From Anaerolineae bacterium (lineage in GTDB: Bacteria; Chloroflexota; Anaerolineae; Aggregatilineales; Phototrophicaceae), in the NCBI GenBank assembly GCA_022843745.1, contig JALHNB010000054.1, forward strand, positions 1-47,938: a DNA stretch of 47,938 bases, read 5' to 3'. A model generated the notes under the pieces. It was not told the DNA's origin. It worked only from the letters and a program-made list of their open reading frames with translations, and made no database searches. Shown here piece by piece: positions 1-47,938 of the stretch. The position numbers and the translations under genes are program-made. The number at the start of each line of letters is the position of its first letter. Within the stretch, counting starts at the first letter, position 1.

Positions 1-713
1 GCGGTTGGCCCTTGAGTATATTGGATAGAATATATCCACTCCGCACCGTCAAATGTAGCGCCAAGGATTTTTACACGGGTGTTTGCTGGAATATTTCTAA
101 TTTGTTCAGTTGTTATAACCTCGTAAACATCGATACCCATTAAGCTATGGAATATAGGCGTCGGTGTGGGAGTTACATTAGCTAGAGGCGATAGCGCACT
201 TTCAGGCACTTCTGCATAACTGTTTCTTTCATCTGTTACCTCATATATCCATTCAGTTCCATTAAAACGACCTGTATGTATGGTCACACGTGAGCCTGCC
301 CCAATATTAGAAATCGGTGTAGTAAGAATCACAGGGTAAGACCAACCCTCAGAGAGCGAATTGAAGCGCATGGTTGGCGTCGGAATAATGACGTAAGGGT
401 AAGTCGCTGTCGGCATTGGATTTAAAGAGTCCAGCGGTGGCGCTGTAGCCGTAACGATACGCGGATAAATCATTGGAACAGATTGGGAAGCGGGCGAGGG
501 GCGCGTTACCACCATTGCTGCTCCTGCGAACACCAACAGGATCATGAGGCCGATGACCAATTTGGTGTTGACGACCAGATGAGCAGGTAGATAGCGACGT
601 TTGGGCTTGCCTTTACCTTTGGGCTTTTCTTCTAGCTCTTCGATCACCATAAAATTTGAAGTTTTATTTTTCTCGTCCAATTGCTCCGGTTGTAAATCAT
701 CACGATCAGACAT
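1..713 (-). CDS. Membrane-anchored protein with repeated extracytoplasmic module, partial (3' end beyond window)
   Basis: The frame starts at an ATG (713-711) preceded by GGGAGAATAGG and stays open to the left edge, so about 237 residues are seen and the C-terminus is missing. Residues 1-48 are charged and cytoplasmic by the positive-inside rule (KGKGKPKRR just before the membrane). Residues about 50-69 form one hydrophobic helix. A Pro/Ser/Thr-rich spacer follows. The outer part contains two similar modules: one with GSRVTIHTGRFNGTEWIYEV and a second with NTRVKILGATFDGAEWIY, each followed by a Pro/Thr-rich linker. The module resembles small SH3-like beta-barrels, but I do not recognise the family. 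It is divergent from the nucleoside hydrolase. Function unknown; topology is inferred. Confidence 0.8.
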   Translation of the reverse strand, partial: MSDRDDLQPEQLDEKNKTSNFMVIEELEEKPKGKGKPKRRYLPAHLVVNTKLVIGLMILLVFAGAAMVVTRPSPASQSVPMIYPRIVTATAPPLDSLNPMPTATYPYVIIPTPTMRFNSLSEGWSYPVILTTPISNIGAGSRVTIHTGRFNGTEWIYEVTDERNSYAEVPESALSPLANVTPTPTPIFHSLMGIDVYEVITTEQIRNIPANTRVKILGATFDGAEWIYSIQYTQGPT

Positions 714-883
714 CCTATTCTCCCGCGTGTGATTTTTCTTTTATTCTATGATCGTTGGCAGGGAGATGTTTGGCGTTCCCCCGCCGTTTGCCCAGCGGAT
801 TTGGCTATCCTTACATCTCTTGTTACACTCAAAACCATACGCGAAATTTTATTCATGATTTTCAACTCACTTCTGGAGCAGCC

Positions 884-1846
884 ATGACGCGCACATTTCT
901 GATCGACACTGATACCGCTTCCGATGATGCTGTAGCGCTGATTATGGCACTCCGTGCGCCGGACGTAGACGTAAAAGCGATTACCATCGTATCCGGTAAC
1001 GTTTCTGTCGATAAAGGGACGCGCAACGCACTGTATACGCTCGAACTTTGCGGCGCAAATGTGCCTGTTTATCGGGGAGCAGATCGCCCATTATTGCGCG
1101 AACCCGCGAACGCCGAATGGTTTCATGGCATTGATGGCCTGGGCGACCAGAATTATCCGCCGCCCGAAGGCAGGCCGGAAACGACCCATGCGGTTGACGC
1201 GATCATTGAAACGATTCTGGCGAATCCAGGGATCGTGGTTGTCACGCTGGGGCCGCTGACGAATCTCGCGCTGGCAGTATCTCGCGCACCAGAAATTGTG
1301 CCGTTGGTTAGCCGCTGCGTGGTGATGGGTGGGGCGGCCTGCACTGTCGGCAATACAACCCCGGCGGCAGAATTTAACATCTGGTATGACCCTGAAGCGG
1401 CGCGGATTGTTTTTCTCTCCGGCCTGCCTGTCGAAATGGTCGGTTGGGAACTCTGCCGTTTTGATGCCGTCATCAACCCGGATAATATTGCTCATGTTCG
1501 CAGCTTGAATACGACATTGGCGGATTTTGTGATCGACTGCAATGCACGAGCCATGCAGGCGGCGTTCGAACAGTCCCGCGAAATCGGAATTGCGCTGCCT
1601 GATCCGGTAGCGATGGCTGTCGCGCTTGACCCGACGATTTGCACCCGCAGTAGCAAACACGCTGTGGATGTCGAGACACAAAGCGAATTGACACGCGGCA
1701 TGACGGTAGTCGATCAACTCGGCGTATCCGGCGACTCGCGGAACGGCAGGTTGTGGAAGCCCGTCATCGAGCGCTCAAATGTGACGGTGTGTTGGGAAAT
1801 TAATGTCCCACGCTGGAAAGAAATGCTCTATGACGCGTTGGTTTAA
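884..1846 (+). CDS. Inosine/uridine-preferring nucleoside hydrolase family protein
   Basis: Hydrolyses the N-glycosidic bond of ribonucleosides to free base and ribose (purine/pyrimidine salvage, cytoplasm). The N-terminal signature is present, with D8, D10, D14 and D15 in IDTDTASDDAVAL, the Ca2+/ribose-binding loop. GPLTNLAL lies in the middle of the protein, and the late metal-binding Asp is D240 in LPDPVAMAV. In classical enzymes this Asp follows a His; here the preceding residue is Pro, so substrate preference is uncertain. Length is 320 residues, usual for the family. The frame is open further upstream to 755, but ATG 884 has GGAG at a good distance and begins exactly at the family's first beta strand, so the longer start is rejected. 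The next gene begins about 70 bases downstream on the same strand. Confidence 0.9.
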   Translation: MTRTFLIDTDTASDDAVALIMALRAPDVDVKAITIVSGNVSVDKGTRNALYTLELCGANVPVYRGADRPLLREPANAEWFHGIDGLGDQNYPPPEGRPETTHAVDAIIETILANPGIVVVTLGPLTNLALAVSRAPEIVPLVSRCVVMGGAACTVGNTTPAAEFNIWYDPEAARIVFLSGLPVEMVGWELCRFDAVINPDNIAHVRSLNTTLADFVIDCNARAMQAAFEQSREIGIALPDPVAMAVALDPTICTRSSKHAVDVETQSELTRGMTVVDQLGVSGDSRNGRLWKPVIERSNVTVCWEINVPRWKEMLYDALV

Positions 1847-1916
1847 TTAGATTGTGAGCAATAAAGTGCGTTGGTTTGACTGGATTTGTGAGCTGTTGTT
1901 TGGGAGAAGATCAGGT

Positions 1917-3179
1917 ATGTCTGTCACCGATGGCATGATTATCACGGAAAATACGACTCTACAACCCGGCGTTCATTATCTGCCGAACGGTATCAAAATT
2001 GCTGCGCCGGGGATTACGCTTGACGGCAACGGCGCAACGCTTGTCGGGCATGACCGCAGCGGACGTGGTGTCATCGTAGATGGACAGGACGGCGTGACGA
2101 TCAAAAATCTAAAAATTCGTGATTACTATCATGGCATTCACGCCTCACGCTGCAAAGGCTTAAAAATTAAGGATTGCCAGATTACTTCGACAGCGGAACA
2201 AGCGCCCAATACAATTTTTCTCGACATCTGGCTGCCTGCCGAGACAGCCTATGGTGGCGCAATTTTGCTATCTGAAGTTGAAGATAGCACCATCAGCAAA
2301 AATGACCTCCAACACCAGATGAACGGCCTGCTCACTTACAACTGCAAAAGCCTGACTGTGCGCCAAAACGTGGCAAGTTATTCCAGCGGGTTTGGTATCC
2401 ATCTTTATGGAACTACTGACAGCCTGTTTGAAGAAAATTTTGCCGATTACTGCTGTCGCTGGCAGCCACGCGGCGAGCGCACGGGACATATGGGCGCAGA
2501 CGCGACAGGGTTTTTGATCCTATCTGGCTCATCACGCAACATATTTCGCCGCAATTACGCTCGGCTCGGTGGCGATGGATTCTTTATGGCAGGCTTGAAC
2601 CCGCGTTACGAATTCAAGCCGTGCAACAATAACCTGTTTGAGGAAAATGACGCTTCCTATAGCCCAAACATTGGCTTTGAAGCGTCTTTTTGTCAGGATA
2701 ACGTCTATCGAAAAAATGTTACCAATTTTTGTAATTACGGCTTCTGGCTTGGTTTTTCGGCTGGGTTCAAAGTTGAAAATAACCAGATGAATTCGTGTAA
2801 TCAGGCTGGGGTTGCCGTCGAAAATGGCTTTGATTTTGTCATAACAGGGAATACGTTCGCCAATAGTTCACACGGTATCCTGCTCTGGTCAAAGCATATC
2901 CCGAATTTTAGTGGTGTCGTGCCGAAGAACGATACCAGCTACAACTGGACAATTGAGACGAATACTTTTACGCGCAACGGGAAGGCGATTCGCATCGCCG
3001 CGAATCAGGATCACGGCATCCGGCCTTATGCGCCTGGTGGTGCGCTCCCGCACGATCACACCATTCGAAACAATACTATCCATGACAACCGTATCGGTAT
3101 CGAACTGGTAAGCGTAGAGAAAACGGTGATGGACAACAATACGTTTGCTGGTAACGTGGAAGGAGATGTTCGCGAATAA
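1917..3179 (+). CDS. Right-handed parallel beta-helix repeat protein
   Basis: Contains many PbH1-type coils of about 22-25 residues, visible as recurring asparagine-rich turns (GITLDGNGATL, GVTIKNLKIRD, GLKIKDCQI, NNLFEENDAS, NTFTRNGKAI, NTIHDNRIGIEL). This fold is typical of NosD/CASH-type carbohydrate-binding proteins, pectate-lyase-like enzymes and mannuronan epimerases. No signal peptide or catalytic site that I can name is visible, so no reaction is assigned. The frame extends back to a GTG at 1854, but the ATG at 1917 is preceded by GGGAGAAGATCAGG and is preferred; it gives 420 residues. The gene sits between the nucleoside hydrolase and a secreted propeller-like protein, about 18 bases upstream of the latter, probably co-transcribed. 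Confidence 0.8.
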   Translation: MSVTDGMIITENTTLQPGVHYLPNGIKIAAPGITLDGNGATLVGHDRSGRGVIVDGQDGVTIKNLKIRDYYHGIHASRCKGLKIKDCQITSTAEQAPNTIFLDIWLPAETAYGGAILLSEVEDSTISKNDLQHQMNGLLTYNCKSLTVRQNVASYSSGFGIHLYGTTDSLFEENFADYCCRWQPRGERTGHMGADATGFLILSGSSRNIFRRNYARLGGDGFFMAGLNPRYEFKPCNNNLFEENDASYSPNIGFEASFCQDNVYRKNVTNFCNYGFWLGFSAGFKVENNQMNSCNQAGVAVENGFDFVITGNTFANSSHGILLWSKHIPNFSGVVPKNDTSYNWTIETNTFTRNGKAIRIAANQDHGIRPYAPGGALPHDHTIRNNTIHDNRIGIELVSVEKTVMDNNTFAGNVEGDVRE

Positions 3180-3197
3180 ATCGAGGCTTATTGTCAA

Positions 3198-4295
3198 ATG
3201 TCGATTCGTTCCATCTATTTACTGGTATTGTCGGTTTTAGTTTTCTCGGTTTCCCCAAAAGTTCTCGCTCAAAATGCTATCTTGCCAACGAATGGCTATT
3301 TCGTCGCGCCGGACGCTGAAAATGTGCTTCAGGTATGGAGGCTTTCAACCGATGGCAATGCTGAAATGCTCACCCATGCACAATCCAAGATTCTGGGGTT
3401 CACCGTCAGCCCCGATGAGCAGCAAATCGCATATTCCAGCGGCGGGCAGTTGTGGCTGCAAAAGTCCAACGCCGAAGCTGAAGTGATTGCCCAGACAGCG
3501 GAAGAATATTTTCTTACACCCGCTTTCAGCCCGGAGGGAACGTATGTAGCTTATACCGATGGTGGTGTGCGGATTGTCGATCTGGCGAGTGGATTGTCTG
3601 AGCAGGTGCTTACAGACGAGCCACTGAATGACCAGTTTGGCAGTATCCTCCGTTATTATGTGGTTCAGTATCTCGATAACGATACGTTGTATATTCAATA
3701 TTTTGATTATGGCCCGTATGATGCCGTACCCTATCCGGGTTTATTTGATTTGAAGACAGGTCGTTTAGCTGTTGAAAGTGAACCCCAACCCTACGCAGGA
3801 CAGTCGATGACTCTGCTGAAGGATGGGCAGCTTTTGTTTACTGCTTACAGCCGGATTGGCAAGGGGATGCCAGGATTAGTGCTGGTTGATGGTGACATTG
3901 CCGCGCCTCAAACCCTGCTGGCGGATGAACCGCGCCTGAAAGAAGACCCTGAAAGCGATATTATCATGCCGATTCTCGATGCTGTTGAAGCGCAGCTAGG
4001 GCAGATTCGTTTTATCGGTGAGCGTATTTTGCCAGCTTTCGGCTATGAGTTGTTTGATTATGATCTGGCAACAGGTGATCTGATTGTTGATGCCAACATT
4101 TTAGAACCAACATCTTCATGGTCATTTCATCAGCTCTCACCTGATGGTAAACTGATTGCAGGGTTAGCGAATTATGATTGGCAAACGGGACAGGGTGGAG
4201 ATTTGACAATTATCAACCTCGCTACAGGCACACAACTCGATTTGAATGTGCCTGGAAATATCTACAATTTTCAGTGGCATATAACCCCAACATGA
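3198..4295 (+). CDS. Secreted TolB/WD40-like beta-propeller protein
   Basis: Has a cleavable-looking signal peptide (residues 1-25: MSIR, then a hydrophobic core, ending VLAQNA). The body of 365 residues carries repeated propeller-blade motifs of the type TVSPDEQQIAYSSGGQLWL, FSPEGTYVAYTDGG and LSPDGKLIAGLANYD, the SPDG signature of TolB/PD40 propellers. Probably extracytoplasmic; ligand unknown. GAGG lies about 13 bases before the ATG. The last blade looks short: after NFQWHITPT the frame stops, while an adjacent frame continues with TLIDLDNDETLHTFAIL up to 4363. That suggests either a natural end or a small frameshift. The next gene, an ABC exporter, starts 65 bases downstream. Confidence 0.75.
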   Translation: MSIRSIYLLVLSVLVFSVSPKVLAQNAILPTNGYFVAPDAENVLQVWRLSTDGNAEMLTHAQSKILGFTVSPDEQQIAYSSGGQLWLQKSNAEAEVIAQTAEEYFLTPAFSPEGTYVAYTDGGVRIVDLASGLSEQVLTDEPLNDQFGSILRYYVVQYLDNDTLYIQYFDYGPYDAVPYPGLFDLKTGRLAVESEPQPYAGQSMTLLKDGQLLFTAYSRIGKGMPGLVLVDGDIAAPQTLLADEPRLKEDPESDIIMPILDAVEAQLGQIRFIGERILPAFGYELFDYDLATGDLIVDANILEPTSSWSFHQLSPDGKLIAGLANYDWQTGQGGDLTIINLATGTQLDLNVPGNIYNFQWHITPT

Positions 4296-4359
4296 CTCTG
4301 ATTGACCTCGACAATGATGAAACCCTGCACACATTCGCAATTTTGAAGCCGAAAAAACT

Positions 4360-6096
4360 ATGAAACCATTCCTTGATCTCTGGCCGTATCTGAAGAGCTA
4401 TCGCCTTCACATGCTGATTGTTATTTTCAGCACACTCGTCGTAACAGCGATGAATCTGGTGAATCCCTGGCTGGTGCGCAGCCTTGTCGAGATCATCAGC
4501 GACCCGAACAGTGAGAGAGATGTGGTCATCGATGGCATTACCCGGCTGACCCTGGGGCTGATCAGTATTTTTCTTGTGCGGGCGGTGTTCCGATTTTTGA
4601 CTTCTTATATCGCCCATGTGATGGCATGGAATTTCGTCAGCGATCTGCGTGTGGCGCTCTACGGTCATTTGCAGTATCTTTCGCCGCGCTTTTATGCAGA
4701 CCGTCAAACGGGCGAATTACTCACGCGCGTTGTGAAGGATACGCAGGACATCGAGCCTGTGATCGCTCATTATATTCCCGATCTGATCGTCAATGTGCTG
4801 CTCATAGTGGGTGTCGCCGCCATCCTTTTCAGCCTGAATCCGTTTCTGGCGCTGCTGACGATGATTCCGATGCCGCTGCTGGCGATTGACGGTATGTTCT
4901 TTGGCAACAGAATGAAAAGCTGGTTTAAAGTCGCTTCGCATCGGCTGGGCGCGTTGAGCGCAGTCGTTCAGGATAACCTGACGGGTATCAAAGAGATTCA
5001 GATTTTCACGCAGGAACAGCGTGAGCACGTCCGGGTCAATGCACTTTCCAAACGCACCACAGATGATCGGCTGATTGCCTTAAAATTGCAGGCCATTTTA
5101 CAGCCGACGATTGAGCTTCTCGCAGCTAGTGGAGTCGTCATAATTGTCTGGTTTGGTGGTCATGCTGTTATCGACAGCGGCCTTAAGATTGAAGATTTGG
5201 TCGCGTTTATCCTCTATCTGAACATTTTCTATCAGCCCATTATCGCCTTGTCACAAATGAGTGAGATGTTTCATGCGGGGCTGGCTGGCGCGGAGCGTGT
5301 CAGCGAGGTCTTGAATTTAGTGCCGGATGTGCTTGATGGGGCAAAAAGTATTGACCCAGGCCGCGTAAAAGGCGAAATCGTCTTCAATAATGTCAGCTTT
5401 GATTATCAACCAGGTGCGCCGACACTGCGTAACGTCACGCTGAAGATCATGCCGGGGCAAACGCTGGCGTTGGTGGGGCCAACAGGTGCAGGCAAAACGA
5501 CCATCGCCCACCTGATCCCGCGCTTCTATGATCCGCAGCAAGGTTCGATCACGATTGATGGTATTGATGTGCGCGATATTCAGCTAAACGCGCTGCGAAG
5601 CAATATCAGCATGGTGTTGCAGGATGTATTTCTGTTCACAGGCTCCGTGCGCGACAATATCCGCTACAGCAACCCCAACGCCAGCGATGAAGAAGTGATC
5701 CGTGCCGCTAAAGCTGCCCATGCGCATGGGTTTATCGAAGCGATGAACGATGGTTATGACACGCAGATCGGCGAACGCGGCGTTCGGCTTTCGGGTGGTC
5801 AAAAGCAGCGATTGGCGATTGCCCGCGCGATCCTCAAAAATGCGCCGATTCTGATTCTGGATGAAGCGACTTCAGCGGTGGATACTGAAACCGAAGCCGA
5901 GATTCAGGAAGCGCTCACGGAATTGATGAAAAACCGCACCTCGATTGTGATCGCGCACCGTCTTTCGACCATTCGTAACGCCGATCTGATCGCCGTGATG
6001 AACGAAGGTCAGGTTGAACAGATGGGTAAGCATGATGAACTGGTAATCGGCAACGGCCTTTATGCGCGGCTGCATCAGGCGAGTGTCGCAGTTTAA
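4360..6096 (+). CDS. ABC-type exporter, fused membrane and ATPase domains
   Basis: A type I (MsbA/LmrA-like) half-transporter of 578 residues that works as a homo- or heterodimer in the cytoplasmic membrane. Residues 1-320 are the six-helix transmembrane domain with the typical coupling-helix segment around TGIKEIQIFTQEQRE. Residues 335-578 are the nucleotide-binding domain with Walker A GPTGAGKTT (about 373-381), Q-loop MVLQDVFLF, signature LSGGQKQR (about 477-484), Walker B ILILDEATSAVD (about 497-508) and switch His in VIAHRLSTI. All ATPase residues are intact. Lipid, drug or peptide are all possible substrates; the sequence does not decide. The upstream neighbours are envelope-type proteins, which gives weak support for an envelope role. 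A small hairpin (TAAGGC/GCCTTA, 6094-6110) follows the stop but has no T-tract. Confidence 0.92.
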   Translation: MKPFLDLWPYLKSYRLHMLIVIFSTLVVTAMNLVNPWLVRSLVEIISDPNSERDVVIDGITRLTLGLISIFLVRAVFRFLTSYIAHVMAWNFVSDLRVALYGHLQYLSPRFYADRQTGELLTRVVKDTQDIEPVIAHYIPDLIVNVLLIVGVAAILFSLNPFLALLTMIPMPLLAIDGMFFGNRMKSWFKVASHRLGALSAVVQDNLTGIKEIQIFTQEQREHVRVNALSKRTTDDRLIALKLQAILQPTIELLAASGVVIIVWFGGHAVIDSGLKIEDLVAFILYLNIFYQPIIALSQMSEMFHAGLAGAERVSEVLNLVPDVLDGAKSIDPGRVKGEIVFNNVSFDYQPGAPTLRNVTLKIMPGQTLALVGPTGAGKTTIAHLIPRFYDPQQGSITIDGIDVRDIQLNALRSNISMVLQDVFLFTGSVRDNIRYSNPNASDEEVIRAAKAAHAHGFIEAMNDGYDTQIGERGVRLSGGQKQRLAIARAILKNAPILILDEATSAVDTETEAEIQEALTELMKNRTSIVIAHRLSTIRNADLIAVMNEGQVEQMGKHDELVIGNGLYARLHQASVAV

Positions 6097-6167
6097 GGCT
6101 TTTGGCCTTATCAACATAATTAAAGTGGCAAATTCCCAGACACAATAATTTGAGCATTTAAAAATAC

Positions 6168-6196
6168 TTGACTCATCAGAATTTTCGTTCTATAAT
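6168..6196 (+). promoter_or_regulatory. Near-consensus sigma70-type promoter
   Basis: TTGACT at 6168-6173 and a perfect TATAAT at 6191-6196 are separated by exactly 17 bases. Predicted transcription start is near 6203-6205. A second TATAAT occurs at 6211-6216 but has no matching -35 box. No protein gene on this strand lies downstream before 8750, so the promoter most likely serves the RNA candidate described next. Confidence 0.7.
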
Positions 6197-6202
6197 TTAT
6201 TT

Positions 6203-6485
6203 GTACGCTCTATAATCATGTGAAATTGGTTTAATAGATCAGTGAGTTATCCCATTTATGTGGGTTAACTGAGAAAACTGAGAAATTCAAAGCCAATTTT
6301 GAACCTTCGTAAAGGTGCTGAGTATTTAGGGTGTACAAAACGCTTATGCTGGCGTTAGGGGAATAAAAACAGCTCTGAACATGGGGCGGTTGAAAATCCT
6401 CGTACACGGATTGTATAAATCCGCTTTACTCCTTTAGTAGCCCCTTCCGCTCCCTCATGCTAAGGCGGGGGGGCATTTTGTTTTG
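6203..6485 (+). ncRNA. Candidate structured non-coding RNA, family not recognised
   Basis: The stretch lies between a near-consensus promoter and an intrinsic terminator, is about 283 nt long and holds a series of hairpins that I can pair by hand. They are: 6245-6254/6261-6270 (10 positions, one mismatch); 6286-6291/6298-6303; 6303-6307/6312-6316 (CGTA loop, shares one base with the previous stem); 6339-6343/6352-6356; and 6407-6412/6418-6423. A longer-range helix GTGTAC 6331-6336 with GTACAC 6402-6407 would enclose the fourth hairpin. A 9-base tandem repeat (AACTGAGAA twice) lies near 6267-6284. I looked for the landmark sequences of RNase P RNA, tmRNA, SRP RNA and the TPP riboswitch and did not find them. 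An 18-codon frame (6381-6437, MGRLKILVHGLYKSALLL) has no ribosome binding site. Function unknown; RNA identity is inferred. Confidence 0.55.
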
Positions 6486-6487
6486 TT
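6440..6487 (+). terminator. Intrinsic terminator of the RNA candidate
   Basis: GCCCC (6440-6444) pairs with GGGGC (6470-6474) and CCGC (6447-6450) with GCGG (6465-6468), with a small internal loop. ATTTTGTTTTGTT follows at 6475-6487. It ends the transcript predicted from the 6168-6196 promoter. Confidence 0.65.
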
Positions 6488-6601
6488 CAACCGCCCACAG
6501 TTCAAAAGTATTTCAGTGAAGTAATACTGATTTTAACGTATTTAAATTTGAATGCAAATATTTTGACTAAATTTTTGTGTATTTTGATGGATAATCTGCA
6601 C

Positions 6602-6644
6602 AAATTTCGCCGCGACCAAACTGGTTCTTATCGCGGCGAAATTT
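6602..6644. terminator. Long perfect inverted repeat, probable bidirectional terminator
   Basis: AAATTTCGCCGCGA (6602-6615) is perfectly complementary to TCGCGGCGAAATTT (6631-6644), 14 base pairs around a 15-base loop. It lies 16 bases beyond the stop codon of the minus-strand ThuA-like gene and ends in a T-run on the plus strand. It probably terminates that gene and insulates it from the RNA locus. The stretch 6488-6601 between the two terminators is AT-rich; I see nothing else in it. Confidence 0.65.
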
Positions 6645-6659
6645 TTCAATCGCATCGTA

Positions 6660-7388
6660 CTAGCTGCGGATTGTTTCCAGCGGAACTTTCGCGTTAACAA
6701 TCGGAATTGGCTCGATAGCGTGTGGTGCCGCCCAACGTGCCGCGTTGTAGATAACCTTCAGCACTTCAGGGTTGAAATAGGTCGGAAATGTTTCGTGGCC
6801 GGGGCGGAAGTAGAAGACTTTGCCACGTCCGCGAGTCCAGCAGCAGCCGCTGCGGAAGACTTCGCCGCCTTCGAACCAGCTTACGAATACTAATTCGTCC
6901 GGTGTCGGAATATCAAAGCGCTCACCATACATTTCTTCGTGAGGCAGTTCGATATATTCGCCCAGCCCCTCGGCAATCGGATGACCTGAGTCAATGACCC
7001 AGATACGTTCCTTTTCGTTGGCTTCACGCCATTTCAGGTTGCCACTCGTTCCCATCAATTTTCTGAAAATTTTCGAGTAGTGACCGGAATGCAGCACGAT
7101 CAGACCCATGCCGTCCAGTACGCGCTTCTGCACGCGCTCGACGATTTCATCTTGGACTTCATGGTGTGCCATGTGACCCCACCATGTCAGAACATCAGTC
7201 TCTGCCAGCACCGCTTCAGTCAGGCCATGTTCCGGTTCATCCAATGTAGCGGTTTTTACGTCCAGCCCTTGCTCACGCAGGTACTTGGCGATGGGGGTGT
7301 GCATTCCCTCCGGATAAACGTCTGAGACTTCCTTGTGGGTTTTTTCGTGGCGATATTCGTGCCACACAGTCACGCGAGGTGTTGCCAT
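6660..7388 (-). CDS. ThuA-like domain protein
   Basis: 242 residues of the ThuA family, a class I glutamine-amidotransferase-like (flavodoxin-like) fold found in carbohydrate utilisation loci. Visible features are an opening strand [12 protein letters not shown], the loop [22 protein letters not shown], a central [14 protein letters not shown] where amidotransferases have their nucleophile elbow (here Ser/Gly/His rather than Cys), and the end segment [21 protein letters not shown]. The family's reaction is not established. It starts 204 bases downstream of the Gfo/Idh/MocA oxidoreductase on the same strand, a pairing common in sugar and inositol catabolism clusters, so a joint role in sugar modification is likely but inferred. 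Confidence 0.85.
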
Positions 7389-7513
7389 TGTATAACTCCT
7401 TAAAATCGGCTGTCAGCGGTGAGCTTTCAGCAATCAGCGAAACAAAACTTGATGTAAATAACTTAAGTTGATCGTCTGTCTCGCAAATAAATCGGTCATT
7501 GTGAACCGTTTTC

Positions 7514-7540
7514 GTAGGGGCGCACAGCCGTGCGCCCACA
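7514..7540. repeat. GTAGGGG-type palindromic repeat, intergenic copy
   Basis: GTAGGGG is followed by an 8-bp stem GGGCGCAC/GTGCGCCC (7518-7537) around AGCC. It shares the GTAGGGG head with the perfect palindrome found inside purL (34272-34299). It sits in the 204-base gap between the ThuA-like gene and the oxidoreductase gene and could also weaken read-through between them. Confidence 0.55.
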
Positions 7541-7592
7541 TGAACCCATTTCCAGCTTATTTATGAGACTATCCAATCAACATGCGATTCAA

Positions 7593-8600
7593 TTAAACGG
7601 CTACAGGTTGCCCGTTTTTAGCGGCGGAGGCTTGAATGGCATCCCAGAGACGCGCCATACGCAGACCCACTTCTGGCGGGCAGGGATTTTCCTGTTCGCC
7701 CGCGCGGACACGCAGGAATTGTTGCCACGTCCCCATCGAAGGCGGCACGTCAACAGGCTTTAACTCGGTTTCGCCCTTCATCTGAGCTTCGAGATAGCCA
7801 CCCCAGACACCTGTCCGCAGCATACCGTTGGTGCAGAGAACGCGAATATCCGTCCCTGTAACGCCGGACTCGCCCATACCGTTGAGCGTGACCAGCCCGC
7901 CGGATTTCAGTTTGCCGATGACGACACCGTTAATATCAACAGCGCGACCCCGATTGTCGATCCATGCGGCGACTTCGGTGAATTCTTCGCCAGCCAGATC
8001 AACGACAGTGTTGAGCATATGTGCGCCGGTATCGAATAAATAACCGCCGCCCGAAATTGGTGGGTCTTGCCGCCATGTGCCAGCGGTCAATGCCGCCCAG
8101 GTTTGCCACACCGCAGCGTTGATGCCGAGCATTTCACCCATTTCGCCGGAGCGCAGCATCTTGACGGCTGTGCGAACCTGGGGAGACATACTGCCGTTAA
8201 ACGCAACGACGACGAGTTTGCCAGTCTTGTTGCGAACATCGATCAGGCTGTTGGCTTCGGCGGCATTCATGACCATTGGTTTTTCAACCAGCACATCCAA
8301 TCCGGCCTGGAGCGCGGCGGCAGCTTGGTCGTGATGCTGGGCGTGTGGCGTGATGATAAAAGCCACATCGACATCACCAATATGGTCGGTGAGAAGGGCT
8401 TCCAGATCGGGTTCGTTCGGTGGGGGTTGGAGTCCGGCTTCGGTGAACATCGCGGCGGCTTTTTCGTAAGCGGCTGGCGAAGGTTCGCAAATCCAGGCGA
8501 TTTGAGTAGTATCGGTTTGCTTGAGCATTCCCTGAAGGTGATGACGTGCCATACCGCCAGAACCGATCAAGGCGACGCGGGTAACTTTTGAGGTTGCCAT
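7593..8600 (-). CDS. Gfo/Idh/MocA family NAD(P)-dependent oxidoreductase
   Basis: 335 residues. The N-terminal Rossmann fold begins [13 protein letters not shown] (dinucleotide-binding loop at residues 12-19). The family's catalytic lysine motif EKPM is at residues 106-109, and the segment [21 protein letters not shown] corresponds to the conserved GGG..D.G.H motif of the substrate domain. Members oxidise or reduce sugars, inositols or biliverdin with a nicotinamide cofactor; the substrate cannot be told from sequence. The start at 8600 ([10 protein letters not shown]) directly precedes the first strand. The ThuA-like gene follows on the same strand. Confidence 0.9.
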
Positions 8601-8689
8601 AAAATGAATTTTCTCCAGAATGTACAGAAATAACCAGCGAAAGAGCCAAAACGCTATTGTACCCCATCCTCCAAAATGCGAAATGGCCT

Positions 8690-8718
8690 TTGCACCACCA
8701 ATGGTTATCTTATAAAAT
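8690..8718 (+). promoter_or_regulatory. Possible promoter for the phosphoesterase-glycosyltransferase pair
   Basis: TTGCAC (8690-8695) and TAAAAT (8713-8718) are 17 bases apart, in the 149-base divergent gap between the oxidoreductase and the phosphoesterase. TATAAA at 8711-8716 is an overlapping alternative with a 15-base spacer. AGGA occurs about 12 bases ahead of the ATG at 8750. Confidence 0.4.
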
Positions 8719-8749
8719 CTCCCTCACCAAGAGATAGGAAAATTCACCC

Positions 8750-9589
8750 ATGTCCGACATTCTCCTCCAATTCGTCCAACTGAGCGACACACATTTCCTG
8801 ATGCCTGGTGTCAGACCGAATTACGACAATATCGAAAAGGAACTCGATTTATACTCACGGCAAATCCTGGCGCTGCCCTATGATGGAGCAGAGGCTGCCG
8901 AGGCCGCTGTGCGAGAGATTAACAACTTGCCATTTCACGTTGATTTCGTGCTGCATACAGGCGACGTTGTTAATGACCTGACAAAGCCGGAAGAACATGC
9001 CTATGTGCGTGATCTCTTCGCTAAGATCAAATATCCGATTTATTACCTTCCGGGAAATCACGACAACGCAGCCATGATTCAGAGCATTTTGCAAGGGCGT
9101 GATGCCTCAGCATCGTTTGATTACGAATTTGAGGATAATGACGTGCAAATCGTTTGCCTCGATAGCAACGGTACAAACCCGCCGCATTCGGGCTGGTTGG
9201 ACGAAAGTCAACTGGATTGGCTGGAAAAAATCTGTATGGCTGAGGATGACCGCCCCTTAGTGATTGGCTTGCATCATCAGCCTATTCCAATAGGTGTTCC
9301 CTGGTTGGATAACCTGGCGCTCCTCAACGGTGATGCCATGCACCGGATTTTGTTGAAGGCCAAACATCGTGTGCGCGGTGTGTTTTACGGGCATATCCAC
9401 CACGCTGTCGATATTGTGCGCGATGGCATTCTTTATAGTGCAGCGCCGAGTGCCAACTTTCAATTCCTCGGTTGGCCAGGGTATGAGGTCGCTTCATTGG
9501 AAGAAGGCGGGTTGTGCGGTTTTAACGTCGTCACGGTTACAGCGGACACGACTTATGTGCGCCGACATATGTATGCGGTCAAACCATGA
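8750..9589 (+). CDS. CpdA-like calcineurin-type metallophosphoesterase
   Basis: 279 residues with the full set of binuclear-metal motifs: LSDTHF (D13, H15), HTGDVVND, LPGNHD, GLHHQPIP and GHIHH. This arrangement matches the 3',5'-cyclic-AMP phosphodiesterase CpdA/Icc group, although family members act on several phosphodiesters, so the cAMP assignment is only probable. It is cytoplasmic, with no signal peptide. Its stop codon overlaps the start of the following glycosyltransferase in an ATGA junction (9586-9589), implying translational coupling. Confidence 0.88.
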   Translation: MSDILLQFVQLSDTHFLMPGVRPNYDNIEKELDLYSRQILALPYDGAEAAEAAVREINNLPFHVDFVLHTGDVVNDLTKPEEHAYVRDLFAKIKYPIYYLPGNHDNAAMIQSILQGRDASASFDYEFEDNDVQIVCLDSNGTNPPHSGWLDESQLDWLEKICMAEDDRPLVIGLHHQPIPIGVPWLDNLALLNGDAMHRILLKAKHRVRGVFYGHIHHAVDIVRDGILYSAAPSANFQFLGWPGYEVASLEEGGLCGFNVVTVTADTTYVRRHMYAVKP

Positions 9590-10989
9590 AAATTGTCGCG
9601 TTTTGCATCAATCCACTTTTCCCCGATCTCGTTATGGGCGGGGCGACCAAGCATCTCAAGAGTATCGCTACCCATCTCGGCGAATTGGGGCATGACGTAA
9701 CCGTGCTGGCAACCCGCCGTGCGGATAGCAGCGAACCATTTCGCTGGCATGAAAATGTGCAGGTTTTGCCGATTTTGCGCTTCCATCAGCCTTTTCCCCA
9801 GCCTTACGCTGCCCCAGCCTATGATCTGGCGGCAATTTTGCAGGATGTAGGTGAATATCTGGAAGGCGCGGATCGCTTTTACATGCACGACGGCGAATTT
9901 TTATTTCCCTATGCCTACGAACACATACCAACGGTGGTCTCGCTGCGGGATAATGTCTACCCAGAAACGCTGCAAGGCGGCTTTTTATTCCAGGGCGATC
10001 ATTTGGTTTTAATCTCGGAATACGCGCGGCAGTATTTTCTGCAAACGGCGGGGCGCTTTTTCCCGGACTACGAAAAACGAACTGTCGTGATTCACAACGG
10101 GGTCGATTGGGAGCATTTCAAGCCGACAGCGGCGGGTAAAATCCTTGATCTGATCCCGATTCAGCCGGGAGCGTACCCGGTTGTTCTGCACCCGCACAGG
10201 CCGGAGGAGAGCAAAGGTATTCGCGAGACGATTGCCGTCGTTGACCTGCTGGTTCACCAATATGGTTTCAGCGATTTGAAAGCACTCGTCCCCAATTGGC
10301 TCGATCTGACATTTTCAGCCGAACTGCGGGCATTTTATGAGGAGATTCAAGGCGAAATTACGCGGCGCGGCCTGAACGACAATTTTGTGTTTCACGGGTG
10401 GGTGCCACAGTCGTTGATGCCGGAATATTACAGTCTGGGTAGCGTGACGCTGGCGTTGGGCAGTTTTGTCGAGTCGTTCGGCAATTCGGTTTACGAATCG
10501 CTCGGCTGTGGAACACCGTCAATCCCGGTGCGCATTTCCTCTCACCGCGAAATCCTGCCGGAAACCCTGATTGACAAGGTTGATTTTGGCGATATTGAAA
10601 CTGCCGCACATATCGCAGCGCAGGTTATCGGGGAAAAACGCCGCACATCGCCAGAGACGTTGGCCTATCTGCACGAGCATTATTCCGTCGATCAGCAGCG
10701 TGATGCTTACGCGGATGTGATTTTGAATGCGCGTCGTTCAGGAGAACTGAAATATAAACTTTCACCGATTGGCGACCAGACTCGATTCATGTTACCGATT
10801 TGGTGCTATCCGTCGGCGCGTGGAATTTATCACGATTTTCGATCTGATTATCTGCAATCAGTATCATTGAACGCACTGGTGGCAGCTTTTCCGCAGGGCT
10901 TTACGTTTGCTGAGGCGCAAACGCAGGGAATCGGACGCGACGACGTGCTGAACTGGTATCGCGAAGGTTATCTTACGCCTCAGCCTTAA
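9586..10989 (+). CDS. Glycosyltransferase, GT4-like (GT-B fold)
   Basis: 467 residues. The N-terminal half is the acceptor domain (NPLFPDLVMGGATKHLKSIATHLGELGHDVTVLA, quoted here in part as its hallmark GGATKHL motif near residue 18). The C-terminal half is the nucleotide-sugar domain, with VIHNGVDWEHFKP, FHGWVPQSLMPEYYSLG and the E-x7-E-like segment FVESFGNSVYESLGCGTP. The last about 90 residues after the GT-B core (from YKLSPIGDQTRF) are an extension that looks like a small winged-helix-like tail; its role is unknown. Donor and acceptor sugars cannot be read from the sequence. The gene is coupled by a 4-base overlap to the upstream phosphoesterase. Confidence 0.87.
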   Translation: MKIVAFCINPLFPDLVMGGATKHLKSIATHLGELGHDVTVLATRRADSSEPFRWHENVQVLPILRFHQPFPQPYAAPAYDLAAILQDVGEYLEGADRFYMHDGEFLFPYAYEHIPTVVSLRDNVYPETLQGGFLFQGDHLVLISEYARQYFLQTAGRFFPDYEKRTVVIHNGVDWEHFKPTAAGKILDLIPIQPGAYPVVLHPHRPEESKGIRETIAVVDLLVHQYGFSDLKALVPNWLDLTFSAELRAFYEEIQGEITRRGLNDNFVFHGWVPQSLMPEYYSLGSVTLALGSFVESFGNSVYESLGCGTPSIPVRISSHREILPETLIDKVDFGDIETAAHIAAQVIGEKRRTSPETLAYLHEHYSVDQQRDAYADVILNARRSGELKYKLSPIGDQTRFMLPIWCYPSARGIYHDFRSDYLQSVSLNALVAAFPQGFTFAEAQTQGIGRDDVLNWYREGYLTPQP

Positions 10990-11001
10990 CCGCAGTGTGC
11001 C

Positions 11002-11496
11002 TCAATCTTGACCGGAAGCCCGTGCAATAGCGTTTTCAACGGCGCTGGGAAAACGGGTTTCGAAATCTAAGATGCCGACCCATTCCGGGATGATGCCAAT
11101 GCGCATCATCTTAGGGGCGATGGGACGCATTTGTGAGAGCCACTGGTTTGCGCCTTCTTGCCCCATGACTCGGACGCACATGAGTTCATATTCCGGCACA
11201 ATACCATCCATCAGTTTTAGGCTGCAAGTGCCGCGAATGAGTAGCACTTTATAAGGCATCCCGTCGCTGTCGATGGTGAGCGCGACCTTCGAATTTTCTT
11301 TCAGAGCCTTCATCTTGGGTGCGTCGGGTGGTGTTCCGAGGACGATTTCGCTACCTGTCCAATGGAAGCCGATTGGGATAACGCGCGGTGTCCCATCTGT
11401 CCAATTGTAGGCCAGACGTGCCGGGATAGTGGATTGCAGCATCTTTTGGGCGACTGGATCATTTAATAAATCGAGACTTCCTTGTTTGGTAGGCAT
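11002..11496 (-). CDS. Pyridoxamine 5'-phosphate oxidase-fold protein
   Basis: 164 residues forming a split-barrel flavin- or F420-binding domain of the PPOX type. It carries AQKMLQSTIPARLAYNWTDGTPRVIPIGF near the N-terminus, followed by GSEIVLGTPPDAPKMKALKENSKVALTID, a strand-helix pattern typical of these small proteins (segments listed in part). Family members include general stress proteins and F420-dependent reductases; no vitamin B6 role is implied. The frame is open to 11574, but ATG 11496 has AGAGGGG upstream and is the chosen start. A well-spaced promoter lies just before it, so the gene is probably transcribed on its own. It converges with the glycosyltransferase across a 12-base gap. 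Confidence 0.82.
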   Translation of the reverse strand: MPTKQGSLDLLNDPVAQKMLQSTIPARLAYNWTDGTPRVIPIGFHWTGSEIVLGTPPDAPKMKALKENSKVALTIDSDGMPYKVLLIRGTCSLKLMDGIVPEYELMCVRVMGQEGANQWLSQMRPIAPKMMRIGIIPEWVGILDFETRFPSAVENAIARASGQD

Positions 11497-11545
11497 TATT
11501 TCCCCTCTTGAAATAATCACATAAAATATTTGTTTGTTATATTTA

Positions 11546-11574
11546 ATGATATGAGAATTCGCTACTATCGTCAA
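11546..11574 (-). promoter_or_regulatory. Sigma70-type promoter for the PPOX-fold gene
   Basis: Read on the minus strand, TTGACG (11574-11569) and TATCAT (11551-11546) are separated by 17 bases. Predicted start of transcription is near 11540, giving a leader of about 45 bases ahead of the ATG at 11496. The surrounding stretch is AT-rich and lies between two genes of the same orientation. Confidence 0.6.
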
Positions 11575-11627
11575 TCAATCGGAGGCAAGATTTACTATTC
11601 AGTGATTGTTATTGTTTGATGGAGATT

Positions 11628-13121
11628 TTAAGGTTGCCATGATTGGAGTTCACGCATCTGCTGTGTTTTCTTGATCTGGTGACCCTTCATACGCGCTAAC
11701 ACGTCATCAAGAATCTTAACAGCATCGACCACATAGGGGCCTTTGTTGAGCATTACGCACTCCGCCCGTTGGGACATGGCCGCATCGGTCATTTCTGCGC
11801 GTGAGGGCGTGCCTTTTTTCACGAGTTGTTCCAATACCTGGGTTGCCCAAATCACGGGGACATGGGCTGCCTCACACAGCCACAAAATTTGCTCCTGGAT
11901 TTCGGCTAGTCGTTCATAGCCGATCTCCACAGCCAGGTCGCCACGTGCGATCATGACACCGAATGGCTGCCTTCCGGCGGCACGGACGATTAATTCAGGC
12001 AGATTTTGGACGGCGCGCTTGGTTTCGATCTTGGCGATAATGGCAATTTTGCGGGGGTCTGGCAGACGTGCAGCAAGTTCAGCTTGCAGCGCTTCGATGT
12101 CTTCGGCCTCCTGGACGAACGAATAACCAATAATATCGGCGTTGTAGGCGATAAAATCCAGGTCTTGCTTATCTTTTTCGGTTAGCGGGGCAAGCCTGAT
12201 GAGAGTTTCGGGAAAATTGATGCCCTTGTCCGGACGGAGGCGTTCGCCCTTTGTGCGAGCGTGAGTTACTTCCAGAACGAGGCCGTCATCTACAATTTTT
12301 TCGACGCGCGTTCCAAGTTTGCCTTCATCAATCCACACGGGTGCACCGATCTTGACCTGATCGAGAACTTCTGGTATCTGGCAGCTTGCCTGGATCGGAT
12401 ATTTTTCGGAGGTTTTCGGTGTGTCACGCCGGAGCAAAATGCGATCCCCTTTAAACAAACGCTTTCCTTCGGGTATAGCAACTTCACCTGTACGATTCTT
12501 TGGCCCTGCCAGATCCATATGAACTTTGCAGGAGCGTCCTAATTCTTGTTCGGCGCGGCGCAAATTAGCGATCATCGCAGCCCACTCCGTCGCAGAATCG
12601 TGAGCGCAGTTAATCCGAGCGCAGTTCATACCGTATTTGAGTAAATCACGCACCAGATCGTAATCAGTCGCAGCCTCCGCGGGAAATGTGACCATAATAA
12701 ACACGGATCGATTTTCAGGCGTTTCGCCGAAAACAGCTTTCGTCTGGCGCTCTAACATGCGGTTGCCACGGAAAAAGGCGCTCAAGCGTGGGCGGGGCGG
12801 CAGTGTTCGAGAATCGCGGTCACAGATCACGCCAAGTGTTTGAATCACGGCATCAAGGCTCTCCATAACACGCGCTTCGGAACGCCCTAACGACGACAAC
12901 CCCCAGGGCATTAATGCTGTTTGTAGCTGGCGTAGATCATGACGCCGCAATACAAGATAATAAGCGAGATTTTGTGCGCTGATGGCGAAAGCGCGTTGTT
13001 CGATAAAAGGCCGCCACTGAGTAAAAGTTTCACTGCCGCGATCACAGATATCACGACGCAGATCAAGCAGCGAGTCTAATAATTCCTTTGGATTGGAAAG
13101 ATCCGAAATCTGTCCGTTCAT
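11628..13121 (-). CDS. Pyruvate-kinase-like protein with N-terminal extension
   Basis: 497 residues. Residues about 1-130 form an extension absent from ordinary pyruvate kinases (hallmark NLAYYLVLRRHDLRQLQ and GLSSLGRSEARV). From about 140 the barrel resembles pyruvate kinase: CARINCAHDS (NFSH in classical enzymes), DLAGPKNRTG, LTEKDKQDLDF, AIIAKIE, MIARGDLAVE, VIWATQVLEQL and PSRAEMTD. The lysine of AKIE, the acidic metal ligands and the ATQ threonine are kept. The usual GETA stretch is replaced by MLNKGPYVVDAV, and the C-terminal allosteric domain is absent. Similar NKG-type relatives are known from plants and some bacteria. Kinase activity is plausible but not assured. GAGAGGA precedes the start. 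Confidence 0.82.
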   Translation of the reverse strand: MNGQISDLSNPKELLDSLLDLRRDICDRGSETFTQWRPFIEQRAFAISAQNLAYYLVLRRHDLRQLQTALMPWGLSSLGRSEARVMESLDAVIQTLGVICDRDSRTLPPRPRLSAFFRGNRMLERQTKAVFGETPENRSVFIMVTFPAEAATDYDLVRDLLKYGMNCARINCAHDSATEWAAMIANLRRAEQELGRSCKVHMDLAGPKNRTGEVAIPEGKRLFKGDRILLRRDTPKTSEKYPIQASCQIPEVLDQVKIGAPVWIDEGKLGTRVEKIVDDGLVLEVTHARTKGERLRPDKGINFPETLIRLAPLTEKDKQDLDFIAYNADIIGYSFVQEAEDIEALQAELAARLPDPRKIAIIAKIETKRAVQNLPELIVRAAGRQPFGVMIARGDLAVEIGYERLAEIQEQILWLCEAAHVPVIWATQVLEQLVKKGTPSRAEMTDAAMSQRAECVMLNKGPYVVDAVKILDDVLARMKGHQIKKTQQMRELQSWQP

Positions 13122-13324
13122 TGTTTTAATCCTCTCTAATAATCACAATTTATCTACGAATCTTAAACCTTTAGAGAGAAAATATGCACATTGATACCCA
13201 CATTGGTTATATTTGGCGTAAATTTCCATGCAAACGTAATGACTTGTTTCAAACTGTATACCTATTTAATGTATAGGATGCAATGTTCAAAACGTCTATG
13301 AATTAGATTAGACTAGGAGGAAAT

Positions 13325-16105
13325 ATGACAAAATTACATGAGTTAGCTGATCTCGGCCAGGCTATCTGGCTTGATTATATCCGCCGTTCGTTTATTCAAT
13401 CGGGTGAACTGCAAAAATTGATCGACCAGGGTGTACGTGGTGTAACATCCAATCCGGCGATTTTTGAGAAAGCGATTGGACACAGCAACGATTATGACGA
13501 TCAGATGCAGGAATTGGTCGTCGCGGGTAAGTCGGTGGAAGAAATCTACGAAACGCTCGCCGTAGACGACATCAAACAAGCAACCGATCTGTTCCGTCCG
13601 GTTTATGACCAGACGAAGGGTGAAGATGGCTACGTCAGCCTGGAAGTCAGTCCCAGTCTGGCGAATGACACGCAGGGGACATTGGCGGAGGCGCGGCGGT
13701 ACTTTGCCGAACTTCATCGCCCGAACCTGATGATTAAAGTTCCGGCTACCGCAGAAGGCATCCCAGCCGTTGAGCAGTTGATTAGCGAAGGCATCAACGT
13801 CAATATCACGTTGATGTTCTCGATGGAACATTACGAAGCAGTTGCCGAAGCGTATATCGCCGGGCTGGAAAAATTAGCGGATAACGGTGGTGATCTAAGC
13901 CAGGTGAGTTCGGTAGCGTCATTTTTTATCAGCCGTGTGGATGCCAAACTTGATCCTAAGCTGGTTGCGGCGGGTGCGGCTGATCTCAAGAGCAAAATCG
14001 CGATTGCCAATGCCAAACTCGTTTACCAGCGTTTTAAAGAGATTTTCAGCGGCGAACGTTGGGACAAATTAGCGGCTAAAGGCGCACGTGTTCAGCGTCC
14101 ACTGTGGGCCAGTACCAGCACGAAAGACCCCGCGCTGCCCGATACGCTTTATGTCGATACGCTCATCGGCGCACATACCGTCAACACCGTGCCGCCGGAA
14201 ACGCTGGACGCTTTTATCGATCATGGCACTGTCGCTGTCACGGTTGAAGATGGTGTAGATGAAGCCCGCGACCAGATCGCAAAATTGGCGGAGGTTGGCA
14301 TTGACCTCGATGTTGCCACCGACGAATTGCAGGTTGAGGGTGTCGATAAATTCATCAAGCCATTTACATCGCTGCTGAACACGATCTCCCAGAAACGCGA
14401 TGCTATGCGTGCCGAGTGGCCGAATGTCTCTGCGCAGTTGGTCAAAAAACAGCAGGACGCGGTGGATGCAGCGCTGAGTGAAATCGTCCGCGACAAAATC
14501 GTTGAACGCATCTGGAAGCACGATCACACCGTTTGGCGGCCTGATCCCACTGAAATCAGCAATCGTCTGGGCTGGTTGAAAATCGCGGAAGATTTACAGG
14601 CTCAGTTTGGCGATATTAAAGCGCTGGTGGATGCCGTGCGTGCCGAGGGCTACACACACGCGCTGCTGATGGGCATGGGCGGGAGCAGCCTCGCGCCAGA
14701 GGTATTCCGCAAGACGTTTGGCGTAGCGGCAGGTTATCTTGATCTCGCTGTACTCGACAGCACCGACCCCGGCGCTGTCCTGAATCATGATCGTGCGCTT
14801 GATCCGGCTAAGACGCTGTATATCGTCTCATCCAAATCGGGTGGAACGGTTGAGGTGATGTCGTTCTTCAAGCATTTCTACAATCGCACTATCGAAAAAG
14901 TCGGCGCGGAAAAAGCGGGTGCGCATTTTATCGCTATCACCGATCCCGGCAGTTCGCTGGAAAAACTCGGCAAGGCGCATCAGTTCCGCACCGTGTTTTT
15001 GAATGATCCCAATATCGGCGGGCGCTATTCGGCGCTGTCCCATTTTGGGCTTGTCCCGGCGGCGCTGGTAGGCGTAGATGTGCCGAAACTGCTCGAACGC
15101 GCGATCAAAATGGCGAAGGGCTGCCAACTCCCTGGCGCGGATAACCCGGCAGCATGGCTGGGCGCGATCATGGGCGAATTGGCGAAAACCGGACGCGATA
15201 AAGTGACAATCATCGCGCCGTCACAAATCGCAGGTTTTGGCGATTGGGTCGAGCAGTTGATCGCCGAAAGCACAGGCAAGGACGGCAAAGGTATCCTGCC
15301 AGTTGTGGGTGAGCCGTTGGGCAGCCCGGATGTTTATGGCAATGACCGCCTGTTCGTTTATCTCCATCTGGAAGGTGACGATTCGCAAGCGCAGGCGCTC
15401 GAAGCACTGGAAAAAGCCGGACACCCTGTAGTCGCGTTGAATCTCAAAGACCGCTATGATTTGGGAGGGCAGTTCTTTCTGTGGGAACTGGCTGTTGTCG
15501 TCGCCGGATATCGTATCGACATTCAGCCATTTGACCAACCGAACGTCGAAAGTGCGAAAATACTGGCTCGCAAGATGGTTTCATCGTACATGGAATCGGG
15601 CGCACTGCCGGAGCAAACGCCGCTGTTGAGCGAAAAGGGCATCACAGTTTACGCCGATTTATCCGCTAACACATTAGAGGCGGCCTTAGCTGAGTTCCTG
15701 AAGCAGGCTAAAGCAGGCGACTACATCAGTTTTCAGGCTTACGTGACTCCGACCAGTGAAGCGGATGATGCGCTTTTGAAGCTGCGGACTCAACTGCGCG
15801 ATCAAACGAAATTAGCGACAACGGTTGGCTATGGCCCGCGCTTCCTGCATTCAACAGGTCAATTGCACAAAGGTGACGGTGGAAACGGGTTATTTATCCA
15901 GTTCACATCTGACCCGGTTGAGGATGTGCCGATTCCCAACGATCCTGGAAGCCTGGAGTCGTCCATGTCTTTTGGCGTGTTGAAATTGGCGCAGGCATTG
16001 GGAGATCGCGAGGCGCTGCTTGAAAATCATCGCCGCGTTATTCGCCTTCACCTCGGCAAAGATGTGGCGGGCGGATTAGCAGAAGTTCTGAAAAACCTAT
16101 CTTAA
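13325..16105 (+). CDS. tal-pgi: Bifunctional transaldolase / glucose-6-phosphate isomerase
   Basis: 926 residues. The first about 370 are a TalB-type transaldolase: GVTSNPAIFEKAI near residue 40, Schiff-base lysine K138 in NLMIKVPAT, and RPLWASTSTKDP. The remainder is phosphoglucose isomerase: LLMGMGGSSLAPEVF near 449 and the sugar-phosphate-binding SSKSGGTVEV near 502. One polypeptide thus exchanges fructose-6-phosphate, sedoheptulose-7-phosphate and erythrose-4-phosphate and interconverts fructose- and glucose-6-phosphate, recycling pentose-cycle carbon to the zwf substrate. Such fusions are known in several bacterial phyla. AGGAGG is 6 bases ahead of the ATG. It heads the pentose phosphate cluster; rpiA, gnd, zwf and pgl follow. 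Confidence 0.95.
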   Translation: MTKLHELADLGQAIWLDYIRRSFIQSGELQKLIDQGVRGVTSNPAIFEKAIGHSNDYDDQMQELVVAGKSVEEIYETLAVDDIKQATDLFRPVYDQTKGEDGYVSLEVSPSLANDTQGTLAEARRYFAELHRPNLMIKVPATAEGIPAVEQLISEGINVNITLMFSMEHYEAVAEAYIAGLEKLADNGGDLSQVSSVASFFISRVDAKLDPKLVAAGAADLKSKIAIANAKLVYQRFKEIFSGERWDKLAAKGARVQRPLWASTSTKDPALPDTLYVDTLIGAHTVNTVPPETLDAFIDHGTVAVTVEDGVDEARDQIAKLAEVGIDLDVATDELQVEGVDKFIKPFTSLLNTISQKRDAMRAEWPNVSAQLVKKQQDAVDAALSEIVRDKIVERIWKHDHTVWRPDPTEISNRLGWLKIAEDLQAQFGDIKALVDAVRAEGYTHALLMGMGGSSLAPEVFRKTFGVAAGYLDLAVLDSTDPGAVLNHDRALDPAKTLYIVSSKSGGTVEVMSFFKHFYNRTIEKVGAEKAGAHFIAITDPGSSLEKLGKAHQFRTVFLNDPNIGGRYSALSHFGLVPAALVGVDVPKLLERAIKMAKGCQLPGADNPAAWLGAIMGELAKTGRDKVTIIAPSQIAGFGDWVEQLIAESTGKDGKGILPVVGEPLGSPDVYGNDRLFVYLHLEGDDSQAQALEALEKAGHPVVALNLKDRYDLGGQFFLWELAVVVAGYRIDIQPFDQPNVESAKILARKMVSSYMESGALPEQTPLLSEKGITVYADLSANTLEAALAEFLKQAKAGDYISFQAYVTPTSEADDALLKLRTQLRDQTKLATTVGYGPRFLHSTGQLHKGDGGNGLFIQFTSDPVEDVPIPNDPGSLESSMSFGVLKLAQALGDREALLENHRRVIRLHLGKDVAGGLAEVLKNLS

Positions 16106-16121
16106 CGTCATAGGCATATTG

Positions 16122-16167
16122 TGAGGCGATGGGAGCAACTTCTATCGCCTCAGCTAGAGTGCGTTTT
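16122..16167 (+). terminator. Strong intercistronic hairpin after tal-pgi, possible terminator
   Basis: TGAGGCGAT (16122-16130) pairs with ATCGCCTCA (16144-16152), and a GTTTTTG run follows about 10 bases later (16162-16168). It starts 17 bases after the tal-pgi stop. The delayed T-run makes efficiency uncertain; it could instead stabilise the 3' end of the mRNA. The hairpin also argues against the upstream GTG at 16121 as a start for the next gene. Confidence 0.45.
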
Positions 16168-16204
16168 TGCAAGACAGGCAGACATTTCGAATGGAGCAAG
16201 GGAT

Positions 16205-17284
16205 ATGATTTCTGCTGGGCAGAACCCTACATTGGACACTTCAGTAGAGCGTCGTACCGATAATTTGAGTTTTTTGACCGTAATGTCTGGCTATCTGATT
16301 GTGTGCGTCGTGGCGATCCATACGCTGGACTTATATTGGCGTAGTTATAATAACGGCGGGCTGTTTATCAATTTGAATTTTCCGCATAAACTCGTTGAGC
16401 TGATTATCCGTTACGCGGTGCCCATATTTGTCTTTATTTCGGCATTCAAATTTCAACTCTCCTACGAACGGAAGATGAAAACAGGTAAACCGTTCTTGAT
16501 GGGCGAATATGTTCGATCCCGAATTGAGCGCTTAATCATATCTTATCTGGTCTGGTCGGCATTTTATCTTGTATTACGTATTGTCCGAGATTTTATCCAG
16601 ACACGCGCATTCATCTGGCCTTCGCCTCAAGAGTTAAACGGAATTTTAATCGGCTACGGCAATTTTGCCTATCAATTATGGTTTATCCCGATGTTGTTCG
16701 TGGTGTCGATAGGCGTGATCTTTTTGAAATTTGTCGTTAAGCGTCCTGAAATTCTGTACGTTGTGTATATAATCCATATCCTGCTGACCGTTGTTTTTCC
16801 AAATACGATCAATTACTTTCCACTGTCAAATTGGCTTTCGTATTTTCTGAGCTTCGAAATTGGATTATACTGCGCACGTGCTTATCTAAAACAAGCCAGG
16901 TTGCCAAATTTCCTGATCATAACCTTATTTTGGTTGGGTTTGTGCCTGTTGAAGCTTGTTAATCAAAATCTGCAAGTGGATGCATTTCTGGACCTGATGC
17001 TGTTCATTGTCGCTCCAACTTTTGTTTATCAAGTTGCTATAAATTTTTTCAGCCAGGTGAGCGAGAAGAATATACTTTATCAGATTGGCCTCTATACCTG
17101 GCCGATTTTCCTGATTCATGCGCCTTTTCTCACCTCGTTGACGACATCGGCACTTGATCGATTTCACGTGTATAGCCTTTTAACAGCTTTGCCGATTACT
17201 TTGGGGATCACGTTAGTGAGCATTGTTATTTACAAGATCATCGAAAGATTTAGCCCCAAACGATTGATGGGTGTTCTTTTTTAG
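16205..17284 (+). CDS. Acyltransferase family 3 integral membrane protein
   Basis: About 359 residues with 9-10 hydrophobic helices, of the acyltransferase-3/OafA type. These proteins move acyl groups (often O-acetyl) onto surface glycans across the cytoplasmic membrane. The family's N-terminal histidine lies in VCVVAIHTLDLYW, and basic loops such as YVRSRIERLIISYLVW match the R-x-R-R..P..Y region. The frame is open to a GTG at 16121, but ATG 16205 has GGAGCAAGGG just upstream and avoids the hairpin region, so it is preferred. Its place inside a pentose phosphate cluster has no obvious metabolic reason. The next gene, rpiA, has its ribosome binding site overlapping this gene's stop codon region. 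Confidence 0.8.
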   Translation: MISAGQNPTLDTSVERRTDNLSFLTVMSGYLIVCVVAIHTLDLYWRSYNNGGLFINLNFPHKLVELIIRYAVPIFVFISAFKFQLSYERKMKTGKPFLMGEYVRSRIERLIISYLVWSAFYLVLRIVRDFIQTRAFIWPSPQELNGILIGYGNFAYQLWFIPMLFVVSIGVIFLKFVVKRPEILYVVYIIHILLTVVFPNTINYFPLSNWLSYFLSFEIGLYCARAYLKQARLPNFLIITLFWLGLCLLKLVNQNLQVDAFLDLMLFIVAPTFVYQVAINFFSQVSEKNILYQIGLYTWPIFLIHAPFLTSLTTSALDRFHVYSLLTALPITLGITLVSIVIYKIIERFSPKRLMGVLF

Positions 17285-17294
17285 GGAGAGTAGT

Positions 17295-17987
17295 TTGAGC
17301 ATTGATATGTCGCACCTCAAACAGCAAGCTGCTGAACGCGCTGTCGAATTTATCGAATCCGGCATGGTTGTCGGTCTCGGTTCGGGCAGCACAGCCATTT
17401 TGGCAGTACGCGGCATTGGGCAGCGGTTGGCAAACGGTCAACTGCGTGATATTCGCGGGATTCCGACCTCGGTTGTGACCGAGACAGAGGCGCGACAGCT
17501 TGGTATTCCGTTGGTGACGCTGGAAGAATGCCGCGTTATCGATGTAACGATTGATGGCGCGGACGAGGTTGACCCACGGTTTAACCTTATAAAGGGCGGA
17601 GGTGGTGCGCTCTTGCGTGAAAAAATCGTCGCCCAGGCCAGCAAGCGTGAAGTCATCATCGTGGACGAATCAAAACTGGTTGAAAAACTGGGGACAAAAT
17701 GGGCAGTGCCAGTGGAGGTGATTCCCTTCGGTTGGCATTCGCAGTATGATTATCTGGTATCACTTGGTGCGCAGGTCACGCTGCGTCGTTCTGGTGATAG
17801 GGTGTTTAACACCGATCATGGCAATGTGATTCTGGATTGCCAGTTCGGATTGATTGATGACCCGATAGCGCTCGGCGCACAGCTCAAGAGCCGAACCGGG
17901 GTTGTCGAACATGGGTTATTTTTGGGGTTAGCAAGCGATGTCATTGTCGCCAGCCCCGAAGGAACACGATTTCTGAATCGAAAATAG
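17295..17987 (+). CDS. rpiA: Ribose-5-phosphate isomerase A
   Basis: Interconverts ribulose-5-phosphate and ribose-5-phosphate in the pentose phosphate pathway. Motifs are MVVGLGSGSTA (phosphate loop), TIDGADEVDPRFNLIKGGGGALLREK (catalytic Asp/Asp/Glu-Lys region, quoted in part: DGADEVDP and KGGGGALLREK) and DESKLVEKLG. About 230 residues, matching the family length. AGGGAG at 17283-17288 suits a TTG start at 17295; an ATG at 17307 (MSHLKQQ) is the alternative. The start lies 10 bases after the acyltransferase stop. Confidence 0.92.
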   Translation: MSIDMSHLKQQAAERAVEFIESGMVVGLGSGSTAILAVRGIGQRLANGQLRDIRGIPTSVVTETEARQLGIPLVTLEECRVIDVTIDGADEVDPRFNLIKGGGGALLREKIVAQASKREVIIVDESKLVEKLGTKWAVPVEVIPFGWHSQYDYLVSLGAQVTLRRSGDRVFNTDHGNVILDCQFGLIDDPIALGAQLKSRTGVVEHGLFLGLASDVIVASPEGTRFLNRK

Positions 17988-18051
17988 CGGATCATATTTT
18001 CGGCGGACTGCCTGAAATGCTGACCGCTGTATCTGTTTGCTAAAAGCTGGT

Positions 18052-18130
18052 GGTAGACAGCTTATCAATTTTACTACAGTGGCGGACAAGCTTATCCTGC
18101 TACAATGGCAGACAGCTTATCTTAATTACA
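18052..18130 (+). repeat. Three imperfect tandem repeats in the gnd leader
   Basis: Units begin at 18052, 18081 and 18107 with lengths of about 29, 26 and 24 bases. Each has the core GACA(a)GCTTATC, and the first two also end in CTACA-T. The array occupies most of the gap between rpiA and gnd and stops just before the gnd ribosome binding site. It could be a set of operator or RNA-protein binding sites or a small satellite; the sequence does not decide. Confidence 0.6.
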
Positions 18131-18147
18131 AACGAGGAGTAATGATT

Positions 18148-19056
18148 ATGAGGTTGGCACTGGTTGGGTTGGGCAAAATGGGCGCGAACATGGTTCGCCG
18201 TCTGGTGAGAAATGGGCATGAGGTCATTGTTTTCAATCGCAGCAAAGGGCCGGTTGAAGAAGTGGCAAAAGAAGGCGCAATCCCAGCCGAGTCGCTGGCG
18301 GATGTGGTCAGCAAGCTGCCAACACCGCGCGTCGTGTGGCTGATGCTTCCGGCAGGCGATGTGACCGAAGAACATCTGCATCAGTTTATGGATTTGCTGT
18401 CTCCGGGCGATGTGATCGTCGATGGCGGCAACAGCAATTTTAACGACACGATTCGCCGTGCCGAGATGGTCAAGGCGAAAGGGCTGCATTACCTGGATGT
18501 CGGTACAAGCGGCGGCATCTGGGGCATTACCGAAGGCTACAGCATGATGGTCGGCGGTGAAAAAGAAGCTGTTGAGATTCTGCGTCCGGCGTTGGAAACG
18601 CTTGCGCCTGCGCCTGATTTGGGCTGGGGGCATATGGGGCCAAGCGGATCGGGCCATTTCGTCAAGATGGTGCATAACGGCATCGAATACGGCATGATGC
18701 AAGCCTACGCTGAGGGCTTCGATATTATGCGTGCGCGCAAGGATTTTAACCTCGATCTGCATCAGATTTCAGAAGTCTGGAAATATGGCAGTGTCGTGCG
18801 CTCCTGGTTGCTGGATTTGACAGCCGATGCGCTGAAAGAAGACCAGGAATTGAGCGACATCGCGCCCTACGTGACCGACAGCGGCGAGGGACGATGGACA
18901 GTATTCGAATCGATCAATATGGATGTACCCGCGCCGGTGATTACGTTGGCGCTGCAAATGCGTTTCATCAGCCGCCAGGATTCGAGCTATGCCGCCAAAT
19001 TATTAGCGGCCATGCGTAAAGGATTTGGGGGTCATGCAGTCAAATCTGCAAAATAA
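18148..19056 (+). CDS. gnd: 6-phosphogluconate dehydrogenase, decarboxylating (short YqeC-type)
   Basis: Oxidises 6-phosphogluconate to ribulose-5-phosphate and CO2 with NAD(P)+. 302 residues, the short form of the family. The Rossmann loop is LVGLGKMGANMVRRL. DGGNSNFND, GTSGGIWGITEGYSMMVGG and the catalytic-lysine segment GHFVKMVHNGIEYGMMQAYAEG (given in part: FVKMVHNGIEY) are all intact. The ATG at 18148 lies 8 bases after GAGGAG; an ATG two codons earlier is too close to it. zwf follows 9 bases later, so the two oxidative steps are co-transcribed. The leader carries a three-unit repeat array. Confidence 0.95.
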   Translation: MRLALVGLGKMGANMVRRLVRNGHEVIVFNRSKGPVEEVAKEGAIPAESLADVVSKLPTPRVVWLMLPAGDVTEEHLHQFMDLLSPGDVIVDGGNSNFNDTIRRAEMVKAKGLHYLDVGTSGGIWGITEGYSMMVGGEKEAVEILRPALETLAPAPDLGWGHMGPSGSGHFVKMVHNGIEYGMMQAYAEGFDIMRARKDFNLDLHQISEVWKYGSVVRSWLLDLTADALKEDQELSDIAPYVTDSGEGRWTVFESINMDVPAPVITLALQMRFISRQDSSYAAKLLAAMRKGFGGHAVKSAK

Positions 19057-19065
19057 GGCAAATCA

Positions 19066-20529
19066 ATGAGCGAGTCAACCACTGTTGTGATTTTTGGTGC
19101 GTCGGGCGATCTGACCAAGCGGAAGCTCGTCCCGGCGCTGTATAACCTGTATCTCAAAAAACGGCTGCCGGAAAAGCTGAATGTCGTCGGCATTTCGCGC
19201 ACAGTTTTCAGCCATGAGGAATGGCGCAGCCGGATGCGCGAAGGCGTAGAGGAATTTTCCGAAAATACGTTTGACGAAAAAGCCTGGAATACTTTTGCTG
19301 ACCAGCTATGGTATACGCCGGGGAACGCCGATCAGTTGCCTGATCTGAAAGAGATTTTGGCTTTTCTGAGCGAGAAAGAAGAGAAAAACGCTAACCGCCT
19401 GTACTATCTCTCAGTTGCGCCTGACCTGTATATTCCGATTGTGCAAAACCTGGGGCAATTGGATATGGCGCGCGAGAAGGAGGGTAAGGTATGGCGGCGT
19501 ATCGTCATCGAGAAGCCGTTTGGGACGGATTTGAAGTCCGCACAAGACCTGAACGCCGAGGTGCAGTCCGTTTTCCGGGAAGAACAGGTCTATCGGATTG
19601 ACCATTATCTGGGTAAAGAAACGGCGCAGAACATCATGTTTTTGCGCTTTGCCAACGCCATTTTCGAACCCATCTGGAATCGTAATTATGTCGATAGTGT
19701 GCAGATTACGGCGCTAGAGCAAGTCGATGTCGGGCATCGCGGTGCGTATTACGATACGTCCGGTGTGCTGCGCGATATGTTCCAGAATCATCTTCTCCAG
19801 ATTATGGCGTTGATCGCGATGGAACCGCCTGCTTCGATGGAGCCGGACGCGCTGCGCAATGAAAAGACGAAAGTTCTGAGTGCTGTACGTCCGATTGATC
19901 CCTTCGATACGATCTGTGCGCAGTACAACGGTTATCGGAAAACAAAGGGTGTCGCAAAGGATTCGCACACGCCAACCTACGCCGCGTTAAAGCTCAACAT
20001 CGACAATTGGCGCTGGCAGGGGGTGCCGTTTTACCTGCGCTCCGGCAAGGCACTGAATCGAAAGGTGACGGAAATCACCGTCGTCTTTCGGCAGCCGCCG
20101 CACATGATGTTTGGCAACCAGAACGGCGGTAACTTCACGCCGAATGTTCTATCGATCTGTGTTCAGCCGGACGAAGGTATTCACCTGAGTTTTGAAGCCA
20201 AAGTGCCAGATTCGCCTCGTCAGACACGTTCTGTCGATATGGAATTTCATTATGCGGATGCGTTCAGCGAGTATGTTATCCCAGAAGCGTATGAACGTCT
20301 GCTGTTGGATGCGCTCATCGGCGACCCGTCGCTATTCACGCGCAGTGATGGAATTGAAGTATCATGGAAGCTGATGGATCCGGTTATTCAGGTGTGGGAA
20401 TCGGCAGAAGCGCCCGAACTTGCAACCTATAAGCCGGGCAGTTGGGGGCCGGATGAATCGGATGAGCTTTTGGCGGATGATGGTCGTACCTGGCGTTTAG
20501 GCTGTCTGGATGATGAGGTCATAGGATAA
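19066..20529 (+). CDS. zwf: Glucose-6-phosphate 1-dehydrogenase
   Basis: Oxidises glucose-6-phosphate to 6-phosphogluconolactone with reduction of NAD(P)+, the entry step of the oxidative pentose phosphate pathway. 487 residues. It has the nucleotide-binding loop VIFGASGDLTKRKLVPALY at the N-terminus, the active-site signature RIDHYLGKE near residue 178, and the substrate-binding segment VPFYLRSGKAL. No residues of these motifs are missing. Its stop shares one base with the ATG of pgl (TAATG), so translation is coupled to the next enzyme in the pathway. Confidence 0.96.
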   Translation: MSESTTVVIFGASGDLTKRKLVPALYNLYLKKRLPEKLNVVGISRTVFSHEEWRSRMREGVEEFSENTFDEKAWNTFADQLWYTPGNADQLPDLKEILAFLSEKEEKNANRLYYLSVAPDLYIPIVQNLGQLDMAREKEGKVWRRIVIEKPFGTDLKSAQDLNAEVQSVFREEQVYRIDHYLGKETAQNIMFLRFANAIFEPIWNRNYVDSVQITALEQVDVGHRGAYYDTSGVLRDMFQNHLLQIMALIAMEPPASMEPDALRNEKTKVLSAVRPIDPFDTICAQYNGYRKTKGVAKDSHTPTYAALKLNIDNWRWQGVPFYLRSGKALNRKVTEITVVFRQPPHMMFGNQNGGNFTPNVLSICVQPDEGIHLSFEAKVPDSPRQTRSVDMEFHYADAFSEYVIPEAYERLLLDALIGDPSLFTRSDGIEVSWKLMDPVIQVWESAEAPELATYKPGSWGPDESDELLADDGRTWRLGCLDDEVIG

Positions 20530-21269
20530 TGAGCATTCGCGTCTATCCCGATGCCGATCTGCTGAAAAGGGCAGCGGCAGAGCATGTTATCACGTTGAGC
20601 GAAGCCTCCATTAACGCGCAGGGATATTTCAGCATCGCTCTCTCTGGTGGCTCGACACCGAAAGCAGTCTATGAACTGCTGACGGATAAGGCTTTTAGCC
20701 GTTATGTTGATTGGGAACATACGCATATCTTTTGGGGGGACGAACGCTGTGTCCCCCCGGATCACACTGAGAGCAACTATCGAATGGCGCGAATGACGCT
20801 GCTCGATAACGTCCCGGTGCCATTTACGAATATCCATCGGATGAAGGGCGAGCTTGACCCGGCACAGGCGGCAGCCGATTATGAACAAATGCTGCGCCAG
20901 TTTTTCGCTCGCCGTCGGGATGGTGCGGTTCGGTTTGATTTGGTGCTGCTGGGCATAGGTGATGATGGGCATACCGCGTCGCTGTTTCCAGGGACAGCCG
21001 CACTTGAAGAAACCGAACGGCTGGTGGTCGAGAATTATGTCGAAAAACTGGAAGCATGGCGTTTGACACTGACTGCACCTACGATCAATAACGCAGATCG
21101 TGTGACATTTCTGGTTTCGGGAAAATCGAAAGCTGAAACGCTCAAACAAGTCATCGAAGGTCCTCCGCAACCCTACGAGCTTCCCGCGCAGCTTATCCAG
21201 CCTGCCAGCGGTAATTTACTGTGGCTGCTTGATGCACCTGCGGCTGCCAAACTTTCAAAATCAACTTAG
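20529..21269 (+). CDS. pgl: 6-phosphogluconolactonase
   Basis: Hydrolyses 6-phosphogluconolactone to 6-phosphogluconate. 246 residues of the DevB/SOL type, related to glucosamine-6-phosphate isomerases. Visible motifs are ALSGGSTPKAVYELL, THIFWGDERCVPPDHTESNYRM (in part: FWGDERCVPPD) and DLVLLGIGDDGHTASLFPG, which carries the catalytic His and Asp. It overlaps zwf by one base and is followed after 9 bases by the alkyltransferase-like gene. With zwf and gnd it makes a complete oxidative branch. Confidence 0.94.
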   Translation: MSIRVYPDADLLKRAAAEHVITLSEASINAQGYFSIALSGGSTPKAVYELLTDKAFSRYVDWEHTHIFWGDERCVPPDHTESNYRMARMTLLDNVPVPFTNIHRMKGELDPAQAAADYEQMLRQFFARRRDGAVRFDLVLLGIGDDGHTASLFPGTAALEETERLVVENYVEKLEAWRLTLTAPTINNADRVTFLVSGKSKAETLKQVIEGPPQPYELPAQLIQPASGNLLWLLDAPAAAKLSKST

Positions 21270-21278
21270 AGATAATTT

Positions 21279-21734
21279 ATGCTAATGCCGCCCGATCAAG
21301 TAACTTATTATCAAACCGTATGGAATATTGTTCGCCAGATTCCCACAGGGCAGGTGGCGACTTATGGGCAGATTGCAACGATGATCCCGCCGCCGGAGAG
21401 CGTCAACCCGCCGGATTATGACCGGATCGCGCCACGTTGGGTCGGTTATGCCATGAATGCTGTTTCCGCACGAGATGCCCAGGATATTCCCTGGTGGCGC
21501 GTCATCAACAGCAAAGGCGGGATCAGTCTGGCAGAAGGCAGCCAGTCAGCCACCCTTCAACGATCACGCTTGGAGTCCGAGGGCATCATTTTTAATGAAA
21601 AAGATCAGGTTGATTTTAACCAGTGTGGATGGAACGGGCCAGATGACGACTGGCTGCGCGAGAATGATTTATCCAAGCCGCGCCCCCTTCGCAAACCGCC
21701 AAAAGACAAGCCGGAACAGATGAACTTGTTATAA
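21279..21734 (+). CDS. Alkyltransferase-like (ATL) DNA-binding protein
   Basis: 151 residues related to the C-terminal domain of O6-alkylguanine-DNA alkyltransferase. The winged-helix part (QIPTGQVATYGQIATMI) and the Arg-finger segment (PRWVGYAMNAV) are recognisable. The active-site PCHRV is replaced by PWWRV at residues 71-75: Trp72 stands where the alkyl-accepting Cys would be and Trp73 where the His would be. Known ATL proteins have PWHRV or similar; they bind O6-alkylguanine without repairing it and hand the lesion to nucleotide excision repair. A Pro/Lys-rich tail of about 25 residues follows. It is the last gene of the pentose phosphate run and converges on pyrF across 34 bases without a clear terminator. 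Confidence 0.85.
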   Translation: MLMPPDQVTYYQTVWNIVRQIPTGQVATYGQIATMIPPPESVNPPDYDRIAPRWVGYAMNAVSARDAQDIPWWRVINSKGGISLAEGSQSATLQRSRLESEGIIFNEKDQVDFNQCGWNGPDDDWLRENDLSKPRPLRKPPKDKPEQMNLL

Positions 21735-21768
21735 CCCGTTTCGTCTCTTCGGCGATCCAAAACTATTT

Positions 21769-22566
21769 TTACCGATATTGATTAATCTCATCTCGCAATT
21801 CCTTCGCCGCCGCGCCGGGGTCTTCTGCAAAGATGATCCCGCGCGAAGAGCTGATAATCATGCCTTTTTTCGCACCATTCAGCCCTGCCTGCACCGTTTG
21901 TGCCACATCGCCGCCTTGTGCGCCCACCCCCGGTATGAGGAACGTCATCTCGCCAGCGATCTCGCGGGCTTTTCGCAGGTCGTCGGGATAAGTCGCGCCG
22001 ATCACCAGCATACAGTTGCCATTTTGATTCCAGTCGTCGCGGACTTTTTCAGCAACGATCTGCCAGAGTGGTTTGCCATCTACCAATAAATCCTGCAATT
22101 CCCCGGCGCTGGGGTTCGACGTTCGGCAGACAATAATGCAGCCTTTTTCGGTACGTTTGAGATATGGCGCTAAAGAATCTTTGCCCAAGTATGAATGTAG
22201 TGTGACGGCATCGAAACCGAACCAATCAAAAATTGCTGAGACATAGGCGAGGCTGGTTACGCCATTGTCACCACGTTTGGCATCGCAGATCGTCAAAATA
22301 TCCGGGTGATTCTGGTGCAGATATTCGAGCGTCAGCTTGAGCGCCATCATACCGCGATCCCCACGCGCCTCATAAAAAGCGATGTTGGGTTTATAGGCGC
22401 TGGTATAAGTATGCGTCTGGTCGATGATCCAGCGATTAAATGAAAATTGCGGGTACTCGTAGTGCATGAATTGTTCGGGAAGCTGCGTATAGTCACTATC
22501 CAAACCGACGCACAGCAGCGAATTTATCTGATCGACGCGCCGGTTATATTTTTCGATGGCATTCAT
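21769..22566 (-). CDS. pyrF: Orotidine-5'-phosphate decarboxylase (subfamily 2)
   Basis: Decarboxylates OMP to UMP, the last step of de novo pyrimidine synthesis. 265 residues of the longer subfamily, with LLCVGLDSDYTQLP near the N-terminus and the catalytic charged network in ICDAKRGDNG (D-x-K-x-x-D). IPGVGAQGG and ISSSRGIIFA form the phosphate-binding end. The start at 22566 overlaps the pyrE stop in an ATGA junction (22563-22566), so the earlier in-frame start at 22614 is rejected. Last gene of the pyr operon. Confidence 0.94.
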   Translation of the reverse strand: MNAIEKYNRRVDQINSLLCVGLDSDYTQLPEQFMHYEYPQFSFNRWIIDQTHTYTSAYKPNIAFYEARGDRGMMALKLTLEYLHQNHPDILTICDAKRGDNGVTSLAYVSAIFDWFGFDAVTLHSYLGKDSLAPYLKRTEKGCIIVCRTSNPSAGELQDLLVDGKPLWQIVAEKVRDDWNQNGNCMLVIGATYPDDLRKAREIAGEMTFLIPGVGAQGGDVAQTVQAGLNGAKKGMIISSSRGIIFAEDPGAAAKELRDEINQYR

Positions 22567-23207
22567 GCCTGAAGTCCCTGACTTTCTGCCCAGCGATGTG
22601 GGTCTTTGAGCCAATCCTCAATCAAAGCAAGTTGTGTCGCGTTAAAAAGATCCATTTTTACGGCTTCCTGCACAATCGTGTGGAACGAGGTCAGAGTGTG
22701 CAGACGAATGTCCATGATCTTGAACGATTCCTGCGACATGGTGAAGCCGTAGCTGGTGATCGCGAGGCAGTCCTGGACAACCGCGCCCATTTCTCGCAGC
22801 CCTTCAGCCCCAGCGAGGCTGCTGCCGCCTGTCGTCACCAGATCTTCAATCAACAGGACGCGACGGTTGCTCACGTCGCCCCCTTCGACACGGCTTTTTG
22901 TGCCATGCTCTTTGGGTTGTTTGCGAACGAAGACCGATGGCTTGTGCAGAAGGTATGCCAGCGCCGAACTGTGAGGGACACCCGCTGTTTCGATGCCCGC
23001 GATGACTTCATATGGGATTTGCTGTTCCTCGATCAGTTGCCGGAAGCCTTCGATGATCGTATGCCAGTGTTCAGGCCAGAAGATGAGCTTGCGGTTATCA
23101 ATATAAACCGGTGATAGCAAGCCGGATTTGAACGTAATAGGACGCTCTGGTGTAAAACCGACTGCTCCGATTGCCAGTAATGCTCTGGCGACTTCAACAT
23201 CAATCAT
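22563..23207 (-). CDS. pyrE: Orotate phosphoribosyltransferase
   Basis: Joins orotate to PRPP to make OMP. 214 residues. The substrate segment is ITFKSGLLSPVYIDNRKLI, the flexible catalytic loop includes RKQPKEHGTK, and the PRPP-binding motif is VLLIEDLVTTGGSSL. ATG 23207 lies 4-5 bases after GAGG and within the end of pyrD (8-base overlap). A GTG four codons earlier is possible but less likely. Overlap at both ends (pyrD upstream, pyrF downstream) indicates coupled translation. Confidence 0.94.
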   Translation of the reverse strand: MIDVEVARALLAIGAVGFTPERPITFKSGLLSPVYIDNRKLIFWPEHWHTIIEGFRQLIEEQQIPYEVIAGIETAGVPHSSALAYLLHKPSVFVRKQPKEHGTKSRVEGGDVSNRRVLLIEDLVTTGGSSLAGAEGLREMGAVVQDCLAITSYGFTMSQESFKIMDIRLHTLTSFHTIVQEAVKMDLFNATQLALIEDWLKDPHRWAESQGLQA

Positions 23208-24321
23208 GGTTGACCTCACTGAGAATAAGCCCTGCCGTCAGCGGGCCGCGATAGATAAGCGCCGTCCAATATTGCGCTGCTTTCACCCCCAGCCGCGCGA
23301 AATCCCGATACGTTGCGGCATCCTGAACACCGCCGCAGCCGATAATATCCAGAGTATAACCATGTTGTGACTTTTCGTGTATCAGCCGGGCTGCTACTGC
23401 AACAGCGGTATCGTGTAATTTTCCACCAGCTACGCCCGCTGTCAAATGTGGAGCGTCGGGTGTGGGTTCCGCCAGGGTATTCGTGGCGATGACGGCGCGG
23501 ACACTTGTTTCAGCAAACACGCGCATCAAAATATCATACTGCTCTGGCGCGAGGTCGGGGCTGATCTTCACCCACAGCGGGATTGTCTGCGGCAGGTGTG
23601 TGACAACCGCCTCGCAGAGTTGGCGTGTCCGGTCTTCTGTCTGGTGTCCGCTGGGGTCGTCCTCAGTGTTTGGGCAGCTTACGTTCAGCGTCAGCCAGGA
23701 TGGGTGAAGCGACTCGGTCAGGAAAAAATCGAGCGCTTCCAAAACTTCGCGACGTTCTTGTGCCAAATCGCTCACACCGGGGCTGACGGCGATATTGATT
23801 CCATAAATGTGCGGTAGTTGATCCTGATGTAGCTTCAGAAAGGCCGCCGCCGCCCGCGCACCCGGATTTTTCAGCCCGACTCGATTCTGTGTCGAGCGAG
23901 TCCGAACGTCGCGCCAGATGACATTTCCGGGGTTGCCCAAACGCGGCCAACGTGTGAATGAGCCGAATTCTACCGCGCCGACCAAACGGGGCATACTGCG
24001 CCAGCCGGGGATGATATTTTCGCCGCGCTGAACCGCCGCCAATGCCGCATCCTCGCCATCAAATCCCACGCCTTTGACAAATCCCGCTGCCAGCATCAGC
24101 GGTGACGCGAGTTCCACGCCGCCAACATTCACCGGACAGACATCCAAAGCCGCATCGTGGAATTTTTCGAGGATGCCTTGCAGCGAATCCTGCTGATCGA
24201 GCCAGCGCAGCAGTTTTAGAATTTGCTCATGGGCGCGTTGTGCCGAGCCGCGAAAAATCACTGGCCGGGCAATTCGCCGATAAAGCAGGTGGTTGGCGGC
24301 GAGAAAGGCACGATTAGCCAT
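23200..24321 (-). CDS. pyrD: Dihydroorotate dehydrogenase
   Basis: Oxidises dihydroorotate to orotate using FMN. 373 residues. The N-terminal region (LLYRRIARPVIFRGSAQRAHEQILKLLR, in part) resembles the membrane-associating helices of class 2, quinone-dependent enzymes. NRVGLKNPG, the Asn-rich LNVSCPNTEDD and the end YWTALIYRGPLTAGLI also fit this group. At the catalytic-base position the motif reads NVSCPNT with Cys, as in class 1, whereas class 2 enzymes usually have Ser; this mixture is unusual. No pyrK-like electron-transfer gene is nearby, which favours quinone use. The ATG at 24321 overlaps the pyrC end by 8 bases. Confidence 0.9.
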   Translation of the reverse strand: MANRAFLAANHLLYRRIARPVIFRGSAQRAHEQILKLLRWLDQQDSLQGILEKFHDAALDVCPVNVGGVELASPLMLAAGFVKGVGFDGEDAALAAVQRGENIIPGWRSMPRLVGAVEFGSFTRWPRLGNPGNVIWRDVRTRSTQNRVGLKNPGARAAAAFLKLHQDQLPHIYGINIAVSPGVSDLAQERREVLEALDFFLTESLHPSWLTLNVSCPNTEDDPSGHQTEDRTRQLCEAVVTHLPQTIPLWVKISPDLAPEQYDILMRVFAETSVRAVIATNTLAEPTPDAPHLTAGVAGGKLHDTAVAVAARLIHEKSQHGYTLDIIGCGGVQDAATYRDFARLGVKAAQYWTALIYRGPLTAGLILSEVNHD

Positions 24322-25381
24322 ACAGATTTTGCCCAAACCCATTGGAAATCAGGATTTTTTCGCCATCGTAAACCTGCTCACCGCGAATTGTGACCGAGCG
24401 CACCTTGCCATAGACCTGCATTCCCTCGAAGGGCGACCAGCCGCATAGGGTATGCAGATTGCCACGCTCGATGGTGAAAGATTCGGCAGTATCGACCAGC
24501 GTATAGGTTTCCGGTGGGCAGGCGAGTCCGAAAATGCGGCGTGGGTTATTCGCGACCAGATCGACTACACGTTCCATCGTCAGGCGGCCTTCGTGGACAG
24601 CCAGACATAACAGCGGCAGCGTCGTCTCCAATCCCGGTACGCCATAGGTCGGTTTGCCCGAAAATTTTTCGTCTAGTGTGTGCGGCGCATGATCGGATTC
24701 TACGACATCCACCACGCCAGACTCAAGCGCATCCCATAAAGCCTGTAGGTCGGCTTTAGTTTTGAGTTCCGGCTTCATCAATCCAAGCGGCCCCAGCGTT
24801 GCCAGATCATCCTGAGTCAGATACAGATGATGCGGGCAAACGCCAATGCTGATGGGCAAACCTTCGTTTTTAGCGTCGGTCAGATAGCGAATTTCATCGG
24901 CGGTGCTGATGTGGCAAAAATGCGTGTGTTTTCGATATTTCCGCACCAGTGCCAGAATTTCGAGAACGGTTTCGCCCTCGGCGTGAACCGCGATATTTTT
25001 ATTTCCCGGCCATGCGCGGTAGTGCTGGTCACGCACCGATTGATCGTCAATCAGGAGTGTGCCTGTGGTGGCGTTGTTATAAATTTTCAGGCCGCATACA
25101 TCGCCGATGATGTCGTCGTAAAAGCGCCAATTTTCAGATGCCGCCGCGCCGAAATAGATACCCCAATCGCTCACCGCCTGAGCGCCCATTTCCGCGAGTT
25201 TGCGATCCAGCGCCGGACGGTCAATGGTGGAAGGGTGCGTGTTGGGCATATCCAGTACCGCCCAATAGCCGCCTGCCAGAGCCGCCGCCGTTTCGCTGGC
25301 GAATGTCCCCTTGTGCGACCAATCCAGCCCCCGTAGATGGACGTGCGGGTCGATCATGCCGGGAATTTTATACGTAGACAC
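24314..25381 (-). CDS. pyrC: Dihydroorotase
   Basis: Cyclises carbamoyl-aspartate to dihydroorotate. 355 residues of the amidohydrolase superfamily. It has metal-binding DPHVHLRG at residues 11-18, GLKIYNN, whose lysine corresponds to the carboxylated bridging lysine, THFCHIST and the catalytic ESDHAPHT. The short overall form with GLKIY resembles the CAD-type dihydroorotases. The GTG at 25381 keeps the first strand (TYKIPGMIDPHVH) that the fold needs, and gives a 14-base overlap with pyrB; ATG at 25357 would delete that strand. pyrD overlaps its 3' end. Confidence 0.92.
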   Translation of the reverse strand: MSTYKIPGMIDPHVHLRGLDWSHKGTFASETAAALAGGYWAVLDMPNTHPSTIDRPALDRKLAEMGAQAVSDWGIYFGAAASENWRFYDDIIGDVCGLKIYNNATTGTLLIDDQSVRDQHYRAWPGNKNIAVHAEGETVLEILALVRKYRKHTHFCHISTADEIRYLTDAKNEGLPISIGVCPHHLYLTQDDLATLGPLGLMKPELKTKADLQALWDALESGVVDVVESDHAPHTLDEKFSGKPTYGVPGLETTLPLLCLAVHEGRLTMERVVDLVANNPRRIFGLACPPETYTLVDTAESFTIERGNLHTLCGWSPFEGMQVYGKVRSVTIRGEQVYDGEKILISNGFGQNLYG

Positions 25382-26420
25382 CGCGCAGCACCTTTGCTAA
25401 TAATGCCATACGCACGAACATGCCGTTTTCCATCTGGCGGAAATAGACGGCGCGTGGGTCGGCATCCAGAATATCATGATCTTCCGGCGTACCCATCTCG
25501 TGCTTGCGTGGTAGCGGGTGCATGAGGATCGCGTCGGCTTTGGCCTGATTGAGGACAGGCGGTGTCATGATAAACCCGCCTTTGATCGACTCATACTCTG
25601 CCGGGTCTTTAAAACGCTCCTCCTGCACCCGCGTCCAATAGATCACGTCGCTGTAGCCAAGTACATCGCTCAAATCTTCGGTTTCTTCGACGCGAATGCC
25701 GGATTCTTTGAGCAAATCGACAATTTCGCCGGGCATCCGCAGCGAGGGTGGCGCGACGAGGCAGATGGTCACATTTTTGACATCGTATCGCGCGATGAGT
25801 TTCGCCAGCGAATGTACCGTCCGACCATGCCGCAGGTCGCCGACCATCGTGATCGTCAGATTATCAATGCCATTTTTCTGGTCGATAATCGTGAACATAT
25901 CCAGCAGCGCTTGCGTCGGGTGTTCGCCGATACCGTCGCCGCCGCTGATGACGACAGGCTTTCTGCCAATTTTGTCGCTCAACAGATCAAGGTAATGTGC
26001 TGCTTCGTAGGACGAGCCAACTTCTGGGTGGCGCAGCACTACCACATCAGCGTAACACCCGGCGGCGCGTACCGTATCCGCCAAATCCTCGCCTTTATAG
26101 ACCGACGAAAATTGAACGCCGTTGCTCGCGCCGATTACTTCACCACCCAGGCGCACCATCGCGGCTTGAAATGACATATCGGTGCGCGTACTGGATTCGA
26201 AAAACAGCGTCGCCATCACTTTGCCGCTGCACAGCTCGACCAAGCCCCGGTCACTCTGCCGGATGCGCTTTTTCAGCGAGGCCGTTGCGTCAAAAATGAC
26301 CTGTAAATCCTTGCGGCTGAACTGCTCAACCGTGATGATATGTTTGCCAACAAAATCGCCATCAATGGCGGGTGGTGTGTAAAGATACCTGAAGTTTTTC
26401 GCCTGACGCACATCTGACAT
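25368..26420 (-). CDS. pyrB: Aspartate carbamoyltransferase catalytic chain
   Basis: Condenses carbamoyl phosphate with aspartate. 350 residues. It contains the carbamoyl-phosphate motif FFESSTRTDMSF, the HPTQALLD motif and a C-terminal MHPLPR, all intact. A strong AGGAGGGG (26433-26426) precedes ATG 26420; the upstream in-frame start at 26450 would lie inside the terminator and is rejected. First gene of the pyr operon. No regulatory chain gene (pyrI), pyrR or carAB is present nearby. Transcription from the purN side must pass the intrinsic terminator immediately upstream. Confidence 0.95.
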   Translation of the reverse strand: MSDVRQAKNFRYLYTPPAIDGDFVGKHIITVEQFSRKDLQVIFDATASLKKRIRQSDRGLVELCSGKVMATLFFESSTRTDMSFQAAMVRLGGEVIGASNGVQFSSVYKGEDLADTVRAAGCYADVVVLRHPEVGSSYEAAHYLDLLSDKIGRKPVVISGGDGIGEHPTQALLDMFTIIDQKNGIDNLTITMVGDLRHGRTVHSLAKLIARYDVKNVTICLVAPPSLRMPGEIVDLLKESGIRVEETEDLSDVLGYSDVIYWTRVQEERFKDPAEYESIKGGFIMTPPVLNQAKADAILMHPLPRKHEMGTPEDHDILDADPRAVYFRQMENGMFVRMALLAKVLRGVYV

Positions 26421-26432
26421 TGAGTCCCCTCC

Positions 26433-26458
26433 TAAAAAAAAGCCACTCACAGGTGGCT
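26433..26458 (-). terminator. Intrinsic terminator between purN and pyrB
   Basis: On the minus strand AGCCAC (26458-26453) pairs with GTGGCT (26446-26441) around CTGTGA and is followed directly by eight T (26440-26433). The hairpin overlaps the purN stop codon, and the T-tract abuts the pyrB ribosome binding site AGGAGGGG. It separates the pur and pyr operons or acts as an attenuator between them. Confidence 0.75.
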
Positions 26459-27125
26459 ATTCGTTCTCGTTTTTGGTTTCAGGTTCGGTCTTGCTTTGCG
26501 CTTCTTTTTTCAACTTATCATATCGACGTTTTTGCTCTGCCAGAACTTTGCCCACCGCCCTCGGCAGTAAATAATGCTCATTGAGGTGCATTCGGCGCTC
26601 AAATGCTTCATACGGCTCTTTGATGCGGATAGGCACGACAATTTGCCGGATGACCTGACCCGCATCCACCTCTGGCACGACGTAATGCACCATACAGCCG
26701 CTGTAGCGAATCTCACCGCGCTGGAAAGCATCGTAGGCTTCCTGAATGGCATCCTTGCCGGGAAATTTGCCGGGCAGTGCCGGATGCAGATTAACGACTT
26801 TGTTGGGGAAGCGTTCCAGAAAGGCTGGACTAAAAACGTGCATCCATCCCGCCAGGACGATCAGATTGGGGCGATAGGCGCTCACTTTTTCGGCGAGGTC
26901 AGCATCGTAATCTGCGCGTGTTTTGCCCTCATTAGTGTAAGGTTTTAGCGGGAAATACAGCGTCGGGATTTTATTTCTTTCGGCGATTTGAAGCCCATAG
27001 GCTTCTTTACGATTCGAAACGACCAACGCAACATTTGCCCAGAGCTTCTTTTTGGTGATTGAAGAGAGCAAGGCGTTTAAATTTGTCCCTTTACCAGAGA
27101 TCATGACGACGATGCGAGGAGGCAT
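26457..27125 (-). CDS. purN: Phosphoribosylglycinamide formyltransferase
   Basis: Transfers a formyl group from 10-formyl-THF to GAR in purine synthesis. 222 residues. It has an N-terminal VVMISGKGTNLNALL loop, the catalytic Asn and His in VVNLHPALPGKFPGKDAI, SGCMVHYVVPEVDAG with the catalytic Asp, and DAGQVI. The last about 25 residues (from EQKRRYDKLKKE) form a Lys/Glu-rich tail beyond the usual fold. It lies 2 bases after purM. Its stop codon is inside the terminator hairpin before pyrB. Confidence 0.93.
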   Translation of the reverse strand: MPPRIVVMISGKGTNLNALLSSITKKKLWANVALVVSNRKEAYGLQIAERNKIPTLYFPLKPYTNEGKTRADYDADLAEKVSAYRPNLIVLAGWMHVFSPAFLERFPNKVVNLHPALPGKFPGKDAIQEAYDAFQRGEIRYSGCMVHYVVPEVDAGQVIRQIVVPIRIKEPYEAFERRMHLNEHYLLPRAVGKVLAEQKRRYDKLKKEAQSKTEPETKNENE

Positions 27126-27127
27126 TC

Positions 27128-28153
27128 TTATCTCCTTATCAAAACTTCGTGCTGACCCGCCACGATTTCGCCTACGACTGACAACTCGTTGGGTAGTGCA
27201 GCCTGAGCGTTTTTGACCTGTTCCGGCGCAACGACCACCAACATTCCCATTCCCATGTTGAAGGCGTGAAACATATCCTGCTCATCAATATTTCCCAGGC
27301 GCTCGATCAAGCCGAAAATTGGCGGCTCAGTCCATGTTCCTCGCCGGATGATCGCGCCCAAATCGCTGGGAAGGATGCGCGGTAGATTGTCGATTACGCC
27401 GCCGCCTGTGATATGCGCCAGCCCGCGAATGTCGATACCCGTGTCCCATAATAAACGAATTGGGTTGAAATAGCAGCGGTGAATTGCCAACAGTGCTTCG
27501 CCCGGTGTTGTCCCCAGGTCAGGATGTATAGCGTTCCAATCCAGATCAGCCAGAACTTTACGGGCCAGCGAAAAACCGTTGGTATGCAATCCAGTTGATG
27601 CAAGCGCCAGTATCACATCACCAGCCTGAATCCGCGAACCGTCAATAATTTGCTGACGTTCGACCACGCCGACCACTGTTCCCGCGAGGTCGATCTCGTC
27701 CGGCTCATAGACTCCCGGCATCTCTGCTGTTTCCCCGCCGAGCAGCGCACAGCCTGCTTCTTTGCAGCCCCGCGCCACGCCGCCGACAATGGTCGCGATT
27801 TGTTCAGCGTCTAATTTCGAGGAGGCGACATAATCCAGAAAAAAAAGCGGACGTGCGCCCTGCACGAGAATGTCGTTGATGCAGTGATTGACCAAATCCT
27901 GCCCGATGGTGTCCCATTTATTGAGCCGGGCAGCCACCTTGGTTTTTGTACCCACGCCGTCGGTTGAGGCGACCAGGACAGGGCCATCCATCGTTTTGAG
28001 TGCCGAAATATCAAATAATCCGCCGAACGACCCGGTATCCGAAAGCACTTCCGGCCCATAAGTCGTGCGGACTGCTGCTTTCATCAATTCAGTCGCACGG
28101 TTGCCAGCGGCGATATTCACCCCGGCGCGTGCGTAAGCATCTTTCTGCGTCAA
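27128..28153 (-). CDS. purM: Phosphoribosylformylglycinamidine cyclo-ligase (AIR synthetase)
   Basis: Closes FGAM to AIR with ATP. 341 residues. It has DAYARAGVNI at the N-terminus, the Gly-rich GSFGGLFD, VASTDGVGTKTKVA, LLGGETAEMPG and AHITGGGVIDNLPRILP, the standard PurM-family landmarks. The start is a TTG at 28153 preceded by CAGGAGG at 6 bases; no ATG lies nearby. The 103-base gap to purD upstream is the longest inside the pur operon; I see no promoter or terminator in it. Confidence 0.94.
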   Translation of the reverse strand: MTQKDAYARAGVNIAAGNRATELMKAAVRTTYGPEVLSDTGSFGGLFDISALKTMDGPVLVASTDGVGTKTKVAARLNKWDTIGQDLVNHCINDILVQGARPLFFLDYVASSKLDAEQIATIVGGVARGCKEAGCALLGGETAEMPGVYEPDEIDLAGTVVGVVERQQIIDGSRIQAGDVILALASTGLHTNGFSLARKVLADLDWNAIHPDLGTTPGEALLAIHRCYFNPIRLLWDTGIDIRGLAHITGGGVIDNLPRILPSDLGAIIRRGTWTEPPIFGLIERLGNIDEQDMFHAFNMGMGMLVVVAPEQVKNAQAALPNELSVVGEIVAGQHEVLIRR

Positions 28154-28256
28154 GCGATCCTCCTGAGAATCGGTGTACAGGTCTAAATGAGCAGCGTGGA
28201 TAGCAAAGTGGCGAAGAAAATAAATGCTTCAGGGTTTACGGTGATCGTTTACCACC

Positions 28257-29531
28257 TTAGCCTGTTTGAATTTTACCGATGTCGCGGCGATAGTGCATCC
28301 CGTCAAAATGGATGTCCTCAATGGCCCCATAAGCCCGACGGAGCGCCGCGTCCAGATCGCCACCTGTCGCGCTCACTGCCAGAACACGCCCACCAGATGA
28401 CACCAACTGCCCTTTATTGCGGGCTGTCCCGGCATGAAAGACGACTACCTCATCATGGCTATTGGCTTCATCAACGCCTGTAATCGGCAGCCCTTTGGGG
28501 TACGCTTCCGGGTAGCCAGGTGCAGCGAGAATCACGGTGGCACACGCGCCGGGTCGCCAGCGAATATTCACTTTGGCGAGCTGCTGCTCGGTACAGGCCA
28601 TAAAAATTTCGAACAGGTCGCTTTCCAGCAGCGGCATGATCGCTTCTGTTTCCGGGTCGCCAAATCGACAGTTATATTCCAGGACGCGCAGGCCATCCGG
28701 CGTGAGCATCAGTCCGGCATAGAGTATGCCCACGTAAGGTGTGCCACGCCGCGCCATCCCGGTAATGACAGGTTGCAGCACCAAACGTCGAATTTCGTCG
28801 ATAAAATCGCTGCTGATGTCCGGCGCAGGCGCATAAACACCCATACCGCCTGTATTCGGCCCTGCGTCACCGTCGAAAGCGCGTTTATGATCGCGGGCAG
28901 GCGGCATCGGTACAACCGTTTTGCCATCACAGAATGCTAGAATCGAGACTTCGGGGCCAGTCAGCAGTTCTTCAATAACAACCGTGTTGCCAGATTCACC
29001 AAACACCCTATCCTGCATAATCACTTTGAGCGCTGCCTGGGCTTGCTCGCTGTTATCGCACATGATAACGCCTTTGCCTGCCGCTAACCCATCGGCCTTG
29101 ACCACGCAGGGACGCTTGAGTTCAGTGACATATTCCATCGCTTCTTCATAATCTGTGAAAGCGGCGTAGGCGGCTGTCGGAATGCCTTGCTCGACCATGA
29201 ACGACTTGGCGAAAGCTTTTGAGGATTCCAGTTGGGCGGCAGCCTGGGTTGGGCCAAAAACGCGCAGCCCCCAGGCCTGGAACGCATCGACAATACCCGC
29301 TGCCAGCGGTGCTTCTGGACCAACAATGGTCAGATTCACCTCTTTTTCCTGCGCGAAGTTGAGTAGTGCGGGAATATCCTCAACGGAAATGGCGACGTTC
29401 GTGCCCACTGCCTGTGTTCCCGCATTGCCCGGCGCGATAAAAACTTTATCGACCTGGGGTGAACGCGCCAGCGACCAGGCCAGGGCATGTTCACGCCCGC
29501 CGGAGCCGACGATTAAAACCGTATATCGCAT
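28257..29531 (-). CDS. purD: Phosphoribosylamine-glycine ligase (GAR synthetase)
   Basis: Joins phosphoribosylamine and glycine with ATP. 424 residues. The first strand is VLIVGSGGREHALAW. The ATP-grasp core has PCVVKADGLAAGKGV, VVIEELLTGPEVSILAF and the metal-binding end GILYAGLMLTPDGLRVLEYNCRFGDPETE (in part: NCRFGDPE). A C-terminal domain with HAGTA and SGGRVLAVSATG follows. The start lies 3 bases after the purF stop, indicating one transcript. Confidence 0.95.
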   Translation of the reverse strand: MRYTVLIVGSGGREHALAWSLARSPQVDKVFIAPGNAGTQAVGTNVAISVEDIPALLNFAQEKEVNLTIVGPEAPLAAGIVDAFQAWGLRVFGPTQAAAQLESSKAFAKSFMVEQGIPTAAYAAFTDYEEAMEYVTELKRPCVVKADGLAAGKGVIMCDNSEQAQAALKVIMQDRVFGESGNTVVIEELLTGPEVSILAFCDGKTVVPMPPARDHKRAFDGDAGPNTGGMGVYAPAPDISSDFIDEIRRLVLQPVITGMARRGTPYVGILYAGLMLTPDGLRVLEYNCRFGDPETEAIMPLLESDLFEIFMACTEQQLAKVNIRWRPGACATVILAAPGYPEAYPKGLPITGVDEANSHDEVVVFHAGTARNKGQLVSSGGRVLAVSATGGDLDAALRRAYGAIEDIHFDGMHYRRDIGKIQTG

Positions 29532-29534
29532 CGA

Positions 29535-31055
29535 CTACCCCCAAACCCCTTCTAAAATCAATTTGTCCCGTTCATCACTTAACAGCCATTCGGGAATGCT
29601 GACTGGATACTGACCGGAGAAACAAGCCGTACAGTGTCCACTTTTTTCGTTTTGCACACCTTCTTCAACGGCGCGTAACATCCCCGGCAGGCTGAGATAA
29701 TCCAGGCTGTCCGCCCCGATCTGCTTGCGAATACTTTCAATATCGAGCTTGTGCGCGATAAGCTGTTTATAGGTCGCCATATCCACGCCCATAAAACAGG
29801 GATGGCGGATTGGCGGCGACGATACGCGGACGTGAACCTCTGTCGCGCCACCATCGCGGATCAATTGTACCAGCGGGCCGGAGGTATTACCGCGTACAAT
29901 TGAGTCATCGACCAGCACCACACGCTTGCCTTTGAGATTGGATGCGAGTGGGTTGTATTTGAGCCGCACCATATCGCGACGGAGTTGGTCATCCGGCTGG
30001 ATGAACGTCCGCCCGATGTAGCGATTTTTCGTGAGTCCCTCCGTATAGGGGAGGCCACTCTGCTGGCTGAAACCAATCGCCGCTGGAACGGCTGAATCTG
30101 GCACAGGGACGATAATATCGGCATCGGCGGGTGCTTCACGCGCCAACTGCTGCCCCATGCGCTGGCGAACGCTGTGAATGCCTTGTCCTTCCAGCATCGA
30201 GTCAGGCCGCGCGAAATAGACATATTCAAATATGCACAGTGCTCGGCGCTGCGGTTCGCGTCCAACAATGGATGAGATGCCATCGGCGTTCAGACGCACG
30301 ATTTCACCCGGCTCAATTTCGCGCAGATATTTTGCGCCAATCGTCATCAATGCGCAGGACTCGGATGCGACGACATAACCGCCGTCAATTTCGCCCAGGC
30401 ACAGGGGGCGCAGGCCATAGGGATCGCGCACCGCGTAAACACCATCGCGCGTCAGAATCGTCAGCGAATAGGCACCGTCCGCAATCTGCATAAACGCCTG
30501 AATCCGGGTCTGCCATAAGTCGAGGTTATCGCCGTTAATGTCTAAATAATGTCCATCGAGCCAGACTTCCGGTGGGGCGGAGAGCATTTGCGTGATGACT
30601 TCGCTGTCTGTCGTGGATGAGAGACCGACACCGCGCCGCAGCAGCATATGCCGGAGTTGCAAAGCGTTGGTCAGGTTGCCATTGTGCGCCACACCCATCG
30701 GGCCATGTACGGTTTCGATGAGATAGGGCGAGGCATTCCGCAGATTTGAAGAACCTGTCGTCGAGTAGCGATTGTGGCCGATGGCGATATGGCCTTTAAG
30801 TGGACTCAGGTTTTCCTCGTTGAAGACCTGCGATACCAGCCCCATACCCTTGTGAAAATAGGCGGTGCGCCCATCACTCGTCGCGATTCCGGCACTTTCC
30901 TGCCCGCGATGTTGCAGGGCATACAGGCCGAAAAATGTCAAACGGGCGACATCCCGCCCCGGCGCATAGATGCCAAAAATGCCGCATTCGTCGTGAGGCT
31001 TGTCGTCCAGGTGGAGCGGAATGTCGTCACTGACCACGTTCATGTGTTGGTTCAT
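29535..31055 (-). CDS. purF: Amidophosphoribosyltransferase, Fe-S type
   Basis: Catalyses the first committed step of purine synthesis, PRPP plus glutamine to phosphoribosylamine. 506 residues. The N-terminal nucleophile Cys is in DECGIFGIYAPG after a propeptide of about 22 residues that would be cleaved. The glutaminase part has GHNRYSTTGSS, and the PRPP loop is VVLVDDSIVRGNTSG. CIFEYVYFARPDS and the C-terminal HCTACFSGQYP carry cysteines typical of the Bacillus-type enzyme with a 4Fe-4S cluster. An ATG four codons downstream is an alternative start. It lies 13 bases after purC. Confidence 0.95.
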   Translation of the reverse strand: MNQHMNVVSDDIPLHLDDKPHDECGIFGIYAPGRDVARLTFFGLYALQHRGQESAGIATSDGRTAYFHKGMGLVSQVFNEENLSPLKGHIAIGHNRYSTTGSSNLRNASPYLIETVHGPMGVAHNGNLTNALQLRHMLLRRGVGLSSTTDSEVITQMLSAPPEVWLDGHYLDINGDNLDLWQTRIQAFMQIADGAYSLTILTRDGVYAVRDPYGLRPLCLGEIDGGYVVASESCALMTIGAKYLREIEPGEIVRLNADGISSIVGREPQRRALCIFEYVYFARPDSMLEGQGIHSVRQRMGQQLAREAPADADIIVPVPDSAVPAAIGFSQQSGLPYTEGLTKNRYIGRTFIQPDDQLRRDMVRLKYNPLASNLKGKRVVLVDDSIVRGNTSGPLVQLIRDGGATEVHVRVSSPPIRHPCFMGVDMATYKQLIAHKLDIESIRKQIGADSLDYLSLPGMLRAVEEGVQNEKSGHCTACFSGQYPVSIPEWLLSDERDKLILEGVWG

Positions 31056-31068
31056 ACGTCGCTCGATT

Positions 31069-32019
31069 TTATCCTCTATTGTATGTGACTAGGTTGCGTG
31101 CGATGCGTTCAGCGAATGGCTGATCGCCGGGAATAAATAACTGACCTGTCAAACGTTCATAAGCGGATATATATCTTGTCACCACCTGTGCGGTGAAGTC
31201 GGCAGGCATTTTCGGCGGGGTACCGTCGCCCCGATACCCTTGCTGGACAAACCACAGGCGTAAAAACTCTTTATCGAAATTTTCTGGCTCACGTTCGGGA
31301 GCATACGAATCCAGTGTCCAGTAGCGGCTGGAATCAGGCGTGTGGATTTCGTCGATGATCGCCAGCTTGCCGTCAATCAGGCCGAACTCATACTTGGTAT
31401 CCACCAGGATCAACCCGGCTTTGTGTGCGATCTCCTGTCCTCGCGCGAAAATGGCGAGGGCTGCCGCTTCAACCTCCTCCCACATCGATTCTTCGACCAA
31501 TCCTTGTGTGATAATTTCATCGCGAGTCAGGCGTTCGTCATGCGCCCCGCCGGTCGCTTTAGTCGTCGGGGTGATAATTGGTTTAGGCAGACGATCATTT
31601 TTCTTCAGGCCATCGGGTAGGGCGATGCCATAAGGTTTGCGTTCACCCGCTTCGTACAATGTCCAGAGCGATGTGCTGGTGACACCTGTGATGTAGCCGC
31701 GCACGATCACCTCGACAGGCAGCGAGTGGGCTTCCCGCGCAACCGTGACATTCGGGTCTGGCACCGCGATGACGTGATTGGAGACAATATCGCGGGTTTG
31801 CTCGAACCACCACGCGCTTAACTGATTCAACACTTGCCCTTTAAAAGGGATTGCGCCCAGGATGCGGTCAAACGCCGAGATGCGATCTGTTGTAATCAGA
31901 ATGCGGGTATCACCACGCTGGTAAATATCGCGCACTTTGCCGTTCTGTTTTTCGCCCCAGCCCGGTAAATCAACACTTTCCAGCGGAACAGCTTTAAGCA
32001 GTTGCTCGTAGCTCAACAT
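31069..32019 (-). CDS. purC: Phosphoribosylaminoimidazole-succinocarboxamide synthase
   Basis: Ligates aspartate to CAIR with ATP, giving SAICAR. 316 residues, the longer yeast-like form. It has NGKVRDIYQRGDTRILITTDRISAFD (in part: GKVRDIY and TDRISAFD), VEVIVRGYITG and ILVDTKYEFGL, followed by DEIHTPDSSRYW. ATG 32019 is preferred over the TTG immediately before it; GAGG lies about 10 bases upstream. It starts 5 bases after purB, whose product acts on SAICAR. Confidence 0.94.
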   Translation of the reverse strand: MLSYEQLLKAVPLESVDLPGWGEKQNGKVRDIYQRGDTRILITTDRISAFDRILGAIPFKGQVLNQLSAWWFEQTRDIVSNHVIAVPDPNVTVAREAHSLPVEVIVRGYITGVTSTSLWTLYEAGERKPYGIALPDGLKKNDRLPKPIITPTTKATGGAHDERLTRDEIITQGLVEESMWEEVEAAALAIFARGQEIAHKAGLILVDTKYEFGLIDGKLAIIDEIHTPDSSRYWTLDSYAPEREPENFDKEFLRLWFVQQGYRGDGTPPKMPADFTAQVVTRYISAYERLTGQLFIPGDQPFAERIARNLVTYNRG

Positions 32020-32024
32020 CAATT

Positions 32025-33461
32025 TTAAGCCTCATTTTCCAGCGTTGATCGGATGAGCGCGGCCAATTGACGCGCTCGTGCAGGCGCATCACCCACATAC
32101 GAATCGGCACGCATCAATTCTTTGATACGTTTGGTCGGGATAAAACGATTAATGCGGCGATCCGCGCTTAAGGTGCTAATCAAAGGGTTCGGTTTTCCTT
32201 GCTTGAGCGTATCCCAGGCGAACAGGCTGTGTTCGCGGATTACTTCATGAAGTTCCTGACGATCTCCACCCTTACGTGCGGCTTCCATGAGTACACGTTC
32301 TGTCGCGGCGAACACACCGTATACTTCCAGATTATGATGAATCGCGACTTCATCAATACGCAGCCCATCCAGAATGCGGTTGGCGCGTAAAATCAATTCT
32401 TCCACGACCAGAAATGCTTCCGGCAGAATCACACGGCGGTTGGCCGAGTCATCCAGGGTGCGTTCCAGCAAATTGTGTGCGCCGTTATCCCAGGCCACAC
32501 GTGGGAGCGCAGCCAGATAGCGGGCGAGGCTGTCCAGATTTTCGGCGTTAATGGGGTTGCGCTTGAAGGGCATGGCTGACGAGCCGACCTGTGATCTGCC
32601 AAAAGGCTCTGCCCATTCGCCAAAAGGCGGCGATTGCAATATTCGGATGTCAAACGCCATTTTGTAGATGGTCATGCCCACGCCGGAAAGTGCTGATAAC
32701 ACTGCCCAATCCTGACGGCGTGTGTAGGTCTGCGTGGCGATCAGGAAAGCGTCGAGGTCGAGCGCCTGCATGATATGGCTCTCCATCTCGGTGGGAGTCA
32801 TGCCCGTGCCTTCGAGCAGTTCGGTATACGATGCTGACGTGCCGACTGCGCCTTTAAAGCCCTTGCCGCGTAGATTCGCCCGTACTTGCTTTAAGGATTC
32901 ATAATCCGCCAGTAAATCCTGAGCATACATCGCCAGCCGGTAGCCGACAGTGGTTGGCTCGGCGGGTTGGATGTGTGTGAAAGCCATACACACACGCTCG
33001 GATTCTTCTTCGGTTAATTCGGCGAATTTGGTCAGCAGCTTGTGGAGTCGCTCCAGAACCATATCCAGCCCGTCACGAAGGCGCATCGCATCGGCGTTAT
33101 CCTCAATGTCCATACTGGTTGCGCCCAGATGGATAATCCCGCCGCCAACCGGACATTGTTCGGCGTAGGTGCGTACTTCGGACATCAGATCATGGTGAAT
33201 TTCGGCTTCGATCTCCTGGGCGCGTTCTAGATCAACATCATTGACACGCCCCCGTAGATCATCGACCTGCTCGGCGCTCACCAGTCCAGCGAGATTTTGC
33301 GCCTCGGCCAGCGCGACCCAGATTCGCCGCCACAGCCGCCGCTTATTGGCCTCCGACCACAACCGTCGCATTTCCTCTGTGCCATAGCGCCAGGTGAACG
33401 GGCTGAGAAAGGTATCGTGGGTGAAGCCTTGTACGGTTTTTTCATCTTCAAGTTTATGCAT
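32025..33461 (-). CDS. purB: Adenylosuccinate lyase
   Basis: Cleaves SAICAR and adenylosuccinate, releasing fumarate. 478 residues of the fumarase/aspartase superfamily. IIHLGATSMDIEDN provides a conserved His/Ser region, FTHIQPAEPTTVG another, and the signature SSAMPFKRNPINAE is complete. The ATG at 33461 overlaps the purL stop by 8 bases (ATGCATAA), so it is translationally coupled to purL. Confidence 0.95.
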   Translation of the reverse strand: MHKLEDEKTVQGFTHDTFLSPFTWRYGTEEMRRLWSEANKRRLWRRIWVALAEAQNLAGLVSAEQVDDLRGRVNDVDLERAQEIEAEIHHDLMSEVRTYAEQCPVGGGIIHLGATSMDIEDNADAMRLRDGLDMVLERLHKLLTKFAELTEEESERVCMAFTHIQPAEPTTVGYRLAMYAQDLLADYESLKQVRANLRGKGFKGAVGTSASYTELLEGTGMTPTEMESHIMQALDLDAFLIATQTYTRRQDWAVLSALSGVGMTIYKMAFDIRILQSPPFGEWAEPFGRSQVGSSAMPFKRNPINAENLDSLARYLAALPRVAWDNGAHNLLERTLDDSANRRVILPEAFLVVEELILRANRILDGLRIDEVAIHHNLEVYGVFAATERVLMEAARKGGDRQELHEVIREHSLFAWDTLKQGKPNPLISTLSADRRINRFIPTKRIKELMRADSYVGDAPARARQLAALIRSTLENEA

Positions 33462-36400
33462 ATTTCAATCCGTTCTGGAACAAGCGTAAGCCGGACATAC
33501 CCCGTTCACCGCGATGGTAGCGTGGGTGCTGCCAGGGAAAAATATGATCTTCCGGGTGCGGCATCAGACCGAGCATATTCCCTGCGGCATTACACAGGCC
33601 AGCGATATTATATTCCGAGCCGTTGGGGTTATATGGATAACCCGCCCCTTCGCCCTTTTCATCAATATAAGTCAGCGCCGCCAGCCCATTCGACCACAAC
33701 GAATCCCGTGCTACCGTGTCACAGGTCGCGATTCGCCCTTCGCCATGCGCTACCGGGCAGTAAATCGGCTCGTTGAGTCCCATCGTAAACAAAGATGGAC
33801 TGTTGGGATTCGGCTGCAAATACACCCAACGGCACTCGAATTGCGCCCGTTCGTTGCGTACCAGTGTGACGATGCGCTCATTTTCATTATCGGGCAGTAG
33901 CCCAGATTTTACTAATGCCTGAAAACCATTGCAGATGCCTAAAACCGGACGACCTTGTTGAATGAATTTTTCGACATCCCCACGTAGACGATGTCGCAAG
34001 TCTAGCGCCCACAGCGTCCCCGCGCCCAGATCGTCGCCATAGGAGAAGCCCCCCGGCACGATCAGCATGTGATAATCGGCTAATAAGCGATCACCATTGA
34101 GTAGCTGATTGACATGAACAATATCCGGCTCACCGCCTGCTAATTCACATGCCAGCGCCGCATCGCGATCTCGATTCGAGCCGTTGGCATGGAGGATGAG
34201 GACGCGCGTTGGTGAGGTGCGGACGGCTGGGGCGCGATCAAATTTCGGTTGAGGATTTGGCGTTGATGTTGGTAGGGGTACGGCGCGCCGTACCCCTACA
34301 TCGGACGTTTCGCCACGCCATGCGATTTCAAGTTCATGCAGGGGGATTTTGCCGACCCAGGTAGCGCCATCCCATCCCACTAATCGCAGCTCACGATTAG
34401 AGGAAACGTCGCCCATATATTCCCAATATTCCGCACCTTCTTCCAGCATCATCGTGAGGAAAGTGTCCTGGTCGGCCTGTCGGATTTCAACAATGAGCCG
34501 TCCCTGTGATTCGGAGAATAAGCTGGCGCAGTTTAATTGTTCAGTGGAAAGCCCTTCGCGCTCCACAAAACAGGTGCTGTAAAGATCAAGCCCCGCGCCG
34601 AGTTGCCCGCCAATACACATTTCTGCCACTGCGACGGCGATCCCACCCTCACTGACATCGTGGCAGGACTGTATCAATCCGGCTTGAATTGCCTTATGCA
34701 GCGCACGATAGATGCCCATTGATCGGAGATTATGCTGAGGCATACCCGCTTCGGAAACTTCATTCACGAGATTGTAGTGACTGCTGCCCATTTCGTTGAG
34801 CGTTTCGCCAATCACATACAGTAAATTTCCGGATTCTTTCAAATCCATCGTGACCGTTTTTGTCACATCCGGCACAATGCCGACAGCGGAAATCAAGAGC
34901 GTGCCGGGAATGGCGTGGCGCTGACCGTCCGCGCCGAGATATTCATTGTTCAGGCTGTCCTTGCCGCTGATGAAAGGTACACCATAAGCGACTGCCGCAT
35001 CGTAGCAGCCCTGCGCACAGCGTACCAGCGAACCGAGTCGATCTGGCAGGCTGGTGTTGCCCCAGCAGAAATTGTCGAGAATCGCGATCTGGTCAGGATC
35101 AGCACCGACAGCGACGAGGTTGCGAATCGCTTCGTCAATCGCAGCCCATGCCATAATATAAGGATCGCTTTCGCCATACAGCGGGCAAATGCCGTTGGAA
35201 ATAGCGATGGCTTTCGTAGGTTTTCCGGTGAGGGGTAAAGTATCCAGCGGCACAATCACTGCCGCGTCGGACGGGCCATTATTTTTCACGCCCACCAGCG
35301 GCTTGACCGCCGTACCTGCCTGCACCTCATGGTCGTAGCGCCGGATCACATCTTCTTTGCTGCGGATATTCGGGTGCATCAGCAGTTTTAAGAGGGTTTC
35401 CTCAAAATCAGGCATTTCCAAATTTTCTTCCCCTCGCTCTGAGGGAGAGGGGGTAGGGGGTGAGGGTTTCTGCCACACCGCCTGCATATGTCGCTGAGGA
35501 ATGCCATCGTGCAGGAAATCCATCGACAAATCGCCGACGATTTTTTCGCCATAATACAGCGTGAGCCGTCCGCTGCCATCAAATGTGCCGATGCTTACGC
35601 CTTCGATGTCCTGACCGTCACAGATCGCCTTGATAGCGTCCCAATTTTCCGGCGGCACAGCCAAAACCATGCGTTCCTGCGCTTCACTGAGCCAGATTTC
35701 CCACGGACGCAGGCCGGGGTATTTCAGCGGCACGTCCTGAAGCTGGACTCGTGCGCCGACTTCCGCGCCCATTTCGCCAACGGCTGACGACAATCCGCCC
35801 GCGCCGCAATCGGTGATCGCGTGATAAAGATTTTCATCCCGCGCTCGCAAAACAGCTTCCATCACCTGTTTTTCGTGAATGGGATGACCGATCTGCACGG
35901 CGCTGCCGGAGACAACGCTGGTGGTCTGGTCGATTTCCATGCTCGAAAAGGTCGCGCCGCGCAAGCCATCGCGCCCGGTACGCCCACCGATGACGACGAT
36001 CAGATCGCCTGGTTGCGACCCTGTGCGGTGCGAATCACGCGGAAGCAAACCCACACATCCGCAAAAAACCAACGGATTTGACGTGTAGCCTTTATGGTAG
36101 AGGATCGCGCCGTTGACCGTCGGGATGCCCATTTTATTGCCGTAATCTTCAATGCCGCTGACAACACCTTCAGCAACACGGCGCGGGTGTAAAACGCCTG
36201 GTTGCAATTCCGATTCCGGTAAATCCGGCGGGCCGAAGCACAAAATGTCAGTGTTGGCGATAGGTCGTGCGCTTACGCCAAGCACATCGCGGATAACGCC
36301 GCCGAGTCCGGTATTCGCGCCGCCGAATGGCTCAATTGCTGATGGGCGATTGTGAGTCTCGACCTTGAACGCGATGTCAAAATTGTCATCGAAGGCGATG

Positions 36401-37275
36401 ATTCCGGCATTATCGACAAACGCCGAACGCACCCAGGGCTTGTTGACTTTTTCAGTCGCGGCGCGGATGTAGGTTTTCAGGATACCATCAATTGTTTGCT
36501 GACCATCGGGGCCGGTGTAATCAATCACGGCTTTAAAGGTCTTATGGACGCAGTGTTCGCTCCACGTCTGCGCCAGCATTTCCAGTTCAGCATCGCTGGG
36601 GTCGCGATTTTCCTGCTCGTAATAAGCACGGATCGCCTGCATTTCTTCGAGATTCAGCGAAAGGCGGCGCTCGGCACTGAGTTTGAGGAGAGCATCGTCA
36701 GAAACGCGCACCGGAATAATATCTACGGTGTCGTCGGCCTGCTGATAAGCGAAAAATGGCGCACTGATCGCCTCGTCAACCGTGAAACGCTGAATGACGG
36801 GATTTGAGAAAACAACGGTTGCCAATTTTTTGAGATCGGTTTCAGCCGATACCCCACTCAACAGATAGCGCTGACCTGTCGCCGCACGTTCCAGATTGGT
36901 GATCCCAAGCAAATGTGCCGCGCGTAATAAATTTTCGGCGGCGGGGTCGGTCACGCCGGGGAGTAGGGTTACGTCAATCGTATGAATCTCATCCTCACTT
37001 CTTGAAAGCCCCTCTCTATTCAATGGAGAGGGGTTTGGGGTGAGGTTTAATTCAAAATTTTCGGTGACTGGATCAGCCAGGAGTTCGCGGCTGAGTCGTT
37101 CAACATCTTCATGCGCGAGATTGCCCTGCAAAAAAAATAGCCGGGTTGTCCGGCACGTTTTTACGCCAAAGATACCAGTCATTTCTGACCCGGCGCGAGT
37201 TTGTACCTCGACACGAAAAGTCGGCGCAGCCATATTCGCAGCGCTGGTGGTTGATATAGGCATTGTTTGTTCCAA
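33454..37275 (-). CDS. purL: Phosphoribosylformylglycinamidine synthase, PurS-like/PurL/PurQ fusion
   Basis: Converts FGAR to FGAM with ATP and glutamine. 1273 residues. Residues about 19-165 hold two PurS-like halves (FRVEVQTRAG and DVTLLPGVTDPAAEN, the second ending NPVIQRFTVDE). The synthetase core follows, with WSEHCVHKTF, KVETHNRPSAIEPFGGA and two related halves. The last about 250 residues are PurQ, with nucleophile Cys in GICNGFQAL, VPGGFSYGDDLGAG and AHGEGRI. Three low-complexity segments match palindromic DNA repeats: TPNPSPLNREG (about 79-89), PSPPTPSPSERGEE (about 610) and DVGVRRAVPLPTST in the PurL-PurQ linker. TTG 37275 has AAAGGAAAG upstream; ATG 37263 is the alternative. First gene of the pur operon. 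Confidence 0.93.
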   Translation of the reverse strand: MEQTMPISTTSAANMAAPTFRVEVQTRAGSEMTGIFGVKTCRTTRLFFLQGNLAHEDVERLSRELLADPVTENFELNLTPNPSPLNREGLSRSEDEIHTIDVTLLPGVTDPAAENLLRAAHLLGITNLERAATGQRYLLSGVSAETDLKKLATVVFSNPVIQRFTVDEAISAPFFAYQQADDTVDIIPVRVSDDALLKLSAERRLSLNLEEMQAIRAYYEQENRDPSDAELEMLAQTWSEHCVHKTFKAVIDYTGPDGQQTIDGILKTYIRAATEKVNKPWVRSAFVDNAGIIAFDDNFDIAFKVETHNRPSAIEPFGGANTGLGGVIRDVLGVSARPIANTDILCFGPPDLPESELQPGVLHPRRVAEGVVSGIEDYGNKMGIPTVNGAILYHKGYTSNPLVFCGCVGLLPRDSHRTGSQPGDLIVVIGGRTGRDGLRGATFSSMEIDQTTSVVSGSAVQIGHPIHEKQVMEAVLRARDENLYHAITDCGAGGLSSAVGEMGAEVGARVQLQDVPLKYPGLRPWEIWLSEAQERMVLAVPPENWDAIKAICDGQDIEGVSIGTFDGSGRLTLYYGEKIVGDLSMDFLHDGIPQRHMQAVWQKPSPPTPSPSERGEENLEMPDFEETLLKLLMHPNIRSKEDVIRRYDHEVQAGTAVKPLVGVKNNGPSDAAVIVPLDTLPLTGKPTKAIAISNGICPLYGESDPYIMAWAAIDEAIRNLVAVGADPDQIAILDNFCWGNTSLPDRLGSLVRCAQGCYDAAVAYGVPFISGKDSLNNEYLGADGQRHAIPGTLLISAVGIVPDVTKTVTMDLKESGNLLYVIGETLNEMGSSHYNLVNEVSEAGMPQHNLRSMGIYRALHKAIQAGLIQSCHDVSEGGIAVAVAEMCIGGQLGAGLDLYSTCFVEREGLSTEQLNCASLFSESQGRLIVEIRQADQDTFLTMMLEEGAEYWEYMGDVSSNRELRLVGWDGATWVGKIPLHELEIAWRGETSDVGVRRAVPLPTSTPNPQPKFDRAPAVRTSPTRVLILHANGSNRDRDAALACELAGGEPDIVHVNQLLNGDRLLADYHMLIVPGGFSYGDDLGAGTLWALDLRHRLRGDVEKFIQQGRPVLGICNGFQALVKSGLLPDNENERIVTLVRNERAQFECRWVYLQPNPNSPSLFTMGLNEPIYCPVAHGEGRIATCDTVARDSLWSNGLAALTYIDEKGEGAGYPYNPNGSEYNIAGLCNAAGNMLGLMPHPEDHIFPWQHPRYHRGERGMSGLRLFQNGLKYA
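34272..34299. repeat. Perfect 28-base palindrome inside purL (GTAGGGG type)
   Basis: The sequence GTAGGGGTACGGCG is followed by its exact reverse complement, with no loop. It lies in frame in the linker between the PurL core and the PurQ domain and encodes roughly VGVRRAVPL. The head GTAGGGG is shared with the intergenic repeat at 7514-7540. Confidence 0.75.
35430..35467. repeat. CTCACCCC-type palindromic repeat inside purL, second copy
   Basis: CCCCTC (35430-35435) pairs with GAGGGG (35447-35452), next to a GGTAGGGGGTGAGGG flank. On the coding strand it reads CTCACCCC, then CCCTCTCC, and then the hairpin arm GAGGGG. It encodes PSPPTPSPSERGEE between two PurL subdomains. The 37009-37048 repeat has the same order of elements. 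Confidence 0.65.
37009..37048. repeat. CTCACCCC-type palindromic repeat inside purL, first copy
   Basis: CCCCTCTC (37009-37016) pairs with GAGAGGGG (37026-37033), extended by three further pairs into the loop, and is flanked by GGGGTGAGG. It encodes LTPNPSPLNREG between the two PurS-like halves of PurL. Same element family as 35430-35467. Confidence 0.65.
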
Positions 37276-37351
37276 TGGATCTTTCCTTTGCTAGATTCTG
37301 GCTTCTGGCATTGGACGGAGGAATTGTTAAAAATCGTTAAAGCATAGGTTC

Positions 37352-37357
37352 ATTATA
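37352..37357 (-). promoter_or_regulatory. Possible -10 box of the pur operon promoter
   Basis: On the minus strand a perfect TATAAT lies about 77 bases ahead of the purL start, with a predicted transcription start near 37345. TTGACT occurs only 8 bases upstream of it, too close to serve as its -35, and no good -35 is visible at 16-18 bases. I see no purine riboswitch in the leader. Confidence 0.35.
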
Positions 37358-37437
37358 AAGCATTAAGTCAAACCGATCTATAGTGCAGACAGGCTGAATC
37401 TTTCGCCAGAGAGCCTCATGGAGCGTTTGTCAATCAT

Positions 37438-37468
37438 GCACAGGGGCAAGACTTCCTTGCCCCTGTGC
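37438..37468. repeat. Palindromic element after the aldolase/dehydrogenase gene
   Basis: GCACAGGGGCAAG (37438-37450) and CTTGCCCCTGTGC (37456-37468) form a perfect 13-bp stem around ACTTC, 11 bases beyond the stop of the minus-strand gene. There is no T-tract on the minus-strand side. It may block read-through or 3' decay, or be another member of the GC-rich palindromic repeats in this genome. Confidence 0.55.
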
Positions 37469-37478
37469 GGACTCTGTT

Positions 37479-39542
37479 TTATCGCACGTATCCGGCTGTC
37501 ACGCCGCCATCAACCGGGAGCATGGTGCCAGTGGTTTTGGCACTGCGCGGCCCCGCCAGGAATGCAATCGCCTCCGCCAAATCTTCGGGAAGGATTTCGA
37601 CCTTCAGAACATTGCGCTGACTGTAGAATTTGCCCAAATCGTCCACTTCAACGCCATACTGCTTGGCGCGGGCTTCCTTCCATTCGCCACTCCAGATGCT
37701 GCTGCCCTGGATCACAGCGTCCGGCAGCACGGAGTTCACGCGGATACCGAGCGATCCGCCTTCTTCGGCGAGGCAGCGTGCCATGTGGACTTCGGCAGCT
37801 TTAGCAGCACTGTAAGCCGCAGCGCCTTTGCCAGCCGCAATGCTGTTTTTGCTGCCGACAAAGACCATCGAACCACCAATGCCCTGCGCCTTCATGATTT
37901 TGAATGCTTCACGCGCCATCAGGAAATAACCTGTGACGAGAATATCCATATTGCGCTGGAACATCGCCAGCGTCGTTTCTTCGATGGGTGCGCCTCCCGC
38001 AATGCCAGCGTTGTTAACCAGCACATCAATGCCGCCATAGGCCAGCACGGTTTGCCGCAGCGCATTCTGGACTTCACTTTCGCTGGTAACGTTGGTATGC
38101 ACGTAAATCGCGCGACCTTTGCCCAGTTTTTTCTGAATTTCATCAGCGACGGCCTGACCATCTTTATCATTGATGTCTGCGATGACGACGTGTGCGCCTT
38201 CCTGCGCCATTTTGAAAGCCGCCGCGCGTCCGATACCGCTGGCTGCGCCCGTAATCAGCACGACTTTTCCGGCGAAATCGCGATCCGGCGGCGCGAGTTT
38301 CAGCTTGTAGAGTTCCAACGGCCAGTATTCGATGTCGTAGGCTTCTTTAGCGGTCAGGCTGACAAATCCGCCCAGTGCTTCGCTGCCGCCGATCACGTCA
38401 ATTGCGCGGTGATAAAGCTGGCGGCTCACATCGGCGTTGGTGATGTCCTTGCCTGTGTTGACCATGCCCAGGCCTGGGATCAGGATAACGCGCGGGGCAG
38501 GGTCACGCAGTTCGTCACCCGATTCTTTGTTGTCCTCAAAATATTGAACATAGCGGGATTCATAATCCGCCACGCCTTGCTTCAATTTTTCTTTGAGTTC
38601 GTCGATACTCTGGCTGGGATTCCAGTCGATGAACAACGGCTGCCGCTTGACATGTACCAGATGATCGGGGCAGGCCGCGCCTTGCTGCGAAACATCTCCG
38701 GTACTGCTGCTGCCGACCATATCCAGCACAGTCTCGCTGTCGTCATATTGCAGAATCGCATGGCGATTTTTCGAAACCGCGCCGCGAATCACGGGCAGAA
38801 CTTCCGCCATAATGTCTTTACGCTGGGCTTCGTCAACAGCGGTCACGCTCAGGTTGCCAAAAACGCGCTTGCCCTTGCGCTTATTGTTCAGGTAGTCTTC
38901 GGCCTCCTGAATAATGCGGATGCTCATCTCATAGGTCGTCTTGCTATCCGGCCCCCATGTGACCAGGCCGTGCTTGCCCATGACGACACATTCGATATTC
39001 GGATTTTCGCGCACTTTGCCGCCGATCCACTGGCTGAGGGTGAAGCCGGGGCGGATGTACGGCACATAAGCCATACGATCTCCGTAGACTTTTTTCGCTT
39101 CGGCTTCGGCATCCGGCGCACACATCAGGCTGATAACCGCGTCCGGGTGGGTGTGATCGACGTGTTTGTGTGGGACAAAAGCGTGGAGCAGCGTTTCGAT
39201 GCTCTGGCGCGGACGGCCTGGCTCGAAGGTGGTGCGTTCCAGATAGGCGACCATTTCTTCATCGGTCATTGCCGGACGCGCGAATAAAGGCTCAATTTCA
39301 TCCATCCGCAGCAGCGCAAAGCCTTTTTCCTTGATCGTCTGAACATCCGAACCGGAAGCCTTGACCGCCAGAACTTCGACCTGCCGCCCGACATGATCGG
39401 TCAGCATCAGTTTGGCGCTGGTATTGCCGCCATAAATATTGACGACGGCGCGGTCTTGCCCCAGGATATTGCTCCGGTAAACCAGCCCATCAAGATCGGG
39501 CAATTTGGCAGCGTCGGCATCATTCCACAAATTTTTTGGCAT
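37479..39542 (-). CDS. Bifunctional rhamnulose-1-phosphate aldolase / short-chain dehydrogenase
   Basis: 687 residues. The first about 410 are a class II aldolase/adducin domain (NIYGGNTSAKL; the zinc histidines are probably those in HKHVDHTHPDA). It would cleave L-rhamnulose-1-phosphate to DHAP and L-lactaldehyde. The rest is an SDR with NAD loop VLITGAASGIGRAAA near 430, NNAG and active-site YSAAKAAEV near 575, expected to oxidise lactaldehyde. This fusion is known from rhamnose catabolism loci (RhaD/RhaE type). AAAGGA lies about 10 bases before ATG 39542. No rhamnose isomerase or kinase is in the window; the family 2 glycoside hydrolase just upstream could supply sugars. Confidence 0.88.
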   Translation of the reverse strand: MPKNLWNDADAAKLPDLDGLVYRSNILGQDRAVVNIYGGNTSAKLMLTDHVGRQVEVLAVKASGSDVQTIKEKGFALLRMDEIEPLFARPAMTDEEMVAYLERTTFEPGRPRQSIETLLHAFVPHKHVDHTHPDAVISLMCAPDAEAEAKKVYGDRMAYVPYIRPGFTLSQWIGGKVRENPNIECVVMGKHGLVTWGPDSKTTYEMSIRIIQEAEDYLNNKRKGKRVFGNLSVTAVDEAQRKDIMAEVLPVIRGAVSKNRHAILQYDDSETVLDMVGSSSTGDVSQQGAACPDHLVHVKRQPLFIDWNPSQSIDELKEKLKQGVADYESRYVQYFEDNKESGDELRDPAPRVILIPGLGMVNTGKDITNADVSRQLYHRAIDVIGGSEALGGFVSLTAKEAYDIEYWPLELYKLKLAPPDRDFAGKVVLITGAASGIGRAAAFKMAQEGAHVVIADINDKDGQAVADEIQKKLGKGRAIYVHTNVTSESEVQNALRQTVLAYGGIDVLVNNAGIAGGAPIEETTLAMFQRNMDILVTGYFLMAREAFKIMKAQGIGGSMVFVGSKNSIAAGKGAAAYSAAKAAEVHMARCLAEEGGSLGIRVNSVLPDAVIQGSSIWSGEWKEARAKQYGVEVDDLGKFYSQRNVLKVEILPEDLAEAIAFLAGPRSAKTTGTMLPVDGGVTAGYVR

Positions 39543-39611
39543 TATCTATTTCCTTTATTAAGGCGAAAGAGAAGCTTTCATTTTCTTTCGTTTGTTTATA
39601 CTCTATTTTAC

Positions 39612-39660
39612 CACAGAGACCCGCAAGGCACAGAGAAATATCTTTAAATCTTTGTGCCTT
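39612..39660. repeat. CACAGAG-type inverted repeat between two sugar genes
   Basis: AAGGCACAGAGA (39625-39636) pairs with TCTTTGTGCCTT (39649-39660), 12 bp with one G-U pair, and CCACAGAGAC just before it repeats the CACAGAG word. It begins 17 bases beyond the glycoside hydrolase stop. Its T-poor 3' flank on the minus strand makes it a weak terminator; it looks more like a dispersed intergenic repeat. Confidence 0.5.
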
Positions 39661-39676
39661 GAGAACTTTCAAATTT

Positions 39677-41884
39677 CTATTTTATCGTGAGGAAGGTTAT
39701 TGCACCGGGCAAGCGCATGGTTTTGGCAACGATTGTCACCTGACCGGGTTCGTGACGCGCTTTGACGTAGAGCGCCGCCTGCCCGCCGATCAACGCGAAG
39801 GGATTCTCGCCGATCAAATCTGCCGGGCCGTCGATTTCGAATGTGACAGCCTGATTGGTAAATGGAAGGCGGTTGCCGAATTTATCCACGATTGCGAACA
39901 CCAGCCGTGTCATATCCGCGCCGTCGGCATTTAACTCCAAGTCGTCCGTTTCAAGCACCAGTTGATGCGGCAGGCCATCACTGGCGATTTGCTGTTCAAT
40001 CACCACTTGTCCGTTTACATATCCCAACAGCCGTAAATCCTGAAAACGTCCCGGATTCCACAGAGGCATCACGTTACGAATCTGGTAAGGCGCGTGTGGC
40101 AGGTTGGGGAATGCCTCGCGATCTGGCGTATATTTGCCGACCAATTCGTCACCTGTGAAAACTTCGATTTCGTCGCAGTTGCTAAAGATGACAAGGGGGT
40201 CGATGCCGCCTTCACTGCGATCCCCGCGTGTCCAGGTCGTCGCCGCGAGTAACACGGGGCGTACCGACGGCGAAATCTGGCTTTCGTAAAAATAGGCGGC
40301 AAATTTGGGCAGGCGAAACATATCCATCACGCCGTGATAGCAGATACGATCCCCAGAACCAAACTCGCGATGGGTGTTGTAATCGAAGGCGCACCAGCCA
40401 ATCGCGCCCACAACCGTGTCCATGCCCGCCGCTTTATCCTGAATCCGTGCATGGCGCAGCGCATGTTCGACCACACGCTCCTCCTGATCCCAGGTTTTTG
40501 TCGGGAACATATGCCCATTAAATTCGGTCACGAAGTGGGGGGTGTGAATTGGGTCAATCACGGAATTTGAAAAATCGTTGTATGTGAACACATCCTCCAA
40601 AAACTCACTGGTGATAAAGTTGCGCACACCGCCTGTTTGCCGTGTCGGATCGAGCTTATGGGCAAGTTCGTTCGTGCGTGTATAGAAAGCTGTGTTATCC
40701 GGCGACTCATTGATGCGCACACCCCACAGCACAATCGACGGGTGGTTGCGATCTCGCTCGATCATCGCCTGCACGTCGCGCAAGCTGATTCCCTGCCAGT
40801 CGTCGTCGCCGATGTGCTGCCAGCCGGGGATTTCTTCAAAAACCAGAAGGCCGATTTCGTCGCAGCGATTCAAAAAATGCGGCGACTGTGGGTAATGTGA
40901 GGTGCGGACGATATTGCAGCCAAGCTCAAATTTGACGATGTCGGCATCTTTTTCTTGCAAACGTTTGGGGGCTGCCGCGCCGATGTAAGGATAAGTCTGA
41001 TGGCGATTCAGGCCGCGCAGTTTGAGTTTTTCGCCATTGAGGTAGAAGCTGCCATCCTTATCGAAATGCGCTTCGCGGAAGCCGAAAAGAGTTGAAACAT
41101 AGTCGCCGTAGGGTGCTGGTTTATCGTTATATTGAAGTTTCACATCGAAATGATAAAGGTTGGGGTTCTCAAGCGACCAAATTTTTACCCCGGCAGCATA
41201 ATGAATCTCTAGGGTGCTAAGGGTCATTTCGGTATGTGGTGGGACATTGATGTTGCCATATTCCAGGTCACTTGCCCCCGGCTGACCGGGAAAACTGACC
41301 CGATAAAAAATGTTGATTTTTTGCTCGGCATCAGAAGTATTGTTGAGGTAAATATCCGCCTGTAACTTGGGCGTTGCCGTCGTCACATCCCAGGTGCGGA
41401 CAAAAACGCGCGTCACATGACAGGGTTCTTCGTATCGCAGCCACACATCACGGTAGATGCCGCCGAATGTCAGATAATCGACCTCGTTGCCGAAAGGGGG
41501 AATATCCGGGCGCTCGGTTGAATCCAGCCGCACCGTGAGCAAATTTTCGCCATTTTCGAGCAGATAATCGGTGATGTCGAACGAAAAGGGTGTGAATCCA
41601 CCCTCGTAATCACCCAGGTTATGATTATTAATCCAGACCGTGCTGGCGATCATTGCGCCGTCGAAATCGACATAAATGCGCCGTCCAGCGCGTGGTTCCG
41701 GCAGGCGAAAACGTTTGCGATAAGTGCTGATGAACTGATATTCGAGGTTATCAAAATTGTGGTGCGGCAGGATGATGTTGGCATGGGGAAGGGTGACGCG
41801 CTCAAAGCCGGAGTCAGGTTGCTCTGGCGCGGCATCTTCAGCCAAAAAGAGCCACCCATCATTAAAAGGGAGAACGGTTCTCAA
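39677..41884 (-). CDS. Glycoside hydrolase family 2 (beta-galactosidase-like)
   Basis: 735 residues, no signal peptide, so probably cytoplasmic. An N-terminal sugar-binding jelly-roll (FNDGWLFLAED, VWINNHNLGDYEGGFTPFSFDITD in part) is followed by an Ig-like domain and the TIM barrel. The acid/base is E393 in WGVRINES, and the likely nucleophile is E454 in HFVTEFNGH. NRHQTYPYIGAAAP and ELGCNIVRTSHYPQSP are further family landmarks. Beta-galactosidase, beta-glucuronidase or beta-mannosidase activity cannot be told apart from sequence. The start is a TTG (41884-41882) 7 bases after AAAGGA. The aldolase/dehydrogenase follows 134 bases downstream. Confidence 0.9.
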   Translation of the reverse strand: MRTVLPFNDGWLFLAEDAAPEQPDSGFERVTLPHANIILPHHNFDNLEYQFISTYRKRFRLPEPRAGRRIYVDFDGAMIASTVWINNHNLGDYEGGFTPFSFDITDYLLENGENLLTVRLDSTERPDIPPFGNEVDYLTFGGIYRDVWLRYEEPCHVTRVFVRTWDVTTATPKLQADIYLNNTSDAEQKINIFYRVSFPGQPGASDLEYGNINVPPHTEMTLSTLEIHYAAGVKIWSLENPNLYHFDVKLQYNDKPAPYGDYVSTLFGFREAHFDKDGSFYLNGEKLKLRGLNRHQTYPYIGAAAPKRLQEKDADIVKFELGCNIVRTSHYPQSPHFLNRCDEIGLLVFEEIPGWQHIGDDDWQGISLRDVQAMIERDRNHPSIVLWGVRINESPDNTAFYTRTNELAHKLDPTRQTGGVRNFITSEFLEDVFTYNDFSNSVIDPIHTPHFVTEFNGHMFPTKTWDQEERVVEHALRHARIQDKAAGMDTVVGAIGWCAFDYNTHREFGSGDRICYHGVMDMFRLPKFAAYFYESQISPSVRPVLLAATTWTRGDRSEGGIDPLVIFSNCDEIEVFTGDELVGKYTPDREAFPNLPHAPYQIRNVMPLWNPGRFQDLRLLGYVNGQVVIEQQIASDGLPHQLVLETDDLELNADGADMTRLVFAIVDKFGNRLPFTNQAVTFEIDGPADLIGENPFALIGGQAALYVKARHEPGQVTIVAKTMRLPGAITFLTIK

Positions 41885-41923
41885 TATATCGTCCTTTACT
41901 GTGCGTTTAATTTATGGGTACTT

Positions 41924-41929
41924 ATTATA
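41924..41929 (-). promoter_or_regulatory. -10 box of the glycoside hydrolase promoter
   Basis: On the minus strand a perfect TATAAT lies about 40 bases ahead of the TTG start. The position of the -35 box (near 41947-41953) falls inside the first unit of the tandem repeat and reads TTTCGAG, a poor match, which would suit an activator-dependent promoter. Confidence 0.5.
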
Positions 41930-41933
41930 GCGC

Positions 41934-41993
41934 CTGCATAGGAAACCTCGAAACAGATAGTCTCTGCATAGGAAACCTCGAAACGAGAGAGTC
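41934..41993. repeat. Two 30-base tandem repeats over the glycoside hydrolase promoter
   Basis: A 21-base core (41934-41954 and 41964-41984, identical) begins CTGCATAGGAAACC and contains GAAAC-CTC-GAAAC, a direct repeat with 8-base periodicity. The unit length of 30 bases is close to three helical turns. It spans the -35 region of the minus-strand promoter. In the rest of the 293-base gap up to 42177 I see no further structure. Confidence 0.6.
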
Positions 41994-42177
41994 TTTTGAG
42001 ATGATCCTGAAGGTCGTAACTGAGTAGCACTATGGGAGAATAACCGATATATTATTGATTATCCTTATCGAAATGTCTTAGCCCTTATCAGAATGTTTCA
42101 ACACACCACTTATCCGGCAGCCTCTATACGTTACATCATCGACATGGGAAGTTTGGGGATAATGGAAATTTTAGACG

Positions 42178-43944
42178 ATGCGCTCTAAACCAATTATTGC
42201 CTTAATTTTGTTCGCTTTGGCTGGGATTGTCGTTTATTTCATCGCGCCACCAGGTCGCGGTGATCTAGACCTCGATTGGATGGTTGATGTCGCGCTTATC
42301 ATTTTTGTCGTCGCGATGCTCATCTGGTTTAGTATTTTGCTGACCGTCAATCGGCGTAACCGGTTGAAGCCTGTGCCGCGTATACAGGATGACAATAGTG
42401 CCGAGGCGCTCGATTTTCAAACGCTTTCGATGCGCTATCCCGTTTCAATTTTCGAAGAACGTCGCATCCCCATAGAAGCGCTTGAGCAAATTGATCTTCC
42501 TGTAGATGAGGCGGTTTATCTGGCAATTGGCGGTGGACTGGGCAGCTTTGCCTGGGTCGATTATCTGCGCATCTGCGGCGCAACCACCGATCAGATTGTG
42601 GTGATTGGTCCACAGTCCACACCCTATGAAAATTATCGCTGGTTATGCCGGAATTCTCAGCTTTTTGACGAGGATCGGCTACGCAGCGATTCCGGGTCAA
42701 CGCCGGATAATATCTGGGGCTGGCCGGGCTACGCGGTGCGTGAAGCATGGCAGTATTTGATTCAAGGCCAACTCGGACGGGCAGCGGCAATTGCCTGGCA
42801 GGTTTTTGCCGAGCCGACTCTGGCGGAAACCTACACCCCGCGCTCCGGTGATGTTTTCAAGTCGATTGATCTGGAAGCAGCGCGGATTGGCTGGGAGACG
42901 ATGCTTCGGCCTGGGTTTGCCTATCGTGTTCGCAAAACCGATGATGATCGTTACGCGGTGTTGTATGCGCATCCCGGACAGCGCCCACGTGTGATGCTGG
43001 CGCGTTATGTGCATATCGCGACAGGCTATTCGGGGATGCACATTTTGCCGGATTTGCGCCAGTATCGTGAGCGCACGGGCGATACTTACCGGGTTGTGCA
43101 GGCCTATGAAGAACATAACCATATTTACCAGCAGCTTGTTGATGGCGGTGGAACGGTTCTCATTCGGGGTCGCGGCATCGTTGCTTCACAGATTATCCAG
43201 CGATTATATGAAGCGCGTGACGAAAACCCCGACATCAAAATTTTGCACCTGATGCGTGAGCCACAAGTTGATAAACGACGCATGGGGCGGGCGCAGCGAT
43301 TGATCGAGTCACACTGGCAGCTTCAGCCGTTTAACTGGCCGAAATCGGCTTTTGGCGGGCAGTGGCAGGCACGTCTGGCGCAGGTTGAAGATTCTGAACG
43401 CGCCCATTTTTTCGATATGCTGGGTGGCGTGACGACGGCGAATCGTCGCGCGTGGCGTGCGACGACCAATACTGGACTGCGCGAGGGATGGTATCAGATG
43501 TTTTTCGGCTCCGTCATGCGTATCGAGCAGGAAAATGAGCGTGTGATTGTCACCGTTGGCGATAAGACTGGTCGGGAATGCGCGATGTTTGCGATCAATT
43601 ACATTATTGATGCGACAGGGCTGGAATCCAAACTTGATGATGACGTGTTGTTGGGCGATCTGCACGATCAATATGCGCTTGATCTGAATCGCCAGCAGCG
43701 ACTCAGCGTGAACGATGCTTTTGAAATTCAAAGAATGCGGAATGGCGCGGGGCGTATCTTCGCAGCGGGGATCATTACGGCGGGCGGAACATATGGCCCT
43801 GTCGATAGTTTTTCTGGTCTGCTTTACGCCGCCCAGCGTTCCGTTGATTCGCTGACGGAACAGGGCGCAACAGATTTGCACAATTTAGATATTCTCCATT
43901 CTGTCATTCAGTGGGTACGCTGGTGCCTGGGGGTGCAGCCATGA
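42178..43944 (+). CDS. Membrane-anchored FAD/NAD(P)-binding oxidoreductase-like protein
   Basis: 588 residues. Two N-terminal transmembrane helices (about 5-24 and 36-56) are followed by a cytoplasmic flavoprotein-like body. A Rossmann loop YLAIGGGLGSFAW is at about 114-126 and ends in VVIG. VHIATGYSGMHILPDL near 280 resembles the ATG motif of FAD-dependent monooxygenases. GGTVLIRGRGIVASQIIQRL near 323 looks like a second nucleotide-binding loop. IIDATGLES near 480 and GRIFAAGIITAGGTYGPVDSF near 525 match the end of flavin-dependent hydroxylases and reductases. Substrate unknown. The end overlaps the next gene by ATGA. A lysine/ornithine N-hydroxylase-like fold is the nearest guess. Confidence 0.72.
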   Translation: MRSKPIIALILFALAGIVVYFIAPPGRGDLDLDWMVDVALIIFVVAMLIWFSILLTVNRRNRLKPVPRIQDDNSAEALDFQTLSMRYPVSIFEERRIPIEALEQIDLPVDEAVYLAIGGGLGSFAWVDYLRICGATTDQIVVIGPQSTPYENYRWLCRNSQLFDEDRLRSDSGSTPDNIWGWPGYAVREAWQYLIQGQLGRAAAIAWQVFAEPTLAETYTPRSGDVFKSIDLEAARIGWETMLRPGFAYRVRKTDDDRYAVLYAHPGQRPRVMLARYVHIATGYSGMHILPDLRQYRERTGDTYRVVQAYEEHNHIYQQLVDGGGTVLIRGRGIVASQIIQRLYEARDENPDIKILHLMREPQVDKRRMGRAQRLIESHWQLQPFNWPKSAFGGQWQARLAQVEDSERAHFFDMLGGVTTANRRAWRATTNTGLREGWYQMFFGSVMRIEQENERVIVTVGDKTGRECAMFAINYIIDATGLESKLDDDVLLGDLHDQYALDLNRQQRLSVNDAFEIQRMRNGAGRIFAAGIITAGGTYGPVDSFSGLLYAAQRSVDSLTEQGATDLHNLDILHSVIQWVRWCLGVQP

Positions 43945-44369
43945 CACCGACTCTCGCAGGACGCTGGCAGACCCGTCTGCTTTTATTAGGAACAGCGGGC
44001 GTTGTGATTACGCTCCTGTTTGGCTGGATTTTCAGCGATTTCCGCACACCACTTGCGTTATTGTTTTATGCGCTGGTTCTCGGCTTTGGTTGGGATGCGC
44101 TTTATCATTTGTTGCAGGGTTTCCGCTGGGATGGGGATTGGCCGCCGCTGTTTCAGTTGATCGGCTGTCTCGTGGAAGGTGTTTTCCTATGGATACTCGC
44201 GACGGGCGGCTTTTTGCGTGATGGTTTGCCTGGGATTAGCCCCTATGTGAGTGCTGCGCGTTTCGCTGTCCATTATGCTGTGGTCTGGACGGTGACATTT
44301 GCGCTGCTGCAAGGGCCACTTAAAGTTATTTTCCCGCGCTGGCGTTTTCGTGGCGGTCAGTGGATTTGA
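43941..44369 (+). CDS. Small multi-pass membrane protein of unknown function
   Basis: 142 residues with about four hydrophobic helices (LLLLGTAGVVITLLFGWIF, LALLFYALVLGFGWDALYHLL in part, LIGCLVEGVFLWILATGG and a C-terminal helix). The frame opens at 43911, but ATG 43941 overlaps the flavoprotein stop in an ATGA junction and follows GGGGGTG, so it is preferred. Translational coupling suggests that it works with the membrane-anchored flavoprotein, possibly as its membrane or electron-transfer partner. I do not recognise the family, and no heme- or metal-ligand pattern is clear. Confidence 0.75.
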   Translation: MTPTLAGRWQTRLLLLGTAGVVITLLFGWIFSDFRTPLALLFYALVLGFGWDALYHLLQGFRWDGDWPPLFQLIGCLVEGVFLWILATGGFLRDGLPGISPYVSAARFAVHYAVVWTVTFALLQGPLKVIFPRWRFRGGQWI

Positions 44370-44412
44370 TTTTGTTTTTAGGACTACGTATTCATAGGTA
44401 AATAGTACGAAA

Positions 44413-44823
44413 ATGACTGACGCAGGATACGCTGTCACATTGTTTGATCCAACAAAGGAAGCTATTGATTTTGGTGAGGTTCCTGATAGTTTCACAGTGG
44501 AGTATTTTGTCGAGAAGTTTCGAGAGAAGTGGACGCAGGGGGTAATTCGTAATCCTTCAGAATATCTACTTTGGTCTATTCCAGAGTTGGACTCCGGCGA
44601 TGAAGATAATGATTTCAGCGGAATGCTAACTTATGAAGATAAGGGGATTACTTTCAATCTTGCTCCTTACCCTACAGTAGTTAAGTTTGTGCAGTGGATA
44701 CGTTCGATAGTGTCATCTGAGAATAAGGTATATCTTCTGAAAATACCCGATTTGGAAGAGAAGCTTGAAATTACCCAAGCGACGAACACTGCGGAAATAT
44801 TCGACTTCCTGAAGCATCGGTAA
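44413..44823 (+). CDS. Hypothetical protein, AT-richer orphan
   Basis: 136 residues, acidic, soluble, with no motif that I recognise (segments such as DPTKEAIDFGEVPDSF, NPSEYLLWSIPELDSGDED and FLKHR at the end). Codon use is visibly more AT-rich than in its neighbours, and the upstream ribosome binding site (AGGT) is weak. It lies 43 bases after the membrane protein and about 50 bases before the dehydratase. A recent arrival by transfer or a fast-evolving small protein are both possible. Real coding status is likely because the frame is long and free of high-scoring shadows. Confidence 0.6.
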   Translation: MTDAGYAVTLFDPTKEAIDFGEVPDSFTVEYFVEKFREKWTQGVIRNPSEYLLWSIPELDSGDEDNDFSGMLTYEDKGITFNLAPYPTVVKFVQWIRSIVSSENKVYLLKIPDLEEKLEITQATNTAEIFDFLKHR

Positions 44824-44877
44824 GATAACTTCAAAATGCTTACAACAATTCATCCTATCTCCTTTGAAAGGTTTACC

Positions 44878-45831
44878 ATGAATCCGCCAACTTTCCAGGA
44901 TGTTCTGCGGGCGCAGCGCCAGATTCGTCCCTATCTGCCGCCGACACCGCTTCACAGCTATCCGGCACTCAACAATTTGCTGGGGACGCAGGTTTATGTG
45001 AAGCATGAAAATTATCAGCCGATTGGCGCGTTTAAAGTGCGCGGTGGGATCAACCTCGTTTCTCAGCTTTCGCCGCAAGAGCGCGAACGCGGCCTGATCG
45101 CTGCTTCGACGGGCAATCATGGGCAATCGGTGGCTTACGCGGCGCGGATGTTCGGCGTGAAAGCGCGTATTGTCGTACCAGAGGCCGCGAACCCTGGTAA
45201 AGTCGCCGCGATGCAGGGCATGGGTGCGGAAGTCATTTTTCATGGGCCAAATTTTGACTCGGCGCGTAAGCACTGCGAGGCGCTGGCGCAAGAACATGGC
45301 TATCGCTATGTACATTCGGGCGATGAACCGCTTTTGATCGCTGGTGTGGGGACGCACACGCTGGAAATGCTGGAAGCCGAGCCGGATATTGAGGTCATTA
45401 TTGTGCCGATTGGTGGTGGCAGCGGTGCGGCAGGCGCTTGTATTGCGGCTCAAGCGCTGAATCCGTCTATCCGTGTGATCGGCGTGCAATCGGATGCTGC
45501 TCTAGCGGCGTATCTGTCGTGGAAACAGCGCGAAATGGTCGAAGCGCCGAATAAAACATTTGCCGAGGGATTGGCGACAGGCTCGGCGTTTGCCCTGCCA
45601 CAGGCGATTCTGCGCGAACATCTTGACGATTTCGTACTCGTAAAAGACGAGGAAATCATGCAGGCAATCGTGTGGTTCATCGAATGCGCACACACGCTCA
45701 CAGAAGGCGCAGGCGCGTCGTCGTTGGCAGGCGCTTATAAACTGCGTGAAGAACTTGCGGACAAAAAAGTCGGCCTGATCTGCTCCGGCGGCAATGTATC
45801 GCTGGCGCATCTCAAGCAGGCGCTTGCCTAG
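44878..45831 (+). CDS. Threonine/serine dehydratase, PLP-dependent
   Basis: 317 residues of fold type II. The PLP lysine is K53 in GAFKVRGG. STGNHGQSVAYAARMFG and PEAANPGKVAAMQGMGAEV are the family substrate segments, and PIGGGSGAAGA is the phosphate-binding glycine loop. It deaminates threonine or serine to the 2-oxo acid and could serve isoleucine synthesis or degradation. It lacks the ACT regulatory domain of biosynthetic IlvA, so a catabolic or serine-racemase-like role is as likely. The frame opens at 44836; ATG 44878 with GAAAGG 6 bases upstream is the chosen start. Confidence 0.88.
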   Translation: MNPPTFQDVLRAQRQIRPYLPPTPLHSYPALNNLLGTQVYVKHENYQPIGAFKVRGGINLVSQLSPQERERGLIAASTGNHGQSVAYAARMFGVKARIVVPEAANPGKVAAMQGMGAEVIFHGPNFDSARKHCEALAQEHGYRYVHSGDEPLLIAGVGTHTLEMLEAEPDIEVIIVPIGGGSGAAGACIAAQALNPSIRVIGVQSDAALAAYLSWKQREMVEAPNKTFAEGLATGSAFALPQAILREHLDDFVLVKDEEIMQAIVWFIECAHTLTEGAGASSLAGAYKLREELADKKVGLICSGGNVSLAHLKQALA

Positions 45832-45843
45832 ATGGGCTGCCGT

Positions 45844-45896
45844 TAACGACAGCTTCTTGAGAATCAGGCAGTCAATAACGACGGCCTTTTGAGAAT
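45844..45896 (+). repeat. Pair of direct repeats upstream of the helicase promoter
   Basis: TAACGACAGCTTCTTGAGAAT (18 of 21 positions alike) at 45844-45864 recurs at 45876-45896 with three changes, a period of 32 bases. It lies between the dehydratase stop and the helicase promoter. Confidence 0.45.
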
Positions 45897-45912
45897 GCGG
45901 TTTTTCTGTGGA

Positions 45913-45940
45913 TTGTTTCGGTACGTTTTTATGCTATAAT
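45913..45940 (+). promoter_or_regulatory. Extended -10 promoter for the RNA helicase
   Basis: TTGTTT (45913-45918) and TATAAT (45935-45940) are separated by 16 bases, and TG at 45932-45933 makes an extended -10 (TGNTATAAT). Predicted start near 45947 gives a leader of about 67 bases. Confidence 0.65.
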
Positions 45941-45967
45941 ATTCATAGCAATATTGCAGAAAGTTTG

Positions 45968-45992
45968 GCCCTGCCAACCCGGTGGGGCTTTT
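45968..45992 (+). promoter_or_regulatory. Terminator-like hairpin in the helicase leader
   Basis: GCCCTGCC (45968-45975) pairs with GGTGGGGC (45981-45988), including G-U pairs, around AACCC, and TTTT follows. It lies between the predicted transcription start and the ribosome binding site GAGGGA (46005-46010), so it could act in attenuation or cold-responsive control of the helicase. Confidence 0.5.
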
Positions 45993-46013
45993 GATTGTAT
46001 CCATGAGGGATGA

Positions 46014-47669
46014 ATGAGTTACGCATTTGAAACGTTGGGCTTACGCCCAGAATTGGTAAAGGCTGTTGTCGAACTGGGCTACGAGCAGCCAACGCCAATT
46101 CAAGCCGGGGCGATCCCGGCATTGTTGGAAGGCCGTGATGTTCTCGGCCAAGCTCAGACCGGTACCGGCAAAACTGCCGCCTTCGCTTTGCCAATGTTAA
46201 ACGGGCTGGATGTCAATTATCACGGGGTGCAGGGTCTTATCCTGACACCAACTCGTGAGCTGGCCGTCCAGGTTTGCGAAGCAATTTACCAATACGGGCA
46301 ATTTCGTAATGCCCGCGTGCTGCCCATTTATGGTGGACAGTCCATTATGCGCCAGATCAAGCGTCTGGAGCGTGATGCTCAAATCGTCGTCGGTACGCCG
46401 GGCCGTGTGCTCGATCTGATCCGACGTGGCTCACTCAAACTAGGCGAAATCCGCTACCTCGTCCTGGACGAAGCGGATGAAATGCTCAAAATGGGCTTTA
46501 TCGAAGATGTCGAAGCCATTTTGAAAGAAACGCCAAAAGAACGCCAGACAGCACTGTTTTCCGCCACCTTGTCGCCGGAAATTCGCCGACTGGCCGGGAA
46601 ATATATGAATGACCCGGTTTCCGTCACGATTGAAAGCAAAGTGCGGACGGTTGAACATACTGAGCAGCGCTATTATCTGGTTCATGACGAATCGAAATTT
46701 GCGGCGCTCACCCGTTTGCTCGAAACCGAAGAAATCAACAATGTGCTGGTCTTCGTGCGGACTCGTGTCGGTGCGGCTGAATTATCCGAAAATCTGAACG
46801 GACGCGGCTATCCGGCAGAAGCGCTGCATGGCGATCTCAGCCAGGATGTACGCGAAACCGTTTTGCGCCGTTTCCGCAAAGGCCAACTCGCGATTTTGGT
46901 CGCGACGGATGTGGCCGCGCGCGGGATCGACATCCCGGAAGTGTCGCATGTCGTCAACTATGACATGCCCTTCGACCCGGAGGATTACGTTCACCGCATT
47001 GGTCGTACCGGACGCGCAGGCCGCACCGGGATTGCGATCATGCTGGTGACACCTCGCGAACGCCGCCGTTTGCGCGATATTGAAAGCTTTACGCGCCAGC
47101 CGATGATTCGCGCGACCCTGCCGCTGGCTGAAGAAGTTTATCTGCGCCGCGAACAGCGTTTTCAGTCGATTCTCAACACACTGTTGCTGGAAGAAAATCT
47201 CGAAGCCGAACTCGACTTCGTGCGCACCCTGGAGCAGGGCGGCTATGATCTGGCTGATCTGGCTGCTGCCGCGATCCGTATGGCACGTTCCAGCGAAATT
47301 CTGCGCCCGATTGACGATATTCGTGAAGTCGTGGATCGACCAGACCGCCCACAACGACGTGAGCGTGTCGAAGATCATGACTCGTCTCGCCGCCCAGAAC
47401 GCGCTCGTCGCCAGAACGGTCAGGAGCCAGGTATGGTGCGCTTGCAGTTGAATATGGGACGTGAACACGGTATTCGCCCCGGTGATGTCGTCGGCGCGAT
47501 TGCCAGCGAAGCCGGGATACCCGGACGCGCGATTGGCGCAATCGACATTCAGAAGACGCGTACTTTTGTCGATGTCAAGGACATCCACGTCGAAAGCGTA
47601 TTGTCGAAAATGTCCCGCCGGATGCTGCGCGGCAAGGAAATTACCCTGACCCGCGCCAGCAACAACTAA
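46014..47669 (+). CDS. DEAD-box ATP-dependent RNA helicase with C-terminal DbpA-type RNA-binding domain
   Basis: 551 residues, similar in layout to DeaD/CsdA. It has the Q motif TPIQAGAIPALLEGRD, Walker A AQTGTGKTAAF (about 47), PTRELAVQV, DEAD box at about 152 (VLDEADEMLKMGF), SATLSPEIR, and the second RecA domain with VATDVAARGIDIP and HRIGRTGRAGRTG. An Arg-rich linker (about 440-470) leads to a DbpA-type RNA-recognition domain (IRPGDVVGAIASEAGIPG to the end). It unwinds RNA in ribosome assembly, decay or cold adaptation. It is monocistronic by its own promoter and terminator, with GAGGGA ahead of the ATG. Confidence 0.94.
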   Translation: MSYAFETLGLRPELVKAVVELGYEQPTPIQAGAIPALLEGRDVLGQAQTGTGKTAAFALPMLNGLDVNYHGVQGLILTPTRELAVQVCEAIYQYGQFRNARVLPIYGGQSIMRQIKRLERDAQIVVGTPGRVLDLIRRGSLKLGEIRYLVLDEADEMLKMGFIEDVEAILKETPKERQTALFSATLSPEIRRLAGKYMNDPVSVTIESKVRTVEHTEQRYYLVHDESKFAALTRLLETEEINNVLVFVRTRVGAAELSENLNGRGYPAEALHGDLSQDVRETVLRRFRKGQLAILVATDVAARGIDIPEVSHVVNYDMPFDPEDYVHRIGRTGRAGRTGIAIMLVTPRERRRLRDIESFTRQPMIRATLPLAEEVYLRREQRFQSILNTLLLEENLEAELDFVRTLEQGGYDLADLAAAAIRMARSSEILRPIDDIREVVDRPDRPQRRERVEDHDSSRRPERARRQNGQEPGMVRLQLNMGREHGIRPGDVVGAIASEAGIPGRAIGAIDIQKTRTFVDVKDIHVESVLSKMSRRMLRGKEITLTRASNN

Positions 47670-47705
47670 AAACGGTCATCATTGACTGTCTGATAGAGTC
47701 TCATC

Positions 47706-47737
47706 AAATAAGTGTCGGCATTCCGGCACTTATTTTT
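47706..47737 (+). terminator. Intrinsic terminator of the RNA helicase gene
   Basis: AAATAAGTG (47706-47714) pairs with CACTTATTT (47727-47735), continued by TCGG/CCGG (one G-U pair) around CATT, a 13-bp stem. The T-run at 47733-47739 follows. A textbook rho-independent terminator. Confidence 0.85.
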
Positions 47738-47833
47738 TTGCTATATTGCCTCCAGTGTTTTACTGGACATCCCCGCGCTTTCTGATAAGATTTCGTGCGC
47801 GATTTTGAAACTTAAAACTTGAACTGATTCAAA

Positions 47834-47938
47834 CTAATTTGCGAAAAGATGCCTGAGATTAATCATGGCAAATACAAGATGATGCCCGCCTAAGAAATAA
47901 GCATCTTTATGGTCATCTCGTAATCTCAAAGCCCGAAA
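47834..47938 (-). CDS. 3' end of a minus-strand reading frame, possibly transposase C-terminus
   Basis: From the right edge a frame of 34 codons runs to a TAG at 47836-47834. It encodes LRLRDDHKDAYFLGGHH, then LVFAMINLRHLFAN at the end. It looks protein-like, with a helix rich in hydrophobic and basic residues that resembles the C-termini of some DDE transposases, but this is a weak impression from 34 residues. No terminal inverted repeat is visible in 47741-47833. Confidence 0.35.
   Translation of the reverse strand, partial: FRALRLRDDHKDAYFLGGHHLVFAMINLRHLFAN

Follow-up and report, generated by a model that had tools for sequence, protein, structure and literature searches.

A candidate free-standing small RNA with a sibling copy and a putative Shine-Dalgarno-pairing linker in an Anaerolineae bacterium

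The small RNA GcvB, whose family is one of those in Rfam, pairs through a GU-rich region and counts dppA and oppA among its targets. In enteric bacteria, it regulates genes for amino-acid and peptide uptake (PMC3879156). According to the cited passages, the AbcR siblings regulate ABC-transporter mRNAs via two motifs, CUCCCA and GUUCCC, the second of which lies between two hairpins (PMC5461406, PMC4211561). The csRNAs of Streptococcus, as the cited portion describes them, carry anti-Shine-Dalgarno sequences that are unpaired between stem-loops; these RNAs are 51–202 nt long, occur in several copies per genome, are encoded in intergenic regions by a promoter followed by a terminator, are controlled by CiaR (TTTAAG repeats), and have an anti-start CAU in 53 of 61 cases (PMC3091779). 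Here, we describe a locus that, if our reading is right, would work like AbcR, the csRNAs, or GcvB, and in which the sequence hallmarks of AbcR and of the csRNAs were not found.

The window, a stretch of 47,938 nucleotides, is contig 54 of a 7.96-Mb genome (G000), the sole representative of its genus in the comparison set. The candidate occupies a 563-nt intergenic stretch between an upstream ABC transporter gene (positions 4360–6096, plus strand; PF00664, PF00005) and a converging ThuA-family gene (6660–7388, minus strand; PF06283). The longest open reading frame wholly inside this stretch has 58 aa, lies on the minus strand, and lacks a Pfam match, in agreement with the initial annotation that no normal protein gene fits here. 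Near the far end of the stretch, a perfect 14-bp inverted repeat (AAATTTCGCCGCGA/TCGCGGCGAAATTT; 6602–6644) probably terminates transcription of the ThuA gene and could serve in both directions.

The previously proposed promoter on the plus strand at 6168–6196, TTGACT and TATAAT separated by 17 nt, held up well. It has 11 of the 12 consensus letters and ranks first among five sigma70-like sites in 5000–8000; when the 563-nt stretch was dinucleotide-shuffled 1000 times, eight of the shuffles contained an equally good same-strand site. By eye, we saw no TTTAAG repeat at 6168–6196, which is a difference from the csRNA promoters as the cited portion presents them. Transcription would start near 6203, about 7 nt past the -10 box, and stop at a T-rich tract, giving a predicted RNA of 6203–6484 (plus strand).

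The predicted fold of this region is consistent with a structured RNA, as had been claimed. The predicted folding energy of 6203–6487 is -90.7 kcal/mol, whereas shuffles average -72.05 (z = -3.89), and none of 200 shuffles folded as well. Taken by parts, the signal lies in 6203–6336 (z = -5.0) and 6385–6496 (z = -3.8), and 6337–6384 (z = -1.0) and 6423–6484, which holds the conserved motif and the terminator hairpin (z = -0.9), score closer to their shuffles. The 5' domain (6203–6336, plus strand; 0 of 200 shuffles as good) is closed by a predicted 10-bp helix, 6203–6212/6327–6336, and is specific to G000; the corresponding stretch of Anaerolineae bacterium isolate MAG_05 (JAIOHN01; G023), which belongs to the same family and another genus, scores z = +0.24, and the domain is not seen there. 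This closing helix bears on a long-range pairing of GTGTAC (6331–6336) with GTACAC (6402–6407) in the initial annotation: both sequences are present, but the predicted fold does not prefer their pairing and instead joins GTGTAC to the 5' end (GTACGC).

Downstream, a CGGATT/AATCCG hairpin is predicted directly before the motif (6407–6423, plus strand), with GTGGA/TCCAC as its equivalent at the same place in MAG_05. After the motif comes the GC-rich intrinsic terminator that had been recognized from the start, a hairpin at 6440–6474 followed by the T-rich tract ATTTTGTTTTG at 6475–6485 (both plus strand). An automatic terminator scan did not report this hairpin because its loop of 12 exceeds the 8 that the scan allows.

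The candidate had been described as free of the landmarks of RNase P, tmRNA, SRP, and known riboswitches, and searches with Rfam (4227 families) bear this out, with 0 matches in the window at gathering score. A search of 6100–6660 gave nine chance-like matches (E 0.15–10), all far below gathering, and the other three copies described below (L065–L067) gave 0 matches above gathering score. The 6S RNA family (RF00013) was unmatched at the candidate site, and the 6S RNA of G000 is located elsewhere (G000:C7:44853–45025, 62.8 bits); likewise, tmRNA (RF00023) was absent from the window and present at G000:C35:22564–22952 (174.8 bits). The RNase P families RF00010 and RF00011 were unmatched at the site up to E 10. 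Because no RNase P RNA was recovered elsewhere in G000 either (RF00010, 101 of 112 candidates scored; RF00011, 43 of 111), the exclusion of RNase P rests on the search at the candidate site. Of the 21 genomes searched with RF00011, 18 have a match below the cut-off, and the RNase P RNA of this family is probably of a divergent type. The candidate also does not match the Chloroflexi-1 RNA, for which the cited passage gives Chloroflexus aggregans and an Rfam accession (PMC2864571). The lack of an Rfam match likewise separates it from GcvB, with which, as far as the cited passage describes that RNA, the likeness is in the peptide-uptake targets that we propose here.

By blastn against 61 relatives (E up to 10), no full-length homologue of the RNA was found. 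The only match below 0.001 besides the window itself was a 39-nt piece (6423–6461) that recurs on contig 30 of the same genome (E = 5.6e-5). The same 3' piece also sits between the ABC and ThuA genes of MAG_05, where it reached a blastn E of 0.34 and was recognized by position. This gene arrangement recurs in MAG_05 only, among 29 other ThuA loci viewed with 1500-nt flanks, and the two ABC transporters are 74% identical. The homologue search proposed in the initial annotation thus yielded an orthologue at the equivalent site in a second genus and no full-length counterpart.

A motif pattern with at most one mismatch occurs at six places in 4 of 98 family genomes. Four of the six are followed by a GC hairpin and a T-tract, namely the window locus, G000:C30:6724–6761, G023:C315, and G023:C281; the others are a gene's ribosome-binding site (RBS; G008) and a place without a hairpin (G061). 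In the order, 154 genomes were searched for the exact pattern, which occurred in two of them, at these same four places. The copies at G000:C30 and G023:C281 are orthologous, each between genes for an M24 and an S9 peptidase; the S9 assignment comes from a match to the reading frame in G000. A third genome with M24/S9 neighbors among 30 loci (G063) lacks the piece. A search of genome_contigs returned 27 stretches, including the two MAG_05 copies; the remaining 25 belong to diverse taxa, chiefly in other phyla and in one case Dehalococcoidia, and have no comparable hairpin and T-tract on inspection. We also set aside 19 viral stretches as unrelated, seven of them near-identical, with the reverse complement in the RBS-like form AAAGGAGTAAAGTACAATG and a hairpin further downstream, and an 18-nt match at G000:C2:274492–274509 that falls inside a 425-codon open frame.

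These sequence comparisons place the conservation in a 3' module (6384–6496; 113 nt in the window aligned to 95 nt in MAG_05) around a 14-nt linker and not in the whole 283 nt. The initial annotation had treated the whole RNA as a unit; a free-standing structured RNA remains the best reading of it, and conservation is limited to the module. The linker CTTTACTCCTTTAG (6424–6437, plus strand; CUUUACUCCUUUAG as RNA) is identical in all four copies. In each, it is followed by C or T and then A, by a GC hairpin whose sequence varies, and by a T-rich stretch.

The module is enclosed by a long-range helix that the initial annotation had missed, in which the 5' arm GGGCGGTTGAA (6384–6394) pairs with the 3' arm TTCAACCGCCC (6486–6496), both on the plus strand. 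The earlier limits of 6168–6487 therefore stand at the promoter and fall short at the 3' side, since this shared helix ends at 6496. The helix comprises 11 Watson–Crick base pairs in the window and 13 in MAG_05, and a Watson–Crick helix this long arose in 0 of 500 shuffles of either sequence; with G-U pairs allowed, equal length was reached in 67 of 500 (window) and 7 of 500 (MAG_05). Between the window and MAG_05, three of the 11 pairs are changed on both sides, eight are the same, and none is broken, a count that rests on two full orthologues. The copies at G000:C30 and G023:C281 lack the enclosing helix. The MAG_05 orthologue of the window copy (L067) has two more hairpins, CAGGT/ACCTG and TCATCA/TGATGA, past the enclosing helix.

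Because the 3' arm is located after the T-tract, the helix requires a transcript that continues past the tract. A simple terminated RNA leaves this partly downstream helix unexplained, and a helix spanning a terminator is an oddity in itself; it is also not among the features that the cited passages describe for AbcR. The enclosing helix may have a role in the action of the RNA. One elaborate version strikes us as improbable: a new Anaerolineae family of sibling RNAs for the control of peptide uptake, with linker and terminator wrapped together in a long helix formed only on read-through and with two 3' ends of the RNA that differ in use.

The same arms resemble short inverted ends, as would be expected if a repeat or small mobile element had been copied to two places before the genera split and had left this piece behind, and its absence from G063, the sole other genome with M24/S9 neighbors, would fit such an origin. 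This explanation is nonetheless highly improbable: each genome has two copies only, at orthologous places and with arms changed in step, no target-site duplication was seen by eye, no transposase lies nearby, and phage and plasmid records contain no match.

A purely local role deserves more weight, although we still regard it as decidedly unlikely. The element would then act in cis, as a terminator that insulates the ABC gene from the ThuA gene and as an attenuator of the S9 peptidase gene at the second locus, with no trans-acting RNA. The second locus is where this account draws its strength, as motif and hairpin lie there in a short gap before the S9 peptidase gene, a TATAAT follows the T-tract, and no sigma70-like site is recognizable before the motif (best, 5 and 6 of 12 letters). 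At the window locus, on the other hand, a strong promoter stands 256 nt before the motif, on a strand that leads away from any same-strand gene, and the conserved 14-nt linker and the enclosing helix would be superfluous for a plain terminator. The promoter-like sequence upstream of the MAG_05 copy (TTGACT, 17 nt, TATGTT) has 9 of 12 letters, a score reached by 75 of 500 shuffles. We favor a free-standing, structured regulatory RNA that is served by a promoter and a terminator of its own, because it has an orthologue in a second genus, compensatory helix changes, and no Rfam match. From the sequence, the locus is likely to be a genuine small RNA gene, and one that has a sibling.

The linker motif is the complement of the Shine-Dalgarno sequence UAAAGGAG plus a spacer. 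Searching both genomes with 13 letters and at most one mismatch gave 15 places, four of which are the elements. For seven of the 11 others, an open frame longer than 40 codons begins 3–17 nt further on, and the genes so preceded are of several kinds. In MAG_05, two of seven further places (genome-wide, at most one mismatch) are the RBSs of genes for peptide-transporter solute-binding proteins (SBP_bac_5), with AAAGGAGTAAAGtATG. We surveyed 60 of 68 SBP_bac_5 rows (34 of 36 in G000, 26 of 32 in MAG_05; the remainder were gene pieces or unfetched). Contiguous complementarity extends over 12 nt at G023:C161 and G023:C249 and over 11 nt at G000:C16 (RBS, AAGGAGTAAAGcATG); the RBS sequence of the matching SBP genes is AAGGAGTAAAG. 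Two SBP genes on G000:C14 have 10 and 9 contiguous nt, and an SBP gene on G000:C9 comes close to a match, with one G-U pair and the lowest energy, -16.1. The proteins from G000:C16 and G023:C249 are reciprocal best matches among those compared and are 58% identical. For the four copies, duplexes with these SBP RBSs are predicted at -15.4 to -23.0 kcal/mol.

Other readings were set aside. As a local target, ThuA has an RBS, AGGAGTTATACAATG, that pairs with two RNA pieces around a bulge (7387–7401 with 6408–6432), and the MAG_05 ThuA RBS does not keep this pairing. A duplex ranking of 37 window genes that left out accessibility was uninformative. When the opposite strand was read for a small protein with CTAAAGGAGTAAAG as its RBS, no start codon was seen, by eye, at a constant distance in the four copies.

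In the window RNA, the motif is predicted to cost 1.5 kcal/mol to open, the cheapest of 90 windows. At G000:C30 and G023:C281, six and four of 20 windows, respectively, are cheaper. The MAG_05 orthologue of the window motif is not specially open (probability unpaired 0.36, 5.3 kcal/mol, 5 of 56 windows cheaper), and with the 3' arm included, it costs 6.7 kcal/mol (29 of 61 cheaper).

We then compared the SBP genes with background. Among 34 SBP genes of G000, three have at least 9 nt, two at least 10 nt, and one at least 11 nt of complementarity, against seven, one, and none of 994 background genes in 1.2 Mb (Fisher 0.003, 0.003, and 0.033); background genes were scanned over a region two letters shorter than that used for the SBPs, the SBPs were left in, and RBS and start calls are heuristic. 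In MAG_05, two of 221 genes sampled from 17 contigs, picked mostly for carrying SBP genes, reach at least 9 nt, and both are SBPs with 12 nt. Motif-like sequences as such are not enriched (15 matches, compared with 31 when the motif was reversed as a control). When the letters flanking ACTCCTT were shuffled, the 10-nt SBP counts were equaled in 64 of 400 draws for G000, 93 of 400 for MAG_05, and 50 of 400 for both. A stricter count (three SBPs with at least 11 nt) was equaled in 9 of 400 draws, and those displayed all retain CTTT. The SBP lead itself arose from the motif's matches, so only the G000 orthologue was a prediction that was then borne out, and shared RBS ancestry could be the source of its match. 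Given these controls, the sequence link between the motif and peptide-transporter genes is suggestive, not proven.

The 50 of 400 shuffled-flank draws, together with the varied genes behind the seven RBS-positioned near-matches, are also what would be expected if the RNA were real and its motif bound a protein or the ribosome, imitating the 16S rRNA 3' end, and not particular mRNAs. The SBP matches would then be coincidental, because strong RBSs all look alike. We consider such a site possible but unlikely, as the match runs past the Shine-Dalgarno core into the spacer in apparent orthologues of both genomes, and a length of 11 nt is reached by none of the 994 background genes.

Since the conserved stretch is complementary to the RBSs of peptide-uptake genes, the RNA may turn those genes down. 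In the antisense mechanism that we propose, two sibling copies in G000 (the window locus and G000:C30:6724–6761) would act in trans. The linker CUUUACUCCUUUAG would be kept single-stranded between two hairpins and would pair with mRNAs, foremost those for SBP_bac_5 proteins, at the Shine-Dalgarno sequence and the spacer; pairing would block ribosome binding and thus repress translation. We give this mechanism an even chance, and the presence of the element in only two genomes counts against it.

As far as the cited passages describe them, AbcR1 and AbcR2 of Rhizobiales resemble the candidate in having two siblings per genome, ABC-transporter binding-protein targets (proposed here), and one pairing motif that is single-stranded between two hairpins. 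They differ in that the M1 and M2 motifs, CUCCCA and GUUCCC, are missing from the linker, the phylum is another, and the candidate has no Rfam match. Compared with the csRNAs as the cited portion presents them, the window copy is predicted to share an anti-Shine-Dalgarno sequence unpaired between two stem-loops and then a terminator; in the MAG_05 copy, prediction leaves the motif unpaired chiefly in folds that contain the enclosing helix. No anti-start CAU adjoins the candidate's linker, in contrast to the csRNAs.

If true, our reading would provide a specific regulator that acts by base pairing and has named targets, in a phylum for which a limited literature search returned no small-RNA study. 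It would also add another independent case in which anti-Shine-Dalgarno sibling RNAs control nutrient-binding proteins.
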